A DNA stretch of 64,000 bases from positions 1,798,001 to 1,862,000 of the forward strand of contig NZ_VFMQ01000001.1 in NCBI RefSeq assembly GCF_006715175.1. Direction: 5' to 3'. Source of the DNA: Curtobacterium citreum (lineage in GTDB: Bacteria; Actinomycetota; Actinomycetes; Actinomycetales; Microbacteriaceae). The translations under genes were made by a program, and so were the position numbers. Below the pieces are notes generated by a model, which was not told where the DNA came from, made no database searches, and saw nothing but the letters and a program-made list of their open reading frames with translations. Below, in pieces: positions 1 to 64,000 of the stretch; position 1 is the first letter of the stretch, and each line of letters begins with the position of its first letter.

Positions 1-1121
1 CGAACGGCGTCGTCTTCGTGCTCGGCTCGAACGGCAAGTCCACGACGACGCACATGATCTCGGACATCGTCCGGGCGCACGGGCTCCGCGTGTTCACGAA
101 CCCCTCCGGCGCGAACCTGCCGCAGGGCATCGCCTCCGCGCTCCTGTCCGAGGTGTCGCTGACCGGCCGGCTGAAGGCCGACATCGGCATCCTCGAGGTC
201 GACGAGGCGTTCGCGGTCGAGCTCGCCGGCATCCTGTCGCCGTCCACGGTGACGATGCTCAACGTCCAGGTCGACCAGCTCTACCGGTTCTTCGAGACCG
301 AGCGCGTCGCGACGATGATGCTCGACACGGCGGCGCTGTCCTCCGCGAACGTCATCACCAACCGTGACGACCAGTTCCTCGACGCCTACGCGGCGCGGAC
401 CGGGCAGCGGGTGCTGCGCTTCGGTGCGAGCACCGAGGTGGTCGCCGCCGCGCCGAACGGCCTGCAGAACGCCGACGACTTCGACCGGACCGACGGCGAG
501 CCGAACCCGGCGGAGTCCGAGGTCGTCGCGAACACCGGCGACGGTGCGACGATCCGCTTCGAGGGCACCGACATCCCGGTGCGGCTGCCCGCGCGTGGCC
601 TGCACTACGCGGTCGACGCGGCCGCAGCGACCGCGACGGCGAGTGCTGCGCTCGGAGCGCAGTTCCGTCCGGACGCCGTGACGAAGGCCTTCGGCACGAT
701 GAAGCCCGCGTACGGCCGTGGCGAACGCCTGCCGATCGCCGGGGAGTCCGCCGAGTTCACGATGTTCAAGAACGCCGCGAGCCTGCAGCTCAACCTCGAC
801 GCCCTGCCCGCGCACCCGGAACAGGTGCTCATGGCGATCGACGAGGGCACGCCGGACATCTCCTGGATCTACGACATCGACTTCTCGAACCTCGACCACG
901 TCGACGTCGTGTCCGGCGACAAGGCGTGGCAGATCGCGATCGCGCTCGAGCACGCCGGAGTCCGCATCGGCCGGGTCGAGCCCGACGTCGAGGCCGCGAT
1001 CAAGCTCATGCAGAGCCTCGGTGCGACGACGAGTGGCACGAAGAACTTCATCGTCAACTACGAGATCATGATGGTCGCCCGCAAGGCCCTGGGCCACGGC
1101 GACATGGAGAAGACGGCATGA
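1..1121 (+). CDS. MurT-like Mur ligase family protein, divergent, 5' end outside window
   Basis: The reading frame is open from base 3, so the N-terminus lies outside the window. A Mur-ligase P-loop GSNGKS sits at nt 24-41, followed by a NPSGANLPQGI stretch, a LEVDEA block, and near the C-terminus DISWIYDIDF. From memory these line up with NEGANMAAGI, IEIDEG and DTSWIYDADF of Staphylococcus aureus MurT. MurT activates the alpha-carboxyl of D-Glu in lipid II, and GatD supplies ammonia. Two MurT hallmarks are absent: the visible part has no cysteine at all, so the Cys4 zinc ribbon is missing, and the usual RDQxDRxGE block reads VDQLYRFFE. The stop overlaps the next gene (ATGA). It is probably a paralogue with altered chemistry rather than canonical murT. 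Confidence 0.82.
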   Translation, partial: NGVVFVLGSNGKSTTTHMISDIVRAHGLRVFTNPSGANLPQGIASALLSEVSLTGRLKADIGILEVDEAFAVELAGILSPSTVTMLNVQVDQLYRFFETERVATMMLDTAALSSANVITNRDDQFLDAYAARTGQRVLRFGASTEVVAAAPNGLQNADDFDRTDGEPNPAESEVVANTGDGATIRFEGTDIPVRLPARGLHYAVDAAAATATASAALGAQFRPDAVTKAFGTMKPAYGRGERLPIAGESAEFTMFKNAASLQLNLDALPAHPEQVLMAIDEGTPDISWIYDIDFSNLDHVDVVSGDKAWQIAIALEHAGVRIGRVEPDVEAAIKLMQSLGATTSGTKNFIVNYEIMMVARKALGHGDMEKTA

Positions 1122-1891
1122 CCGCCGACCGGTTGACCATCCTGCACGTGTACCCGCGCCAGATGGGCGTCTCGGGTGACCGCGGCAACGTCGCGGCGCT
1201 CGTGCGTCGAGCCGCGGCCGCCGGCCTGGACACCGAGGTCGTCGAGTACGCCCCGGGCGGTGCCCTGCCCACGGCGGCGGACGTCGTCGTGGTCGGCAAC
1301 GGCCCGCTGAGCGCCATGCGGTCGCTCGGCGCGGACGTCGCACGCATCGGCGCCCCGCTCCGTGACCTCGCCGGGTCCGGCGTCCCGGTCGTCGCCGTCG
1401 GCGGTGGCTTCGACCTCGCGACGAACGAGGTGGTCCCGACCGAGGGCGCTCCGGTGGCCGGCTTCGGCGTCTTCGACGCCCGCGCGGTCCGCGGCGCGGA
1501 GCGGCGCGTCAACTACTTCGTGCTCGAGACGCGCTACCCGCTGCTCGACGGGGCCGCGACCCGCGTCGCGGGGTTCGAGGACCACGCGACCCGCATCGAG
1601 CTCGCCGCGGCGGTGACGCCCTTCGCGGACGTCGTCTCGGGCGGCGGCAACCAGGCCGGATCGCCGGTCGAGGGCGCGATCGTCGGGACGTCGTTCGGCA
1701 CGCACACCCAGGGGCCGATCCTGCCCCTCAACCCGCAGCTGACCGACGCCGTGCTCGCTGCCGCGACTGCCCGTGTCGGACGGGAGTACACGCCGGACGC
1801 GGCGCAGACCGAGACGGTCGACCGGTACGCGCGCGAAGCGCGCGCGACCATCGACCGGTACGTCGACAAGGCGTTCAAGCGCATCGCCTGA
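1118..1891 (+). CDS. GatD-like class I glutamine amidotransferase-fold protein lacking catalytic Cys/His
   Basis: A 257-residue protein that starts in a 4-nt ATGA overlap with the MurT-like gene. It aligns by eye along its whole length with S. aureus GatD (LTILHVYP at the start, GFEDH in the middle, GPILPLNPQ near the end). In GatD the nucleophile lies in ICGGYQ and the catalytic His in GTYLHGP. Here those stretches read VGGGFD (Gly95 in place of Cys) and GTHTQGP (Gln198 in place of His). The glutaminase reaction should therefore be lost while the fold and partner surface may remain. The pair is translationally coupled and probably forms one complex. It could be a structural subunit or an amino-acid-binding subunit of a ligase; this is inference. 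Confidence 0.85.
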   Translation: MTADRLTILHVYPRQMGVSGDRGNVAALVRRAAAAGLDTEVVEYAPGGALPTAADVVVVGNGPLSAMRSLGADVARIGAPLRDLAGSGVPVVAVGGGFDLATNEVVPTEGAPVAGFGVFDARAVRGAERRVNYFVLETRYPLLDGAATRVAGFEDHATRIELAAAVTPFADVVSGGGNQAGSPVEGAIVGTSFGTHTQGPILPLNPQLTDAVLAAATARVGREYTPDAAQTETVDRYAREARATIDRYVDKAFKRIA

Positions 1892-1906
1892 TCGGCGACC
1901 AGACGA

Positions 1907-1950
1907 CGGACGGGAGGCGCGGTGCCAGCTGGCACCGCGCCTCCCGTCTG
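1907..1950. terminator. Bidirectional hairpin terminator, palindrome family A
   Basis: Inverted repeat with 20-nt arms (1907-1926 and 1931-1950, two mismatched positions) and tetraloop AGCT, between the convergent gatD-like gene and the small zinc protein. The arm core GGGAGGCGCGGTGCC recurs, with small changes, at 24524-24571 and 32869-32916. Confidence 0.75.
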
Positions 1951-1965
1951 CTGTGTGGTCGGCTG

Positions 1966-2190
1966 CTACTTCGATTCGTAGAGTCGGCTGCTCTCGTCGT
2001 GCCACTCGATCGCGGTGGCCGCGAGCTTGTCCTTGAACTCCGCGCCGTGGTGCGCGCAGAAGTACAGCTCGCCGCTCGCCATGGTGGCGCGGATGTAGGC
2101 CTGCGCTCCGCAGCTGTCGCAACGGTCCACCGCGGTGAGCTGGTGGCTGGTGGTCTCGTCGATGGAGAGGTCGTGCACGGTCTGGGTCAT
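1966..2190 (-). CDS. Small zinc-ribbon-like protein (DUF7455-type)
   Basis: A 74-residue protein with a CDSCG knuckle and a second FCAHHG half-site, so it probably binds a zinc ion. This type of short protein is common next to sigma-factor or topoisomerase genes in actinobacteria and its function is unknown. The ATG at 2190 was chosen because GAGGAG lies 7 nt upstream; an in-frame GTG at 2205 would overlap that ribosome-binding site. It is convergent with the gatD-like gene and divergent from parE. Confidence 0.72.
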   Translation of the reverse strand: MTQTVHDLSIDETTSHQLTAVDRCDSCGAQAYIRATMASGELYFCAHHGAEFKDKLAATAIEWHDESSRLYESK

Positions 2191-2357
2191 TGCTGTGCTC
2201 CTCACGGATCGCAGGTGGTGCCGGTTGGTCCACCTATTTGAACACGCGGTGGCTGGGAGTCGTGCACCACGCGCACGCGGTTTCGCTCACCGCGGACCGG
2301 ATGTCCCCAGTCCGAGGCGCGCCGCCCGCCCGAGCCGAGGGTGTCGGCGCCCGTCGG

Positions 2358-2363
2358 TACGAT
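2358..2363 (+). promoter_or_regulatory. -10 box TACGAT for leaderless parE transcript
   Basis: TACGAT ends 6 nt before the GTG start of parE at 2370. This TANNNT-to-start spacing is typical of leaderless actinobacterial mRNAs, and the only SD-like stretch (GGGAGG) overlaps the start codon itself. Confidence 0.5.
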
Positions 2364-2369
2364 CGGGAG

Positions 2370-4487
2370 GTGAGCTCCGACTACTCCGCGCGCCATCTCT
2401 CCGTCCTCGAGGGGCTCGAGGCGGTCCGGAAGCGACCGGGCATGTACATCGGCTCGACGGACTCCCGCGGCCTCATGCACTGCCTGTGGGAGATCATCGA
2501 CAACTCGGTCGACGAAGCCCTCGCCGGGCACGGCGACGAGATCGGCGTCGTGCTGCACGCCGACGGATCGGTCGAGGTCCGGGACACCGCGCGCGGCATC
2601 CCCGTGGACGTCGAACCGAAGACCGGTCTGACCGGGGTCGAGGTCGTGTTCACGAAGCTGCACGCCGGCGGCAAGTTCGGATCGGGGTCGTACGCGGCTT
2701 CCGGTGGTCTGCACGGTGTCGGTGCCTCGGTCGTCAACGCCCTGTCCGAGCGACTCGACGTCGAGGTCGACCGCGGTGGCAAGACGTACGCCATGTCCTT
2801 CCACCGTGGCGAGCCGGGCACCTTCGCGGGCGACGGCCCGGACGCGCCGTTCGCACCGTTCACCTCGGGCAGCGAGCTCCGCGTGGTCGGCAAGGTCAAG
2901 CGTGGGGTCACCGGCTCGCGCATCCGGTACTGGGCGGATCGGCAGATCTTCACGCCCGACGCGAAGTTCAGCACGTCCGACCTGGTGAGTCGGGCGCGCC
3001 AGACCGCGTTCCTCGTCCCCGGGCTCGGCATCACCATCACCGACGAGCGCGCCGCGTCGATCGAGGCCGCTGCCGCGCGGGCCGAGGCGACGGGCACGAC
3101 CGTCGCCGCCGGTCCGGTGGTCGAGCGCTTCCGGTACGAGGGCGGCATCAGCGAGTTCGTCGAACACCTCGCGGTCGACACGGCCGTGACGGACGTCTGG
3201 CGGATCCAGGGCACCGGGACCTTCACCGAGACCGTCCCGATGCTCGACGACAAGGGGCACATGGTGTCCACCTCGGTCGAGCGCGCGTGCGAGGTCGACA
3301 TCGCGCTCCGGTGGGGCAGCGGTTACGAGACGGTCGAGCGCAGCTTCGTGAACATCATCGCGACGCCGAAGGGCGGGACGCACCTGACCGGCTTCGAGTC
3401 CGGGCTCGTGAAGGCCGTGCGCACCCAGGTCGAGGCCAATGCGCGCAAGCTCAAGGTCGGTCAGGACAAGCTCGAGAAGGACGACGTGCTGGCGGGCCTG
3501 ACGGCCGTGCTGACCGTCCGCCTGCCGGAGCCGCAGTTCGAGGGCCAGACGAAGGAGGTCCTCGGCACCCCGGCGGTGCGGAAGATCGTCGACCAGGTCG
3601 TCGCGAAGCGCCTGACCGAGATCCTCACCTCGACGCAGCGGACCGAGAAGGCGCAGGCGGCGACCCTGCTCGAGAAGGTCGTCGCCGAGATGAAGACCCG
3701 CATCTCCGCCCGCGCGCACAAGGAGACCCAGCGCCGGAAGAACGCGCTCGAGAACTCCTCGTTGCCGACGAAGCTCGCCGACTGCCGCAAGCAGGACGCT
3801 GAGGGCACCGAGCTGTTCATCGTGGAGGGCGACTCCGCGCTCGGCACCGCCAAGCTCGCCCGGAACAGCGAGTACCAGGCGCTCTTGCCGATCCGGGGCA
3901 AGATCCTCAACGTGCAGAAGGCGTCCGTGTCGGACATGCTGTCGAACGCCGAGTGCGCCTCGATCATCCAGGTCATCGGCGCCGGGTCCGGCCGCTCGTT
4001 CGAGATCGACCAGGCCCGCTACGGCAAGGTCATCATCATGTCGGACGCCGACGTCGACGGCGCGCACATCCGCACGCTGCTGCTGACGCTGTTCTTCCGC
4101 TACATGCGGCCGATGATCGAGCAGGGCCGGGTGTTCGCCGCCGTGCCGCCGCTGCACCGGGTCGTCGTGGTGAACCGCGGCAAGCCGAACGACACGCTCT
4201 ACACGTACTCCGAGGCCGAGCTGCAGGCCGTGCTGAAGAAGCTCGCGAAGCAGGGCAAGAAGTACCAGGAGCCGATCCAGCGGTACAAGGGCCTGGGGGA
4301 GATGGACGCGGACCAGCTCGCCGAGACGACGATGGACCGCACGCACCGGACGCTCCGGCGCGTGAACGTCACCGATGCCGAGGGCGCCGCGAAGGTCTTC
4401 GAGCTGCTGATGGGCAACGACGTGGCCCCGCGCAAGGAGTTCATCCTCGCGGGCGAGGGCCTGGACCGCGACCGTATCGACGCGTAG
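2370..4487 (+). CDS. parE: DNA topoisomerase IV subunit B (ParE / type IIA topoisomerase ATPase subunit)
   Basis: A 705-residue ATPase subunit of a type IIA topoisomerase, which with ParC decatenates and relaxes DNA. Visible motifs are the GHKL ATPase blocks EIIDNSVDEAL, DTARGIPVD and GGLHGVGASVVNALS, the TOPRIM motif EGDSALGTAK, and the metal-binding DADVDGAHIRTLL. The GTG start gives VSSDYSARHLSVLEGLEAV, matching the family N-terminus; longer in-frame extensions look non-coding. ParE rather than GyrB is preferred because it is paired with a ParC-type partner away from dnaA and gyrA. parC lies convergent across a strong terminator, so the two subunits are transcribed separately. Confidence 0.92.
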   Translation: MSSDYSARHLSVLEGLEAVRKRPGMYIGSTDSRGLMHCLWEIIDNSVDEALAGHGDEIGVVLHADGSVEVRDTARGIPVDVEPKTGLTGVEVVFTKLHAGGKFGSGSYAASGGLHGVGASVVNALSERLDVEVDRGGKTYAMSFHRGEPGTFAGDGPDAPFAPFTSGSELRVVGKVKRGVTGSRIRYWADRQIFTPDAKFSTSDLVSRARQTAFLVPGLGITITDERAASIEAAAARAEATGTTVAAGPVVERFRYEGGISEFVEHLAVDTAVTDVWRIQGTGTFTETVPMLDDKGHMVSTSVERACEVDIALRWGSGYETVERSFVNIIATPKGGTHLTGFESGLVKAVRTQVEANARKLKVGQDKLEKDDVLAGLTAVLTVRLPEPQFEGQTKEVLGTPAVRKIVDQVVAKRLTEILTSTQRTEKAQAATLLEKVVAEMKTRISARAHKETQRRKNALENSSLPTKLADCRKQDAEGTELFIVEGDSALGTAKLARNSEYQALLPIRGKILNVQKASVSDMLSNAECASIIQVIGAGSGRSFEIDQARYGKVIIMSDADVDGAHIRTLLLTLFFRYMRPMIEQGRVFAAVPPLHRVVVVNRGKPNDTLYTYSEAELQAVLKKLAKQGKKYQEPIQRYKGLGEMDADQLAETTMDRTHRTLRRVNVTDAEGAAKVFELLMGNDVAPRKEFILAGEGLDRDRIDA

Positions 4488-4545
4488 CGCGCGCCGGCGC
4501 GGAGCGCGCGGAGCGCGCGCGGGGGCGCTGGCGCGCCTCTGCGAC

Positions 4546-4607
4546 TTCACGCGCTGAGCGACATCTCACGCGGCGCGAAGGCCGTGAGGTGTCGCTCAGC
4601 GCGTGAA
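4546..4607. terminator. Bidirectional terminator between parE and parC
   Basis: Inverted repeat with 25-nt arms (4546-4570 and 4583-4607) and one G/T-type mismatch, loop 4571-4582. The surrounding 4488-4683 is rich in short GCGC and GCGGC runs and has no gene. It separates the two convergent topoisomerase IV genes. Confidence 0.75.
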
Positions 4608-4683
4608 CTCAGCGCGGCAGCGCGGCGGCGCGGCAGCGCGGCAGCGCGGCGCAGCCCGGCGGCGCAGCGCGCGCCGCGCCCGC

Positions 4684-7170
4684 CTACGCCTCGCCCGCGG
4701 TCCCGTCGAGCGCCGCGGCGCTCCCGCCGATCGTCGCGATGACGGCCTCGAGCGGCGCGCCCGACCCGTCCCGCTTCGACAGCCAGTCCGGCAGTGTCCG
4801 CGCGGCGCCGTCCGACCCCACGGCGTGCGGCGGCGCGATGCCCGCCCACGCCACGGTCAGTCCGTCCTCGCCCTTCAGGAACGCGTGCGCGCGGACACCC
4901 TGGGTGGCGCGGCCCTTCGCCGGGAACTCCGAGAACGCGGACACCTTCGCGCGACCGGCGTCGGTGCCGGGCAGCGCGCCCGACGCGGTGGACACGGTCG
5001 CGACCACGGCGTCGTCGGAGCGAGGGACGGAGCCGAACCAGATCACCGTCGCACCGTCGGCGAGGGACACCCCGGCGACACCACCGGCCGGCAGTCCCTG
5101 GGGGCGGACCCCGGCGGCCGGGAAGCGCAGCAGCTGCGCGTTCGACGTGATGAACACGAGGTCGTCCGACTCGGGCGCCTGCGCGGCACCGACCACGGCG
5201 TCCTTCGGCTTGAGCCCGATCGCGACGAACTCGTCCTTGTCCGGCCACGCTCCGGTGGCGACGCGCTTGACGATGCCCTGCGCGGTGCCGATCGCGAGCG
5301 AGTCGGACGCACCCGGGGACAGGTCGACGAGTGCGACGACGGTCTCGGTGCGGGCGATGCCGAGGTACTCGGCGACGCGGACCCCGGCGTCGAGCCGCAC
5401 CGAGGCGGGCGGCACGGCGGGCACGTCGACGGGCGAGAACCGCAGCACGCGGCCGGTCGAGGTGAGCGCCCCGACCTGGCCGCGGACCGTCGACACCACG
5501 GTGGAGCGGACGGCGTCGTGCTTCGAGCGCTTCGGCACCCGCACGATCCCGAGGTCGGTCTCCGGGATGTCCACCCGGACGAGTCGACCGGTCGTCGAGA
5601 GCAGCACCCGGCACGGCGCGTCCGCGATCTGCAGCGACTCCGGGTCCACCGCGGCCTTGCGTCCGCCGCGGACGGGAGCGTCGGCCTCGGTGAGGAGCGT
5701 TCGGCGGGGGGTGGCGAACCGGTCGGACACCTCGGTGAGCTCGAGTGCGACCTGGGCGCGGAGCCGGTCGTCGGACGCGAGGAGTTCCTCGAGCGCGGCG
5801 ATGTCGGCGAGCAGCTGGTCGCGCTCGCCCTCGAGCTCGAGGCGCGAGAACTTGGTCAGACGACGGAGCCGGAGCTCGAGGATGTACTCGGCCTGCACCT
5901 CGGACAGGTCGAAGACGTCCTGCAGCCGGGTCCGTGCGGCCTCGGAGTCGTCGGAGGAGCGGATGACCTCGATGACCTCGTCGATGTCGAGGATCGCGAT
6001 GAGCAGGCCCTCGACGAGGTGCAGTCGCTCGCGCCGGCGGGCCAGTCGGTACTCCGAGCGCCGCGTGACCACGGCGATGCGGTGCCGCACGTAGACGTCG
6101 AGCAGCTCGCGGAGGCCCAGGGTGCGCGGCGACCCGTCGACGAGCGCGACGTTGTTGATGCCGAAGCCGTCCTCGAGCGGGGTGTGCTTGTAGAGCTGCT
6201 CGAGCACGGCCGTCGGGTTGAAGCCGGACTTGATGCCGATGACGAGCCGCAGCCCGTGGTTCCGGTCGGTCAGGTCGTTGACGTCGGAGATGCCGACGAG
6301 CTTCTTCGCCTGGACGCCGTCCTTGATCTTCTCGATCACGCGCTCGGGGCCGACCAGGTACGGCAGCTCCGTGACGACGAGCCCGGCCTTCCGCGGCGTG
6401 AGGTTCTCGACGCTGACCTTCGCCCGGGTGCGGAACGACCCGCGGCCGGTCGCGTATGCGTCCCGCACGCCGGAGAGCCCGACGATCGTGCCGCCGGAGG
6501 GCAGGTCCGGACCGGGCACGAACTCCATCAGCTCGTCGAGCGTCGCGTCCGGGTGGAGCAGCAGGTGCTTGGCCGCCTCGACGACCTCGCCGAGGTTGTG
6601 CGGCGCCATGTTCGTCGCCATGCCGACCGCGATGCCCGCGGCACCGTTGACGAGCAGGTTCGGGAAGGCCGCGGGGAGCACGGCCGGCTGCATGATCTGG
6701 TTGTCGTAGTTCGGGACGAAGTCGACGACGTCCTCGTTCAGGCCCTCGGTCATCGCCATCGAGGGCTCGGCGAGCCGAGCCTCGGTGTACCGCGCCGCGG
6801 CCGGGCCGTCGTCGAGCGAGCCGAAGTTGCCGTGGCCGTCGACGAGCGGCACGCGCATCGTGAACGGCTGCGCCAGACGGACGAGCGCGTCGTAGATCGC
6901 GCCGTCGCCGTGCGGGTGGAGCTTCCCCATGACCTCGCCCGTCACACGGGCGCTCTTGACGTGGCCGCGGTCCGGACGCAGGCCCATCTCGGCCATCTGG
7001 TACAGGATGCGGCGCTGGACCGGCTTCAGTCCGTCGCGCGCGTCCGGCAGGGCCCGCGAGTAGATGACGGAGTACGCGTACTCGAGGAACGAACCCTGCA
7101 TCTCCTCGGAGACGTCGACGTCCTCGATGCGCTCACCGTCGGGCAGGCCGACTGCTTCCGTGCGTGCCAT
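4684..7170 (-). CDS. parC: DNA topoisomerase IV subunit A (ParC)
   Basis: An 828-residue breakage-reunion subunit of topoisomerase IV. The catalytic tyrosine is in AARYTEARL (Y128). The quinolone-determining stretch reads [13 protein letters not shown], with Gly90 where GyrA has the resistance-linked Ser and Asp94 at the acidic position. The C-terminal half carries the beta-pinwheel-type repeats expected of ParC/GyrA. The ATG at 7170 was chosen: [19 protein letters not shown] begins there, with AAAGG a few bases upstream, and longer in-frame extensions look non-coding. Its promoter region overlaps that of the divergent phosphodiesterase-like gene. Confidence 0.93.
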
Positions 7171-7190
7171 GGGACCTTTCTGGGAGGATC

Positions 7191-8348
7191 GTGGGGTGCC
7201 CCCCCAGCGTACCGAGCGCCCCCGACGCCACCGCGAACCTCGCCGACGTGCTGCCGAGTTGCCTCGTCGCGCTCGGCGCTGCGGACGACACGTGGTTGCG
7301 CACCACCGGACGGGAGGCACGGATCGCCCTCCGTCCCGCCCGTTCCGCGGTCGTGGTGCTGGTCGACGGACTGGGCGCGGGCGCGCTGGCCGCGCGCGCC
7401 GGGCACGCCCGCTGGCTCGCCGGGACGAAGAAGCGGTTGCGGAGCGGGTTCCCGACGACGACGGCCGCGGCGCTGAGCACCCTGACGACCGGTCGGCCGC
7501 CCGGCGTGCACGGGGTCGTCGGCTACAGCGGGTGGAACCCGGACACCGGGCAGGTGATGAACCTGCTGAGCGGGTGGGACGACGTCGTCCCCGCGGACTG
7601 GTTCCTCGCGAGCACGGTGTTCAGCGAGGCCCCGGCGCTCGGCGTCGACCCGGTGGTCGTCGGTCCGACGCGGTACCGGACCTCGGGGATGACCGCGAAC
7701 GTCCTCGGTGGCGCCCGGTACGTCGCCGCCGACACCATCCCGCAGCGCGTCGACGCGGTCCTGGCCGAGACCGCGACCGGGCGGTCACTCGTCTACCTCT
7801 ACGTCCCCGAGCTCGACTCGATCGGCCACAAGCACGGGTGGGAGTCCGACCGCTGGACGGCGGCGCTCGAGCTGCTCGACGGGGAGCTCGCACGGCTCGA
7901 GTCCCGCGGTGCGCCGGACGTCGGGCTGCTCGTGACCGCCGACCACGGGGTGCTCGACGTGCCACCGGAGGCGAACATCCCGATGGACCCGGAGCTCCTG
8001 CGCGACGTCGTGGGCGTGGCCGGGGACCCGCGCTGCCGCCAGCTGACCGTCGCACCGGGGACCGACGTGCCCGCGCTCGTCGAGGCCTGGCGCTCCCGCT
8101 ACGGCAAGAAGGCGTACGTCGCGAGCCGGACCGAGGCCGTCGCGGCCGGGTGGTTCGGGACGACCGACGAACGGGTGCTCCCGCGCATCGGGGACGTGGT
8201 CGTCGTCGCGCGCGGGTCGTGGGCGTTCAACGACGACCGCGAGGTCGGCCCGCGGGAGACGCCGAAGCGCATGATCGGGCAGCACGGCGCGATGACGGAC
8301 GAGGAGACCTTCGTCCCGCTCCGGCTCGGCGGTGCGTTCCGCGCCTGA
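7191..8348 (+). CDS. Alkaline phosphatase family / nucleotide pyrophosphatase-type protein
   Basis: A 385-residue type I phosphodiesterase/nucleotide pyrophosphatase-like protein. It shows the metal-site pattern of the alkaline phosphatase superfamily: [10 protein letters not shown] near the N-terminus, a [12 protein letters not shown] block carrying the Thr nucleophile region, LDSIGHKHG, and TADHGVLD. The GTG at 7191 was chosen because GGGAGG lies just upstream, giving a start 20 nt from divergent parC. Genes of this type sit between parC and sepH in many actinobacteria. Its physiological substrate is unknown; no signal peptide is evident. Confidence 0.85.
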
Positions 8349-8366
8349 CGGCGCAGGACGGTCCGA

Positions 8367-9389
8367 TCAGGCCGGGTCCTCCGGGCGGGTGCCGAAGACG
8401 ATCTCGTCCCAGCTCGGCATCGAGCGGCGGCTGCGCTTCTTGCGCTCGGGACGGCTCTCGGCCTCGGGGGCCGACGCGGGACGGGCGTCCTCGCGCTCCG
8501 GTGCGGATGCGGGCGTCGCGTCGAAGCCGGCGAGCGGGATGTCGACGACGCTGATCGAGGTGCCGCGCGGCTCGTCGCGCTGTTCCCCGAACGTCGCGGC
8601 CTCGCGCTCGCCCCGGCGGCGCCGCAGGGCCTCGAGCAGGTCGGCGGTCTCGTTCCCGGGGGAGCGCTCCTCGGCCACCGCGACACCGATGCGGGGGAGC
8701 GGCGCCCGCAGCGGACGCTCCTGGACCTCGGGGTTCGTGAGGTCCTCGTCGGGCTGCTCGACGCGGAACGCGCCGGAGTCGAAGCGGGTGCCGTCGGTGT
8801 CCTGGTGGTCGTTCTCGACGGCACGGAGGCGCGGCGCGATGCCCTCGTCCTCGGTGTGCGACAGTCGGTGCGCGTCGCCGTTGTCCGGCGTGAGCGTCGA
8901 GGTCTTCGGGTCGAAGAGCCACTGCGCGTCGTGCTCGACCTCGGCGGCGGTGTAGCGGACGCGGACGACCCAGCCCTGCTCGACGTGCTTCCACGACGCC
9001 CAGTGGACCGCGGTCGCGTCGCCGGACTCGAGCTTGGCGGTGATCGCCTCGCCGAAGGTGTCCGGCGCGTCGGTGTCGACGGGGGTGACCGGGACGCGGC
9101 GGGCGGCGTCGAGGACGAAGGCGCGCTCGGCGAGCACGGGACCCTCGAAGCGGCGGACGTACTCGACGTCGACGTCGAGCGCCGACGCGACGTCGGCCGC
9201 ATCGGCGCCGCCGCGGATCCGGGCCTGCACGTCCTTCGGGGACACGCGCTTCTGCGGACCGGCCTCGGGGTTCGCCTGACGGACCTGCCCCGGCAGCGAC
9301 GAGGTGACCGGCAACCGGAACTCGGTGCCGCCGTCGGTCGCGAGCAGGAGTGCCCCGGACTCGACTCCGATGACTCTCACGTCTTGCAT
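8367..9389 (-). CDS. sepH: Septation protein SepH (DUF3071)
   Basis: A 340-residue cytoplasmic protein. The N-terminal half (about residues 1-190) has the DUF3071 fold, including a helix-turn-helix-like segment (GGADAADVASALDVDVEYV) and a FEGPVLAERAFVLDAARR block. The C-terminal half is a charged, low-complexity tail. In Streptomyces and mycobacteria SepH binds FtsZ and stimulates its assembly during division. The ATG at 9389 has GGAGG about 7 nt upstream. It ends 18 nt from the convergent phosphodiesterase-like gene. Confidence 0.88.
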   Translation of the reverse strand: MQDVRVIGVESGALLLATDGGTEFRLPVTSSLPGQVRQANPEAGPQKRVSPKDVQARIRGGADAADVASALDVDVEYVRRFEGPVLAERAFVLDAARRVPVTPVDTDAPDTFGEAITAKLESGDATAVHWASWKHVEQGWVVRVRYTAAEVEHDAQWLFDPKTSTLTPDNGDAHRLSHTEDEGIAPRLRAVENDHQDTDGTRFDSGAFRVEQPDEDLTNPEVQERPLRAPLPRIGVAVAEERSPGNETADLLEALRRRRGEREAATFGEQRDEPRGTSISVVDIPLAGFDATPASAPEREDARPASAPEAESRPERKKRSRRSMPSWDEIVFGTRPEDPA

Positions 9390-9661
9390 GTTCCGCCTCC
9401 CGAGCGTTCGTACGGTCGTGCGCGTACCCGAGGAGTATGCAGCCGGCCGGGGTCGATCGCGGGGAGGCGCACGGGCGCGCCGCGGGATGCCCGGGACGGG
9501 TGGCGGGTCCGTCCGTGGCACGCGGGAATGTCCGGGTCCGGCGCCGGGTTGCACGGCCTGACGATCCCGCACCGCGTTCGGTTTGCGCTCTGCCGGGTCG
9601 TGGTGCAAACTGTCGCCGCCGATCACCGGCGACGACCTCTCGATACGAGAAATGGATGGGC

Positions 9662-9961
9662 ATGGCCACCGATTACGACGCCCCCAGGAAGACCGACGAC
9701 TCCTCCGACTCGGAGTCGATCGAAGCCCTGAAGGAGCGCGTTCCCGACAAGATGTCGGGGGTCGTCGACGATGATTCGGACAACCCCGGCAGCTTCGAGC
9801 TCGCCGGACAGGACCTCAGCGACGTCGACCTCGACGTCGTCGTGCTGCCGCCGCAGGTCGACGAGTTCACCTGCGTCGAGTGCTTCCTCGTGAAGCACCG
9901 CTCGCAGCTCGACCACGAGTCGAAGCTCGGCCCGGTCTGCGCGGAGTGCGCCGCGCTCTGA
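9662..9961 (+). CDS. DUF4193 family protein
   Basis: A 99-residue acidic protein. It has a disordered Asp/Ser-rich N-terminus and a C-terminal zinc-ribbon pair, CVECF and CAEC, separated by a basic stretch. DUF4193 proteins are conserved in actinobacteria beside sepH and dut and their function is unknown. The start is uncertain between ATG 9656 (MGMATDYD) and ATG 9662 (MATDYD); the second matches the family N-terminus. Bases 9390-9655 upstream hold only the divergent promoter region shared with sepH. Confidence 0.85.
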   Translation: MATDYDAPRKTDDSSDSESIEALKERVPDKMSGVVDDDSDNPGSFELAGQDLSDVDLDVVVLPPQVDEFTCVECFLVKHRSQLDHESKLGPVCAECAAL

Positions 9962-9983
9962 GCAGCACACCGCGTCGAGCTAC

Positions 9984-10025
9984 GCGGAACGGCCCGCCTC
10001 CCCTCGGGGAGGCGGGCCGTTCCGC
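9984..10025. terminator. Rho-independent terminator after DUF4193 gene
   Basis: Near-perfect GC-rich hairpin (CGGAACGGCCCGCCTCCCC with its complement, loop TCG) directly downstream of the DUF4193 stop codon. Confidence 0.8.
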
Positions 10026-10039
10026 ACGTCCGGGCAGTC

Positions 10040-10057
10040 CGCGTGGTCGACCACGCG
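10040..10057. repeat. 18-bp perfect palindrome
   Basis: CGCGTGGTCGACCACGCG is a perfect palindrome without a spacer, lying between the DUF4193 terminator and the end of the convergent DUF3093 gene. It could be a protein-binding site or part of a degenerate terminator; nothing in the context decides which. Confidence 0.4.
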
Positions 10058-10074
10058 AGCGCAGGCGGACGTGA

Positions 10075-10110
10075 CCGGCGGGGCGGGCGCGCTCCGTGCC
10101 TCCAGGCCGG
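10075..10110 (+). repeat. Dispersed 36-nt repeat, copy 1
   Basis: CCGGCGGGGCGG, then seven variable bases, then CCGTGCCTCCAGGCCGG. The same layout and length recur at 43983-44018 (31 of 36 positions identical) and, inverted, at 57156-57191 inside fliK. Confidence 0.55.
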
Positions 10111-10125
10111 GTCGGCGGTGACCGC

Positions 10126-10557
10126 CTACGAACGGAGCGCCGCGACGACCGCCGACGGGTTCCGCACGCTGACCAGCCAGTACGGGGTGGGGTCCGCCGG
10201 GTCCGCGACCTCGACGCGCACGACCCCGCGCACGTACCCGCGGAAGAGCGTCCACGCACGGGCGTCGAGCTTCGGCCCGCGCTGGGTGGTGGCCTCGGCG
10301 CCCTCGAAGCCGGCGACCTCGCCGACGAGGGTCCGCGGCAGGTGCGCCTTGCCCGCGCGGAACTCGGTCTCGGTGACCTCGACGGTCGGGGCGAGCGCCC
10401 AGAGCAGCACGACGATCCCGAGGTACATGCCGATCGCGACCAGCACACCGGCGAGGACGCTGATCGGCAGGAAGACGAGGAGGCTCGCGGGGATGACGAG
10501 CGCCGTCGCCAGGTAGAGGGCGGGCGGCGCCCAGAGACGTTCGCGGTACAGGGTCAC
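10126..10557 (-). CDS. DUF3093 family membrane protein
   Basis: A 143-residue protein with two adjacent hydrophobic segments near the N-terminus (LYLATALVIPASLLVFLPI and VLVAIGMYLGIVVLLWALA), followed by a soluble beta-rich domain. DUF3093 is an actinobacterial family of unknown function found next to dut, as here. The GTG start (VTLYRERLWAPP) at 10557 matches the family N-terminus; a longer in-frame extension looks non-coding. It is divergent from dut, with 65 nt between the starts. Confidence 0.85.
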   Translation of the reverse strand: MTLYRERLWAPPALYLATALVIPASLLVFLPISVLAGVLVAIGMYLGIVVLLWALAPTVEVTETEFRAGKAHLPRTLVGEVAGFEGAEATTQRGPKLDARAWTLFRGYVRGVVRVEVADPADPTPYWLVSVRNPSAVVAALRS

Positions 10558-10610
10558 GGGACCATTCGACCACGAACCGGGGCAGGTCACGGAACGGTCA
10601 CGGTCTGCAC

Positions 10611-10616
10611 TACCCT
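10611..10616 (+). promoter_or_regulatory. -10 box TACCCT for leaderless dut transcript
   Basis: TACCCT ends 6 nt before the GTG start of dut and there is no SD in between, so the transcript probably starts at or next to the start codon. Confidence 0.5.
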
Positions 10617-10622
10617 CGTCAC

Positions 10623-11114
10623 GTGACCGAACCAGTCGACGTCCTCTGGACCGGGGAGCACGCTCCCGGGTACGCCCACCCCGGCGACGCCGGTGCCGAC
10701 CTCGTCTCGACCGAGGCGTTCGTGCTCCGTCCCGGCGAGCGACGCCTCGTGGGCACCGGGCTGCGGATCGCACTGCCCGAGGGGTACGCGGCGTTCGTGG
10801 TGCCCCGGAGTGGGCTCGCGGCGAAGCACGGCATCACGATCGTGAACGCGCCGGGCACCGTCGACGCGGGCTACCGCGGGGAGATCAAGGTCGCACTCCT
10901 CAACACCGACCAGGCCGAGCCCTACGAGGTGCACGCGGGCGACCGCATCGCCCAGCTGATCGTCATGCCGGTGCCCCGGGTGGTCTTCACACAGGTGGAC
11001 GAGCTCCCCGAGAGCCGCCGCGGTGAGGGCGGGTTCGGCTCCTCGGGCTACGGTGACCGGAGCGGTGTCGCGCGCGACGCCGCCGTCGACATCCAGGAAG
11101 GGACGGGCCTATGA
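10623..11114 (+). CDS. dut: dUTP diphosphatase (dUTPase)
   Basis: A 163-residue trimeric-type dUTPase that hydrolyses dUTP to dUMP and pyrophosphate, limiting uracil in DNA and supplying dTMP synthesis. All five family motifs are visible in order: HPGDAGADL, PRSGLAAKHG, NAPGTVDAGYRGEI, GDRIAQLI and the C-terminal RGEGGFGSSGY. Length is normal. Its last codons overlap the DUF3710 start (ATGA), so the two are co-translated. The GTG start is preceded by a leaderless-type -10 box. Confidence 0.95.
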   Translation: MTEPVDVLWTGEHAPGYAHPGDAGADLVSTEAFVLRPGERRLVGTGLRIALPEGYAAFVVPRSGLAAKHGITIVNAPGTVDAGYRGEIKVALLNTDQAEPYEVHAGDRIAQLIVMPVPRVVFTQVDELPESRRGEGGFGSSGYGDRSGVARDAAVDIQEGTGL

Positions 11115-11833
11115 AGTTCGGCCGACGCAAGCGTGACGAGGTCGAGGTGGCGGAGGCCGTCGCCGAGGACGCAGAGGTCGCGGGGACGACGCCGGAGGTC
11201 GAGCTCGCAGCCGACGCCGACGCGGACCTCGACGAGGTGGACGCGGTCGCGCCCACGGACAAGTCCGCCCCGGACGACCGTGCCGCCAACGGGCCGCACG
11301 ACGAGACCGAGGCGAACCTGGTGCGTCCGTACGTCGACCTCGGTGGCGTGAAGGTCCTGCCGCGCGAGGGGCTGCACCTGCGGCTCGAGGTCGAGGAGGG
11401 CTCGCAGCGCGTCGTCGCCGTCGGGCTCGACTACGACGAGTCGACGCTGCAGGTCCAGCCGTTCGCCGCGCCGCGGTCCACCGGGCTCTGGCACGAGATC
11501 CGCGCGCAGATCGCCGAGCAGATCGAGCGTCAGGGCGGCACCGTGCAGGAAGTGGACGGTCCGTTCGGCCCCGAGCTCCGCGCCCTCGTGCCGGTGGTCA
11601 CGGACGGCTCGGGCGGCACCGACGGCGCGCGCCCGGCCCGCTTCGTCGGCGTCGACGGTCCGCGGTGGTTCCTGCGCGGCGTGATCGCCGGCAAGGCCGC
11701 CGAGCGTCCGGAGGACGCCGCCGAGATCGAGGAGCTGTTCCGCAGTGTCGTCGTGGTGCGCGGCACCACGCCGATGCCGCCGCGCGACCTCATCCCGCTG
11801 CACATGCCGAAGTCGACGCAGTCGGCCGTCTGA
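11111..11833 (+). CDS. DUF3710 family protein
   Basis: A 240-residue soluble protein with an acidic, Ala/Glu/Asp-rich N-terminal 65 residues and a conserved C-terminal domain containing VRPYVDLGGVKV, GLWHEIRAQI and the terminal RDLIPLHMP. DUF3710 is actinobacterial and of unknown function, almost always directly after dut. The ATG is embedded in the dut stop (ATGA). Confidence 0.88.
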   Translation: MKFGRRKRDEVEVAEAVAEDAEVAGTTPEVELAADADADLDEVDAVAPTDKSAPDDRAANGPHDETEANLVRPYVDLGGVKVLPREGLHLRLEVEEGSQRVVAVGLDYDESTLQVQPFAAPRSTGLWHEIRAQIAEQIERQGGTVQEVDGPFGPELRALVPVVTDGSGGTDGARPARFVGVDGPRWFLRGVIAGKAAERPEDAAEIEELFRSVVVVRGTTPMPPRDLIPLHMPKSTQSAV

Positions 11834-11871
11834 CCGGCACGCCCAGACTCGAGACACGGCCAGGAGGCACG

Positions 11872-12690
11872 GTGCCGGACCGCGACGAGACCACCCGACC
11901 GCAGACGGGGACGCCCGGAACCGGGTCGACCGACGCATCGACGTCCGGCACGGCGTCGTCCGGAGAGGGGTCGGGGGTCGCTCCGGAGCAGCCGAGCTTC
12001 TCCGAGCAGTTCCGCGCGGCGGTGCAGAACGCCGGGATCGCCCGGGTCGCCCCGGGCGAGACACCGTCCGGCCGCGACCTGCTGAGTGCCGTCGGCGGCG
12101 TCCGCGGCCTCGCCGAGTCGATCCTGCCCGGGCTCGCGTTCCTGGTCGTCTACACGATCACGAAGGAGCTCGTCCCGAGCGTCGTGATCCCGGTGGTCGT
12201 CGGCCTGGTGTTCGTCGTGCTCCGTCTGGTGCAGCGGCAGTCGGTGACGATGTCCTTCGCGGGCATCCTCGGCGTGGCGGTGTCGGCCGGGTTGGCACTG
12301 CTGACCGGTCGCGCCGAGACGAACTTCATCCCCGGCATCGTCATCAACGCCGTCTGGCTGGTCGGACTCCTCGTCACGCTGGCCGTGCGCTGGCCGCTCA
12401 TCGGCGTCGTCGTCGGCTTCCTGCTCCCCGCGAACGAGGACGGCTCGCACGTCGACTGGCGCGCCGACCCCGCGAAGCGCCGGGTGCTCACCGTCGCCAC
12501 CTGGATCTGGGTCGGGCTGTTCGCGGTCCGTCTGGCGGTCGAGGTGCCGCTGTACCTGACGGCGCAGGTCGAACTGCTCGCGGGCCTCAAGCTGATCCTC
12601 GGCGTGCCGCTCTACGCCGCCGTGCTCTGGGTCACGTGGCTGCTCGTCCGGACGGTGTTCACGCGACGGGACGACGCCGCCGCGGTGTAG
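11872..12690 (+). CDS. DUF3159 family membrane protein
   Basis: A 272-residue integral membrane protein. It has a Thr/Ser/Gly-rich N-terminal tail of about 40 residues, then about six hydrophobic segments (for example ILPGLAFLVVYTI, VVIPVVVGLVFVVLRLV, AVWLVGLLVTLAV and LILGVPLYAAVLWVTWLLV). The GTG at 11872 has AGGAGG 5 nt upstream. DUF3159 genes commonly follow DUF3710 in actinobacteria; their role is unknown. It is the last gene before the aconitase control region. Confidence 0.85.
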   Translation: MPDRDETTRPQTGTPGTGSTDASTSGTASSGEGSGVAPEQPSFSEQFRAAVQNAGIARVAPGETPSGRDLLSAVGGVRGLAESILPGLAFLVVYTITKELVPSVVIPVVVGLVFVVLRLVQRQSVTMSFAGILGVAVSAGLALLTGRAETNFIPGIVINAVWLVGLLVTLAVRWPLIGVVVGFLLPANEDGSHVDWRADPAKRRVLTVATWIWVGLFAVRLAVEVPLYLTAQVELLAGLKLILGVPLYAAVLWVTWLLVRTVFTRRDDAAAV

Positions 12691-12693
12691 AGT

Positions 12694-12711
12694 TGTCTCG
12701 ACATCGAGACA
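12694..12711. promoter_or_regulatory. Palindromic operator upstream of aconitase (TamR/MarR-type)
   Basis: TGTCTCGA-CA-TCGAGACA has perfect 8-bp arms and lies 3 nt after the DUF3159 stop and 108 nt before acnA. Sites of this TCTNGA-NN-TCNAGA shape are known for the MarR-family regulator TamR, which controls aconitase in Streptomyces. Assignment to a TamR homologue is inference. A poor half-match to an iron-regulator box (TTAGGTTTGCCT, 12743-12754) lies further down. Confidence 0.5.
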
Positions 12712-12818
12712 GTTTGCCGGGGGCGCAGCAGCGCCGCCGGGTTTAGGTTTGCCTTGCTGGTGGGACGTTCCGCGGCCCGCGAAGATGGGGGCACACCGAT
12801 CAGTAGGGAGGCGGCACA

Positions 12819-15674
<2,856 letters not shown>

Positions 15675-15720
15675 GCACGGCGCGCGACGCGCGCACCGGT
15701 CGCTGACGCGACCACCTGTC

Positions 15721-15762
15721 GGACTGGAGGCCCGTGGCGACACCGCCACGGGCCTCCAGTCC
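15721..15762. terminator. Hairpin terminator between acnA and dxs
   Basis: Perfect 19-bp arms (15721-15739 and 15744-15762) with loop ACAC. The arm GGACTGGAGGCCCGTGGCG belongs to the same broad GGAGGC-containing class as family A. Confidence 0.8.
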
Positions 15763-15814
15763 GTCGTCTGGTCCCGCGGATAGTGTGGTGACCTGCCCCA
15801 CGAAAGGAGCGCTC

Positions 15815-17749
15815 GTGAGCCTGCTCAGCAGCATCTCGTCGCCGCGCGACCTCAAGCGTCTGTCCGACGCGCAGATGACGGAGCTCGCCGCCGAGATCCG
15901 TCGCTTCCTCGTCGCCGAGGTCGCGAAGACCGGCGGGCACCTGGGGCCGAACCTCGGTGTGGTGGAGCTCACGCTGGCGATGCACCGCGTGTTCGACTCG
16001 CCGCACGACCCGTTCGTGTTCGACACCGGGCACCAGTCGTACGTGCACAAGCTCGTCACGGGTCGACAGGACTTCTCGCGCCTCCGGGAGCGCGGCGGCC
16101 TCGCCGGGTACCCGCAGCGCAGCGAGTCGGAGCACGACATCGTCGAGTCGTCGCACGCGTCGTCGTCCCTGTCGTGGGCGGACGGCATCTCGCGGGCCTT
16201 CCGGCAGACCGGCCAGGACGACCGCACGGTGGTCGCCGTCGTCGGGGACGGCGCGCTCACGGGCGGCATGACGTGGGAGGCGCTCAACAACATCTCGGAC
16301 GCGAACGACCGCCGCATGGTGATCGTCGTGAACGACAACGGCCGGTCCTACGCGCCGACGATCGGCGGGATGGCGCGGTTCCTCAGCTCGGTACGCACGC
16401 GCCGTGAGTACCGTGCGCTGTTCGAGAAGTCGCAGGCGGTCGCGTCACGCTTCGGTGCACCCGGGCGCGCGTTCTACCGCGGGGTGCGCGGCGGCCTGCA
16501 CGGGTTCCTGTCGCGCTTCACGAACAACGAGGCGCTCTACTCGAACCTCGACATCAAGTACATCGGTCCGGTGAACGGGCACGACCAGCGCGCGATGGAG
16601 GCAGCGCTCCGGCAGGCCAAGGCCTACGGCGCTCCCACGATCGTGCACGCCATCACCGAGAAGGGGTACGGCTTCGAGCCGGCGCTCCGCGACCAGGCGG
16701 ACCAGTTCCACGCGGTCGGGCACATCGACCCGGAGACGGGGGAGTCGCTCGACGTGTCGTCGGGGCCCTCCTGGACCTCGGTCTTCGCGTCCGAGCTGGC
16801 GTCGGTCGGCGCCGCGGACGAGCGGATCGTCGCGATCACCGCCGCCATGCTGCGCCCCACCGGGCTCCACCTGTTCCAGGAGCAGCACCCGGACCGGGTG
16901 ATCGACGTCGGCATCGCGGAGCAGCACGCCGTGACCACCGCCGCCGGGCTCGCGTTCGGCGGGCTCCACCCCGTGGTGGCGCTCTACGCGACGTTCCTGA
17001 ACCGGGCGTTCGACCAGGTGCTCATGGACGTGGCGCTGCACCGCGCCGGGGTGACGTTCGTCCTCGATCGTGCGGGCATCACCGGACCTGATGGTCCGTC
17101 GCACCACGGCATGTGGGACCTCGCGCTCCTGCAGGTCGTGCCGGGCATCCGGATCGCCGCCCCGCGCGACGCTGCGACGCTGCGCGAGGAGTTCCGCGAG
17201 GCCGTCGCCGTGGACGACGCCCCGACCGTGCTGCGCTGGTCGAAGGGCTCCGTCGGTCCGGACCTGCCGGCGCTCCGTCGGCTGTCGGACGGGGTCGACG
17301 TCCTCCGGGACCCGGCCGACGGGCAGGAGCCGGACGTCCTGTTCGTGGCGGTCGGCTCGATGGTGCCGGTGGCGCTCGACGCCGCGGCCCTGCTCGAGGC
17401 GCAGGGCATCGGCGCGACGGTCGTCGACCCGCGGTGGGTCGTGCCGATCCCCGCATCGCTGGTCGACCTGTCCCGCGAGCACCGGCTGGTCATCACAATC
17501 GAGGACGGCGTCCGGGTCGGGGGCGTCGGGACACGGCTGCGACAGGACCTGCGGGCGGCCGGGGTCGACACCGGCGTGAACGAGCTCGGGCTGCCGGACG
17601 CGTTCATCGACCACGCGTCGCGGTCGCAGATCCTGGCCGACGTCGGGCTGACCGCGCAGGCGATCGCGCGGGACGTCATCGACCAGGTCGTCGGTACGAA
17701 GCTGCCCCAGGCGAAGCCGGCGCGCACGCGGGAGTCCGCGGAGCGCTGA
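15815..17749 (+). CDS. dxs: 1-deoxy-D-xylulose-5-phosphate synthase
   Basis: A 644-residue TPP enzyme that condenses pyruvate with glyceraldehyde 3-phosphate in the first step of the MEP isoprenoid pathway. Motifs are GHQSYVHKL, the TPP site GDGALTGGMTWEALN with the NDN element, DVGIAEQHAVTTAAG with the catalytic Glu, and DRAGITGPDGPSHHG. The GTG at 15815 has AAGGAG 5 nt upstream, and TAGTGT at 15782-15787 is a possible -10 box. Length is normal. Confidence 0.95.
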   Translation: MSLLSSISSPRDLKRLSDAQMTELAAEIRRFLVAEVAKTGGHLGPNLGVVELTLAMHRVFDSPHDPFVFDTGHQSYVHKLVTGRQDFSRLRERGGLAGYPQRSESEHDIVESSHASSSLSWADGISRAFRQTGQDDRTVVAVVGDGALTGGMTWEALNNISDANDRRMVIVVNDNGRSYAPTIGGMARFLSSVRTRREYRALFEKSQAVASRFGAPGRAFYRGVRGGLHGFLSRFTNNEALYSNLDIKYIGPVNGHDQRAMEAALRQAKAYGAPTIVHAITEKGYGFEPALRDQADQFHAVGHIDPETGESLDVSSGPSWTSVFASELASVGAADERIVAITAAMLRPTGLHLFQEQHPDRVIDVGIAEQHAVTTAAGLAFGGLHPVVALYATFLNRAFDQVLMDVALHRAGVTFVLDRAGITGPDGPSHHGMWDLALLQVVPGIRIAAPRDAATLREEFREAVAVDDAPTVLRWSKGSVGPDLPALRRLSDGVDVLRDPADGQEPDVLFVAVGSMVPVALDAAALLEAQGIGATVVDPRWVVPIPASLVDLSREHRLVITIEDGVRVGGVGTRLRQDLRAAGVDTGVNELGLPDAFIDHASRSQILADVGLTAQAIARDVIDQVVGTKLPQAKPARTRESAER

Positions 17750-17802
17750 GCGCGTGGTTCGCGCGGTGCGGTGGCGGGCCCGCGCTCGTTCGCCGCGGCG
17801 TT

Positions 17803-17863
17803 GAACCACGGAACCGACATCGAACCAGGACGAGTGCCTGGTCCGATGTCGGTTCCGTGGTTC
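17803..17863. terminator. Bidirectional terminator, palindrome family B copy 1
   Basis: Arms of 27 nt (17803-17829 and 17837-17863) with one mismatch and loop ACGAGTG, between convergent dxs and fadB. The outer arm GAACCACGGA..CGACATCGAACC recurs at 37079-37139. Confidence 0.75.
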
Positions 17864-17882
17864 GATCGACCGGTGGGTCCGG

Positions 17883-20021
17883 CTAGCGCGAGGCGGGACC
17901 GACGATCGCCGGGTCGTGGAACGTGCCGCCGAAGACGCGCTCGGACGCTCCGGAGCGGTCGAGGTACGGGCTGATGCCGCCGGCCTGGAACGGGTAACCG
18001 GCACCGAGGATCAGGCCGAGGTCGATCTCCTCGACGTGCTGGACGACCCCGTCCTGCAGCATGCGGTGCACCTCGTCGGCCAGGGCGTCCTCGAACCGCT
18101 GCTGCATGGTCGCGGCGTCGACCGGCTGGGCGTCCTTCTTCGCGGGCGCGACGAGCTTCACGGCAGCGGGGTCGTACCCGGTGACGGCGCCCTTCTTGTC
18201 GCGGGTCAGGATCGCGCCGTGCTCCGCGATGCGCTTCAGCCCGTCGCCTGGGTAGAACCGCTCCGGCCACTCGGCGTGGTGCGAGTCGAGCACGTGCGCG
18301 CCGACCGGCAGCCCGACGAGCTCGAGCAGCTCGAACGGCGACATCGGCAGACCGAGCGGTGCCGCACCCTCGGCGACGGTCGCGAAGGGCGTGCCCTCCT
18401 CGACGCCGCGCATCGCCTCGCCGAGGACGCGGGCGAGCACCCGGTTCACGACGAAGCCGGGCTGGTCGGCGGTGATGATCGCGGTCTTCTTGAGGGTCTT
18501 CGCGACCGCCAGGGCCGTGGCGAGCGTCTCGTCCGAGGTCTGCTCGGTGCGGACGACCTCGAGGAGCGGCATCACGGCGACGGGGTTGAAGAAGTGGAAG
18601 CCGACGAGCCGCGACGGGTCGGACAGCACCGAGCCCATCTCGGACACCGACAGCGACGACGTGTTCGTGGCGAGGATCGCGTCGGGTGCGATGACCTGCT
18701 CGATCTTCCGGAACACGTCCTGCTTGACCGACATCTCCTCGAAGACGGCCTCGATCACCCAGTCGGCGTCCGCGAACGCGTCGTAGGACACCGAGCCCGA
18801 GACGAGCGCCTTGATGCGGTTCGCATCGTCGGGGGAGACCCGCTTCTTGGCGAGGAGCTCGTCGACCGAGGACCGGATGCGCTCGACGCCGGCGTCCACA
18901 CGCGCCTGGTCGACGTCCGTGATCACCACGGGGACGCCGAGGCGCCGCGCGAACAGGAGCGCGAACTGCGACGCCATGAGTCCGGCGCCGAGGACGCCGA
19001 CCTTCGTGATCTTCTTCGCCTCGACGTCCGTCGGGGCTCCGACGGGACGCTTCGCGCGCTTCTGGACGAGGTCGAACGCGTACATCGACGCGGCGAACTG
19101 GTCGCCCGCGAGCAGGTCGGCGAGGGCGTCGTCCTCGCCTGCGAAGCGCTCGTCCAGGCTTCCGCTCTTCGCTGCCGCCACGAGGTCGAGCGCGCGGAAC
19201 GGCGACTTCGGCACCGTGCCGATCTTCGACGCGACCTGGCTCCGGGCGACCTTGACGACGGTGCCCCACGCAGCCTTCTCGAGCATGCCGGGCTCGTTCT
19301 TCCGGACGACCTTGGTGCGGCCGGACACGACGCCGTCGGCCCACGCGACCGCGGACGGCAGGAAGGTGACCGACGGGATGAGCGCGTCGCCGATGCCGAT
19401 CTCGACCGCGGCTGGGCCGTCCATCAGGCGGTTGTTCTTGAGCGGGTTCTCGACGATGACGCGGAGCGCCTTCTCGGGCCCGATCAGGCGGGGGAGCAGC
19501 GTCGCGCCGCCCCAGCCGGGGATGATCCCGAGGAACACCTCGGGCAGGCCGATGCCCTGCGCCGCCGACGAGAACACCCGGTACGTGCAGTGCAGGGCGA
19601 CCTCGAGGCCGCCGCCGAGGGCGATGCCGTTCACGAATGCGAACGACGGGACACCCAGCTCGCTGAACTTGCGGAGCGTGGCGTGCCCGAGCACGCCGAG
19701 CTCGTGCGCGACCTCGCGGGAGGGCAGCGCCGCGGCCTGCGACAGGTCGGCGCCCGCGGCGAAGCAGTACTCCTTGCCGGTGATCGCGACGGCCTGGACC
19801 TCGCCCTTCCCGGCGGCGTCACGCAGGGTGTCGAGCACGTCGGACAGCTCGCGCATGGTCCGCGGCCCGAGGGTCGAGGGGCGCTTGTGGTCCTTGCCGT
19901 TGTCCAGCGTGATGAGCGCGAGCGTGCCGCCGGAGGGCAGCGCCACGTGCTTGACGTACGAGTGGGTGACGACCTCGTCCGCGCTGAGCTCGGTCAGCTG
20001 GTCGATCGGGGTGGTGGTCAT
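17883..20021 (-). CDS. fadB: 3-hydroxyacyl-CoA dehydrogenase / enoyl-CoA hydratase (FadB-type bifunctional)
   Basis: A 712-residue bifunctional fatty acid beta-oxidation protein. The N-terminal crotonase domain (about residues 15-300) shows AGADLSQAA and NGIALGGGLEVALHC, the oxyanion-hole region. The Rossmann dehydrogenase domain begins at VGVLGAGLMASQ (about residue 335) and continues with NTSSLSVSEM and VGFHFFNPVAVMPLLEV, carrying the catalytic His. The ATG lies 3 nt from the stop of upstream fadA, so both are one transcript. It probably oxidises acyl-CoAs with the partner thiolase. Confidence 0.9.
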   Translation of the reverse strand: MTTTPIDQLTELSADEVVTHSYVKHVALPSGGTLALITLDNGKDHKRPSTLGPRTMRELSDVLDTLRDAAGKGEVQAVAITGKEYCFAAGADLSQAAALPSREVAHELGVLGHATLRKFSELGVPSFAFVNGIALGGGLEVALHCTYRVFSSAAQGIGLPEVFLGIIPGWGGATLLPRLIGPEKALRVIVENPLKNNRLMDGPAAVEIGIGDALIPSVTFLPSAVAWADGVVSGRTKVVRKNEPGMLEKAAWGTVVKVARSQVASKIGTVPKSPFRALDLVAAAKSGSLDERFAGEDDALADLLAGDQFAASMYAFDLVQKRAKRPVGAPTDVEAKKITKVGVLGAGLMASQFALLFARRLGVPVVITDVDQARVDAGVERIRSSVDELLAKKRVSPDDANRIKALVSGSVSYDAFADADWVIEAVFEEMSVKQDVFRKIEQVIAPDAILATNTSSLSVSEMGSVLSDPSRLVGFHFFNPVAVMPLLEVVRTEQTSDETLATALAVAKTLKKTAIITADQPGFVVNRVLARVLGEAMRGVEEGTPFATVAEGAAPLGLPMSPFELLELVGLPVGAHVLDSHHAEWPERFYPGDGLKRIAEHGAILTRDKKGAVTGYDPAAVKLVAPAKKDAQPVDAATMQQRFEDALADEVHRMLQDGVVQHVEEIDLGLILGAGYPFQAGGISPYLDRSGASERVFGGTFHDPAIVGPASR

Positions 20022-20023
20022 GC

Positions 20024-21235
20024 TCAGGCCGCCTTCCGTGCCGCGCTCTTGCTGAAGTTCGGGTTCTCCCAGATGACGGTGCCGCCCTGGCCGAGCCCGA
20101 TGCACATCGTGGTGATGCCGTACCGGACGTCCGGGCGCTCGGCGAACTGTGCCGCGAGCTGGTTCATCAGGCGCACACCGCTCGACGCCAGCGGGTGGCC
20201 GACGGCGATCGCGCCACCCCAGGCGTTGACGTTCGGGGAGTCCTGCGCGATGCCGTAGTTGTCCAGGAACGCGAGCACCTGGACCGCGAACGCCTCGTTG
20301 ATCTCGAACAGGCCGATGTCGTCGATGGTGAGCCCCGCCTTGCGGAGGGCCTTGTCGGTCGCGGGGACCGGGCCGATGCCCATGACCTCCGGGTCGACAC
20401 CGGCGAACGCGAACGAGACCATGCGCATCTTCGTCGGCAGGCCGTGCTGCTTCGCACCGTCCTCCGACGCGAGCAGGCTCATCGTCGCCCCGTCGTTCAG
20501 GCCCGCCGCGTTGCCGGCGGTGACCCGTCCGTGGGGCCGGAACGGCGTGCGCAACGCAGCCAGTGCCTCCAGGGTGGTGCCCGGTCGGGGCGGCTCGTCC
20601 GCCGTGACGACGTCCCAGCCCTCGCCGGTGTTGACCTCGACCGGGACGACGTCGGGCTGGAGCTTGCCGGCGCCCCAGGCGGCGGCGTAGCGCTGCTGCG
20701 ACTGGACGGCGAAGGCGTCCGTGCGGTCCTTCGTGATGGCGGGGAACCGGTCGTGCAGGCGCTCCGCGGTGCTGCCCATGACGAGCGCGTCGCTCGCGAC
20801 CATGCGCTCGGCGACGAACCGGGGGTTCACGTCGGCTCCGAAGCCCATCGGGTGGCGGCCCATGTGCTCGACCCCGCCGGCGATCGCGACGTCGGCGGCG
20901 CCGAAGGCGATCGCGCCGGCGAGCGTCGTGACGCTCGTCATGGCACCGGCGCACATGCGGTCGATCGCGTAGCCGGGGACCGACTTCGGCAGACCCGCGA
21001 GCATGCCGACGGTGCGGCCGAGCGTCAGGCCCTGGTCGCCCTGCTGGGTGGTGGCCGCGACGGCGACGTCGTCGACCGCCGCACCGTCGAGCTGGCTGTT
21101 CCGGTCGAGCAGCCCGCGCATCGCGTGGACCGCGAGGTCGTCCGCGCGGGTCTTCCAGAACACCCCCTTCTCACCGGCTCGTCCGAACGGGGTGCGGACT
21201 CCGTCCACGAACACGACGTCTGATGCCTTGGGCAC
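20024..21235 (-). CDS. fadA: Acetyl-CoA acyltransferase (thiolase, FadA-type)
   Basis: A 403-residue thiolase that cleaves 3-ketoacyl-CoA in beta-oxidation. The acyl-accepting cysteine is C95 in DRMCAGAMTS, and the C-terminal catalytic pair is in GHPLASSG (His) and CIGLGQGG (Cys). NEAFAVQVLAF is also typical. The GTG at 21235 has GGAGG 5 nt upstream, and a TAGCGT -10-like box lies about 85 nt upstream. fadA and fadB form a two-gene operon. Confidence 0.92.
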   Translation of the reverse strand: MPKASDVVFVDGVRTPFGRAGEKGVFWKTRADDLAVHAMRGLLDRNSQLDGAAVDDVAVAATTQQGDQGLTLGRTVGMLAGLPKSVPGYAIDRMCAGAMTSVTTLAGAIAFGAADVAIAGGVEHMGRHPMGFGADVNPRFVAERMVASDALVMGSTAERLHDRFPAITKDRTDAFAVQSQQRYAAAWGAGKLQPDVVPVEVNTGEGWDVVTADEPPRPGTTLEALAALRTPFRPHGRVTAGNAAGLNDGATMSLLASEDGAKQHGLPTKMRMVSFAFAGVDPEVMGIGPVPATDKALRKAGLTIDDIGLFEINEAFAVQVLAFLDNYGIAQDSPNVNAWGGAIAVGHPLASSGVRLMNQLAAQFAERPDVRYGITTMCIGLGQGGTVIWENPNFSKSAARKAA

Positions 21236-21360
21236 TCGGGCCTCCAGATCCTCTTCGATCGAGTCGGGGCACGTTCCGCCCCGACCGGCCGGGCTGTGCC
21301 CGGCGACTGCTCCGACGCTATGCCCGGAGCCTGGACGGGCGCATGCCCGTTGGGGTGTTC

Positions 21361-22686
21361 CTACGAGCCGGTGTTGCTCTCGGCAGCAGGGGCCTGTCCA
21401 GCAGCGACAAAGGCGTGCGCGATGCGCGACGCGGTCTCCTCGACCTGCCACGGGCGGGCGTCGTGGGAGGCGAGCACGGCACCGACGGTCTCGGTCGCGA
21501 TCGGCGTCGGCGGCTCCCACGACACCAGGCGGAGCGTCTCCGGCGTGAGGAGGTTCTCGACGGGCAGGTCGAGCTCCTCGGCGCGCGCGACGACCGCGGC
21601 CCGCGCGGCCTTGTAACGGCGGTCGGCCTCGGGGTTGCGGTCGGCCCACGCCCGGGGCGGGGGCAGCGTGGCTTCGCCCGAGCCGCGGAGCTTCGGCAGG
21701 TCCTCGGTCGTGCGGCCCTCGTCGACGGCGGCCCACCAGCGGTCGAGCTCCGACCGGCTGGCCCGACCCGTGAAGGCCTTGAGCGCACCGAGTTCGGCCT
21801 TCGAGGCCGGTGCGGCGGCCGCTGCGGCGACGATCGCGGCGTCCGGGATGGTGCGACCGGGGGCGACGTCGGTGGCGCGGGCGTACTCGTCGCGGGCGGT
21901 CCACAGGGCGCGGGCGATGGCCAGGGCCCGGGCACCCCGCAGCGCGTGCATGCCGGACAGCCGGCGCCACGGCTCGGCTCGGGGCGGCTTCGGCGCGCGG
22001 GTCAGGACGGCGGCGAACTCCTCCTCCGCGATGCGGGACTTGCCGGCCTCGTCGAGCGCCGCGGCCAGGGCGTCACGGAGGTCGGGCAGCAGCTCGACGT
22101 CGAGCGCCGCGTACACGAGCCAGGACTGCGGCAGCGGGCGGGTCGACCAGTCCGCCGCCGAGTGCGCCTTGGCGAGCGTGATGCCGAGCAGCTGCTCGAC
22201 CACCGCGCCGAGGCCGACGCGCGGGAAGCCGGCGATGCGGGCCCCGAGCTCGGTGTCGAAGATGCGGGTCGGGACGAGGCCGACCTCCTGCAGGCACGGC
22301 AGGTCCTGCGACGCCGCGTGGAAGAGCCACTCCTCGTCGACGATGGCGTCCTGCAGCTCGGTGAAGTCGCCGATCGCGATGGGGTCGAACAGGAACGCGC
22401 CGGCGCCGCGGCGGAAGACCTGGATGAGGTACGCCCGCTGGGAGTACCGGTAGCCGCTCGCACGCTCGGCGTCGACGGCGACGGGGCCGTGGCCGGCGGC
22501 GATGGCGGCGACCGCGCGCAGGTACTCGTCGCGGTCCTCGATCACGCGCACGGCGGCGTGCGAGTCCTCGAACGCGTGGTCGGCTGGGGCGGCCGATGCT
22601 GCCGGGGCGGCCGGGCCGCCCGGTGCTGCCGGAGCGGCCGAGCCGCCGGGTGCGGTGTGGTCGGCTTCGCTGGCGGGGTCGGTCAC
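21361..22686 (-). CDS. rnd: Ribonuclease D
   Basis: A 441-residue DEDD 3'-5' exoribonuclease with HRDC domains, for tRNA 3' maturation and RNA turnover. Exo motifs are AVDAERASGYRYSQRAYLIQ (residues about 70-90), FDTELGARIAG, and the ALDVELLPDL block. The HRDC-type helical region follows (KAELGALKAFTGR). The first 45 residues are an Ala/Pro-rich linker. The GTG start overlaps the DUF3000 stop by 4 nt and is preceded by GAGGAGG. The 125-bp gap to fadA holds the fadA promoter. Confidence 0.9.
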   Translation of the reverse strand: MTDPASEADHTAPGGSAAPAAPGGPAAPAASAAPADHAFEDSHAAVRVIEDRDEYLRAVAAIAAGHGPVAVDAERASGYRYSQRAYLIQVFRRGAGAFLFDPIAIGDFTELQDAIVDEEWLFHAASQDLPCLQEVGLVPTRIFDTELGARIAGFPRVGLGAVVEQLLGITLAKAHSAADWSTRPLPQSWLVYAALDVELLPDLRDALAAALDEAGKSRIAEEEFAAVLTRAPKPPRAEPWRRLSGMHALRGARALAIARALWTARDEYARATDVAPGRTIPDAAIVAAAAAAPASKAELGALKAFTGRASRSELDRWWAAVDEGRTTEDLPKLRGSGEATLPPPRAWADRNPEADRRYKAARAAVVARAEELDLPVENLLTPETLRLVSWEPPTPIATETVGAVLASHDARPWQVEETASRIAHAFVAAGQAPAAESNTGS

Positions 22687-23264
22687 TTCGTGGTCCTCCT
22701 CGGAGCCAGCAGGGTCACGCCGTCCGATGCCGGGGGGAGTCCCGCGAGCATCGCGACGATCTCCTCCCACGCCTCGACGTGCGCGGTCAGGTCCTCGTCA
22801 CGGGGCGTCCACGAGGCACGGAGCTCGAGCTGTGCGCCGTCGCCCTGCGCCGCGAGGTCGCCGTACCCGCGCGAGATGATCTTGGTGGCCGTCCCGGAGG
22901 CCCGGTCGTAGGTCGCGCCGTGGGCCGCGAGCGCGTCGACGAGCCAGCTCCACGTCACGTCGGCCACGAACTCGTCGACGCCGATCTCCGGTTCGAGCGG
23001 CGCCTGGGCGAACGTCACGATGCGGAACGCACCGCCCCAGCCCTCCGGCTCGTCGGGGTCGTGGAGGGCGATGAACCGCCCCGTGCCGAGGTCCGAGTCG
23101 ATGCCGTGCACGGCACCCGAGACGTCCGCCGCGAGGGCGATCGAGTGCGGTGCGATCCGCGAGGGCGAGGGGATCTCGGTGACCGTGGTCTCGGTGCGGG
23201 TCCGGCCCGACGCCACGAACGCGCGGAGTCGCTCGAAGGCCTCGGGCTCACGGGATTCGGACAC
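22683..23264 (-). CDS. DUF3000 family protein
   Basis: A 193-residue soluble protein of the actinobacterial DUF3000 family (unknown function), usually encoded just upstream of rnd as here. Conserved stretches include GRFIALHDPD, GWGGAFRIVTFAQA and ELRASWTPRDEDLTAHVEAW. The GTG start at 23264 is 6 nt downstream of a -10 box, suggesting leaderless translation. It is translationally coupled to rnd. Confidence 0.88.
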   Translation of the reverse strand: MSESREPEAFERLRAFVASGRTRTETTVTEIPSPSRIAPHSIALAADVSGAVHGIDSDLGTGRFIALHDPDEPEGWGGAFRIVTFAQAPLEPEIGVDEFVADVTWSWLVDALAAHGATYDRASGTATKIISRGYGDLAAQGDGAQLELRASWTPRDEDLTAHVEAWEEIVAMLAGLPPASDGVTLLAPRRTTK

Positions 23265-23270
23265 GCATGC

Positions 23271-23279
23271 AGACTAGGC
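23271..23279. promoter_or_regulatory. Overlapping divergent -10 boxes (DUF3000 / hydrolase)
   Basis: On the minus strand TAGTCT (23271-23276) ends 6 nt before the DUF3000 GTG. On the plus strand TAGGCT (23274-23279) ends 8 nt before the hydrolase ATG. The two hexamers share three bases, so the two promoters cannot easily be occupied at once. Confidence 0.5.
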
Positions 23280-23287
23280 TCCCGGCC

Positions 23288-24511
23288 ATGTCCCGATCCG
23301 CGCGACCCGCCGAGGACGTCGTCCAGGAGACCGCACGATCGGCCGGGTCCGTCGCCCTGGGGGTGGGCATCACCGCGGCTGCCGTGGCCACCGCGGTGGT
23401 CGGCGGCTTCGTCGCCGCCGTGGCCCGCGCCGTCGTCACGCCTGACCGCAAGCGCACCGAACGCGTCCCGATCCACGCCGTCGACACCGGTGCGATGACC
23501 GTCACGCTCGAACGCTCCGCGGACACCGAGCTGCAGGGGCGGTACAGCCTGTGGTTCGGCGGCGGCACCGGGCACATGCGCGTCGGCGAGGTCCTCGGCA
23601 CCACCGAAACCACCGTCACCCGGCGCATCATCGCGATCGACGCCGGCGACCCCCGCTCCGCCCGCCGCGGCCGGTGGGGCGGCTGGTTCTACCTGACGCC
23701 CGGGGAGCTCGACGTCCCGGTCGAGGACGTGGACATCCCCACGCCGAACGGCCCGGCGCCCGCGTGGGTGGTCCGCGCCGACGACCCCGACGCACCGTGG
23801 GCGGTCCTCGTGCACGGCCGGGGCGTGACCCGCGCCGAGACCATCCGCGCCGTCCCGGTCTTCCGCGCCGCCGGGTACTCGGTGGTCCTCGCCTCGTGGC
23901 GGAACGACGGCGTCGCGCCGCGGAGCACCGACGGCCGCTACGGTCTCGGCAGCACCGAGTGGGAGGACGTCGACGCCGTGCTCCGCTGGCTCACCGCGCA
24001 GCGGGCCAGGAGCGTCGTGCTCATGGGATGGTCGATGGGCGGGGCGGTCGTCCTGCAGACCCTCGTCCGGTCCCGGTTCGCCGGACTCGTCGACGGCATC
24101 GTGCTCGAGTCGCCCGTCGTGGACTGGCACGCGGTGCTCAAGTCGCAGAGCCGGGTCCTGAAGCTGCCGCGGCCGGTCCGGAAGGTCGCGCAGCGGCTCC
24201 TCCGCACCCCCGTCCTGCACCACGTCGCCGGGCTCGACCACCCGGTCGACCTGCGGGAGCTCGACATGGTCGCGCGGGCCGACGAACTCACGGTGCCGAT
24301 CCTCATCCTGCACAGCGACGACGACGGGTTCGTGCCGTCCTCGGCGTCGCACGACCTGGCACGCGCGCGTCCCGACATCGTGCGGCTCGAGGTGCAGACC
24401 ACAGCGCGGCACACCAAGCTCTGGAACCACGACGCGGACTGGTTCGACGCGCGCATCCTCGCGTGGCTGACCGAGGTGGTGCAGCCGACGGACGCGACCA
24501 GCGCCCGGTAG
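23288..24511 (+). CDS. Alpha/beta hydrolase, membrane-anchored
   Basis: A 407-residue protein with one N-terminal hydrophobic segment (about residues 25-50, Ala/Val/Gly-rich) and a C-terminal alpha/beta hydrolase domain. The nucleophile elbow is GWSMGGAVV (Ser), an acid sits in HSDDDGFVP, and a late His is available in RHTKLWNHD. Substrate unknown; serine peptidase-like or esterase activity is possible. The ATG is close to a TANNNT box, so translation may be leaderless. Confidence 0.82.
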   Translation: MSRSARPAEDVVQETARSAGSVALGVGITAAAVATAVVGGFVAAVARAVVTPDRKRTERVPIHAVDTGAMTVTLERSADTELQGRYSLWFGGGTGHMRVGEVLGTTETTVTRRIIAIDAGDPRSARRGRWGGWFYLTPGELDVPVEDVDIPTPNGPAPAWVVRADDPDAPWAVLVHGRGVTRAETIRAVPVFRAAGYSVVLASWRNDGVAPRSTDGRYGLGSTEWEDVDAVLRWLTAQRARSVVLMGWSMGGAVVLQTLVRSRFAGLVDGIVLESPVVDWHAVLKSQSRVLKLPRPVRKVAQRLLRTPVLHHVAGLDHPVDLRELDMVARADELTVPILILHSDDDGFVPSSASHDLARARPDIVRLEVQTTARHTKLWNHDADWFDARILAWLTEVVQPTDATSAR

Positions 24512-24523
24512 ACGCGACCGGGT

Positions 24524-24571
24524 GACGGACGGGAGGCACGGTGCCAGCCGGCACCGTGCCTCCCGTCCGTC
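24524..24571. terminator. Bidirectional terminator, palindrome family A
   Basis: Perfect 22-bp arms (24524-24545 and 24550-24571) with loop AGCC. It is nearly identical in core sequence to the copies at 1907-1950 and 32869-32916. The leftward gene beyond it has no stop codon before reaching this hairpin. Confidence 0.8.
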
Positions 24572-25287
24572 CCGGGTCTGCTCCTGTCTTCGCCCTGGTC
24601 GTCCGCTGGTCGTCGCGCGATCGTCGTCGCGAGGACCGCCGTGCGGTCCGGCGTGAACGCGACGGTCACCGCCGCCCCGGGAACGTCGAGCGCACAGAAG
24701 GGGAGGTCGTCAGCGCCGAAGCGGGACACCGCGGCGACGAAGGAGTCGAGGTCGAGGACCGTGGAGCCCCGCTCGGCGGCCAGACCGTACTTGGTCGCGA
24801 ACGTCTGCGCGGTCGATCGAGCGCCCTGCTCGAAGCGTCTGACGGGGTCGTCGGGCGCAAGGAGTCGGACGAGTTCGAGGGCACGGTCCGCGCCGGGTGC
24901 CGCGGTCGCAGCGAGCAGCGTCGCGAGCTCAGCGGCGCTGATGGTCTCGACCGCGGCGTCACGGTCGGTGACCGCGGCGGACAGGAACGCTCCGTCCGAC
25001 GACCGGTGCAGGACCGTGAGGAGCTCGTTGCCGAGGTCGACCTGGCGGACCAGGACCGGGTCGTCCCCGAGCGCATCGAGGGGCGCCGCGAGGGCATCGT
25101 TGCCGGGCTCGCCCGCTCGTCTGCTCCGGCGGAGTGCGCGGGCGAGCACAGCGGCGGGGGCGTCGTAGGCGACCACCTCGGTGTCGTCCGGCAGAGCGGC
25201 CAGGATCTCGTGGGCACGGGGAGGGACATCGGAGCGCCTGGGAAGGGTCGCGCGGAGGACCGGGACGCTCGTGCCGGAGGTCGTCAC
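24572..25287 (-). pseudogene. Hypothetical protein without in-frame stop before its terminator (possible immunity remnant)
   Basis: Starting at GTG 25287, directly after the Imm26-like gene, the frame encodes about 238 residues that look protein-like (VLRATLPRRSDVPPRAHEIL ... LDLDSFVAAVSRFGADDLPFCALDV) up to residue 205 or so. It then runs into low-quality sequence and through the terminator without a stop; the frame closes only at 23938, inside the opposite-strand hydrolase. No other frame offers a stop between about 24665 and the hairpin. The true 3' end was probably lost or mutated. I do not recognise the family; position suggests a last member of an immunity-gene array. Confidence 0.5.
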
Positions 25288-25288
25288 G

Positions 25289-26073
25289 TCAAACCTCGGG
25301 GAAGACATCGACGGATCGCGGTGTCGCCCGGTAGCGGAGGTGCTCGAAGTCCCGGTGCCAGTCGATCACGCCGACCACCGCCCGGACGGCGATGTCGACG
25401 AAGAACGGGACACGACCGCCTGTCGCGGAACGGTCTCGGCATCGACCCCACTCGCTGGCCGCGACCTGCTGCCGGAGAAGTCCGTGACCTGCACACCGTC
25501 CGCGGCGGTGCCCCACGAGTACGCGGGGAGCAGTCGGCGCGGGTCGGGTGTGGCCGTGCCCACGACCTCCCACATGCCCGGCTGGAACCTCGCCGGCAGG
25601 GTGAGCCCGGCGACGACGGGCTGTGTGGCGAGCACCACGAGCGGGTCCGCCGGCGGCGGAACGTCCTCCGGGCGCCGGAAGGCGGCGACGTAGACGGCGT
25701 CGAACACCTCGGCGATCACGTGCCCGAGCACGGCACCGCCGGTTCCGTCCGGAATCACGAAGACGTCACCGGCTGCCGCCGAGAACGGCGGCCGGCTCAG
25801 CGGGTGGAAGGCGTCGGCGGTCGCGGCGGACGCAGGGAGCACGGCCGGATCCGGGGCCGCCAGCGGTGTCCGCGTTACCCCGGTCCGGGACAGTCGCTGT
25901 GCGCGCTCGTCGAGGGCCGGCCCTGGCTGCGCGTGGTCGACGACCTCGATCGTGAACAACGCCTCGGGGTCGGCGCGGGTCTCGGCGGAGAGCTCCGCGA
26001 ACAGCTGCTCGCGGCTGTCGGCCTGATGGAACTGCTGCGCCGACCGCTCGGCGTTCTTCCGTCTACCGAACAC
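25289..26073 (-). pseudogene. Imm26-like immunity protein, frameshifted
   Basis: The first part (GTG 26073, VFGRRKNAER, GGAGG upstream) carries the Imm26-like pattern GDVFVIPDGTGG, VLGHVIAEVFDAVYVAAF and GMWEVVG. Around 25472-25475 the coding signal jumps to another frame. There, QQVAASEWGR continues into a plausible C-terminus (VPFFVDIAVRAVVGVIDW) that ends at 25289. One base appears missing near a GG run in the coding strand (TCCGGCAG). This could be a real inactivating deletion or an assembly error. The first 10 nt overlap the end of the upstream DUF6188-like gene. Confidence 0.62.
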
Positions 26074-26842
26074 CGTGGCCTCCGTCACCTTCGATCGCGG
26101 TGCGGATGAGTTGCTCCGGTCGTGGGAGTCCGGCCGGCATCTCCGTGGTGAACCACGGTAGTTCGACGGAATCGATCCGGCCGTCGAGCATCCACACGAG
26201 GACCTCACCCGCGAGCGGTGCCTGGTCGGTGCGGTAGGCCAGCGATCCCGGAAGGGGACCGTCGGGGAAGTCGGCTCGGGGTGTCTCCGCGAGCACGACG
26301 TCCCAGATCCGCGGAGCTGTCTCGCGGACGGCCCGCACCGCCTCGGCCTGCTGGCGGAGCTCCGCCGTTCGCCGCGCGGGGAGCGTGTCGAGGTACGCGA
26401 GCAGGAGCGACCGGACCCGTTCCGCCGGTTCCTGCTCCGTCTGCTCGTGGTGGAGCCAGATAGCGGGGCCCCCGCCCGGCATCATGACGATCATCGTCGG
26501 AGGGGTCTCCGGTCCGACGTAGTGCCATGACTCGAACTCCGGGTGCGGTCCGGCGGTCAGTCGGGAGCCGTCCGAGAACGTCATCGTCAGCGTCGATCCC
26601 GTGGCGCGCGCCGCGGTGACCTCGAGCGTGTGCAGGCGGAGAGCCGGCACCAGCCCCGACTTGTCGCCCTCCGGGTCGATCATCGTTGCGGCGTCGGGGG
26701 ACCGACCGAGGGAGAACGGGCACTCGAGGATGACGGTGGCGCCGTTCGAGAGCAGGAGTCGGAGCGCGTGATCGACCCAGATGGTGTCGACCGTCTCTCC
26801 GACGAGGAGCAACGGGACGTCCTCGACGACCAGTTCGTTCAT
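26063..26842 (-). CDS. DUF6188-like immunity-type protein
   Basis: A 259-residue soluble protein. The N-terminal part (about 1-140) has the pattern of DUF6188: a VDTIWVDHALRLLLSNG strand pair, an ECPFSLG motif, DPEGDKSGLVP, and a MIVMMPGGGPAIW ending. A second C-terminal part (about 150-259) carries RIWDVVLAETPRADFP, SLAYRTDQAPL and VELPWFTTEMP, which I do not recognise. Such proteins often accompany polymorphic toxins. The ATG has AAGGAG 9 nt upstream. The 178-bp gap upstream, to the toxin's own immunity gene, holds no gene. Confidence 0.65.
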   Translation of the reverse strand: MNELVVEDVPLLLVGETVDTIWVDHALRLLLSNGATVILECPFSLGRSPDAATMIDPEGDKSGLVPALRLHTLEVTAARATGSTLTMTFSDGSRLTAGPHPEFESWHYVGPETPPTMIVMMPGGGPAIWLHHEQTEQEPAERVRSLLLAYLDTLPARRTAELRQQAEAVRAVRETAPRIWDVVLAETPRADFPDGPLPGSLAYRTDQAPLAGEVLVWMLDGRIDSVELPWFTTEMPAGLPRPEQLIRTAIEGDGGHGVR

Positions 26843-27020
26843 CGTGCGCGCTCCTTGCGGCGATCCATCGTCTGGCCGTGCTTCCGTGGACGGACGAGCG
26901 CTCATCTCGTGCGCGTGCGCGTCCGCCTCGGTCTTGTGGATCTCGCGTTGAGCGATGGGTAACTGGTCAGGGTCGCCTTTGTCCAGCCGATTTCCGATCT
27001 GACCAGCGGAGCTTGCTCGA

Positions 27021-27464
27021 TCAAATCTCTGAGGCACGAGTCTCCATCACGCTCTGTGGAACTCCGACTCCGAGGAGCTCCTCAAGCTCGCTGGATACTG
27101 ACAATGCCGTGTCGTCGATTATCACAGTCGCCGTTGCGCTGTCGAAGAAATCAATGCGGACAACCGGCACGGGAGATTCTGATCCGCTGGCGGTCAGATA
27201 GCCCAGGAACTCACCATCGATCATTTGGTCGCAGTTTTCAGCGATCCGCACCATCTCCAGATGCGAGAACCATGCTCCTTGCCCATCAGCTTTGGAGACT
27301 TTGCGTTCCAAGTCCAAGACATCAACACTTGATCCCGGTATCGCAGTCATCCAGAGCTCGGTTATCAGCCAGTGCATGGGTTCTGGACTGAGGGCCCTGA
27401 ACACGTTCCGGAAAGTGATCTGGCCCACGGGTGCAGAATATATCGGACGTTCGTACGAGATCAT
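27021..27464 (-). CDS. Putative cognate immunity protein of the RHS toxin
   Basis: A 147-residue acidic soluble protein with no recognised family. It starts in a 4-nt ATGA overlap with the end of the RHS toxin gene, the classic position of a polymorphic-toxin immunity gene. Its GC content is visibly lower than that of flanking core genes, as is the toxin's own 3' end. Both features indicate that toxin tip and immunity gene were acquired together. It probably neutralises the toxin tip by direct binding; this is inference from position. Confidence 0.65.
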   Translation of the reverse strand: MISYERPIYSAPVGQITFRNVFRALSPEPMHWLITELWMTAIPGSSVDVLDLERKVSKADGQGAWFSHLEMVRIAENCDQMIDGEFLGYLTASGSESPVPVVRIDFFDSATATVIIDDTALSVSSELEELLGVGVPQSVMETRASEI

Positions 27465-30400
27465 TGGAGCTCCGGTAGTGGCTCAGGGTCGCCCCGCTGC
27501 GCAGTTCCGCCCGTTGGATTCGGCACTGCCCGATGCTGATGGGGGTTGGTGTGAAGTTTGGGGCGACCATGGTCAGTGAAGTCGATGGTTCGCACGACTT
27601 GACCATCATCAGAGAATTCGCGCGCTTGTGGGTAGGGTCCTTTACTGCCCTTGCGCCACCCCAGCTGGGTGTGGGCGAAGTCTGACTCTGGCAGGTCGGC
27701 ACCTGTTGTCTCGTCTCGAGGGAGGGGTCTCCGTGGGAACCACTGGCCGTCGGGGACTGATTTGACCTGCGGCGTTTCGTCGCCGAGCTTGTTCACCGCC
27801 GACGGCAGGTGCACCTTCGACATCATGCCACCGGTAGCGGCCGACGCCGCAGCACCTCCAGCGGCGGAACCGAGGAGGTCTGTGGGCGTGAGTGGTTGAC
27901 CGCTGACGACGGTGTTCGCGACGTTCTCGACGGCGCCCTCGACGGCGTTCCCGACGAAGTGCTTGCCGATCGCTGCGCCCAGGCCGCCGCCGACCGCTCC
28001 GAACGCTCCGCTGACGGCGACCTGCCCCCAGTTCACCTCGCCGGTCGTCGCCTTCTGAATGATCGTGTCCGCGCCGGCACCGATCAGCATCCCGCCGAGT
28101 GGGCCGCCGACGCCGGTGAGCATGAGCGCACCACCCGCGACGACCATCGCCCCGCCGGCGACGTACTCCCAGTTGTCCTTGAACCAGTCACCGGTCGCCG
28201 CTGCCGCCCGCGCGAGCGGCCCTTGCTCGGCGGCGGCGTACGCCTCGAGCTCGGCGTCGGTGATCGGCGCGAGGCCGAGTGGGTCGACCGCGTGCAGCGG
28301 GTCGTTGCCCGCGAACGAGTACGGGTTCGCGCCCCAGGCTGCCCCCGCTGGTGCGGTGACCGGGTCGGTCGAGAGGAAACCGCGGGTTGCAGGGTCGTAG
28401 GCGCGCGCCCCCATCCACTCGAGTCCGGCCACAACGGGCGTTCCGTCCGCGCCGAACGAGAGCGCCCCCTCGGTCCCGCCGCCGACCGAGGCGAGGAGCT
28501 GCCACGGATCGGTCTCCGGCGTGCTGCGGGCCGTCCGCCAGCCCGTCGCGCCAGGGCTCTCCGAGCCGCCGAGCAGTCCGACCGACGTGCGGAGCACGGG
28601 GGAGTCGTCGACGGCCAGCAGGGTGGGAACAGCGGCAGCGGCGTCCCAGTCGAGTCGGACGCCGTCGACATCGGCGAGGTCGCCGAGCGCGTCCACGTGG
28701 ATCGCTGTGCTCGACGAGCCCGGGGCGATCAGTCGAAGCCACCCCCGCCCGTCCCACGAGTAGCGGGTCGCCGTGCCGTCCGGGGCGGTGCTCCGGACGC
28801 GCTGCCCGCGAGCGTCGTACTCGTGCGAGGTCCTCCCCTCCGGCCCGGTCACCGCGACGAGCTGGCCCGCATCGTCGTACTCGAACGTGCGAGTGCTGTC
28901 CTTGGTGTGTTCGACGACGAGTCGGCCGGCGGCGTCGTAGGACCACGTTGTCTCCACTCCGTCGGTGCCGGCACGGACGAGTTGCATCGCTGCGTCATGC
29001 TCGTAGACCGTCGTCGTGCCCGGTCGCTCGATCCCGACGAGCCGACCGTCTCGATCGCGGGTCAGTCGTGTCGTCGCCGTCGAGTCCCCGTCGGAGCTGG
29101 TGTGTCCGACGACGAAACCGCGGTCGTGCGACCAGGAGTCGCTCGTCCCTGCCGTGCGCACCGCCGTGAGTCGTCCGGCGCCGTCGTACTCGTGATGGAC
29201 GGCGCCGAACGCGGTGTGCTCGACGGTGCCCGGCCGACCCGCGGGATCACGCTCGATGCGCGTCACGGAGCCGTCCGGCGCGTGCACCGAGGTACGCAGG
29301 CCGTCCGCGTCGTACGTCCATCGCGTCTCTCGACCGTCCGTCACTCGGCGGACGAGGAGACCCCGCCGGTCGTACTCCAGCAGGTGGGCACTGGCAACGT
29401 CCGGTCGGGTGTGGTCGGAGATGGTCACGGTCCGCGAGCGCGGGTCGCGCTCGATGCGAGCGACCAGTGCGTCGTCCACGTACTGGGCCGTCTCTCGACC
29501 GGCTGCGTCGTACTCCCACCGAAGCACGGTGCCGTCGGGCTCCGTCTGGGAGATCTGGCGACCGGCAGCGTCGTACGTCGCGCTCGTCGTGCGGCCGAGG
29601 GGGTCCGTCGAGCTGGCGACCTTGTCGAGCTCGGTGTAGGTCCGCGTCGTGACTGCTCCGCGCGGATCGGTGGTGCGGACGAGCCGCCCGCGGGCGTCGT
29701 ACTCGTAGCGCGTCACCCCGCCGAGGCCGTTGGTCGCCGCGACCAGCTGCCCCGCCGCGTCGTACCGGAACGAGCGGCGACCGAATCGCGGGTCCCGTGC
29801 CTCGACGACACGTCCCGCCCGGTCGTAGCGGTACCGGATGATCCCGAAGCCAGGGACGTCGACGGAGGTGACCCGACCGACCGCGTCGTACTCGGTGCGC
29901 TCGACGTCGTCGTTCGCATCGACCCGCTCGACGACCCGTCCGTCGGCGTCGTACCGCAGCGACGTCCGGCCGCCGAGCGGGTCCGTGGCCGTCTCCGGAC
30001 GCCCGCACCGGTCGTACGTGTACGTCGTCGTCCGACCGGCAGGCGTCGTGACGGCGACGATCCGGCCCGCGAGGTCGCGCTCGATGCGGGTCAGACCACC
30101 CTCACCGTCCAGCGATTCAACGATCCTTCCAGCCGCATCACGCACGGTCACGGTGGTTGAGCCGTCTCCCTGCCGGAGGCCGATCGGTCGTCCGAGCGCA
30201 TCGGTGCGGACACTGACGTCCTCGAACGCGGAACTGACGATCGTCGTGCCGTCGGCACGCTTCCGCTCGGCAGCGGTGCGGACACCGGTCGGGTCCACGG
30301 TTGCCAGGACGGCGCCGATGGCGTCGTACTCACGGTTCCACGAACCGCCTGCGGGGTCGATGACGGTGCGCAACCGCGAGAGCGCGTCGTGCACGAACCG

Positions 30401-32785
30401 CCACTCCGCCCCGTCGGGCAGGGTGACGGCCGAGACGTTGCCGAGGTCGTCGAACAGGGTCGTGATGCGGCGGCCGAGCGGGTCGATGGTCGCGGTGACC
30501 TCGCCGTGCGTGCCGTACTCCACGGCCGTCCGGGAGCCCGTCGGATCCGTGGTGGCGATCACGCGCCCGGCATCGTCGTGTTCGAACCGCCACACGCCGC
30601 CGTCCGGAGCTTCGCGAGCGGTCAGCAGGCCTGCCGCGTCGTATCGGTACGTCGTCCGGGCGCCGAGGGGGGTGACCGCTTCGACGACACGCCCAGCTGC
30701 GTCCCGGGTGAAGGACGCCGTCCCCCCGTCGGCATCCTCGATCGCGACGAGGTCGCCGTGGTCGTCGTGGTGGAACGTGACGACCACACCGGTCGGGTCC
30801 GTGCAGCGAGCCAACTGCCCGGCGCGCCACTCGAGGAGCGTCCGTCCGCCGACGGGATCGGTGACGACGGAAGGGTTCCGGTCGTCGCCCCGGTACTCGT
30901 ACTCGACGATCGCGCCGTCTGCGGTGACCACGGTGGTGGGCCGGTCCTGGTCGTCGTACCCGCACGTCACGTCGGCGCCGTCCGGGGTCACGGTGCGCGT
31001 GCGGCGTCCGCGGTCGTCGTACCCGTGCACCGTCACCGACCCGTCGCGTTCGGTGACGGACACCAGGTGGCCGTGGCGGTCGTAGGACATCGACTGACGC
31101 GCACCGTCGGCGTCGATGATCCCGACGACCCGGCCCTTCCGGTCGGCGATCCACGTGTTCGCGTTGCTGCCGTCAGCGTCCGAGACCGACGTCACCCTGC
31201 CCTGGAGGTACGAGAACCGGACGGTGCGTCCGAACGGAGTGCGCTGTTCGACGACACGCCCCCGGCCGTCGTACGCATTGGTGCACTCGACGACGCCCGT
31301 CGCGGCGGTCACCTGGTCGATCAAGCCGGCGTCGTTCCACCGGTAGCGTCGCGCGCCGACGGTGTCCTGCGCGGCGACGAGGCGGCGCGCATCGTCGTAC
31401 CGGTACTGCACACGCCGGCCATCGGACGCTGAAACTGACACGACGCGGTCGCCTTCGTACTCCACGTCGAGCGCACGACCGAGTTCGTGCTCGAGTCGAG
31501 TGATCCGGTCGTCGGCGTCGCGGAGAGCGGACACGCCCGTGCCCGAGCCACGTCCGGCAGAGAGCCAGACACCGGCGGCGGAGAAGGTCCATCGACCCCC
31601 CGTGTTGTCCGAGACGACGAGGGTGGTCCCATCGCGACGGAGCCAGAGGTCCTGCCCCACGCCGCGACCCCAACCGTCGCCCTCGCGGGGGAAGTCGACC
31701 TGGCGCCCGTCCTCGAGCACGATCGAGGCCAGCTCGTCGCTGAGCTCCAGCCGGATGTCGAGCACCGACGACCAACCGAGACCGAAGGACCCCACCCGGT
31801 CGTCGAGCGAGTTGTACGTCCGCGAGAACCGGAGGGACGCCGCAGCACCGCCGAACGTCAGGTCGTCCTCTGGCTCGAGGAAGTTCCCCGTCGCGGTGTT
31901 CACCGGGTCGTCGGCGAACCCGTTCGTGGGCGGTGTACCCATCGCGGAGAACGGGCCGATGGTGAAGTCGTCGCGTCCGACCGCCACGCCTGCCGCGGCC
32001 AGCGCCGCGGCGATCGAGGCGTCCGAGAGCGTGGCGGGTCCGTTCCCGCCGCCCGCGGCCTCGAACTGCGCGGCGACCGTGTCCGCCCAAGCCGCGTCGT
32101 GCCCGTTGTCCGTAAGCCAGTCCTGTACCGCGGTCACGAGTGACTGCGCGTGCAGCGTGCCCCATCGGGTGTTGCACCCGGACTCGTAGTCGCTGAGGGC
32201 GTTCCGGAACGACGACACCGCGCCGGCGAGGGAGTCGTCGGCCCCCCTGCTGCTCGACGCGAAGGAGCGGAGATCGGCCGGCACCGCTGACGACGTGCCT
32301 CCGCTGCCGCCTCCGGCCGTCGGGATCGTACGACCGCGCACCGAGACGGCATCGGCCTGGAGCTGGGGCTCAGGCTGCGGTTCCGGGGGCTTCGGGTCGT
32401 CCTCGGCGCCGAACCACGTCGACACCTCGTGCGCCGCACCGACGAAGAAGTTCTCCTCACGCTCCCGCTTCCGCGCCTCCCACGCCTTCGCGTCGGCACG
32501 GCGTCGGTCCTCTTGCTCCGCCGCCTGACGGAGTTCGTCGACGAACCCGACGAGTGAGGAGAGCGCCTCGGAGAGCTTGCCGGCGCTGTGCGAGGCGATG
32601 CCGGCGTTGTCGGCGAAGACCTCGGAGAAGTACCCCCGGAACTCCCGCTCCGCGTTCGTCACCGCCGTGGACCGTGCGCCGGTCTGGCCGTCGATCGACG
32701 TCGCGAGCCTGCGCGCCGCAGTCTTCAGCGTGTCAGCGTCGCCGTACGAGTACCCCGTCGGATCGTTGCCGTGGATCTTCGCCAT
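27461..32785 (-). CDS. RHS/YD-repeat polymorphic toxin with C-terminal type-24-like toxin domain
   Basis: A 1774-residue protein. The N-terminal about 260 residues are helical, without a signal peptide, and resemble T7SS-exported toxins. A DUF6531-type entry motif (DPVNTATGNFLEPEDDLTF) follows at about 285, then dozens of YD repeats (RYDAAGR, YEYDARGR). The RHS core ends with FLSTDPV, NPYSFAGNDP and DPLGL. After it come a hydrophobic pre-toxin segment and a C-terminal tip with GPYPQAREFSDDG, IDFTDHGRP and HTNPHQHR, which I recall from polymorphic toxin type 24. The ATG at 32785 has a GGGAG about 6 nt upstream. The tip is AT-richer than the rest. Its cognate immunity gene overlaps the stop. 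Confidence 0.85.
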   Translation of the reverse strand: MAKIHGNDPTGYSYGDADTLKTAARRLATSIDGQTGARSTAVTNAEREFRGYFSEVFADNAGIASHSAGKLSEALSSLVGFVDELRQAAEQEDRRRADAKAWEARKREREENFFVGAAHEVSTWFGAEDDPKPPEPQPEPQLQADAVSVRGRTIPTAGGGSGGTSSAVPADLRSFASSSRGADDSLAGAVSSFRNALSDYESGCNTRWGTLHAQSLVTAVQDWLTDNGHDAAWADTVAAQFEAAGGGNGPATLSDASIAAALAAAGVAVGRDDFTIGPFSAMGTPPTNGFADDPVNTATGNFLEPEDDLTFGGAAASLRFSRTYNSLDDRVGSFGLGWSSVLDIRLELSDELASIVLEDGRQVDFPREGDGWGRGVGQDLWLRRDGTTLVVSDNTGGRWTFSAAGVWLSAGRGSGTGVSALRDADDRITRLEHELGRALDVEYEGDRVVSVSASDGRRVQYRYDDARRLVAAQDTVGARRYRWNDAGLIDQVTAATGVVECTNAYDGRGRVVEQRTPFGRTVRFSYLQGRVTSVSDADGSNANTWIADRKGRVVGIIDADGARQSMSYDRHGHLVSVTERDGSVTVHGYDDRGRRTRTVTPDGADVTCGYDDQDRPTTVVTADGAIVEYEYRGDDRNPSVVTDPVGGRTLLEWRAGQLARCTDPTGVVVTFHHDDHGDLVAIEDADGGTASFTRDAAGRVVEAVTPLGARTTYRYDAAGLLTAREAPDGGVWRFEHDDAGRVIATTDPTGSRTAVEYGTHGEVTATIDPLGRRITTLFDDLGNVSAVTLPDGAEWRFVHDALSRLRTVIDPAGGSWNREYDAIGAVLATVDPTGVRTAAERKRADGTTIVSSAFEDVSVRTDALGRPIGLRQGDGSTTVTVRDAAGRIVESLDGEGGLTRIERDLAGRIVAVTTPAGRTTTYTYDRCGRPETATDPLGGRTSLRYDADGRVVERVDANDDVERTEYDAVGRVTSVDVPGFGIIRYRYDRAGRVVEARDPRFGRRSFRYDAAGQLVAATNGLGGVTRYEYDARGRLVRTTDPRGAVTTRTYTELDKVASSTDPLGRTTSATYDAAGRQISQTEPDGTVLRWEYDAAGRETAQYVDDALVARIERDPRSRTVTISDHTRPDVASAHLLEYDRRGLLVRRVTDGRETRWTYDADGLRTSVHAPDGSVTRIERDPAGRPGTVEHTAFGAVHHEYDGAGRLTAVRTAGTSDSWSHDRGFVVGHTSSDGDSTATTRLTRDRDGRLVGIERPGTTTVYEHDAAMQLVRAGTDGVETTWSYDAAGRLVVEHTKDSTRTFEYDDAGQLVAVTGPEGRTSHEYDARGQRVRSTAPDGTATRYSWDGRGWLRLIAPGSSSTAIHVDALGDLADVDGVRLDWDAAAAVPTLLAVDDSPVLRTSVGLLGGSESPGATGWRTARSTPETDPWQLLASVGGGTEGALSFGADGTPVVAGLEWMGARAYDPATRGFLSTDPVTAPAGAAWGANPYSFAGNDPLHAVDPLGLAPITDAELEAYAAAEQGPLARAAAATGDWFKDNWEYVAGGAMVVAGGALMLTGVGGPLGGMLIGAGADTIIQKATTGEVNWGQVAVSGAFGAVGGGLGAAIGKHFVGNAVEGAVENVANTVVSGQPLTPTDLLGSAAGGAAASAATGGMMSKVHLPSAVNKLGDETPQVKSVPDGQWFPRRPLPRDETTGADLPESDFAHTQLGWRKGSKGPYPQAREFSDDGQVVRTIDFTDHGRPKLHTNPHQHRAVPNPTGGTAQRGDPEPLPELQ

Positions 32786-32868
32786 GTCGTCTCCCCCCGA
32801 TGACCCCTCGATCCTGGCACAGGCCCCATCGCAGCGTCCAGCATGCGGAATGTCGTATGCGACGAGAC

Positions 32869-32916
32869 GACGGACGGGAGGCACGGGGCCAGCTGGCACC
32901 GTGCCTCCCGTCCGTC
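32869..32916. terminator. Hairpin terminator, palindrome family A
   Basis: Arms 32869-32890 and 32895-32916 with one mismatch, loop AGCT. It lies between the sufE stop and the RHS toxin start, both leftward, so here it isolates the toxin gene from sufE transcription. Confidence 0.75.
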
Positions 32917-32928
32917 AGGGGGTGCGGA

Positions 32929-33381
32929 TCAGGCGGCGGCGACCGCCGCCCGCACCTGCCGCTGCACCCGACCGAGCATCCCCACCATGCCGCGGATGCG
33001 CAGCGGGCTGACCGCCTCGCTGAGCCCGATCGTCAGCGGGTAGTCCGACGGGACCGCCAGGACCTCGGACGCGGTGAGGCCGGACAGCCCCTGCGCGAGG
33101 ATCGACGCGAACCCGCGGGTGGTCGGCGCCTCGCGCGGGGCGGTCGCGTGCATGCGGACGACGTCCGGGGCATCGCCGTCGGCCCCGACCGTGACGGTGA
33201 TGAACACGGGGGACTGGCACTCCTCGACGCGCTCGAGCTCGTCCTCGTGCCCCTGCAGTCGCTCGGGCAGCGCGGGGAGCTCGTCGGAGAACTCGAGGAG
33301 CAGCTGGAGGCGGTCCTGCTGCGAGAGCTCGAGGAAGTCGTCGCGGATCTCGGCGAGGGAACGGGGGAGTTCGGTGCTCAT
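32929..33381 (-). CDS. sufE: Cysteine desulfuration protein SufE family
   Basis: A 150-residue SufE-type sulfur acceptor that takes persulfide from a cysteine desulfurase and passes it on for Fe-S cluster assembly. The acceptor cysteine is C55 in EECQSPVF, and the family's [24 protein letters not shown]-terminus is present. The ATG overlaps the upstream sulfurtransferase stop (ATGA), so the two act as a unit. Confidence 0.9.
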
Positions 33382-34283
33382 CGAGAGGGAACGGTACCCG
33401 GTTCGGTGCCGACGGCGATCGGGACGCGGACGGCGCTGCCCCACTCGGTCCACGACCCGTCGTAGTTCCGCACGTTCTCGTAGCCGAGCAGGTGCTGCAG
33501 CACGAACCAGGTGTGGCTCGACCGCTCGCCGATGCGGCAGTACGCGATGACCTCGTCCGCGTCGCCGATCCCGGCACCGTCGCGGTACACCGCGTCGAGC
33601 TCCTCGCGCGACTTGAAGGTGCCGTCCGGTGCGGCCGCGGTGGCCCAGGGGATGTTAACGGCGGTCGGCACGTGGCCGGCGCGCAGGGCGCCCTCTTCCG
33701 GGTATTCCGGTGCGGTGGTGCGCGAGCCGTCGTACTCGGCGGGGCTCCGCACGTCGATCAGGGGCTTGCCGAGGTGCGCGAGCACGTCGTCCTTGAAGGC
33801 CCGGACCGGCTCGTCGTGGCGCTCGACCACCGGGTAGTCGACGGGCGTCACCTCGGGGCGGTCGGTCGTCAGGGCACGGTCCTCGGCGATCCACTTCGCC
33901 CGGCCGCCGTCGAGCAGGCGGACGTCCTCGTGCCCGAAGAGCGTGAAGACCCAGAGGGCGTAGGCGGCCCACCAGTTGTTCTTGTCGCCGTAGATCACGA
34001 CGGTGGTGTCGCGGCCGATGCCCTTGCCGCCGACGAGTCGCGCGAACGCCTCGCCGTCGACGTAGTCGCGCTGCACCGGGTCGTTGAGGTCGGTGTGCCA
34101 GTCGATCTTCACCGCTCCGGGGACGTGGCCCGTCTCGTAGAGCAGGACGTCCTCGTCGGACTCCACGACGACGAGGTCGGGGGTCCCGGCGTCGAGCTGC
34201 TCCTGGAGCCACTCGGTCGACACCAGGCGCTCCGGGTGGGCGTAGGCGGCGAACTTCTCGGACGGGTCGACCGGTGCGGTCAT
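33378..34283 (-). CDS. Thiosulfate/3-mercaptopyruvate sulfurtransferase (tandem rhodanese)
   Basis: A 301-residue protein with two rhodanese domains. The catalytic cysteine is C249 in the active-site loop [11 protein letters not shown] of the C-terminal domain; the N-terminal domain has no cysteine in its loop and is structural. It transfers sulfane sulfur, probably feeding the co-transcribed SufE. The ATG has TGGAGG 8 nt upstream. The neighbouring 34284-34425 is a divergent promoter region shared with zapE. Confidence 0.88.
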
Positions 34284-34326
34284 CGGGGGTACCTCCAGGG
34301 TGCGGGACGAACGGGGCGGCCGAGGC

Positions 34327-34332
34327 TAGGAT
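34327..34332 (+). promoter_or_regulatory. -10 box TAGGAT upstream of zapE
   Basis: TAGGAT fits the actinobacterial TANNNT -10. The predicted leader of about 85 nt ends with GGAGG 8 nt before the TTG start. Confidence 0.4.
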
Positions 34333-34425
34333 CGGTCCTCGGTGCCCGCGGGCAACGGTACGCGCAACGTGCCGTCCGCCACCTGCAACGTGACACCGCA
34401 CGACATGCTTCCCGGAGGGGCCCAC

Positions 34426-35424
34426 TTGCCTGCACACCTCGTCGACCGTGACCCGCAGGTGACGCCGCAGCAGATGGCCGCTGCGCTCGTGCCGCCGCCG
34501 CAGTTCGCGGACGCCTCGTTCGCGAGCTACCGACCGGACCCGGAGTACCCCTCGCAGGCGGCGGTCCGCGACGCGGTCGAGGCCTTCGTCGCGACCCGGC
34601 CGGAGCCGGCGAAGCGCGGCCTGTTCGGTCGCCGCAAGCCCGCCGAGGCGCCGGCGCGCTCGGGTGTGTACCTGGACGGCGGGTTCGGCGTCGGCAAGAC
34701 CCACCTGCTCGCCGCGGCGTACCACGCGGAGCCGTCCCGCAAGACCTTCGGCACCTTCATCGAGTACACGGCGCTCGTCGGTGCGCTCGGGTTCCAGGGC
34801 ACGGTCGACCTGCTCCGCGGGACCGCGCTCGTCTGCATCGACGAGTTCGAGCTGGACGACCCCGGCGACACGATGGTGATGACCCGGCTCATCAAGGAGC
34901 TGGCGGACACCGGCACCCGCTTCGCGGCGACGTCGAACACCCCGCCGGGCGCGCTCGGCGAGGGCCGGTTCGCGGCGCAGGACTTCCTGCGCGAGATCCA
35001 GGCGATGTCCGATCGCTTCGAGACCATGCGGATCGACGGGCTCGACTACCGACGCCGCGCGGTCGACGAGCACGCCCGGACGGTCGACGACGTCCCCGCG
35101 GCGCTGCCGACCGGGGCGACCACGCTCGACGACTTCCGGTCCGTCGTCGCGCACCTGGCGTCGGTGCACCCCTCGAAGTACGTCGCGCTGGTCGACGGAC
35201 TCGACGCCGTCGGCCTGACCGACGTCGCGGCGTTCACCGACCAGACCGACGCGCTGCGGTGGGTCGCGCTCGTCGACCGGCTGTACGACGCGCAGGTCCG
35301 GATCGTCGCGTCCGGCACGCCGCTCGACCAGGTGTACCCGCAGGCGATGCTCGAAGGCGGGTACCGGAAGAAGTACCTGCGCGCCGCGTCGCGCGTGGTC
35401 GCGCTGTCGCGCGCCGCGGACTGA
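34426..35424 (+). CDS. zapE: Cell division protein ZapE (AFG1-like AAA+ ATPase)
   Basis: A 332-residue ATPase with Walker A GFGVGKTHLL, Walker B ALVCIDEFELDD, a sensor motif TSNTPPGALGEG, and the C-terminal YRKKYLRAASR. In E. coli ZapE destabilises FtsZ under stress; mitochondrial homologues act in proteostasis. The TTG start at 34426 was chosen over an upstream GTG (34342) because GGAGG lies 8 nt before it and the extra 28 residues look non-coding. Between Walker A and the N-terminus there is a family-typical linker with GLFGRRK. Confidence 0.87.
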   Translation: MPAHLVDRDPQVTPQQMAAALVPPPQFADASFASYRPDPEYPSQAAVRDAVEAFVATRPEPAKRGLFGRRKPAEAPARSGVYLDGGFGVGKTHLLAAAYHAEPSRKTFGTFIEYTALVGALGFQGTVDLLRGTALVCIDEFELDDPGDTMVMTRLIKELADTGTRFAATSNTPPGALGEGRFAAQDFLREIQAMSDRFETMRIDGLDYRRRAVDEHARTVDDVPAALPTGATTLDDFRSVVAHLASVHPSKYVALVDGLDAVGLTDVAAFTDQTDALRWVALVDRLYDAQVRIVASGTPLDQVYPQAMLEGGYRKKYLRAASRVVALSRAAD

Positions 35425-35487
35425 CGGACGCCACGGCCACCACCACCGCGGCCGTCTGACGGGGGCGGCTGGCGGGGCGGCGACCCA

Positions 35488-35533
35488 CCGGACGGGAGGC
35501 ACGTGGCGGGGCCGCCACGCGCCTCCCGTCCGG
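35488..35533. terminator. Hairpin terminator after zapE, palindrome family A variant
   Basis: Arms CCGGACGGGAGGCACGTGGCG (35488-35508) and its near-complement (35513-35533), one mismatch, loop GGGC-like. It lies between zapE and amt. Confidence 0.7.
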
Positions 35534-35581
35534 GGGGTGTCCTGCTCCCCGAAACACGACGTTTACAGAACGGCCCACCGC

Positions 35582-35619
35582 GTTACACCCACGAAACAGT
35601 TCGTGCTCCCTCGTGAAAC
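35582..35619 (+). promoter_or_regulatory. GlnR-type nitrogen control box upstream of amt
   Basis: GTTAC-6 nt-GAAAC at 35582-35597, with a further GAAAC exactly 22 nt later at 35615-35619, fits the actinobacterial GlnR a-site/b-site pattern (GTnAC-n6-GAAAC repeated). An extra GAAAC and TTTAC pair lies at 35551-35566. GlnR activates ammonium-transporter genes under nitrogen limitation; binding here is inferred. Confidence 0.6.
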
Positions 35620-35689
35620 CTCGCCTCGCCAGACTCATCAGCACCCGAGGCGGAACCGAGAGCCGCCTGCATTCGCGAGAGGTGAACAG

Positions 35690-36964
35690 ATGCTTGATCA
35701 GGGCCAAACCGGCTTCATCATGATCATGGCGGCGCTGGTGTTGTTCATGACACCCGGCCTCGCCTTCTTCTACGGCGGCCTCGTGAAGGCCAAGTCCGTC
35801 ATCAGCATGATGATGATGTCGTTCGGGGCGATCGCGCTCGTCGGCGTCCTCTGGGTGCTCTACGGCTACGCGATCGCCTTCGCGAACACCGGCGACCACA
35901 CCGCCGTGACCGGCATCGTCGGCTTCTTCAGCATCGACTGGAACCAGATCGGCCTCGGCCAGGCGTTCGAGCAGTCGCAGGCGACGAAGCTCGCCGCCCC
36001 CTACCCGGACCTGGCGTTCGTCGGGTTCCAGGCCACGTTCGCGATCATCACCGTCGCCCTGATCTCCGGTGCCATCGCCGACCGCGCCAAGTTCGGCGCC
36101 TGGATGATCTTCGCCGGTGTCTGGGTGACGGTCGTCTACTTCCCGGTCGCCTCCTGGGTCTTCAACCTGACCTCGGGCTGGGCAGCGACCTGGGGTGTCA
36201 TCGACTTCGCCGGTGGGACCGCGGTCCACATCAACGCCGGTGCCGCCGGACTCGCCCTGGCGCTCGTCCTCGGCAAGCGCGTCGGCTTCGCCAAGGGCGC
36301 GCACAAGCCGCACAACCCGCCCTTCGTCCTCCTCGGTGCCGCCATCCTGTGGTTCGGCTGGTTCGGCTTCAACGCCGGTTCGGCCGGCGCTGCGAACAGC
36401 ACTGCCGCGCTCGCCTGGGTGAACACCCTCGCCGCTCCGGCTGCCGCGGTGCTCGGCTGGCTGCTCATCGAGAAGCTCAAGGACGGCAAGGCCACCTCCG
36501 TCGGTGCCGCCTCGGGTGCCGTCGCCGGCCTCGTCGCGATCACGCCGGCCTGTGCCAACCTCACCCCCGGTTGGGGCATCCTGCTCGGCTTCCTCGCCGG
36601 TGTGATCTGCTGCTTCGCGATCGACCTCAAGTACAAGCTCGGCTTCGACGACTCGCTCGACGTCGTGGGCGTCCACCTGGTCGGCGGCATCTTCGGCACG
36701 CTCTACCTGGGCATCTTCGCCAACACGACCGGTCTGATCTACTCGGGCTCCCTGGTCCAGCTCGGCAAGCAGGCCGCCGCCGCCGGTGCGGTCGGTGCGT
36801 ACTCGTTCGTCCTCGCGCTCGTGATCGGCTTCGCCATCGAGAAGACCATCGGCTTCCGCGTCAAGACCGAGGACGAGGTCGCCGGCATCGACACCGCCGT
36901 CCACGGTGAAGAGGGCTACGTCCTCTACGAGGAGTCGGACAAGACCCCGGTGTCGGTCCGCTAG
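35690..36964 (+). CDS. amt: Ammonium transporter (Amt family)
   Basis: A 424-residue membrane protein with about 11 transmembrane helices that conducts ammonium/ammonia into the cell. Family landmarks are GLAFFYGGLVKAKS, GGTAVHINAGAAGLALALVL, ILWFGWFGFNAGSAG and the late DVVGVHLVGGIFGTL with the pore histidine region. The ATG at 35690 has GAGAGGTG upstream. No glnK/glnD follows, unlike in many actinobacteria, so the gene stands alone between two palindromic terminators. The GlnR-like box upstream suggests nitrogen-starvation control. Confidence 0.95.
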   Translation: MLDQGQTGFIMIMAALVLFMTPGLAFFYGGLVKAKSVISMMMMSFGAIALVGVLWVLYGYAIAFANTGDHTAVTGIVGFFSIDWNQIGLGQAFEQSQATKLAAPYPDLAFVGFQATFAIITVALISGAIADRAKFGAWMIFAGVWVTVVYFPVASWVFNLTSGWAATWGVIDFAGGTAVHINAGAAGLALALVLGKRVGFAKGAHKPHNPPFVLLGAAILWFGWFGFNAGSAGAANSTAALAWVNTLAAPAAAVLGWLLIEKLKDGKATSVGAASGAVAGLVAITPACANLTPGWGILLGFLAGVICCFAIDLKYKLGFDDSLDVVGVHLVGGIFGTLYLGIFANTTGLIYSGSLVQLGKQAAAAGAVGAYSFVLALVIGFAIEKTIGFRVKTEDEVAGIDTAVHGEEGYVLYEESDKTPVSVR

Positions 36965-36982
36965 ACACCGCACCTCCCGCAC

Positions 36983-37020
36983 GACGGGCCCCGCGCACAC
37001 AGCAGGCGTGGGGCCCGTCG
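36983..37020. terminator. Terminator after amt
   Basis: Hairpin GACGGGCCCCGCGC / GCGTGGGGCCCGTC, about 18 nt after the amt stop codon. Confidence 0.7.
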
Positions 37021-37078
37021 TCGTATGCGGGGCGTGTGACCGCGTCGCGCCGGTCTCGTGCCGCTCTCGTGCCGAGTG

Positions 37079-37139
37079 GAACCACGGATGCGACATCGAA
37101 CCGGCCCTGCGGCCTGGTTCGATGTCGCATCCGTGGTTC
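37079..37139. terminator. Palindrome family B copy 2 (convergent terminator)
   Basis: Perfect 24-bp arms (37079-37102 and 37116-37139), loop of 13 nt, between convergent amt and the aldo/keto reductase. The arms match those at 17803-17863 except for two central bases. Confidence 0.75.
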
Positions 37140-37178
37140 GTCGGCGTGGACGGCGCGAGCGAGGACGCCGCGGTTAGG

Positions 37179-38150
37179 TCACCAGGCGAAGTCCTCCGGT
37201 GAGGTCTCGTGCCCCGGGAACAGCTCGTCGAGCCGCGCCAGCGCCGCGTCGTCGAGGCGGATGTCGGTCGCGCGGACGGCGGACTCCCACTGCTCCATCG
37301 TGCGCGGGCCGGTGATCGGGGCGGTGACGCCCGGCTGGTGCAGCAGCCACGCGAGGGCGAGCTCACCCGGGGTGTGCCCGAGCTCCTTCGCGAACGACTC
37401 GTAGGCAGACAGCTGGTCGCGGTGGCCCTCGACGTACTCGGCGCTGCGGCCGCTCAGCCGACGGGAACCCTGCTCGGTCTTCTCGATGATGCCGCCGAGC
37501 AGCCCGCCCTGCAGCGGGGACCACGGGATGAGCCCGAGGCCGTAGTGCCGGGCGGCCGGGAGGACCTCGCGCTCGACGTCGCGGACGACGAGGTTGTAGA
37601 TCGACTGCTCACTGACGAGCCCGAGGAAGTTGCGGTGCCGCGCGGCTTCCTGGGCCTGGGCGATGTGCCACCCCGCGAAGTTCGAGGAACCGACGTAGAG
37701 CACCTTGCCCTGCGCGACGGCGAGCTCCATCGCCTGCCAGATCTCGTCCCACGGGGTGTCCCGGTCGACGTGGTGCATCTGGAACAGGTCGACGTGGTCG
37801 GTCTGCAGCCGGCGCAGCGACGCGTCGAGCGACTGCCGGATGTTGAGCGCCGACAGCTTGCCGCCGTTCGGCCAGTCGATCATCTCGCCGTAGACCTTCG
37901 TGGCGAGGACCGTCTTCTCGCGGCGGCCACCGCCCTTCGCGAACCAGCGGCCGATGATCTCCTCGGTGGCGCCCTTGCCCACCGAGCCGCCGTAGCCGTT
38001 GGCCGTGTCGAAGAAGTTCACGCCGAGCTCGTGCGCCCGGTCCATGATCGCGTGGGAGTCGTCCTCGCTGGTCTCCGGTCCGAAGTTCATGGTGCCGAGC
38101 ACCGCCCGCGACACCGACAGCCCTGTCCGTCCGAGGTGTGTGTAGTCCAT
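37179..38150 (-). CDS. Aldo/keto reductase
   Basis: A 323-residue (alpha/beta)8-barrel NADPH-dependent oxidoreductase. The catalytic tetrad is recognisable: Asp and Tyr in FFDTANGYGG, Lys in ATKVYGEM, and His in FQMHHVD. The cofactor-binding end shows ITGPRTMEQWESAV. It resembles the YajO/Tas-like group. The natural substrate cannot be read from sequence. The gene is monocistronic. Confidence 0.9.
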   Translation of the reverse strand: MDYTHLGRTGLSVSRAVLGTMNFGPETSEDDSHAIMDRAHELGVNFFDTANGYGGSVGKGATEEIIGRWFAKGGGRREKTVLATKVYGEMIDWPNGGKLSALNIRQSLDASLRRLQTDHVDLFQMHHVDRDTPWDEIWQAMELAVAQGKVLYVGSSNFAGWHIAQAQEAARHRNFLGLVSEQSIYNLVVRDVEREVLPAARHYGLGLIPWSPLQGGLLGGIIEKTEQGSRRLSGRSAEYVEGHRDQLSAYESFAKELGHTPGELALAWLLHQPGVTAPITGPRTMEQWESAVRATDIRLDDAALARLDELFPGHETSPEDFAW

Positions 38151-38262
38151 GGCCCCGGTCTACGCCCGGGGCGCTGGGCGCGCCAGGCCCTGAGGGTACC
38201 GGTCTCGGTGCGGGGTACAACGGAAGGTCAGGACGACGGCCCGAACCACGAGAGGAACCCCG

Positions 38263-38658
38263 ATGCCCGCGAAGGACGAGATCCCCAGCACACTCCGCCG
38301 GTCGCCGCAGCACGCGCAGGACGTGTACGCCGCCGCGCTCGACTCCGCGAACGAGACCTACGGACCGGGGGAGCGTGCGCACCGCACCGCCTTCGCCGCG
38401 GTCAAGCACGAGTACGAGAAGGTCGGCGACCACTGGGAGGCGAAGGGGTCCGCCGGCCCGTCCGACGAGGGTGCCGCCGGCACCCGCGGCTCCGGTGAGA
38501 CCCAGGGCGGCGTCGACGCGAACGCCACGAAGGCGCACCTGCTCGAGGTCGCGCGCCGCCTGGACGTGCACGGCCGCTCGACGATGGACAAGGGTGAGCT
38601 GGTCGAGGCGATCAAGAAGGCGAACGACCGCGCCACCGCAGCCGCCCGGGAGGACTGA
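38263..38658 (+). CDS. ChaB-domain protein with Rho-N/SAP-like C-terminus
   Basis: A 131-residue protein. The N-terminal about 60 residues match ChaB (IPSTLRRSPQHAQDVYAAALDSAN, ending with VGDHWEAKG). A Gly/Ser-rich linker follows, and the C-terminal about 40 residues (KAHLLEVARRLDVHGRSTMDKGELVEAIKKA) look like a Rho N-terminal or SAP-type nucleic-acid-binding helix pair. ChaB was named as a cation-transport regulator but the function of stand-alone actinobacterial proteins is unclear. The ATG is preceded by a GAGAGGA-type SD. Confidence 0.8.
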   Translation: MPAKDEIPSTLRRSPQHAQDVYAAALDSANETYGPGERAHRTAFAAVKHEYEKVGDHWEAKGSAGPSDEGAAGTRGSGETQGGVDANATKAHLLEVARRLDVHGRSTMDKGELVEAIKKANDRATAAARED

Positions 38659-38703
38659 GGCGCATTCCTGCTCGGGCATGTGGAGCGCACCGAGGGGAGT
38701 AGC

Positions 38704-39681
38704 GTGCCGCGGATGGACACCCCAGCACTCCGTGGCAGCCGGATCCTCGGGTTCGGACACCACCAGCCCGCGCGCATCCTGACCAACGACGAGCTCTCGA
38801 CCATGGTCGACACGAACGACGAGTGGATCACCACGCGCACCGGCATCAAGACCCGTCGGATCGCTGGCCCCGACGACTCCGTCACGTCGATGGCGATCGA
38901 GGCCGGCCGCAACGCGATCGCGGACGCCGGACTCGAACCGTCGGACATCGGGCTCGTCATCGTCGCGTCGACCACGCACCGTGACCGTGCGCCCTACACC
39001 GCCGGCCGGGTCGCCGCGGCGCTCGGCATGGCGAACGGGCCGGCGCCGATCGACATCAACACGGCCTGCAGCGGCTTCGAGTACGCGATGGCCCTCGCCG
39101 ACCAGTCGATCCGCGTCGGGGCGTCGGACACCGCGCTCGTCATCGGGTCCGAGACGCTGTCGAGCATCGCCGACTGGACCGACCGGTCGACGTGCGTGCT
39201 CGTCGGCGACGGTGCGGGTGCCGCGGTGCTCGGCGCCTCGGACACCGCCGAGATCGGGCCGGTGTCGTGGGGGAGCGTGCCGCACCTGAACGAGGCGGTG
39301 CTCGTCACGAAGGACCCGGAGTACTTCACGCAGCAGGGCCGCTCGATCTACCGCTGGGCGATCACCGAGGCCGCCGGCCACGCCCGCGCCGTCGTCGAGG
39401 CCGCGGGCATGACGCTCGACGACATCGAGGTGTTCGCGTTCCACCAGGCGAACCTGCGGATCATCGAGCCGCTGGTCGAGGCCCTGGGCGGGCAGGACAA
39501 GTTCGTGGTCCGGGACGTCGTCGAGTCCGGCAACACCTCGGCTGCGAGCGTGCCGCTCGGACTGTCGAAGGCCTGGTCGCGCGGCGAGCTGCCGGAGGGC
39601 GCGGCGACGCTCCTGTTCGGGTTCGGCGGCGGGTTCGCGCACGCCGGTCAGGTGGTCCGGACGCCGGTGCGGCGCAGCTGA
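38704..39681 (+). CDS. 3-oxoacyl-ACP synthase III family protein (KASIII, FabH-like)
   Basis: A 325-residue ketosynthase with the KASIII catalytic triad C122 (NTACSGFEY), H247 (FHQAN) and N277 (SGNTSAAS). It would condense acetyl-CoA or another starter with malonyl-ACP. It stands alone, not in the fatty acid synthesis operon (fabD-fabH-acpP-fabF), so a second KASIII role such as a specialised starter unit is possible. The GTG at 38704 has GGGGAG 5 nt upstream; ATG 38713 is an alternative. Confidence 0.85.
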   Translation: MPRMDTPALRGSRILGFGHHQPARILTNDELSTMVDTNDEWITTRTGIKTRRIAGPDDSVTSMAIEAGRNAIADAGLEPSDIGLVIVASTTHRDRAPYTAGRVAAALGMANGPAPIDINTACSGFEYAMALADQSIRVGASDTALVIGSETLSSIADWTDRSTCVLVGDGAGAAVLGASDTAEIGPVSWGSVPHLNEAVLVTKDPEYFTQQGRSIYRWAITEAAGHARAVVEAAGMTLDDIEVFAFHQANLRIIEPLVEALGGQDKFVVRDVVESGNTSAASVPLGLSKAWSRGELPEGAATLLFGFGGGFAHAGQVVRTPVRRS

Positions 39682-39700
39682 CGCGGTCGCGACCAGCGGT

Positions 39701-39745
39701 CGGACGGGAGGCGCGGGGCGGGGTAGCCACGTGCCTCCCGTCCGT
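39701..39745. terminator. Convergent terminator, family A variant
   Basis: Outer arms CGGACGGGAGGC and GCCTCCCGTCCG with imperfect inner pairing. Its loop side (CGGGGCGG, 8 nt, CGTGCCTCC) is the same layout as the dispersed 36-nt repeats. Confidence 0.65.
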
Positions 39746-39752
39746 CCGGGCG

Positions 39753-40646
39753 TCAGTCCAGGGCGTCGCGCGACGGCGTGTCGGACCAGAGGTCCTCGTC
39801 CCGACGCGCGCGGCGGCGGGACCGCCCCTTCGGGGCGAGTTCCTTCTGCGCCGCCTTGGACTCCTTGGTGGGCTTCGCCTCGAGCACCAGGGTGAAGTGG
39901 CGCGGGGGCATGCCGAAGCCCTCGCGTGCCGCCTGGACGACCTTCCGCCCGAGCGCGTGGTTCCCGAGGCCACCGACCGCGGCACCGATCCCGAACGGCA
40001 GCGCTCGGCCGAGGATCGACGTGCCCTGCCGGGCGGCGAAGCGCTTGACGAACTGGTCGCGGACCTTGCCGCCGATGCCGCTCACGACCTGCTTCGGCAG
40101 CGTGGACGTGACCATCTCGCCCCAGAACGCCGTGCGGACCTGACCGCCGGCGGCCTGTCCCGCGAGCTGCTCGATGAGCTGCGTGCCGGGTGCGCCGAGG
40201 ATGAGCGCCATCACCAGGGTGCGCGATCGCTCGGGGTCGTCGAGGGCGATGCCGTGCACCTCGGTCACGGACTGGGCGAAGAGCGCCGTCGTCTCGAGGA
40301 ACCCGACCGTCTCCGCGCCGCTCAGCCCGAGGGCCGCGGCCATGCCGACGCCCGGGATGACCGCACTCGCGCCGACGGCGGCACCGCCGGTGGTCACGGC
40401 CGTGAGGTACTGCCGCTCCAGGATCTGGATGATCTCCGCCGGGCTCGCCTGCGGGTGCCGGCGGCGCAGGGCGTTGACGTGCGCGACCACGACGGGTCGC
40501 TGCACGGCGATCACCCGGTCGAGCATCTTCACCCACCCGGACTGGCGCTCCGGAGCCACGCGGCCGTCCTGGTCGTCGCGGTCGTCGGGCCGGATCGGGG
40601 CCGGCGGCATGGGCACGAGCGCCTCGTTCTTCTGCTGTCGAGCCAT
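39753..40646 (-). CDS. Conserved hypothetical protein with hydrophobic Gly/Ala-rich centre
   Basis: A 297-residue protein, family not recognised. The N-terminal 30 residues and C-terminal 40 residues are strongly charged, the latter basic (RGRSRRRARRDEDLW). The centre has two hydrophobic Gly/Ala-rich stretches (TGGAAVGASAVIPGVGMAAALGLSG and LPFGIGAAVGGLGNHALG), which may associate with membranes; an EcsC-like relationship is possible but unproven. The ATG at 40646 lies 7 nt after TACCGT on the minus strand, so translation is probably leaderless. It sits just outside the flagellar cluster, where csrA is found in some other bacteria. Confidence 0.7.
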   Translation of the reverse strand: MARQQKNEALVPMPPAPIRPDDRDDQDGRVAPERQSGWVKMLDRVIAVQRPVVVAHVNALRRRHPQASPAEIIQILERQYLTAVTTGGAAVGASAVIPGVGMAAALGLSGAETVGFLETTALFAQSVTEVHGIALDDPERSRTLVMALILGAPGTQLIEQLAGQAAGGQVRTAFWGEMVTSTLPKQVVSGIGGKVRDQFVKRFAARQGTSILGRALPFGIGAAVGGLGNHALGRKVVQAAREGFGMPPRHFTLVLEAKPTKESKAAQKELAPKGRSRRRARRDEDLWSDTPSRDALD

Positions 40647-40705
40647 GCGGCAGACGGTACCCGGCCCGAGTGGGAGCACCGGCGGGTGCTGTCCCCCCGG
40701 TGCGC

Positions 40706-41074
40706 CTACCGCGCGGCGAGCTCGGCGCGCAGCGGCAGGTCCTGGTCCTCGAGGATGAACTGCGCGCCGACGGCGGTGCGGGCGTTCACGACGACCGGGG
40801 CGAGCAGGTTCACGGTCGTGCCGCCCTCGCCGGGGTTCGCGACGACGAGGAGCATCGCCTCGGCGGGGTCGGTCAGGCCGATCGTCGCGGCCTGCTCGTC
40901 GGTCAGCTCCGGGGCGTAGTCGGGCAGGTGCACCGCGGCGTCGAGCAGGAACAGCCGGGCGTCCTCGCCGACGAGGCCGAACAGGCCCTCGACGCCCTCG
41001 ACGGGCACGAGCGAGAAGACCGGCGACGGGGCGAGGCCGAACGGCGGGACGGGGAAGGTCAGGTCGATGCTCAT
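40706..41074 (-). CDS. fliW: Flagellar assembly factor FliW
   Basis: A 122-residue FliW, slightly shorter than usual. FliW binds flagellin (and the translational repressor CsrA in Bacillus), coupling flagellin synthesis to secretion. Typical stretches are LPLRAEL at the end, LFGLVGEDARLFLLDA in the first half, and VNLLAPVVVNARTAVGAQFIL. The ATG overlaps the flgL stop (ATGA). It is the last gene of the leftward flgN-flgK-flgL-fliW operon. No csrA is adjacent, which is unusual for this partner pair. Confidence 0.88.
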   Translation of the reverse strand: MSIDLTFPVPPFGLAPSPVFSLVPVEGVEGLFGLVGEDARLFLLDAAVHLPDYAPELTDEQAATIGLTDPAEAMLLVVANPGEGGTTVNLLAPVVVNARTAVGAQFILEDQDLPLRAELAAR

Positions 41075-41952
41075 CGGAGGTAGTCCATCAGGGTCGGCTG
41101 CAGGACCTTCGCGGTGACGGCGAGGGCTGCCTGGTAGGAGGTCTGCTGCACCTGCAGGTCGAGCACGGCGCCGGCGAGGTCGAGGTCCTCGATGCCCGAG
41201 CGCCGGTTCTCGAGGGTGACCGAGGTGCTCTTCAGCGCGTCCTGCGCCGACAGGGCCGCGGCGTGCCGGACCCCGACGTCCGCCTGTGCCGAGCGCACGC
41301 TGTTGATCGCGGTGTCGACGTCGTCGAGCTTCGCGTTCACGTTGACGCCGTTCTGCAGGTCGGCGACGATGCCGTCGATCGCGGCGAAGGCCGAGGTCGA
41401 CCCCGTCCCGAAGACCGCGGCGCCGGAGGTGTCCACGCGGATCGTCGTGGCGTCCCCGACCCGGCGCTGCACGGGCGTGGTCGCGGTCGCGAACCCGGTC
41501 CCCGGCGTGTACGCGGCTGCGTCGGTGGACGAGCCCGCGAACACCGACCGGGATCCGTACGTCGCGTTCGCGGTCGCCTCGAGGTCGGCCTTCAGCGCGC
41601 GGAACTGCGTGATGAACGCGTCGCGGTCGGTGTCGCCCATCGTGCCGGAGTTCGCCGCCTGCACGGTGAGGTCGCGGACCTTGCCGAGCACCGAGTAGGC
41701 GCTCGACAGCGTGCTGTCCGTGGTCGCGAGCCAGCCCACGGCGTCGTTCGCGTTGCGCGTGTACTGCGCGGCGGCGGCCTGCTCCTTCCGCACCTGCATC
41801 GACGAGCCGGTGCCGACCGGGTCGTCGGACGGCTTCGCGATCGCCTGCAGCGTCGTCGCGCGCTGCGTCGCCTCGGCGACGCGTGCCGCGTTCGCCTGCA
41901 GCCGCTCGCCGGCGGCCGCCATGGTCATCTGGGTGGTCACACGGGTGATCAC
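41071..41952 (-). CDS. flgL: Flagellar hook-associated protein 3 (FlgL)
   Basis: A 293-residue hook-filament junction protein. The N-terminal flagellin-like coiled coil (TRVTTQMTMAAAGERLQANAARVAEATQRA, then KPSDDPVGTGSSM) and the C-terminal coil ending TAKVLQPTLMDYLR are typical, with a variable centre. The GTG at 41952 has GGGAGG 8 nt upstream and follows the flgK stop immediately. Confidence 0.9.
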   Translation of the reverse strand: MITRVTTQMTMAAAGERLQANAARVAEATQRATTLQAIAKPSDDPVGTGSSMQVRKEQAAAAQYTRNANDAVGWLATTDSTLSSAYSVLGKVRDLTVQAANSGTMGDTDRDAFITQFRALKADLEATANATYGSRSVFAGSSTDAAAYTPGTGFATATTPVQRRVGDATTIRVDTSGAAVFGTGSTSAFAAIDGIVADLQNGVNVNAKLDDVDTAINSVRSAQADVGVRHAAALSAQDALKSTSVTLENRRSGIEDLDLAGAVLDLQVQQTSYQAALAVTAKVLQPTLMDYLR

Positions 41953-41954
41953 GG

Positions 41955-43373
41955 TCAGCCCCTCCCGACGAGTCCGACGCGGTTGATGAGGGTGTCGAGC
42001 ATCTCGTCGACCGCGGTCAGGACGCGCGCCGCGCCCTGGTACGCGTGCTGGTAGCTCAGCAGGTTCACGTTCTCCTCGTCGAGGTCGACACCCGCGCCCG
42101 ACTGCTGCTGCGTGCGCGCGCTGGTCAGGGCGAGTCCGGTGAGCGTCGCCTCCGACGTGGCCGTCCTGGAGGCGCTGCCCACCCCCGCCACGAAGGTCGC
42201 CCAGGCCGTGTCGGGCCCCCCGGCGGCCGTGCCGAGTCGCGAGAGCGTGTCGGCGAACGAGTCGTCGAGCTGTCCCGCCGCGTTCCGCGTCGCGAGGCCG
42301 GAACCGTCTGTCGGGACGACCGACAGGCCCTGGGCCGCGCCGGTCCCGGCCGCGATGGCGAAGAACGGTGCGCCGGTGGTCCCCGCCGGGGTGGTGCCCT
42401 GCGCGTGCGCCGCGTTGACGGTCGTCGCGAGGCGCGTGGCCACGTCGTCGTAGGACGCGGCGGCCTCGGCCAGGGCGCCGCCGGTGCCGCCGGATGCGGG
42501 GGCGAGGAGCGAGAGCGCGCCGCCGATCGAGCCGCCGCCGAGCGCGACGGTCCCGGCGTTGCCGGTCGCCCACTCGAGCCGGACGCCCTGCGAGCCGCCG
42601 AGCCGGGTGTCGCCGGCGAGCTGCACCGTACGGGCGTCGCTGCCCTGCACGAGCGCGTTCCCGTCGAGGAGCACGTCGACCGTGCCGTCGCTGTTCGCCC
42701 GGACCGTGCCACCCGCGAGCCCGGCGATCTGCTGGGTCAGCTGGTCGCGCTGGTCGATCAGCTCGTTCGCGCTGCCACCGGACGCCAGGGTCCCGCGGAT
42801 CCGGCCGTTCAGGTCGGCGACCTGCGCCGCAGCGTCGTTGAGCTGCCCGACCTGGGTGGCCGCGGTCGCCCGGGTCGTGGTCCACTGCGCGTCGACCGCC
42901 TTCGACCCGGCCGCCAGGGCGGAGGCCACCGCGGTCGCGCTCGAGATCACGGTCGAGGCCGCGCCGGCGTCGTCCGGGTGCGCCGCGAGGTCGCCCCACG
43001 ACGACCAGAACGCGTCGAGCTTCGCGGAGAGACCGTCCTTGCCGGGCTCGTTCGTGCCGTCCTCGATCGCGGACAGGCCCGTCGCGCGGGTCTGCGCCCA
43101 CGCCGAGGACCCGGTCGCGACGCGCATGCCGGCGTCGAGCGTCAGGGAGCCGAGCCGGGCGATGCCGTCGACGGAGACGCCCTGGCCGGCGAGGGCCGCG
43201 GTGCCGTGCACGAAGCCGGTCTGGACGACGGGGACGGACGACTGCGTGACGCGCTGCCGGGTGTACCCGGTGGTGCCGGCGTTCGCGATGTTCTGCCCGG
43301 TGACGTCGATGCCCGCGCGGGCGGCGGACAGGCCGGAGTACGCGGTCGCGAGGGATCCGAAGGTGCTCACCAC
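41955..43373 (-). CDS. flgK: Flagellar hook-associated protein 1 (FlgK)
   Basis: A 472-residue protein, the first hook-filament junction protein. The rod/hook N-terminal signature is STFGSLATAYSGLSAARAGIDVTGQNIANAGTTGYTRQR and the C-terminus has VNLLSYQHAYQGAARVLTAVDEMLDTLINRV. The start is GTG 43373 or GTG 43370; both precede the conserved STFGS and neither has a strong SD, so translation may be coupled to flgN, whose stop is 4 nt upstream. Confidence 0.9.
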   Translation of the reverse strand: MVSTFGSLATAYSGLSAARAGIDVTGQNIANAGTTGYTRQRVTQSSVPVVQTGFVHGTAALAGQGVSVDGIARLGSLTLDAGMRVATGSSAWAQTRATGLSAIEDGTNEPGKDGLSAKLDAFWSSWGDLAAHPDDAGAASTVISSATAVASALAAGSKAVDAQWTTTRATAATQVGQLNDAAAQVADLNGRIRGTLASGGSANELIDQRDQLTQQIAGLAGGTVRANSDGTVDVLLDGNALVQGSDARTVQLAGDTRLGGSQGVRLEWATGNAGTVALGGGSIGGALSLLAPASGGTGGALAEAAASYDDVATRLATTVNAAHAQGTTPAGTTGAPFFAIAAGTGAAQGLSVVPTDGSGLATRNAAGQLDDSFADTLSRLGTAAGGPDTAWATFVAGVGSASRTATSEATLTGLALTSARTQQQSGAGVDLDEENVNLLSYQHAYQGAARVLTAVDEMLDTLINRVGLVGRG

Positions 43374-43377
43374 GGTG

Positions 43378-43863
43378 CTACAGGGTCCCCTCGAACAGGC
43401 GGGCGCGCTCGGACCCGGCAGCGGGGACACCGGACGCGTCGTACGTCGCGGCGCCGGTGACCGACCCCGCGAGGGTCTCCTCGGTGGCCTGGGCGGCAGC
43501 GCGCAGGAAGCGGTCGTTCTCGTCGCGGAGGGAGCCGATCTGGGTGGTCAGCTCGACCATGGCGCCGAGGTGTGCGGCGAGGATCTCGCCCCAGGGGCCG
43601 TCCGGCGCCGCGGCGACGACGTCGCGCAGGGGAGCGTCGGAGGAGACACCCCACTCCTCGGCGACGACGGCGCTCGAGGCGGCGCGTTCGAGTCCGGCGC
43701 TGCGGAGGCGTTCGAGGACCTGCTCGACCTCGCGGCTGGCGTGGGAGACCCAGCGGGAGCGCCCGGCGGCGAGCAGGAGCTGCTCCTCCTCGAGCTTGAA
43801 CGTGAGCAGTTCGAGCAGTTCACGCTCGCGCCAGAGGACGGCGGACAGGTCGTTCACGCTCAT
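43378..43863 (-). CDS. flgN: Flagellar export chaperone FlgN-like protein
   Basis: A 161-residue, mostly helical protein at the head of the operon just before flgK, the usual place of flgN. It begins MSVNDLSAVLWRERELLELLTFKLEEEQLLLAAG, matching the FlgN helical pattern. FlgN holds FlgK and FlgL for export. The ATG has GGAGGAG right upstream. The identification rests on position, length and helix pattern. Confidence 0.8.
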   Translation of the reverse strand: MSVNDLSAVLWRERELLELLTFKLEEEQLLLAAGRSRWVSHASREVEQVLERLRSAGLERAASSAVVAEEWGVSSDAPLRDVVAAAPDGPWGEILAAHLGAMVELTTQIGSLRDENDRFLRAAAQATEETLAGSVTGAATYDASGVPAAGSERARLFEGTL

Positions 43864-43982
43864 CAGCTCCTCCCGGGGGTCGGGTCGATCGGGTTCGGTG
43901 TGGGTCGTCCGGTCCGCCTTCCGGTGGACAGGGGTGCCTATCGACGCGCCCGACGCCGCCGTAAGCCGACGCCGGACCGCAG

Positions 43983-44018
43983 CCGGCGGGGCGGAGCCGA
44001 CCCGTGCCTCCAGGCCGG
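43983..44018 (+). repeat. Dispersed 36-nt repeat, copy 2
   Basis: CCGGCGGGGCGG, seven variable bases, CCGTGCCTCCAGGCCGG; 31 of 36 positions identical to 10075-10110. It lies between the divergent flgN and fliA promoters. Confidence 0.55.
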
Positions 44019-44148
44019 TGGTCGTGTCACCCGGGACGGGGGACAAGAACGCCCGTTCCCTGCCGGAGGTCCCCCCAAATGCCGACGCGGGAACGCCTGA
44101 TGCACCCCCGCACTGGGGTCGGTTGAAGCCCCCCTCAGGCGATTGCCA

Positions 44149-44156
44149 GCCGATAC
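44149..44156 (+). promoter_or_regulatory. Possible sigma-28-type -10 (GCCGATAC) of fliA
   Basis: GCCGATAC matches 7 of 8 bases of the sigma-28 -10 consensus GCCGATAA. No TAAA -35 is seen 15 nt upstream, so confidence is limited. Initiation here would give a leader of about 180 nt. Confidence 0.4.
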
Positions 44157-44162
44157 ATTCGA

Positions 44163-44341
44163 ACCGCAGCGCGGGGGACATCCCCGCGCACCGCATCGCA
44201 GGGATGCGGGCGCCGCGCGGAGGGAGCCGCGCGGTCCTCGGCGTACACACCGGCCACCAGCAGGCCGGTGCTCGTCGTGCCCACGGACGGGAGCGGCCCA
44301 CGGACGGGTCGGTACTCACGCAGGTCGACCAGGGGAACAGC
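44163..44341 (+). promoter_or_regulatory. Structured fliA leader: four consecutive hairpins plus repeated CCCACGGACGGG
   Basis: Perfect short inverted repeats follow one another at 44169-44189, 44191-44209, 44213-44234 (loop AGGGAG) and 44248-44270. They are followed by two copies of CCCACGGACGGG (44280-44291 and 44297-44308), a 12-mer also found once in the hag leader. No open frame with a start signal explains this stretch. It matches no riboswitch class I know. Confidence 0.5.
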
Positions 44342-45157
44342 ATGGACCGGAACGCACGCAACGCGATGATCGTGGAGCACCTGCCGCTCGTCGGCTACAT
44401 CGTCGCCGACGTCCGTTCCCGAGCCACCCACCTGGACCGTGACGACCTGGCCGCCGTCGGCTCCCTCGCGCTCGTCGCCGCAGCCGAGGCCTTCGACCCC
44501 ACGCTCGGCGTCCCGTTCGGTGCCTACGCCCGGACCCGGATCGCCGGTGCGATCGCCGACGACATGCGGAGCGCCGACTGGGCGTCCCGCGGCACCCGGA
44601 AGCGCATCCGCGAGACCCTCGCCACGCAGGAGGCCCTGTCCGCCCGGCTCGGTCGCTCCGTGGGCGTGCAGGAGATCGCGGACGCGATGGGTGTGGACCG
44701 GCAGACGGCCGCCGACGCGATGTCCGACGCCGGCCGCTCCGTGGGGCCCATCGACGAGACCGTGCACGACACCCTGGCCGCCGACCAGCCGCTGCCGGGC
44801 GAGGACCTGCTAGCCGCGGAGAAGCGCCGCTACCTGCGCGCCGCGGTCGCCGCGCTGCCGGACCGGATGCGCTTCGTCGTCGAGAACGTGTACTTCGGCG
44901 ACCGTTCGGTGACCGAGGTCGCCGCCGAGCTCGGGATCACCCACTCCGCGGTGTCGCAGCAGCGCTCCGAGGCGATGCGCCTGCTGCACGACGGCATGGC
45001 CGAGCACTACGGCGACGGGACGGCCGTCGAACCGGTCTCCCGGACCACCGCCGCCCGCCGTAGCGCCTACCTCGCCCGGGTCGCAGCGAACGCCGCCGCC
45101 GGGGTCGCGCGGGCCGTGCACGACGCGTCGACCCCGAGCGCGGTCGCGGCCGGCTAG
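44342..45157 (+). CDS. fliA: Flagellar sigma factor (sigma-28 / FliA family)
   Basis: A 271-residue sigma-70 family protein. Region 2 is HLPLVGYIVADVRSRATHLDRDDLAAVGSLALVAAAEAFDP with GVPFGAYARTRIAGAIADDMR, the FliA/SigF-like pattern. Region 3 follows (RETLATQEALSARLGRSVGVQEIADAMGV), and region 4.2 holds the helix-turn-helix SVTEVAAELGITHSAVSQQRSEAMRLL. It probably directs late flagellar genes such as hag, which starts 110 nt downstream. The ATG has AGGGGA 5 nt upstream and follows an unusually structured leader. Confidence 0.87.
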   Translation: MDRNARNAMIVEHLPLVGYIVADVRSRATHLDRDDLAAVGSLALVAAAEAFDPTLGVPFGAYARTRIAGAIADDMRSADWASRGTRKRIRETLATQEALSARLGRSVGVQEIADAMGVDRQTAADAMSDAGRSVGPIDETVHDTLAADQPLPGEDLLAAEKRRYLRAAVAALPDRMRFVVENVYFGDRSVTEVAAELGITHSAVSQQRSEAMRLLHDGMAEHYGDGTAVEPVSRTTAARRSAYLARVAANAAAGVARAVHDASTPSAVAAG

Positions 45158-45176
45158 AACTTTTCCGTCTCGCACC

Positions 45177-45182
45177 TAACGA
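45177..45182 (+). promoter_or_regulatory. Shared TAACGA promoter-like element upstream of hag
   Basis: TAACGA followed by CCCGG recurs upstream of flgB (48771-48776, TAACGAGCCGG). The shared position before two flagellar transcription units suggests a common promoter element; no clear -35 can be named. Confidence 0.35.
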
Positions 45183-45216
45183 CCCCGGTCGGTCGGTCGA
45201 GAGTCACGAGTGTCAG

Positions 45217-45258
45217 CCCACGGACGGGCAGACACCACCACCCAAGGATTCACGGAGG
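45217..45258 (+). promoter_or_regulatory. hag leader with three A(N)GGA motifs
   Basis: ACGGA at 45220-45224 (inside CCCACGGACGGG), AAGGA at 45244-45248 and ACGGA at 45252-45256, the last overlapping the SD GGAGG (45254-45258). CsrA-type repressors bind such motifs in hag leaders of Bacillus. Whether this organism has CsrA is not visible here. Confidence 0.4.
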
Positions 45259-45266
45259 AAACCACC

Positions 45267-46427
45267 ATGGGTATGTCCATCAACACCAACCTCTCGGCAC
45301 TCAACACGTACCGGAACCTGAACTCGACGCAGAACGACCTGTCGAAGTCCCTCGAGAAGCTCTCGACGGGTCTCCGCATCAACCGTGCTGCGGACGACGC
45401 CTCCGGTCTGACGATCTCCGAGGGACTCAAGTCGCAGGTCGGTGGCCTCACGGTCGCCGCCCGCAACGCGCAGGACGGCATCTCCGTCGTGCAGACCGCT
45501 GAAGGTGGCCTCACCGAGACCCACTCGATCCTCCAGCGCATGCGCGACCTGGCCGTCCAGGCCGGCAACGACTCGAACAACGCCACGTCGCGTGACGCGA
45601 TCAAGACCGAGGTCGGCCAGCTGCAGAAGGAACTCGGGCGCATCGCGTCGTCGACGAACTTCAACGGCACGTCGCTGCTCAACAACAACTCGACCCTGAA
45701 GTTCCAGGTCGGGGCGAACGCGGGCGCCGACAGCCAGATCGCGGTCGACCTGTCGGGTGCGAACGTGCAGAACATCGTCGACAACCTGGCCGGTGGCAGC
45801 ACCGGCACCGGCACGAAGTTCGCCATCGCCGACGTCTCCGCCCTCGCGGGTGCGGCGTCGTTCAAGGTCACCAACGGCGGCGAGGAGACCACCGTCACGA
45901 CCGCGAACCTCGGCGCAGCGGGCACCTTCACCTCGGTGCAGGGCTACGCGGACGCGCTGAAGGCGGACGCGAACTTCTCGGCCAACTTCACCGTCACGGT
46001 GGACAAGGACGCGAACGGCGCCGGCACCGGCATCACGGTCACCGCCAACAACGGCGGCACCGTCGACGTCACCGCGCCGGGCACCGGCGTCGCGGCGGGC
46101 ACCGCGGGCGCCCCCGTCACCGGTGGCCTCGCGTTCGACACGGCGGACAAGGCGCAGGCCTCGATCACCCTGATCGACCAGCAGATCGCCAAGGTCTCGT
46201 CGGCTCGCTCGAACCTCGGTGCGATCCAGAACCGCTTCGACCACGCCATCAACGTGACGAACGTGGCCAAGGAGAACCTGACCGCTGCGCAGTCCCGCAT
46301 CACGGACGTCGACATGGCCGAGGAGATGGTCAAGTACACGCGCGACAACATCCTCAGCCAGGCCGGCACCTCGATGCTCGCGCAGGCGAACCAGAGCACG
46401 CAGGGCGTGCTCTCGCTCCTGCGCTAG
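45267..46427 (+). CDS. hag: Flagellin
   Basis: A 386-residue filament protein. The conserved D0/D1 N-terminus (MSINTNLSALNTYRNLNSTQNDLSKSLEKLSTGLRINRAADDASGL) and C-terminus (RSNLGAIQNRFDHAINVTNVAKENLTAAQSRI ... QANQSTQGVLSLLR) flank a Gly/Thr-rich variable domain (about 175-290). There is no cysteine, as usual for exported filament proteins. The ATG at 45267 has GGAGG 8 nt upstream. A weak hairpin downstream may set a higher level of hag than of fliD. Confidence 0.95.
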   Translation: MGMSINTNLSALNTYRNLNSTQNDLSKSLEKLSTGLRINRAADDASGLTISEGLKSQVGGLTVAARNAQDGISVVQTAEGGLTETHSILQRMRDLAVQAGNDSNNATSRDAIKTEVGQLQKELGRIASSTNFNGTSLLNNNSTLKFQVGANAGADSQIAVDLSGANVQNIVDNLAGGSTGTGTKFAIADVSALAGAASFKVTNGGEETTVTTANLGAAGTFTSVQGYADALKADANFSANFTVTVDKDANGAGTGITVTANNGGTVDVTAPGTGVAAGTAGAPVTGGLAFDTADKAQASITLIDQQIAKVSSARSNLGAIQNRFDHAINVTNVAKENLTAAQSRITDVDMAEEMVKYTRDNILSQAGTSMLAQANQSTQGVLSLLR

Positions 46428-46435
46428 CAGCACTC

Positions 46436-46479
46436 GACGCCGTCATCCGGGGGAGTCCAGGCCCTCGGGTGATGGCGTC
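46436..46479. terminator. Imperfect hairpin between hag and fliD
   Basis: Arms GACGCCGTCATCC and GGGTGATGGCGTC with G/T pairs, 8 nt after the hag stop. It could act as a partial terminator giving excess hag transcript. Confidence 0.6.
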
Positions 46480-46517
46480 ACCACCCTCCACGACGTCCCG
46501 ACGGCAGGGAGCCCTCG

Positions 46518-47921
46518 ATGTCCTCCGTGTCCTCCGCGAGCAGCCTCGCGATCGACGGTCTCGTCAGCGGTCTCAAGACGACGGACCTCATCAACTCGCT
46601 GATGACCATCGAGCAGGTCCCGCAGACCCTGCTCAAGAACAAGCTCACCGACACGAACTCGTTCATCTCGTCGCTGCAGACGATCAACGGGCTCGTGCAG
46701 ACCCTGGCGTCGAAGGCGACGGACGCGGCGAAGCTCACCTCCCTCGACGTCTTCACCGCGAAGAGCTCCTCGACCGCGGCCACGGTCTCGACGCGAGACT
46801 CCGCCGCCGCTGGATCGCTGTCGTTCACCATCGGTGCGACGGCGACCGCACAGGTCGGCGTGACCGCGGCGATGTCCACGTGGGCGTCCGACGCCGAGCC
46901 GATCACGATCGTCGGGGCGGGCGGCAAGCAGACCAGCGTCACCCCGGCGTCCGGCTCGCTCGACGACGCCGTCAGCGCGATCAACGGTGCCGCCGCCGGG
47001 GTCACCGCGACGAAGGTCGCCGCCGGGACCGCGACCGACGGCACGCAGCTCTTCCGACTGCAGCTCACCGCGACGAAGACCGGCGCCGCCTCGGCGTTCC
47101 AGGTGTACCGCGGCACGGGTGACCAGGTGACCGCGGGGACCGCGACGAACGTCCTGACGCAGACCGGCGCCGCGGTGGTCACCGCCGCGAAGGACGCGAG
47201 CGTCACGCTGTGGGCCGGGACCGACGCCGCGCAGACCGTCACGAGCGCCACGAACACCTTCACCGACCTGCTCCCCGGCGTCGACGCCACGGTGTCGGCG
47301 CCCTCGAGCGACCCGGTCACCGTCACGATCGGCCAGGACACCTCGAAGGCCCAGGGCGTCGCGTCCGGACTGGTCGACGCGCTCAACGCGATCACCGCGT
47401 ACTACGGCACGAACACCGCCGTCACGAGCACCACGAGCCCGACCACCGGCACCACGTCGACCACCGCCGGCGTGCTCACCGGCGACGCCACCACCCGCGA
47501 CGTCGTGCAGCGGCTGACCTCGACGATGTCGACCCCCGTGAACGGGAAGTCGCCCTCGTCGATCGGCATCGTCATCACGAAGGACGGCGACTTCACCTTC
47601 GACGCCGCGGCGTTCCAGAAGGCCCTCGCCGACGACCCGGATGGCACGCAGGCCGTGCTGTCCGGCGTCGCCACGAACGTCGGTGCTGCCGCGACGGCCG
47701 CGTCCGACAAGTACACCGGGTCGATCACGACGTCGATCACCGGGCAGCAGTCCGTCGCCACGGACCTCAGCGCCCAGATCGACAGCTGGACCGACCGCCT
47801 GACGCAGCGTCGGGCCACCCTGCAGGCGCAGTACGCGGCGCTCGAGACGAGCCTGAGCAACCTGCAGTCCCAGTCCTCCTTCATCGCCAGCCACCTCGCG
47901 ACCCTGTCGTCGTCGAGCTGA
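46518..47921 (+). CDS. fliD: Flagellar filament cap protein FliD
   Basis: A 467-residue cap protein that guides flagellin polymerisation at the filament tip. The N-terminal LAIDGLVSGLKTTDLINSLMTIEQVPQTLLKNKLTD and the C-terminal coil (QIDSWTDRLTQRRATLQAQYAALETSLSNLQSQSSFI) match FliD; the centre is Thr/Ala-rich. The ATG has GGGAG about 7 nt upstream. fliS follows after 11 nt. Confidence 0.9.
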   Translation: MSSVSSASSLAIDGLVSGLKTTDLINSLMTIEQVPQTLLKNKLTDTNSFISSLQTINGLVQTLASKATDAAKLTSLDVFTAKSSSTAATVSTRDSAAAGSLSFTIGATATAQVGVTAAMSTWASDAEPITIVGAGGKQTSVTPASGSLDDAVSAINGAAAGVTATKVAAGTATDGTQLFRLQLTATKTGAASAFQVYRGTGDQVTAGTATNVLTQTGAAVVTAAKDASVTLWAGTDAAQTVTSATNTFTDLLPGVDATVSAPSSDPVTVTIGQDTSKAQGVASGLVDALNAITAYYGTNTAVTSTTSPTTGTTSTTAGVLTGDATTRDVVQRLTSTMSTPVNGKSPSSIGIVITKDGDFTFDAAAFQKALADDPDGTQAVLSGVATNVGAAATAASDKYTGSITTSITGQQSVATDLSAQIDSWTDRLTQRRATLQAQYAALETSLSNLQSQSSFIASHLATLSSSS

Positions 47922-47932
47922 CGGGAGCCACC

Positions 47933-48409
47933 ATGAACGCCTTCGACCTGCAGTCCGCCGCCTTCCGCCAGGCCGCCCAGCCGCGGACGGTCACCGACCA
48001 GCGCCGGGCCCAGTACACGAACGAGGCCGTCCTCTCCGCGACGCCGGCGCAGCTCGTCACGATGCTGTACGACCGGCTGATGCTCGACCTGCACCGCGCC
48101 GAGGCCGCGCAGACCGGTGCCGACTGGGACGCCGCCCGCGAGCAGCTCCTGCACGCGCAGGCGATCGTCGGCGAGCTGTCGTCGACGCTGCGCATCGACG
48201 TGTGGGACGGCGGCGAGGGCCTGCTCGCGATCTACAACTACGCGTCGACCTCGCTCATCACCGCGAACGTGCACCGCGACGTGCAGGCCACCCGCGACTG
48301 CATCCGGATCCTCGAGCCGCTCCGGCAGTCGTGGCACGAGGCCGCCGCCGCCCTGCCCGCGACCCGTCCGCTGCCGGGTGCGACCGGGGGAGCGCTCGGT
48401 GTCGCCTGA
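47933..48409 (+). CDS. fliS: Flagellin-specific chaperone FliS
   Basis: A 158-residue helical chaperone that binds the flagellin C-terminus before export. Characteristic are YTNEAVLSATPAQLVTMLYDRLMLDLHRAE, LLHAQAIVGELSSTLR, and LLAIYNYASTSLITANVHRD. The first 30 residues are a longer tail than in Bacillus. The ATG has GGGAG 6 nt upstream. Confidence 0.9.
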   Translation: MNAFDLQSAAFRQAAQPRTVTDQRRAQYTNEAVLSATPAQLVTMLYDRLMLDLHRAEAAQTGADWDAAREQLLHAQAIVGELSSTLRIDVWDGGEGLLAIYNYASTSLITANVHRDVQATRDCIRILEPLRQSWHEAAAALPATRPLPGATGGALGVA

Positions 48410-48716
48410 GCCGAGCGGCGAGGGTGACCCCGACCTCGGGCCCGGCGCCGACCTCGCGGCGTGGGGTGCGGTGCTCGACGCGCTCGAACGCGACCTGACC
48501 GTGGCGGGCGGCCCCGCGTGGTCGGAGCCGACCGGGCTGGGACCGGTGCCGCGGGAGCTGGTGGGGCGTGCCTCCCGGCTGTTGGCGGCGCAGCGCGACC
48601 GGACGGCGACGCTCGAAGCGGAGCGGCGACAGGTGCTGGAGCACCTCGGAGCGCTCCGCGCGGTCTCGGCGACGCGGGAGCCGCGCGGGTCGGTGTACCT
48701 CGACGCGTCCGCCTGA
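48399..48716 (+). CDS. Small hypothetical protein after fliS (FliT-like position)
   Basis: A 105-residue protein in the slot where fliT is often found. It overlaps the fliS end by 11 nt and starts with GTG preceded by GGGGGAG. The N-terminus is acidic and Gly/Pro-rich; residues 20-95 could form two to three helices (WGAVLDALERDLTV, LVGRASRLLAAQRDRTATLEAERRQVLEHLGAL). The family is not recognised; a flagellar chaperone role is inferred from position only. Confidence 0.6.
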   Translation: MSPEPSGEGDPDLGPGADLAAWGAVLDALERDLTVAGGPAWSEPTGLGPVPRELVGRASRLLAAQRDRTATLEAERRQVLEHLGALRAVSATREPRGSVYLDASA

Positions 48717-48899
48717 CGCGGGTCGGGCCGCCACCCACCCACGCCCGCCACCCCCGTTCGGGGCGACGACTAACGAGCCGGGGCGGCACGCCGACAGCGG
48801 TCGTCGAGCACGGATCGCTCACCAGTTCGGCCACGGATCGGCCACCCGCCAACCGGCGACGTCCCTCGGGACGCCGCTGCCGAAGGGGACGGTCGACCA
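48717..48899 (+). promoter_or_regulatory. flgB operon control region
   Basis: A 183-bp gap without a gene. It holds TAACGAGCCGG at 48771-48781, similar to the element before hag, and two copies of CACGGATCG about 22 nt apart (48809 and 48831). These contain the same ACGGA core as the fliA and hag leaders. Confidence 0.4.
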
Positions 48900-49244
48900 G
48901 TGTTCGATTCCGTGACGAGCGCCGCGCTGCAGAGCGCGCTCGACGGCCTGTCGCTCCGACAGCGCACCATCGCGAACAACATCGCGAACATCAACACGCC
49001 GAACTACCACGCCGAGAAGGTGCAGTTCGAGGACGCGCTCGCGCAGTCGATCGTGCACGGCGACGGTCACACCGCGGCGACGACGGCGCGGAGCCTCGAG
49101 CCGACGAACACCAACGGCAACAACGTCAACCTCGACCAGGAGACGCTCTCCAACGTCGACACCGTGCTGCGGTACCAGTTCGCCACGCAGGCGATGAACA
49201 GCGAACTGACGAGCGTGCGCGCGGCGATGCGGACGAGCTCGTGA
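48900..49244 (+). CDS. flgB: Flagellar basal-body rod protein FlgB
   Basis: A 114-residue proximal rod protein with the rod signature ALQSALDGLSLRQRTIANNIANINTPNYHAEKVQFEDAL and the C-terminal helix VLRYQFATQAMNSELTSVRAAM. The start is GTG at 48900. It opens a tightly packed operon running to flgE, and its stop overlaps the flgC start (GTGA). Confidence 0.92.
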   Translation: MFDSVTSAALQSALDGLSLRQRTIANNIANINTPNYHAEKVQFEDALAQSIVHGDGHTAATTARSLEPTNTNGNNVNLDQETLSNVDTVLRYQFATQAMNSELTSVRAAMRTSS

Positions 49245-49636
49245 CGACCTTCGACGCGATCGGCATCGCGAGCACCGGCCTCACCGTGCACCGGAAGTGG
49301 CTCGACGCGATCTCGGACAACATCGCCAACGTCAACACCGTCCGCTCGATGGACGACTCCGCCTTCCAGGCCCGGTACGTCGAGGTGCAGGAGGGTGCGG
49401 GGACCTCCGGCGCCTACGTCGAGGGCGCCGCGTTCGGCAGCGCCGCCGGCCGGGTCACCTACGACCCGGAGAACCCTCTCGCGAACGCGCAGGGCTACGT
49501 CCGGATGCCGGACATCGACCTCGGGACGCAGATGGCGGACCTCATCATGGCCCAGCGTGGCTACCAGGCGAACGCCGCGGTGGTCGACCGGGCGAAGACC
49601 GCCTACGAGGCGGCACTGCAGATCGGGAAGAACTGA
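49241..49636 (+). CDS. flgC: Flagellar basal-body rod protein FlgC
   Basis: A 131-residue rod protein with FDAIGIASTGLTVHRKWLDAISDNIANVNTVR, YVRMPDIDLGTQMADLIMAQRGYQANAAVVDRAK and a final coil. Start GTG overlapping flgB; stop overlapping fliE by one base (TGATG). Confidence 0.92.
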   Translation: MTTFDAIGIASTGLTVHRKWLDAISDNIANVNTVRSMDDSAFQARYVEVQEGAGTSGAYVEGAAFGSAAGRVTYDPENPLANAQGYVRMPDIDLGTQMADLIMAQRGYQANAAVVDRAKTAYEAALQIGKN

Positions 49637-49983
49637 TGCCCATCGACGCCGTGAACGGTGTTACCACGAACGCGATGACCCGCGCGTTCCCGAGCACGTC
49701 CGACGTGACCGGGACCGGCGGCCTCGGCGGCGCCGACGCCACGACCGGGGCGACCGGCGCCGGCGACGGCTTCGCCGGCAGCCTGACGAACGCCGTCGAC
49801 GGCCTGCAGCAGCTGCAGAGCACCTCGAAGACGCTCGCGCTCAAGGCCGTCACGGGCAACCTCGACGACATCCACGACGCGACCATCGCCGCCACGCGTG
49901 CGCAGGTGACGCTCGAGCTCGTCGCCGCCGTGCGGAACAAGGGCGTCGACGCGTTCAACGAGATCATGCGGATGCAGGCCTGA
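49636..49983 (+). CDS. fliE: Flagellar hook-basal body protein FliE
   Basis: A 115-residue protein joining the MS ring and rod. The variable N-terminal 45 residues are Thr/Gly-rich, and the conserved C-terminus ALKAVTGNLDDIHDATIAATRAQVTLELVAAVRNKGVDAFNEIMRM is typical. TGATG overlaps on both sides couple it to flgC and fliF. Confidence 0.9.
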   Translation: MPIDAVNGVTTNAMTRAFPSTSDVTGTGGLGGADATTGATGAGDGFAGSLTNAVDGLQQLQSTSKTLALKAVTGNLDDIHDATIAATRAQVTLELVAAVRNKGVDAFNEIMRMQA

Positions 49984-51644
49984 TGCCCGCCGCCGTCCAG
50001 GACACGTGGGCCCGGCTCGTCGCCTACGTCAAGGGGTTCTCCGCCGCGCAGCGGACCATCGCGATCATCGGCATCGCGGCGGTCGTGCTCGGTGGCATCG
50101 CGCTCGCGAGCTGGCTCGGGAAGGCGACCTACGCGCCGCTGTTCACCGGCCTCGCCGCGAAGGACGCGAGCTCGATCACCGACCAGCTGACCACCGACGG
50201 GGTGCCGTTCCAGCTCAGCGACGGCGGGGCGACGATCCTCGTGCCGCAGGCGCAGGTGTACTCGGAGCGGCTCAAGGCCGCGTCGAACGGGCTGCCGTCG
50301 TCGAACGAGGGCGGCTACTCGCTGCTCGACAAGATGGGCGTGACGAGCTCCGAGTTCCAGCAGGACGTCACCTACAAGCGCGCCATCGAGGGCGAGCTCG
50401 CGAAGACGATCTCGTCGATGGACGGCGTGCAGACCGCGACCGTGCAGCTCGCCATCCCGGAGAAGACCGTGTTCACGTCCGAGGAGAAGGACCCCACCGC
50501 GTCCGTCTTCGTCGCGACCGAGAACGGCAAGCAGCTCACCACCGAGCAGGTCCAGTCGATCGTGCACCTGACGAGCGCCGCCGTCGAGGGCATGCAGCCG
50601 ACCGACGTCTCCGTCGTCGACTCGAAGGGCCAGACCCTGTCGGCCGTCGGCACCGGCGCGACCGGCAGCGGGCAGGACCAGGCGGCGGACTACGACGCCA
50701 CCACGAGCAAGAAGATACAGGACCTGCTCGACACGACCCTCGGCGCCGGGAACGCGAGCGTCGTCGTCTCCGCGACGATGAACGAGCAGTCCGGCACCCG
50801 CACGTCCGAGAGCTTCGCCACCCCGACATCGGGGCCGGTCGCGCTCAACGAGTCGAGCACCAAGGAGCAGTACGGCGCGGGCGCCGCCGGGGCGGCGGGG
50901 GCGACCGGCGTCCTCGGCCCGGACAACGTCGCCGTCCCGAACGGCACGGCGGCGAACGGCACCGGCGGGTACACGAACGAGTCCGCGACGAAGAACAACG
51001 CCGTCGACCACACCACCGAGACGACCCAGATCCCGGCAGGGGGCGTGCAGCGGCAGACCATCTCCGTCGCGCTGAACTCCCGCGCGGACGCCGTGAAGAA
51101 CGCGAACCTGCAGAGCGTCAACGACCTCGTCGCCGCGGCGGCCGGGGTGGACAACGTCCGCGGCGACCAGGTCCGCGTCGCGGTGATGGACTTCGACCGC
51201 TCCGCCGCCCAGGACGCGCAGAAGGCGCTCGAGGCGCAGCAGCAGGCCGACCAGCAGGCGTCGATGTGGTCCGCGATCCGCACCGCCGGCATCGTCGTCG
51301 CCGTGCTCGCCGCCGCGATCGTCCTGGCGATCGTGCTCGCCCGCCGCGGCCGTCGCCAGGAGCGCGAGGCGGTCGACGTCGGCGAGCTCGACGCCTTCGC
51401 CGGCGAGACGTTCGAGCTGCCGCTCGCGCTCGACGACGCCGAGCGGACCGGCCTGTCCGCCGGGGACGCCCCGACGGTCGCGCTCCCGACCCTGCCGCAC
51501 GACGACGCCCCGACCGAGGTCCTCACGACCGACGAGATCAGCGCTGAGCGCCGCCGCCAGGACATCTCCGCCCTGGCCGAGCGCGATCCGAAGCGCACCG
51601 CCGAGCTCCTCCGCGGGCTCCTGGACGACCGGTCCCCGGTGTGA
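49983..51644 (+). CDS. fliF: Flagellar MS-ring protein FliF
   Basis: A 553-residue membrane ring protein. Two transmembrane helices bracket the periplasm-side domain: TIAIIGIAAVVLGGIALASWL (about 26-46) and GIVVAVLAAAIVLAIVLA (about 438-455). Ring-building motifs include LFTGLAAKDASSITDQLTTDGVPFQLSDGG and GELAKTISSMDGVQTATVQLAIPEKTVF. The C-terminal cytoplasmic tail (RRRQDISALAERDPKRTAELLRGLLDD) is the FliG-binding end. It overlaps fliG by GTGA. Confidence 0.94.
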   Translation: MPAAVQDTWARLVAYVKGFSAAQRTIAIIGIAAVVLGGIALASWLGKATYAPLFTGLAAKDASSITDQLTTDGVPFQLSDGGATILVPQAQVYSERLKAASNGLPSSNEGGYSLLDKMGVTSSEFQQDVTYKRAIEGELAKTISSMDGVQTATVQLAIPEKTVFTSEEKDPTASVFVATENGKQLTTEQVQSIVHLTSAAVEGMQPTDVSVVDSKGQTLSAVGTGATGSGQDQAADYDATTSKKIQDLLDTTLGAGNASVVVSATMNEQSGTRTSESFATPTSGPVALNESSTKEQYGAGAAGAAGATGVLGPDNVAVPNGTAANGTGGYTNESATKNNAVDHTTETTQIPAGGVQRQTISVALNSRADAVKNANLQSVNDLVAAAAGVDNVRGDQVRVAVMDFDRSAAQDAQKALEAQQQADQQASMWSAIRTAGIVVAVLAAAIVLAIVLARRGRRQEREAVDVGELDAFAGETFELPLALDDAERTGLSAGDAPTVALPTLPHDDAPTEVLTTDEISAERRRQDISALAERDPKRTAELLRGLLDDRSPV

Positions 51645-52723
51645 GCGGCGTCGTGCCGGTCGCCGCTGGGAGTGCCGCCGCCGGGAACACCCCGGCGGGC
51701 GGCGGGACCGCCGCCGAGCGTCCCCTCACCGGCGCGCAGAAGGTCGCCCTCATCCTCATGCAGATGGAGACCGAGCGCGCCGCCGAGGTGATGAAGCAGT
51801 TCACCGAGCTCGAGGCCGAGGAGATCTCGGCCGAGATCGTCCGGATGCGCCGCGTCGACGACACCGTGGTCGACCGGACGATGAGCGAGTTCCACCGGAT
51901 GACCCAGCGCGGCCACGTGCAGAAGCGCGGCGGCAAGGACGCGGCGCTCGGGCTGCTCGAGGCGTCCTTCGGCTCCGAGCGCGCCGCCGGCGTGATGGAC
52001 CGCCTGGCGTCGAACCTGGCCGGGCAGTCGTTCGAGTTCCTCGACGACGCCGAGCCCGGGCAGGTCGTCAGCCTGCTCGAGGGCGAGCTCCCGCAGACGA
52101 TCGCCCTCGTGCTCGCGCACCTCAAGCCCGCGCAGGCGAGTGCCGTCCTGGCCGGGGTCGACGAGCGCGTGCGGACCGACGTCGCCCAGGCCTTCGCCAC
52201 GATGGGCAGCGCCACGCCCGAGGCGGTCGGCATCGTCGCCGGGGTGCTCCGGCAGCGCGCCGGTGCCGTCGTCTCCCCGCGCGAGAGCGTCGAGGTCGTC
52301 GGCGGCATCGCCCCGCTCGTCGACATCATCAACCGCTCGGACGTCGCCACCGAGAAGGCCGTGCTCGAGGGGCTCGAGGCGCGTGACCCGGAGCTCGCCG
52401 AGGACATCCGCTCCCGCATGCTGACCTTCACCGACATCGTGAAGCTCGAGTCCCGGGACATCCAGCAGGTGCTCCGCGGCATCGACTCGAAGCTCCTTGC
52501 GACCGCCATGAAGGGCGCTCCGGGCCCGGTCGTCGAGACCATCCGTGCGAACGTCTCCGAGCGCAACCGCCAGCTCCTCGACGACGAACTGCAGTCGATG
52601 GGGCCGGTCCGCGTGTCCCAGGTCGAGGAGGCGCGCGCCGAGGTCGTCCGCTCCGTGCGCGAGCTCGAGGCGCAGGGCGTCATCACCGTGCACCGCACCG
52701 AGGAGGACGAGCTCGTTGACTGA
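51641..52723 (+). CDS. fliG: Flagellar motor switch protein FliG
   Basis: A 360-residue C-ring protein that interacts with FliF, FliM and the stator. The three armadillo-like domains are visible, with LTGAQKVALILMQMETERAAEVMKQF at the start, the EHPQT-equivalent GELPQTIALVLAHLKPAQA, and the C-terminal torque helix region IQQVLRGIDSKLLATAMKGAPGPVVETIRANVSERNRQLL. The first 25 residues are an Ala/Gly-rich extension. Start GTG overlapping fliF. Confidence 0.94.
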   Translation: MSGVVPVAAGSAAAGNTPAGGGTAAERPLTGAQKVALILMQMETERAAEVMKQFTELEAEEISAEIVRMRRVDDTVVDRTMSEFHRMTQRGHVQKRGGKDAALGLLEASFGSERAAGVMDRLASNLAGQSFEFLDDAEPGQVVSLLEGELPQTIALVLAHLKPAQASAVLAGVDERVRTDVAQAFATMGSATPEAVGIVAGVLRQRAGAVVSPRESVEVVGGIAPLVDIINRSDVATEKAVLEGLEARDPELAEDIRSRMLTFTDIVKLESRDIQQVLRGIDSKLLATAMKGAPGPVVETIRANVSERNRQLLDDELQSMGPVRVSQVEEARAEVVRSVRELEAQGVITVHRTEEDELVD

Positions 52724-53378
52724 CCCCGTCCTGCAGCGCGTCGCGTACCCGGTGCTCGACGGCACCGTCGCGCGGGACCGCGCCGCGGCCGCCGACGTCC
52801 GTGGGCACGCCGCCGGCTACGCGGCCGGGCTGCGCGCCGCCCAGGCGGAGACCGCGGCGCTGCACGCGCGCCTCGAGACCGAGCACGCCGCGCGCGTCGC
52901 GGCCCTGCAGGCGGAGACCGCCCGCCGGGTGCAGGTCCTCGACGCCGCCACGAACGCGCTCCTGGCACAGGTGGCGCCCGTCCTGGCGGACGCGGAGGAC
53001 TCGCTCGTCGACGCGGCCCTGGACCTGGCGGAGGCCGTCGTCGGGTACGCGGTGCGCGCCTCCCGGCAGACGGTCGGTGACCACACGGCGGCGGACGCCG
53101 ACGGGGCGGGAGCCGGCCTGGAGGACCGTGGCGCGGACGGTGCGGAGGCGACGGTCCGGCGGGCGCTCGCGCTGGTCGACCGCACGGTCGCCCTGGCGGT
53201 CCGGACCAGCCCCGCGGACGCGACGCGCGTCGCCGGACTCGACCTGCCGGTCCCGGTCGTCGCCGACCTGTCGCTCCGCGACGGGGACGCGGTCGTCGAC
53301 CTGCCGGACGGCCTGCTCGACGCCCGCCTGGACGCCGCGCTCGGTCGTGCCCGCGAGGCCCTGGAGGCGGCACGGTGA
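52716..53378 (+). CDS. fliH: Flagellar assembly protein FliH
   Basis: A 220-residue regulator of the export ATPase FliI. The N-terminal half is a long Ala/Glu/Arg coiled coil (HAAGYAAGLRAAQAETAALHARLETEHAARVAALQAE) and the C-terminal half resembles V-type ATPase subunit E. The TTG start (52716) gives LTDPVLQRVAYP, with AGGAGG 10 nt upstream, and overlaps the fliG stop by 8 nt. fliI overlaps its stop (GTGA). Assigned mostly by position and coil pattern. Confidence 0.82.
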   Translation: MTDPVLQRVAYPVLDGTVARDRAAAADVRGHAAGYAAGLRAAQAETAALHARLETEHAARVAALQAETARRVQVLDAATNALLAQVAPVLADAEDSLVDAALDLAEAVVGYAVRASRQTVGDHTAADADGAGAGLEDRGADGAEATVRRALALVDRTVALAVRTSPADATRVAGLDLPVPVVADLSLRDGDAVVDLPDGLLDARLDAALGRAREALEAAR

Positions 53379-54706
53379 CCGCGACGCTGCTCCGCCCCCG
53401 TGGCCTCGACGATGCCCGTGCGGCCGCGGGGCCGCAGCGCGTCGGCGTCGTGACGAGCGCCGTCGGACTCGGCCTGACCGTCGCGGGACTCGACGCGCGC
53501 ATCGGCGACGTCGTGACCGTCGGCGCGGACGGCGGACCGCAGACCGCGGTCGAAGTCGTCGCGACCGACAGCACCGGCGTGCGCTGCATGCCGCTCGGCC
53601 GGCTCACCGGCATCACGGCCGGCACCCCCGCACGGCCGACCGGGCGTCCGGTGCTCGTGCCGACCGGCGTCGGGCTGTTCGGCCGCGTGCTCGACGGGCT
53701 CGGCCGTCCGATCGACGGCCGCGGACGCCTGGACTCGGACGGCGCCGTCCCGATCGACCACCCGACGCCGGACGCCATGGCCCGCACGCGCATCCACGCG
53801 CCGATGCAGCTCGGCGTCCGCGTCCTGGACACCCTGACGACCGTCGGGCGCGGGCAGCGCATGGGCCTGTTCGCCGGGTCCGGTGTCGGCAAGTCGTCGC
53901 TGCTGTCGATGATCGCGCGCGGGAGCGACGCGGCCGTCAACGTCATCGCGCTCGTGGGGGAGCGCGGCCGCGAGGTGCGGGAGTTCCTCGAGGACGACCT
54001 CGGTCCGGAGGGCCTGGCGCGCTCGGTGGTCGTCGTGTCGACCTCGGACGAGCCGGCGCTCATGCGACTCCGTGCGGCCTTCGTCGCCACCCGGATCGCG
54101 GAGTCGTTCCGGGACGCCGGGGCCGACGTCGTGCTCATGATGGACTCGCTCACCCGCGTCGCGATGGCGCAGCGCGAGATCGGCCTGTCGGTCGGCGAAC
54201 CCCCGGCCACCCGGGGCTACCCGCCGTCGACGTTCTCGGTGCTCGCCGGACTGCTCGAACGCGCCGGGACGGACCGCGTCGGCAGCATCACCGGGCTCTA
54301 CACGGTCCTGGTCGACGGCGACGACCACAACGAGCCGATCGCGGACAGCGCGCGCAGCATCCTCGACGGGCACGTCGTGCTCGACCGGAAGCTCGCCGTG
54401 ACCGGGCACTTCCCGTCCGTCGACGCGCTCGGCTCGGTGTCGCGCGTGGCCTCGAAGGTCACGACGCCCGAGCAGCGTGCCGCGGCGACCGTCCTCCGGA
54501 AGGTGATGGCCGCCCGGCAGGGGGCGCAGGACCTGCTCGACGTCGGGGCGTACCAGCGCGGGACGAACCCGCTCGTCGACGCCGCGGTCGACCACCGCGG
54601 CGCGATCGAGGCGTTCCTGCAGCAGGGCATGGACGAGCGCGCCGACGCCGCGTCCTCGTGGCACGCGCTCGAGACGCTCGTCGCGCGGCTGGGGGTGACC
54701 GGCTGA
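53375..54706 (+). CDS. fliI: Flagellum-specific ATP synthase FliI
   Basis: A 443-residue ATPase of the flagellar type III export apparatus. Walker A is GLFAGSGVGKSSLL, Walker B is VVLMMDSLTRVAMAQREIGL, and GEPPATRGYPPSTFSVL is the catalytic/arginine region typical of FliI/YscN. The DDLGPEGL block after GERGREVREFL is also typical. Start GTG overlapping fliH; stop overlapping fliJ. Confidence 0.95.
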   Translation: MTATLLRPRGLDDARAAAGPQRVGVVTSAVGLGLTVAGLDARIGDVVTVGADGGPQTAVEVVATDSTGVRCMPLGRLTGITAGTPARPTGRPVLVPTGVGLFGRVLDGLGRPIDGRGRLDSDGAVPIDHPTPDAMARTRIHAPMQLGVRVLDTLTTVGRGQRMGLFAGSGVGKSSLLSMIARGSDAAVNVIALVGERGREVREFLEDDLGPEGLARSVVVVSTSDEPALMRLRAAFVATRIAESFRDAGADVVLMMDSLTRVAMAQREIGLSVGEPPATRGYPPSTFSVLAGLLERAGTDRVGSITGLYTVLVDGDDHNEPIADSARSILDGHVVLDRKLAVTGHFPSVDALGSVSRVASKVTTPEQRAAATVLRKVMAARQGAQDLLDVGAYQRGTNPLVDAAVDHRGAIEAFLQQGMDERADAASSWHALETLVARLGVTG

Positions 54707-55137
54707 TGGCGAAGCGCTTCCCCCTCGCCGGGCTGCTCCGGCTCCGGCACGCGCAGCAGGACCGCGCCGCCGCCGTGCTCGCCGCCGCGAACGACCGGGT
54801 GCGCGACGCCGCGGACGCCCGTATCGCCGCCCGGCGGAACCTGGCCGACAGCGAGGCGTCCCAGCCGATCACGGACGCGGCGACCCTCAGCGCGGTCGCC
54901 GCCGCCCGGGCGTCGACGCGCGGGATGCTCGAGGAGCTCGAGGCCGTCGCACGGTCCCGCCGCGAGGACGCCGACGCCGCGCAGGCCGAGCACACCGCTG
55001 CACGCCGGGCCGCGCTCGGGCTCGAGAAGCTCGAGGCGCAGCACGCGCGCCAGCAGGCGGCCGAGGAACTCCGGGCGGAACAGCACGCCCTCGACGAGAT
55101 CGCGGCTCGACGCCGCACGGAAGGTGGTGCCCGATGA
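54706..55137 (+). CDS. fliJ: Flagellar export protein FliJ-like
   Basis: A 143-residue protein, nearly all coiled coil and rich in Ala, Arg, Glu and Gln, starting MAKRFPLAGLLRLRHAQQDRAA, the FliJ pattern. FliJ sits in the FliI ring and links it to FlhA. TGATG and ATGA overlaps couple it to fliI and the NlpC/P60 gene. Assignment is by position and coil content. Confidence 0.82.
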   Translation: MAKRFPLAGLLRLRHAQQDRAAAVLAAANDRVRDAADARIAARRNLADSEASQPITDAATLSAVAAARASTRGMLEELEAVARSRREDADAAQAEHTAARRAALGLEKLEAQHARQQAAEELRAEQHALDEIAARRRTEGGAR

Positions 55138-55853
55138 GCGTGGACGCCGTGCTCTCCCGCATCGACGAGATCCGCACCCGCATCGACGCCCTGCGCAGCG
55201 GGGTGACCGGCGGGACGACGACGACCACGACCGGGTCCTCCGGCGCCGCGTCCTCGACGACGTTCGCGGACGCGCTCTCCTCGGCGGCCGACGACCCGCT
55301 GTCCGCGTCGACCTCCGCGACGAGCGCCGCCACCGCAGCGCCCGCGACCTCCGTCGACGCCGGCAAGGGCACGCTCGCCACCGGCAGCGGCGCGACCGGG
55401 GCGGACGTCGTCGCGGACGCGAAGAAGTACCTCGGTGTGCCGTACGTGTTCGGCGGCACCACCCGCTCCGGGATGGACTGCTCCGGTCTCGTGCAGACGG
55501 TGTTCAAGGACCTCGGCGTCACGATGCCCCGCGTCGTGCCGGACCAGGCGGACATGGGTGTGCCGGTCGCGTCCCTGGCCGACGCGAAGCCCGGGGACCT
55601 CATCGTGCCGAAGGGCGAGCAGCACATCGTCATCTACCTCGGCGACGGCAAGGTCCTGCACGCTCCGCGCCCGGGCAAGGACGTCCGCATCGTCGACAAC
55701 TGGTACAAGGACTCCGACATCGCCACCATCCGCCGGATCGTCCCGTCCGAGACGCCCGCGACCCCGGCCGTGTCCGCGGGCGCTGCGGCGTCGAGCGCGA
55801 CGGACCTGCAGACCGCGGCGCTCCTGTCGATGATGCGCGGGAGTGCCGCATGA
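55134..55853 (+). CDS. NlpC/P60 family cysteine peptidase in the flagellar operon
   Basis: A 239-residue protein with an N-terminal helix (SVDAVLSRIDEIRTRIDALRSG), a Ser/Thr/Ala-rich linker (about 25-85), and a C-terminal NlpC/P60 domain. The catalytic cysteine is C116 in SGMDCSGLVQ, the histidine is H164 in GEQHIVIYLG, and HAPRPGKDVRI follows. Such enzymes cut gamma-D-Glu-diamino acid or related bonds in peptidoglycan. No signal peptide is seen, so export through the flagellar apparatus to open the wall for the rod is a reasonable inference; FlgJ-type muramidase is absent. Confidence 0.88.
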   Translation: MSVDAVLSRIDEIRTRIDALRSGVTGGTTTTTTGSSGAASSTTFADALSSAADDPLSASTSATSAATAAPATSVDAGKGTLATGSGATGADVVADAKKYLGVPYVFGGTTRSGMDCSGLVQTVFKDLGVTMPRVVPDQADMGVPVASLADAKPGDLIVPKGEQHIVIYLGDGKVLHAPRPGKDVRIVDNWYKDSDIATIRRIVPSETPATPAVSAGAAASSATDLQTAALLSMMRGSAA

Positions 55854-57244
55854 GCCCGGTGTCCACCGTCCCCACGCCGGCCGTCCGGTCGGCGCCGACG
55901 CCACCCGCGTCCGCGCCGGGTCCGGGCCAGGCGTCGGGTTCGGCCGAGCCCTTCGGCGCCGCGATGGCCGCGGTCGCGGGCTCGGCGCACCAGGCCGCGC
56001 CCCGGGACGGTCGTGAGCCCGAGCACACCGCGACCGAGCACGCCGGAACCGACCACGACGGCGCCGGTACCACGACGACCGGCGAGCTGGTCGCTGCGAG
56101 CGACGCCGCCGCGGCGCTCCCGGTCGCACTCGTGGCCGCGCTCCCGGTGCCCGTGCCGTCGATCGCGCCCGCGGGACCCGCCACTACCACTGCCACGGCG
56201 CCGGGGACGCCGGCCTCGACCACGTCGGCGAACGAGACGGCGGCGGGGCCCGTGGCCGTGACCGCGACGCCCGTCGTCGCGGCGTCGACGATCGTGCCCA
56301 CCGCGGCTCCGCTCACCACGGCCCCGACCAGCGGTACACCGGCGCATGCCCCGGTCCGCGACAACCCGGCGGTGTCGATCGACCCGGGCACCACGCCCAC
56401 GCCCACGCCTGCGACGGCAGCGGCACCGGTAGCAGCCCGGGCGCCGCTCGCGCACGGGGAGCCGGCGGCGACGAGCAGCCCGGCCACCACGGGCACCCCG
56501 TCAACCCCGTCCACCACGGCTGTGGCGCCCGCCGCGCCCGCAGTGCCGGTGGCCCCCGTGACGGCGACGGCGACGGCGTCCGCGCCGGCGCCGGCGACCG
56601 CGGTCACCGCGTCTGCGCTCGCGACCGCACCGGCCGTACCCGTGACCACCCCGGCGCAGCCGTCTCGCGGGACCGGCCACGCACCGGAGGCGACGCGGAC
56701 CGAGCAGGGTGATCCGATCCTCCAGGCCGTCTCCGCACCCCGCGGTGGTGAGCCGGCCGTCACCGTCCCGACCCCGCCGGCGGCCCCGACCGCCGGACCC
56801 GCGGCGACCACGGGCGCCCCGGCCCCGAGCGCCCCGCTCGCCCAGCAGCTCGCCCGCCCGGTGTTCGCGCTCGCGCACGCCGGCACCGGCGAGCACGTCG
56901 TCACCGTCCAGGTCGTGCCCGACACGCTCGGACCGGTCACGGTCCGCGCCCACGTCACGGCGCACGGCATGCACGTCGAGCTGTTCGCGGCGTCCGAGGC
57001 GGGCCGCGACGCGGTCCGCCAGGTCCTGCCGGACCTGCGCCGCGACGCCGCGGGCGCCGGCGTCGCGACGACGCTCGACCTGTCGTCGCAGAACCACCCC
57101 GGCGCGCAGCCCGGTCGCGACGACCGCCCGGCCCCGTCGCCGCTGCGGTCCGACCCCGGCCTGGAGGCACGCCCCACCTCCGCCCCGCAGCCCACCCCTC
57201 GTCCGTCCACCGTCCGCGCCGTCGGGCTCGACGTCCTCGCCTGA
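55850..57244 (+). CDS. fliK: Flagellar hook-length control protein FliK
   Basis: A 464-residue protein with about 320 residues of Ala/Pro/Thr-rich disordered sequence and a C-terminal FliK domain (TGEHVVTVQVVPDTLGPVTVRAHVTAHGMHVELFAASEAGRDAVRQVLPDLRRD). FliK measures hook length and switches export specificity. The 3' end of the gene contains an inverted copy of the dispersed 36-nt repeat, encoding PGLEARPTS. The ATG overlaps the peptidase stop (ATGA). Confidence 0.88.
   Translation: MSPVSTVPTPAVRSAPTPPASAPGPGQASGSAEPFGAAMAAVAGSAHQAAPRDGREPEHTATEHAGTDHDGAGTTTTGELVAASDAAAALPVALVAALPVPVPSIAPAGPATTTATAPGTPASTTSANETAAGPVAVTATPVVAASTIVPTAAPLTTAPTSGTPAHAPVRDNPAVSIDPGTTPTPTPATAAAPVAARAPLAHGEPAATSSPATTGTPSTPSTTAVAPAAPAVPVAPVTATATASAPAPATAVTASALATAPAVPVTTPAQPSRGTGHAPEATRTEQGDPILQAVSAPRGGEPAVTVPTPPAAPTAGPAATTGAPAPSAPLAQQLARPVFALAHAGTGEHVVTVQVVPDTLGPVTVRAHVTAHGMHVELFAASEAGRDAVRQVLPDLRRDAAGAGVATTLDLSSQNHPGAQPGRDDRPAPSPLRSDPGLEARPTSAPQPTPRPSTVRAVGLDVLA
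57156..57191 (-). repeat. Dispersed 36-nt repeat, inverted copy inside fliK
   Basis: On the minus strand it reads GCTGCGGGGCGG, eight bases, CGTGCCTCCAGGCCGG: same length and layout as 10075-10110 and 43983-44018. It is translated as part of the FliK C-terminus. Confidence 0.55.
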
Positions 57245-57256
57245 AAGGCCACGACC

Positions 57257-57688
57257 ATGCCCCTCTCCGGCATCACCGGTTCCGTCGACACCGCGGCGCA
57301 GGCCGCGGCCCTCGCGGCGAACAGCACCACGAAGAAGTCGCAGACCATGGACTCCGAGGTGTTCATGCAGCTCCTCGTGACACAGCTGCGGAACCAGGAC
57401 CCGTCGTCGCCGATGGACACGAACCAGATGATCAGCCAGCAGACGCAGCTCGCGATGATGGAGCAGGTCACCAACCAGACCACGACGGCGAACGAGAACT
57501 TCTCGCTGCAGATGCGCATCGCCGCCGCGAACCTCGTCGGGAAGCAGGTCAGCTACACCGACGCCGCCTCCGGATCCGCCGTCACGGGGACCGCCACCGC
57601 CGTGTCGTACGCCTCGAGCGTGCCGACCGTGACCGTGAACGGGAAGGAGGTCGACCTCGACGTGATCTCCGGTATCACGACCGCCTGA
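57257..57688 (+). CDS. flgD: Flagellar hook capping protein FlgD
   Basis: A 143-residue hook-assembly cap, a short form without the extended C-terminal domain. The conserved block is MDSEVFMQLLVTQLRNQDPSSPMDTNQMISQQTQLAMMEQV, followed by ANLVGKQVSYTD. The ATG follows the fliK stop by 12 nt with GAAAGG upstream. Confidence 0.92.
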   Translation: MPLSGITGSVDTAAQAAALAANSTTKKSQTMDSEVFMQLLVTQLRNQDPSSPMDTNQMISQQTQLAMMEQVTNQTTTANENFSLQMRIAAANLVGKQVSYTDAASGSAVTGTATAVSYASSVPTVTVNGKEVDLDVISGITTA

Positions 57689-57706
57689 CGCGGTCCCTCT
57701 CTTCTC

Positions 57707-57734
57707 CTTCGTTCTTCGCTCTTCGCTCTTCGTT
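57707..57734 (+). repeat. Tandem heptamer (CTTCGYT)x4 between flgD and flgE
   Basis: Four perfect 7-bp units CTTCGTT, CTTCGCT, CTTCGCT, CTTCGTT, preceded by a CTCTTCTC stretch, end 3 nt before the flgE SD (GAAAGG). The tract is strongly pyrimidine-biased and lower in GC than the surroundings. Confidence 0.8.
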
Positions 57735-57750
57735 CTGAAAGGGACACCTC

Positions 57751-58926
57751 ATGCTCCGCTCGCTCTACTCCGGGATCTCCGGCCTCCGCTCCCACCAGGA
57801 GATGCTCGACGTCACGGGCAACAACATCGCGAACGTCAACACCGTCGGCTTCAAGTCGTCGTCCACCGTCTTCCAGGACACCCTGTCGCAGATGACCCAG
57901 GGCGCCGGGGGACCGCAGACCGGCATCGGCGGGACGAACCCCGCGCAGATCGGTCTCGGCGTCCAGGTCGCCGGGGTCTCGACGAACTTCGCACAGGGCT
58001 CCGCGCAGGCCACCGGCAAGGCCACAGACCTGATGATCTCCGGCGACGGCTTCTTCGTCACGCGCCTCGGCAACGACACCGTGTACTCCCGCGCCGGCGC
58101 GTTCGACTTCGACGCCGACGGTCGCCTGGTGTCCGCCGACGGCAAGATCGTGCAGGGCTACCCCGCGACGAACGGCGTCGTGAACCAGGGCGGACAGCTC
58201 GGGGACATCGTCCTGCCGCTCGACGCCGCCGCACCGGCCACGCGCACCACGACCGCTTCCGTCACCGGCAACCTGCCGTCGGAGACCGCCGTGGGCGGGA
58301 CGCGCGTACGCGAGTCGACGGTGTTCGACGCGTCCGGCACCAAGCAGACCCTCACCCTGACGTACACGCGGACCGCCACCGGGTGGTCCGTCGCCGGCAC
58401 CGACGGCCAGGGCGGCACCGGGACCGGCACGCTGACCTTCGGTGCGGACGGCAAGCTCACCGCCGGTGGCTCGCTGACCGTCGGCGGGATCGCCGTGGAC
58501 ATGACGCAGCTCAGCGGCTTCGCGACGCTCGACACGTCCTCGATCGCGTCGCAGAACGGCAAGGCCGCCGGCACCCTGCAGGGCTACTCGATCGCGAAGG
58601 ACGGCACCGTCGTCGGCACCTTCTCGAACGGCGCATCGCTGGCGATCGGCCGCATCGCGCTCGCGACCTTCGCGAACCCGGCCGGCCTCGAGAAGACCGG
58701 GGCGTCGGGCTACCGCGCCACCGCGAACTCGGGGCAGGCGACCGTCGGTGCGCCGGGCGACCCCGGGGTCGGGCAGCTGGCGTCGGGCACGCTCGAGATG
58801 TCGAACGTCGACCTGTCGCAGGAGTTCACGAACCTGATCGTCGCGCAGCGCGGGTTCCAGGCGAACGCGCGCATCATCACGACGAGCGACGAGGTGCTGC
58901 AGGAGCTGACGAACCTGAAGCGGTAG
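57751..58926 (+). CDS. flgE: Flagellar hook protein FlgE
   Basis: A 391-residue hook subunit. The N-terminal LRSLYSGISGLRSHQEMLDVTGNNIANVNTVGFKSSSTVFQDTLSQ and the C-terminal SNVDLSQEFTNLIVAQRGFQANARIITTSDEVLQELTNLKR are the classic rod/hook termini, flanking the D1/D2 domains. The ATG has GAAAGG 9 nt upstream. It is the last flagellar gene visible; motA, motB, fliL and the export gate genes do not follow. Confidence 0.94.
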   Translation: MLRSLYSGISGLRSHQEMLDVTGNNIANVNTVGFKSSSTVFQDTLSQMTQGAGGPQTGIGGTNPAQIGLGVQVAGVSTNFAQGSAQATGKATDLMISGDGFFVTRLGNDTVYSRAGAFDFDADGRLVSADGKIVQGYPATNGVVNQGGQLGDIVLPLDAAAPATRTTTASVTGNLPSETAVGGTRVRESTVFDASGTKQTLTLTYTRTATGWSVAGTDGQGGTGTGTLTFGADGKLTAGGSLTVGGIAVDMTQLSGFATLDTSSIASQNGKAAGTLQGYSIAKDGTVVGTFSNGASLAIGRIALATFANPAGLEKTGASGYRATANSGQATVGAPGDPGVGQLASGTLEMSNVDLSQEFTNLIVAQRGFQANARIITTSDEVLQELTNLKR

Positions 58927-59178
58927 GGGCGGCGGCGGCGGCGGTCGGCGGGCGGCGGGCGGTCCGGCGGCCGCCGGGCGCCGTCAGGTGCGGGGCGCGG
59001 GGGATCATCCGGGATCGGGCCCAGGCGCTCCGCGATTCCGTACCGGCCGTGCGATCACGGCCGGTCGTCGTGCGGCGACTGCGGATCAGTACGCCGGTAC
59101 GGACACGCTCACCGACCCGGTGACGCAGCTGCAGACCACGTTCTGTCACCCGCCGGGGGAGGGGAGGAGGACGAGTCC
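58927..59178. other. Gene-poor stretch with G-rich tract and hairpin
   Basis: Directly after flgE lies a run of GGC/GGCGG repeats (58928-58984), then a perfect hairpin ACCGGCCGTG-CGAT-CACGGCCGGT (59042-59065), which probably terminates the flagellar operon. I see no gene before 59179. Confidence 0.55.
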
Positions 59179-59316
59179 GTGGTGCACGAGCACCGGCGGG
59201 GCTCCGTGCCGATGCCGCTCGACGTCACCGCGACCGATTCCCTCGGCACCGGGCTGACCGTCCCGGCCCACCAGGATGCGTTGCTGATCCGCTGGTGGCA
59301 CGCGCTGCCCCGGTAG
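59179..59316 (+). CDS. Small ORF, hypothetical
   Basis: A 45-residue frame beginning with two GTG codons, preceded by a strong purine-rich SD (GGGGAGGAGG) about 8 nt upstream. The product (PLDVTATDSLGTGLTVPAH then LLIRWWHALPR) looks protein-like but I do not recognise it. Too short to judge by codon bias alone. Confidence 0.4.
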   Translation: MVHEHRRGSVPMPLDVTATDSLGTGLTVPAHQDALLIRWWHALPR

Positions 59317-59399
59317 AACGGCTTCGAGTCATCGCGGCCGGACAACGGCTGTGCAACGGACGCCGTCCAGAGGTTCGACGAGCGAGAGCAGGCTTCCGC

Positions 59400-59573
59400 G
59401 TGGAGAGCCCCGTACTCCTGATCCGGTCGATCACGGCGTGCGTCCTCGGCGACGCGTGCCTGGTGCTCGGCGTCGGCGGCGGCTTCGCTGGTGCGTCCCT
59501 CGTCGTCTGCGTCGTGGTGATGGTGGTGGGTGTCGTGACGTTCGCGGACTGGTTGCGGAGAGGTCGCGCCTGA
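59400..59573 (+). CDS. Small two-helix membrane protein
   Basis: A 57-residue product starting at GTG 59400. Two hydrophobic segments (LLIRSITACVLGDACLVLGV and SLVVCVVVMVVGVVTFADWL) are followed by a basic tail WLRRGRA, a topology with both ends inside. Longer in-frame starts upstream give non-protein-like sequence. SD is weak. Function unknown. Confidence 0.5.
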   Translation: MESPVLLIRSITACVLGDACLVLGVGGGFAGASLVVCVVVMVVGVVTFADWLRRGRA

Positions 59574-60214
59574 GTGGGAAGCCGGGGCTCCGTCAGCCGG
59601 CTCTCCGCGGCGGGACTCGACGTGGCGCTCGTGACCAGCTCGGTCTCGCGGTGACCTGCTTCCACCGGAACTGCGTCAACGGCCAGGCGTGGCGCCCGAG
59701 CGACACCTCGTCGGACCAGACGATCGGGTGACTGGAAGTACGCAAGCACCGGCGACAGCTCCGGCGGCGCACACACCGCCGTGCCGCGCCCGTCCTCCTC
59801 GAGCGAACCGATCGAACGACGACGACCCATGACCGCGCCAGGAGGAAGCGGCTCCGACGTCCACATACCGAGCCCTCGGTGAGACCATCACCGGACCAGC
59901 CATCTGAGACAGGAGCCGTCGTGGCGAGAAGAGGCGGGCAGGCGGTGCCCGCTGAATGACCGGCTGTCGGACACCCGTACCGGCGCTCCTGTAGCCGCCG
60001 CCGACGCTACCCACTTCGCACTCGGAGCCGCTTCGGCCCTGTCTCGCAACCGACGAGCACGACGCGAGGGCTACCAAACTCCCGCGCGACGGCCATCGCC
60101 GACCTCACGCGCCGCCTCTCCGATCGTCCGCAACACCTGGCGGGTGGTGCGTTGACGAGTTGCGACCGCCATCGTCCGCGAGCATCAACTCGTAGTGGTT
60201 GTTGAACAGGTCTT
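59574..60214. other. About 640 bp without a recognisable gene
   Basis: No frame on either strand gives a convincing product with a start signal; short frames are interrupted and lack the usual codon bias. The sequence may be decayed coding DNA at the boundary between the flagellar cluster and the GntR operon. Confidence 0.4.
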
Positions 60215-60227
60215 GTACATGTACTCT
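60215..60227 (+). promoter_or_regulatory. Palindromic operator and -10 box of the GntR operon
   Basis: GTACATGTAC (60215-60224) is a perfect 10-bp palindrome that overlaps the putative -10 box TACTCT (60222-60227), which ends 7 nt before the ATG. A GntR/HutC-type repressor bound here would block its own promoter. Confidence 0.5.
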
Positions 60228-60234
60228 TTCGGCC

Positions 60235-60945
60235 ATGCCTGTCTCATCGAAGCGACGCTTGGTCGCTGACGCCCTCCGTGACGCGATCGCCACGGGACGG
60301 TACCGAGCCGGTGAACGTCTGCCGGGTGAGCACGACCTCGCTGCTCGCTATGAAGTGAGCCGCGGCACCGTTCGCGCCGCTCTCGCAGACCTGGCTGACG
60401 ATGAGTACATCTCGACTCACGGGGGTGTCGGGTCGGTCGTGACATTCGACGGGGCGACGCTCGATCCACGCGGCGGATGGGCCCGCTCGATCGCTGCCTC
60501 GGGCACCGAGGTAACGACTCGTATCCTGCGGATCGAGCGCCTGGACAGTCCGGACCTGCAAGCTGAGCTCGACGCGGCCACTCCCGTGTTCGTCGCGGTG
60601 GACCGCATCCGTGCCGTCACCGGCGAGCGGCCCGTATCGCTCGAGCGGAGCATCCTGCCGCACGTGGGACGTCTTGCGTCCGCGATCATCGAAGGCCTCG
60701 TCGACGACTCGCTCACCGCCACCATCGCCGAAGCCGGCCTCATCCCTTCCAGCGCCGAGCAGTGGATCGACGTCGTGCCGCTCGACACGAACGATGCCCG
60801 CCTGCTCGAGCGCGCCGACGGCACACCCTTTCTTCGAAGCCGCCGCGTCTCGCGGACCGCCGAAGGCGTGTTCGTCGAGCGCGTCGACAGTCTGCTCGAC
60901 CCAGATCGCTTCCGACTGCACATGCGTTTCGGAACAGCGCCGTGA
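60235..60945 (+). CDS. GntR/HutC-family transcriptional regulator
   Basis: A 236-residue regulator. The N-terminal winged helix (VADALRDAIATGRYRAGERLPGEHDLAARYEVSRGTVRAALADL) is followed by a UTRA-type effector domain (about 85-236) with VDRIRAVTGERPVSLERSILP and FLRSRRVSRTAEGVFVERVDSLLDPDRFRL. It starts the operon and overlaps the next gene (GTGA). It is expected to repress the operon through the palindrome just upstream and to be relieved by a nucleoside- or sugar-like ligand (inference). Confidence 0.88.
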   Translation: MPVSSKRRLVADALRDAIATGRYRAGERLPGEHDLAARYEVSRGTVRAALADLADDEYISTHGGVGSVVTFDGATLDPRGGWARSIAASGTEVTTRILRIERLDSPDLQAELDAATPVFVAVDRIRAVTGERPVSLERSILPHVGRLASAIIEGLVDDSLTATIAEAGLIPSSAEQWIDVVPLDTNDARLLERADGTPFLRSRRVSRTAEGVFVERVDSLLDPDRFRLHMRFGTAP

Positions 60946-61967
60946 CCACACTCTCGACCCGACAGGACTCCGTGACTCACCAGACCGCTGCTCTTGCCGC
61001 GATGACCGGCCTCGCGATCGGCGACGCCCTCGGCATGCCGACCCAATCCATGTCACTCGCGCAGATCCGCGCTGACCACGGGAGGATCACCGGCTTCGTC
61101 GACGCCGGACCGCACCAGCGAATCGCTGCCGGCATGCCCGCGGGCACGATCACCGACGACACCGAACAGGCTGTGCTCGTCGCCGAGTTGCTCCTCGAAG
61201 GCAGAGGGCGACTCCACCCGACCCGCTTCGCCGAAGCACTCATCACGTGGGAACGTGCGATGGAGGCAAAAGGCTCGCTCGATCTACTGGGGCCGAGTAC
61301 CAAAACTGCCGTGCAGAGGATCCTCGACGGTGTCCCGGCGTCCGAAGCCGGATCGACCGGCACCACCAACGGCGCCGCGATGCGCATCACCCCGGTCGGG
61401 ATCGCCGTTCCGTCAGTCGACCTCGTCCGCTTGGTCGACGCCGTGCAGAACGCCTCACGTGTGACCCACGACACTGGGCTCGGTATAGCGGGCGCAAGCG
61501 CGATCGCCGCCGGTGTGAGCGCCGGAATCGACGGCGCCACCCGAGCCGAAGCGCTCGACGCCGCGATCGCTGCCGCAACGATCGGCACCCATCGCGGCCA
61601 CTGGATCGCTGGTGCCGACATCGCGGCCCGGACGACGTGGGCAATCGAGTATCTACCGACCGTGCCGCCGGCCGATCGCATCGACGCCGTCTCACAACTC
61701 ATCGGCACGAGTGTCGCCAGCCAGGAATCCGTCGTCGCAGCGCTCGCCCTCGTATCGCTCGACGAAGACCCCTGGGAGACGCTGTGCACGGCGGCATCGA
61801 TCGGCGGCGACACCGACACGATCGCTGCGATGGCGGGTGCCGTCCTCGGAGCGGTACACGGACCTGACGCCTGGCCTTCCGATGCGGTGGACGCCGTCAC
61901 CACCGTCAATCACCTGAGACTCGATCCGCTGGTCGACGGGCTTCTCGCGCTCCGTCAATCGGCCTGA
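60942..61967 (+). CDS. ADP-ribosylglycohydrolase family protein
   Basis: A 341-residue helical protein of the ADP-ribosylglycohydrolase (DraG/ARH) fold. Metal-site motifs are GLAIGDALGMPT, the TDDTEQA block (about 71-77), and the C-terminal IGGDTDTIAAMAGAVLGA. Family members cut N-glycosidic bonds to ribose. With a permease and PfkB kinase beside it, a nucleoside-hydrolase-like role is more likely than protein de-ADP-ribosylation; E. coli YegU is the analogous member. GTG start overlaps the regulator's stop; GTG 60972 is an alternative start. Confidence 0.87.
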   Translation: MTTLSTRQDSVTHQTAALAAMTGLAIGDALGMPTQSMSLAQIRADHGRITGFVDAGPHQRIAAGMPAGTITDDTEQAVLVAELLLEGRGRLHPTRFAEALITWERAMEAKGSLDLLGPSTKTAVQRILDGVPASEAGSTGTTNGAAMRITPVGIAVPSVDLVRLVDAVQNASRVTHDTGLGIAGASAIAAGVSAGIDGATRAEALDAAIAAATIGTHRGHWIAGADIAARTTWAIEYLPTVPPADRIDAVSQLIGTSVASQESVVAALALVSLDEDPWETLCTAASIGGDTDTIAAMAGAVLGAVHGPDAWPSDAVDAVTTVNHLRLDPLVDGLLALRQSA

Positions 61968-62055
61968 CCTGACCGGAGGGTGGCGGTTCTCCGTGGCCGC
62001 CGCCGTCCGATCATCCCTTTCGTGCAGCACCCTTCCAATGATGTAAGAGGACCCC

Positions 62056-63528
62056 ATGGCCCAAGACACCACCACGCTCTCCAGTGGCACCCTGACCACG
62101 ATCGAGCAACGCGGCATCGAACCCGTCCCCCACGATGAACGCAACGGCGCACCAGGCGCCCTCTTCTGGGTTTGGTTCGCGGCGAACATCTCGATCCTCG
62201 GCCTACCCCTCGGCGCGACCCTCGTAGCGTTCCAGCGCCTCAACATCTGGCAGGCGCTGCTCGTCGCGGTGATCGGCGCCGCCGGCTCCTTCGCGGTCGT
62301 TGGCGTCATCTCGATCGCCGGCCGCCGAGGTGGCGCGCCCGGGCTGACCCTGAGCAGGGCGGTGTTCGGTGTCCGCGGCAACATCGGACCGACCGCCGTG
62401 TCGCTGCTGTCCCGCCTCGGGTGGGAGACCGTGAACACCACCACAGCGGCCTTCGTGCTCCTGTCGCTCTTCACGATCCTGTTCGGTACCAACGGAGACG
62501 CCAAAGCGAACCCGGTGCTGACCATCGTCGCAATCCTCGTGTTCGTCGCCGCGACCGTGCTCGTCTCCGGCCTCGGGCACGCGTTCATCGTCGCCGTGCA
62601 GAAGTGGGCGACCTGGGTGTTCGGCGCCCTCAACGTCTTCGTCGCTGTCTTCCTGATCGTCCGCGTCAACTGGGACGTCGTCGGCTCCCAGCCCGCGGGC
62701 CCCGTCGCCGCGCTGGTGATCGGTGTCGGCACCATCGCCGCGGGCACCGGCATCGGATGGGCAACCGCGGGCGCGGACATCGCCCGCTACACCCGCACGT
62801 CGGTGAAGGCCGGCGCACTCATCAGCGCGAGCGCGGCCGGAGCCGGGATTCCACTGGTCGTTCTGGTCGGCCTCGGCGCCCTCGTCTCCGCAGGCGATCC
62901 GACCCTAGCGCAGGCCGGTGACCCGGTTGCAGCAATCCGTGATCTGCTGCCGAGCTGGATGGCGATTCCGTACCTCATCGCTGCGTTCGGCGGGCTGCTG
63001 CTGTCGAACCACCTCTCCGTCTACTCGGCGAGCCTCACGACGCTCACACTCGGCGTCAAGGTGCCCCGGGTCTGGGCGGTCGGAGTCGACGTGGTCGTCA
63101 CAACGCTCGGAGCGATGTACTTCATGCTCGTCGCGGACGGCTTCTACGCGCCGTTCATCACGTTCATCTCCGTGCTCGCCGTACCGATCACCGCCTGGCT
63201 CGGCGTGTTCACCGCCGACATGCTCCGCCGCCGCTGGTACGACCCGACGGCACTCCTCGACCTGCGCCCCGGCGGCCGCTACTGGTACCGCGGCGGCGTC
63301 GCGTGGGGAGCCCTCGGCGCCTGGGTCGTCGCGATCGTCGTCGGCTTCCTCTTCACCTCGATCCAGGTCGGCAGCGCGCACCCGATCTACGTCGGTGCGC
63401 TGTCAGACAGCTGGATCGGCGCGAACGGCCTCGGCTGGGTCGTCACCTTCGTCGTCGCGGCGGCAGCGTACCTGCTCACCGGCGGAGCACGCGGTCAGGT
63501 CGTCGCTCCGACGGAGGCCCGGTCCTGA
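62056..63528 (+). CDS. NCS1-family purine/cytosine permease
   Basis: A 490-residue transporter with about 12 transmembrane helices, related to CodB and other nucleobase:cation symporters. Typical are the cytoplasmic N-terminus GIEPVPHDERNG, FAANISILGLPLGA, GAPGLTLSRAVFGVRGN, and ADIARYTRTSVKAGA. It probably imports a nucleobase or nucleoside for the neighbouring enzymes. SD AAGAGGA precedes the ATG. The 88-bp gap before it contains nothing recognisable. Confidence 0.9.
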   Translation: MAQDTTTLSSGTLTTIEQRGIEPVPHDERNGAPGALFWVWFAANISILGLPLGATLVAFQRLNIWQALLVAVIGAAGSFAVVGVISIAGRRGGAPGLTLSRAVFGVRGNIGPTAVSLLSRLGWETVNTTTAAFVLLSLFTILFGTNGDAKANPVLTIVAILVFVAATVLVSGLGHAFIVAVQKWATWVFGALNVFVAVFLIVRVNWDVVGSQPAGPVAALVIGVGTIAAGTGIGWATAGADIARYTRTSVKAGALISASAAGAGIPLVVLVGLGALVSAGDPTLAQAGDPVAAIRDLLPSWMAIPYLIAAFGGLLLSNHLSVYSASLTTLTLGVKVPRVWAVGVDVVVTTLGAMYFMLVADGFYAPFITFISVLAVPITAWLGVFTADMLRRRWYDPTALLDLRPGGRYWYRGGVAWGALGAWVVAIVVGFLFTSIQVGSAHPIYVGALSDSWIGANGLGWVVTFVVAAAAYLLTGGARGQVVAPTEARS

Positions 63529-64000
63529 TGGGGCGGCTCGTCTCCGTCGGCAACGTCATAGTCGACATCGTCCTGCGCGTCGACGCCGTCCCGGAACCGG
63601 GAGGGGACGTCATCGCCTCGGCGTCGTCGATCACCGCCGGCGGTGGCCTCAACACCATGGTCGCCGCTGCCCGCGACGGTCTGTCGGTGGTCTTCGCGGG
63701 CCAGTACGGCACGGGACCGTTCGGCGACGTCGTCCGCGCAGCTCTCGAGGAGTCCGGCGTCGACGTCGTCCAGCCCGGGCTCGAGGACGTCGACAGCGGC
63801 TACTGCGTCGCACTGGTGGACGCATCGACCGAGCGCACGTTCGTCACGAGCGTCGGAGCAGAGGGTCGCCTCACCCGAGCGGACCTCGACCGGGTCGAGC
63901 TCCGCTCTGAAGACACGGTGTTCGTATCCGGCTACGGGCTCGCTCACACCACCAACGGTCCAGCCATCGCCGACTGGCTGAGCACCGTCCCCGACGACGT
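63528..64000 (+). CDS. PfkB-family carbohydrate/nucleoside kinase, 3' end outside window
   Basis: The first 157 residues of a ribokinase-like protein; the frame is open at the window edge. The N-terminal PfkB signature region is VSVGNVIVDIVLRVDAVPEPGGDV, followed by the substrate-binding GGGLNTMVAAARDG and GQYGTGPFGDVVRAALEESGVDV. The C-terminal ATP-site GAGD motif is not in view. It starts in a TGATG overlap with the permease. It probably phosphorylates the sugar or nucleoside released by the hydrolase; E. coli YegV is the analogue. Confidence 0.87.
   Translation, partial: MGRLVSVGNVIVDIVLRVDAVPEPGGDVIASASSITAGGGLNTMVAAARDGLSVVFAGQYGTGPFGDVVRAALEESGVDVVQPGLEDVDSGYCVALVDASTERTFVTSVGAEGRLTRADLDRVELRSEDTVFVSGYGLAHTTNGPAIADWLSTVPDD

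Follow-up and report, generated by a model that had tools for sequence, protein, structure and literature searches.

The window analysed here, the whole 64,000-nucleotide stretch of the Curtobacterium citreum contig, opens inside a murT-like gene whose probable ATG precedes the first base by 139 bases and which overlaps the following gatD-like gene by ATGA. Among proteins from named organisms, the nearest matches came from Curtobacterium, at up to 88% identity. The MurT-like protein passed the Pfam cut-offs for Mur_ligase_M (42.2 bits, cut-off 24) and MurT_C (34.2 bits, cut-off 25), and the product of the adjoining gene passed that for GATase_3 (40.9 bits, cut-off 27) and gave a structure model with a mean pLDDT of 95.1. 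This arrangement resembles the MurT/GatD lipid II isoglutaminyl synthase of S. aureus and S. pneumoniae, which is likewise a two-gene operon combining Mur ligase middle and MurT_C domains with a GATase_3 partner. However, both proteins of the window fall far under the NCBIfam equivalog cut-offs, with 91.1 of 800 bits for MurT and 77.7 of 450 (Staphylococcus model) or 52.3 of 400 bits for GatD. The sigA gene, just upstream of the window, and the topoisomerase B subunit gene border the interval that holds the pair (Table 1).

Table 1. Features of the MurT-like/GatD-like pair and its neighbours, in positions of the window.
Feature	Position	Strand	Evidence
MurT-like gene, 3' 89%	1..1121	+	Pfam PF08245 (Mur_ligase_M) and PF08353 (MurT_C)
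MurT P-loop GSNGKSTTT	24..50	+	sequence; most positions fully or almost fully conserved in alignment A1
MurT E112-V-D114-E115, Mg/ATP site (S. aureus E108; S. pneumoniae E110, D112, E113)	195..206	+	alignment
MurT Val137 at gate-arginine position (S. pneumoniae R135)	270..272	+	alignment; gate role PMC6085368
MurT Asp332, equivalent of S. aureus D349	855..857	+	alignment; role PMC6113224
GatD-like gene, glutaminase without nucleophile	1118..1891	+	257 aa, no Cys; alignment, Pfam, structure model
GatD Ser19 at channel-blocking tyrosine position (S. aureus Y17, S. pneumoniae Y30)	1172..1174	+	alignment; role PMC6085368
GatD Gly95 at nucleophile Cys94 position	1400..1402	+	alignment with solved S. 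aureus GatD
GatD Arg129, glutamine-capturing arginine (S. aureus R128)	1502..1504	+	alignment; role PMC6085368
GatD Gln198 at catalytic His189 position	1709..1711	+	alignment with solved S. aureus GatD
Small DUF7455 gene, between sigA and the topoisomerase gene	1968..2190	-	Pfam PF24254
Type II topoisomerase B subunit (gyrB/parE family), bounding the exchanged interval on the right	2370..4487	+	Pfam, synteny

In the alignment with the solved GatD proteins of S. aureus and S. pneumoniae, Gly95 matched the position of the catalytic Cys (Cys94 in S. aureus) and Gln198 that of the His (His189), just as the initial annotation had read them. It had also found no cysteine in the visible part of the MurT-like protein, and this extends to the full protein of 419 amino acids and to its GatD-like partner, which have none. 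The MurT-like protein does carry the features of a Mur-type amide ligase, i.e. the P-loop, the Glu and Asp of the Mg/ATP site, the acceptor Asn and the hinge Arg.

The pair was compared with relatives from 249 sampled genomes of the family Microbacteriaceae, of which 80 loci, picked to cover genera and second copies and thus not a random set, were analyzed together with the window's own. Both genes were present in all 81 loci, with a gap of at most 60 bases in 80 of them. Two loci hold pairs with zinc ribbon and Cys/His (pair group A) and 13 hold pairs without the ribbon and with Cys/His (pair group B). The largest group, C, which includes the window's pair and two fast-evolving members (F), has neither ribbon nor Cys (56 loci); nine loci (group D) have the ribbon and His or Gln at the Cys position, and a single divergent dead locus with ribbon makes up group E. 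Clade C was monophyletic with a support of 99, and of 100 in a second tree of 25 outside rows and 18 C rows. Clade D apparently formed a clade of its own, on a long branch of the tree. In this clade (L100-L107, L114) a second form of dead GatD, with the plug tyrosine changed to His, is found beside a zinc-ribbon MurT. With C and D apparently distinct, the sequences suggest that the glutaminase died at least twice.

Outside the family, 87 genomes of the same order had a MurT_C match, and in the 50 pairs examined from these every GatD had both Cys and His. Loss of the Cys is thus a property of 56/56 clade-C GatDs vs. 0/50 pairs outside the family. On the aligned sequences, the general loss in the dead clade is that of the Cys and not of the His, since 68% of the clade-C GatDs still have the catalytic His. 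The missing zinc ribbon, which had been taken as a sign of altered function, turned out to be no such sign because 39 of the 50 MurTs from other families lack the two CxxC motifs although their GatD has Cys and His, and ribbon loss was rejected as a mark of a new function.

Several further positions matter for how ammonia reaches MurT. In S. aureus, the GatD changes C94G and C94S abolished amidation, and D349 of MurT was proposed as the third residue of the glutaminase triad, according to PMC6113224. In the S. pneumoniae structure, as described in PMC6085368, the route between the GatD site and MurT is blocked by a GatD tyrosine, and its gate is shut by an arginine of MurT. GatD also has an oxyanion Gly-Gly-Gly and a glutamine-capturing arginine, and the acceptor carboxylate is presumably contacted by an asparagine of MurT. 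We compared these positions between a Cys/His-bearing set (66 GatDs including one from S. aureus; 65 MurTs), the 56 clade-C and the nine clade-D sequences. The plug tyrosine was present in 66/66 Cys/His GatDs and in none of clade C (0/56) or clade D (0/9), while the gate arginine was present in 65/65 MurTs of Cys/His pairs, 0/56 of clade C and 9/9 of clade D. The second oxyanion glycine was found in 100% of the Cys/His GatDs, in 9% of clade C and in none of clade D.

The glutamine-capturing arginine, on the other hand, was kept in 66/66, 54/56 and 9/9 sequences, respectively, and the Mg/ATP-site residues E, D and E of MurT in 65/65, 56/56 and 9/9. The equivalents of N85 (the acceptor asparagine), E110, D112, D136 and R140 were likewise found in 56/56 clade-C MurTs and in 100% of all three sets, and an Asp equivalent to D349 is present in 56/56 clade-C MurTs. 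The window's pair thus shares with the isoglutaminyl synthase the P-loop, Mg residues, acceptor Asn, D349 equivalent and capture Arg, and differs in lacking the Cys nucleophile, the channel tyrosine and the gate arginine and in its changed oxyanion Gly-Gly-Gly. From these counts the source of ammonia is therefore lost, in clade C together with the gate, whereas the joining machinery and an arginine that binds an amino acid remain.

As to a second, canonical pair, the C. citreum genome (one contig, 3.61 Mb) gave no MurT_C match besides the window's pair, but six sampled genomes hold a Cys/His pair of group B together with a dead pair of group C. Pairs of C and D occur together in one genome, G155, which has 5% contamination. 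A Cys/His pair alone is found in about 22 of the 249 genomes, a number taken from E-values and partly checked on the sequences; genomes with a best E of about 1e-86 to 1e-131 (e.g. G013, G024, G035, G062, G166, G225, G245, G247) were counted by E-value alone, which makes the clade-C and the Cys/His-only numbers approximate. Presence of MurT was scored with the clade-C profile A1, as compared to 194/249 genomes by a search with the single protein and 175/249 by PF08353. By this profile, 47/249 family genomes have no MurT, defined as a best E above 1e-15, the level where other Mur ligases match. The dead pair had been expected in every group B species, and the proposal that all group B Microbacteriaceae carry it was rejected on these 47 genomes, 38 of which have a CofE-like protein instead.

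The position of the genes on the chromosome connects these two sets of genomes. The MurT/GatD pair was located between sigA and the topoisomerase B gene in 14/14 type C/F intervals examined, and clade-D pairs were at the same place in the five genomes examined, while the Cys/His loci of groups A and B were elsewhere in 7/7 cases read with 9-13 kb of context. A pair of racemase genes was found in 7/14 type C/F intervals (domains Pfam-checked on three) and an ATP-grasp gene in 2/14; the other seven have no racemase, and none is present in the window's own interval. The window's pair thus shares its interval with the racemases and alternative ligases of its relatives. Three genomes with a Cys/His pair only (G012, G064, G164) had no ligase or racemase modules in the interval.

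In the 18 MurT-less genomes whose interval was examined (L147-L166), a 232-aa CofE-like protein (PF01996) was encoded there in 15, an ATP-grasp protein (PF14397) in 13 and alanine-racemase-like genes in nine, the latter recognised by eye and Pfam-checked on L157 and L155. Interval L160 also encodes EctB (diaminobutyrate transaminase) above the profile cut-off, and interval L166 a protein that resembles it by appearance. Two intervals (L163, L165) were practically empty, and a third (L164) had none of the genes just listed. With these contents, the interval of the MurT-less relatives is a candidate group B wall island.

CofE, the coenzyme F420-0:gamma-glutamyl ligase, joins an amino acid to a carboxylate. 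The replacing protein likewise belongs to PF01996, a family that is not related to the Mur ligases, and the example from L154 is far from reaching the CofE equivalog cut-off (29.5 of 180.65 bits). Strong profile matches (E below 1e-100) were obtained in 38/249 genomes, all of them among the 47 without MurT, and in none of the 202 MurT-bearing family genomes; the gene was inside the sigA-topoisomerase interval in 15/15 CofE genomes examined. Background matches (E 1e-6 to 1e-3) occurred in 31 further genomes. Three MurT-bearing genomes (G049, G112, G134) encode divergent CofE-like proteins (E 1e-38 to 1e-47). In G112, which belongs to genus g49 (L306), divergent CofE-like, MurT-like and dead GatD-like genes and a racemase pair are all located between sigA and the topoisomerase gene. 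Nine of the 47 MurT-less genomes had no strong CofE-like match (G017, G045, G047, G057, G108, G110, G159, G202, G240), and about 31/249 genomes have neither a dead MurT/GatD pair nor the CofE-like module.

The Fisher value for the exclusion of MurT and CofE-like ligase, 1e-36, is overstated since the genomes are not independent, and a better measure is therefore given by ten genera (g7, g9, g44, g53, g54, g68, g70, g73, g77, g78) with MurT in some members and the CofE-like protein in others. Strong ATP-grasp matches followed the CofE genomes (34/38) and were also present in 6/12 clade-D genomes and two others. On this distribution of sequences, the MurT/dead GatD pair and the CofE-like ligase apparently replace each other. 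A non-equivalence of the two, with the exclusion arising from two locus forms that serve different purposes, is improbable. It would fit the divergent forms of both in genus g49, in G112 within one interval, and the ATP-grasp gene that goes with CofE and with only two MurT genomes outside clade D, but the ten mixed genera argue against it.

The CofE-like protein also occurs outside the family. Named genomes were scanned with the CofE-like profile, and the best 80 of 496 confirmed loci were mostly from Microbacterium, with others from Salinibacterium, Gulosibacter and further genera and two from Erysipelothrix. In the 36 named CofE genomes from these best 80, no MurT match rose above the level of other Mur ligases (best E 6e-12), and the two Erysipelothrix genomes had no MurT. 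Their CofE-like proteins were 65 and 67% identical, PF01996 was confirmed by Pfam for both, and among the 120 matches listed the closest named relatives outside the genus were from Microbacteriaceae. In a family-level sample of 145 genomes around E. tonsillarum, 20 had a clear CofE-like match (E below 1e-40). The presence of the gene in Erysipelothrix looks like the outcome of gene transfer from one group B lineage to another. In this member of the Bacillota the gene (L227:6001-6693, L235:6001-6693) sits among unrelated neighbours. A contig titled Stenotrophomonas maltophilia (L206) encodes a Microbacterium-type CofE-like protein, probably by contamination of the assembly.

Group B walls have long been used as a marker in taxonomy, and Curtobacterium has D-Orn cross-bridges. 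The wall types of a handful of named species could be set beside their ligases. In the table of PMC4062643 the bridge of E. rhusiopathiae is D-Glu-Gly-L-Lys, and Microbacterium elymi, a named CofE genome without MurT, has a wall with Gly 32.4, Orn 26.8, Ala 25.4 and Glu 15.4%, i.e. about two Gly, by the composition given in PMC9998209. The clade-C MurT profile proteins include those of Subtercola vilae and Frondihabitans cladoniiphilus (placed by their MurTs). Of these, S. vilae is listed in PMC5945732 as B2gamma with Ala:Gly:Glu:DAB of 1.1:1.0:0.04:1.7 and Glu replaced by hydroxy-Glu, and Frondihabitans as a B2beta genus with D-Orn. Rhodoluna (B2beta, about one Gly) was left out of the clade-C points. 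These few species agree with a link of CofE to a glycine-first bridge and of MurT-C to a single diamino acid, without settling it. The glycine rule for CofE is tentative because Holdemania filiformis, also B1delta, has D-Glu-L-Asp-L-Lys with L-Asp first in the same table (PMC4062643).

Taken together, the residues, the clade, the locus and the mutual replacement that we observed lead us to infer a reaction and the identity of its amino acid: MurT and its dead GatD would form a Mur-type amide ligase that joins the bridge amino acid to the D-Glu alpha-carboxyl in group B peptidoglycan (probability roughly 0.7, from sequence data). In the lipid-linked precursor, MurT would activate the D-Glu alpha-carboxyl, a role also ascribed to its canonical relatives. 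GatD would have given up ammonia production and the tyrosine plug while retaining the capture arginine, and with plug and MurT gate arginine gone an amino acid instead of ammonia could reach the activated carboxyl. The dead GatD would supply a D-diamino acid, perhaps bound through its carboxylate to Arg129, and the amine of this amino acid would attack. In Curtobacterium, given its bridge type, the amino acid would be D-ornithine and the product D-Glu(alpha)-D-Orn, the cross-bridge, and in relatives the CofE-like ligase would carry out the corresponding first step, perhaps with glycine.

This candidate redirection of MurT chemistry from ammonia to an amino acid had been put forward in the initial annotation; its zinc-ribbon argument and its universality did not stand, but it is supported by the loss of plug and gate with the synthetase residues intact, the locus shared with racemases and the exchange with a CofE-like ligase, including that in Erysipelothrix. 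Counting against the bridge ligase are the nine genomes with neither module and the Cys/His-only genomes of the family sample, the window's own interval without a racemase, the frequent retention of the His in clade C, clade D, which lost Cys and plug yet retains the gate arginine, and genus g49 with its divergent forms of both modules.

It is possible, though unlikely, that the pair works in the same wall pathway on another carboxyl, e.g. that of the bridge diamino acid, or in joining a second residue. The contents of the locus point to the pathway and not to the acceptor, and the ATP-grasp genes of CofE and clade-D genomes hint at two or more ligation steps being encoded at this place. Still, the asparagine for the acceptor carboxylate is kept throughout clade C, and the canonical MurT acts on the D-Glu alpha-carboxyl, from which group B bridges branch. 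We consider it doubtful in similar measure, and slightly more so, that the pair is an ammonia-dependent amidotransferase in which GatD is a mere scaffold and MurT makes D-isoglutamine from free ammonium. In S. aureus ammonia can be used as nitrogen source at pH 8.5 with GatD still needed, as PMC6085368 states with reference to earlier work, and the synthetase residues are kept. This explanation leaves the complete loss of plug and gate in clade C, the adjoining racemase genes and the exchange with CofE-like genes without a reason, and in six sampled genomes a Cys/His pair persists next to the dead pair. A decayed, non-catalytic pair kept for regulation or structure would suit a GatD without nucleophile and the patchy occurrence in the family, but is very improbable with Mg, acceptor and hinge residues invariant in clade-C MurTs and both genes together at every locus.

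Going beyond the bridge ligase itself, the sigA-topoisomerase interval may be an exchangeable group B wall-bridge island, with three separately evolved ligases for one step: MurT-C with its dead GatD, MurT-D with a GatD that died independently, and the CofE-like protein that Erysipelothrix also has. In the first two, the ammonia-producing subunit would have become an amino-acid feeder. We hold the chances for and against this wider proposal to be about equal.

Related solutions are found among other enzymes. The Mur ligases MurC-F also couple amino acids or peptides to a carboxylate via an acyl phosphate, but use UDP precursors as substrates, have an N-terminal UDP domain and lack a GatD partner. 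In beta-lactam synthetase and in the ammonia-type carbamoyl phosphate synthetase I, glutamine amidotransferases have likewise lost the Cys and taken another nucleophile, though in other folds and pathways. The MurT-like genes without GatD presented in a 2025 archaeal MurT pangenome paper are a different case (PMC11915815). Among the top-ranked open-licence PubMed Central papers found, no title or abstract named the enzyme that places the bridge residue on D-Glu, and by title and abstract the open-licence literature held no description of MurT/dead GatD or CofE-like genes in a group B bridge role. Our results suggest that the database names 'lipid II isoglutaminyl synthase' and 'coenzyme F420-0:L-glutamate ligase' mislead for the MurT-C and CofE-like proteins. 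If the bridge-ligase function is true, an amidotransferase would have turned into an amino-acid ligase through loss of the glutaminase and opening of the channel, and two or three testable genes would be named for the start of group B cross-bridges.
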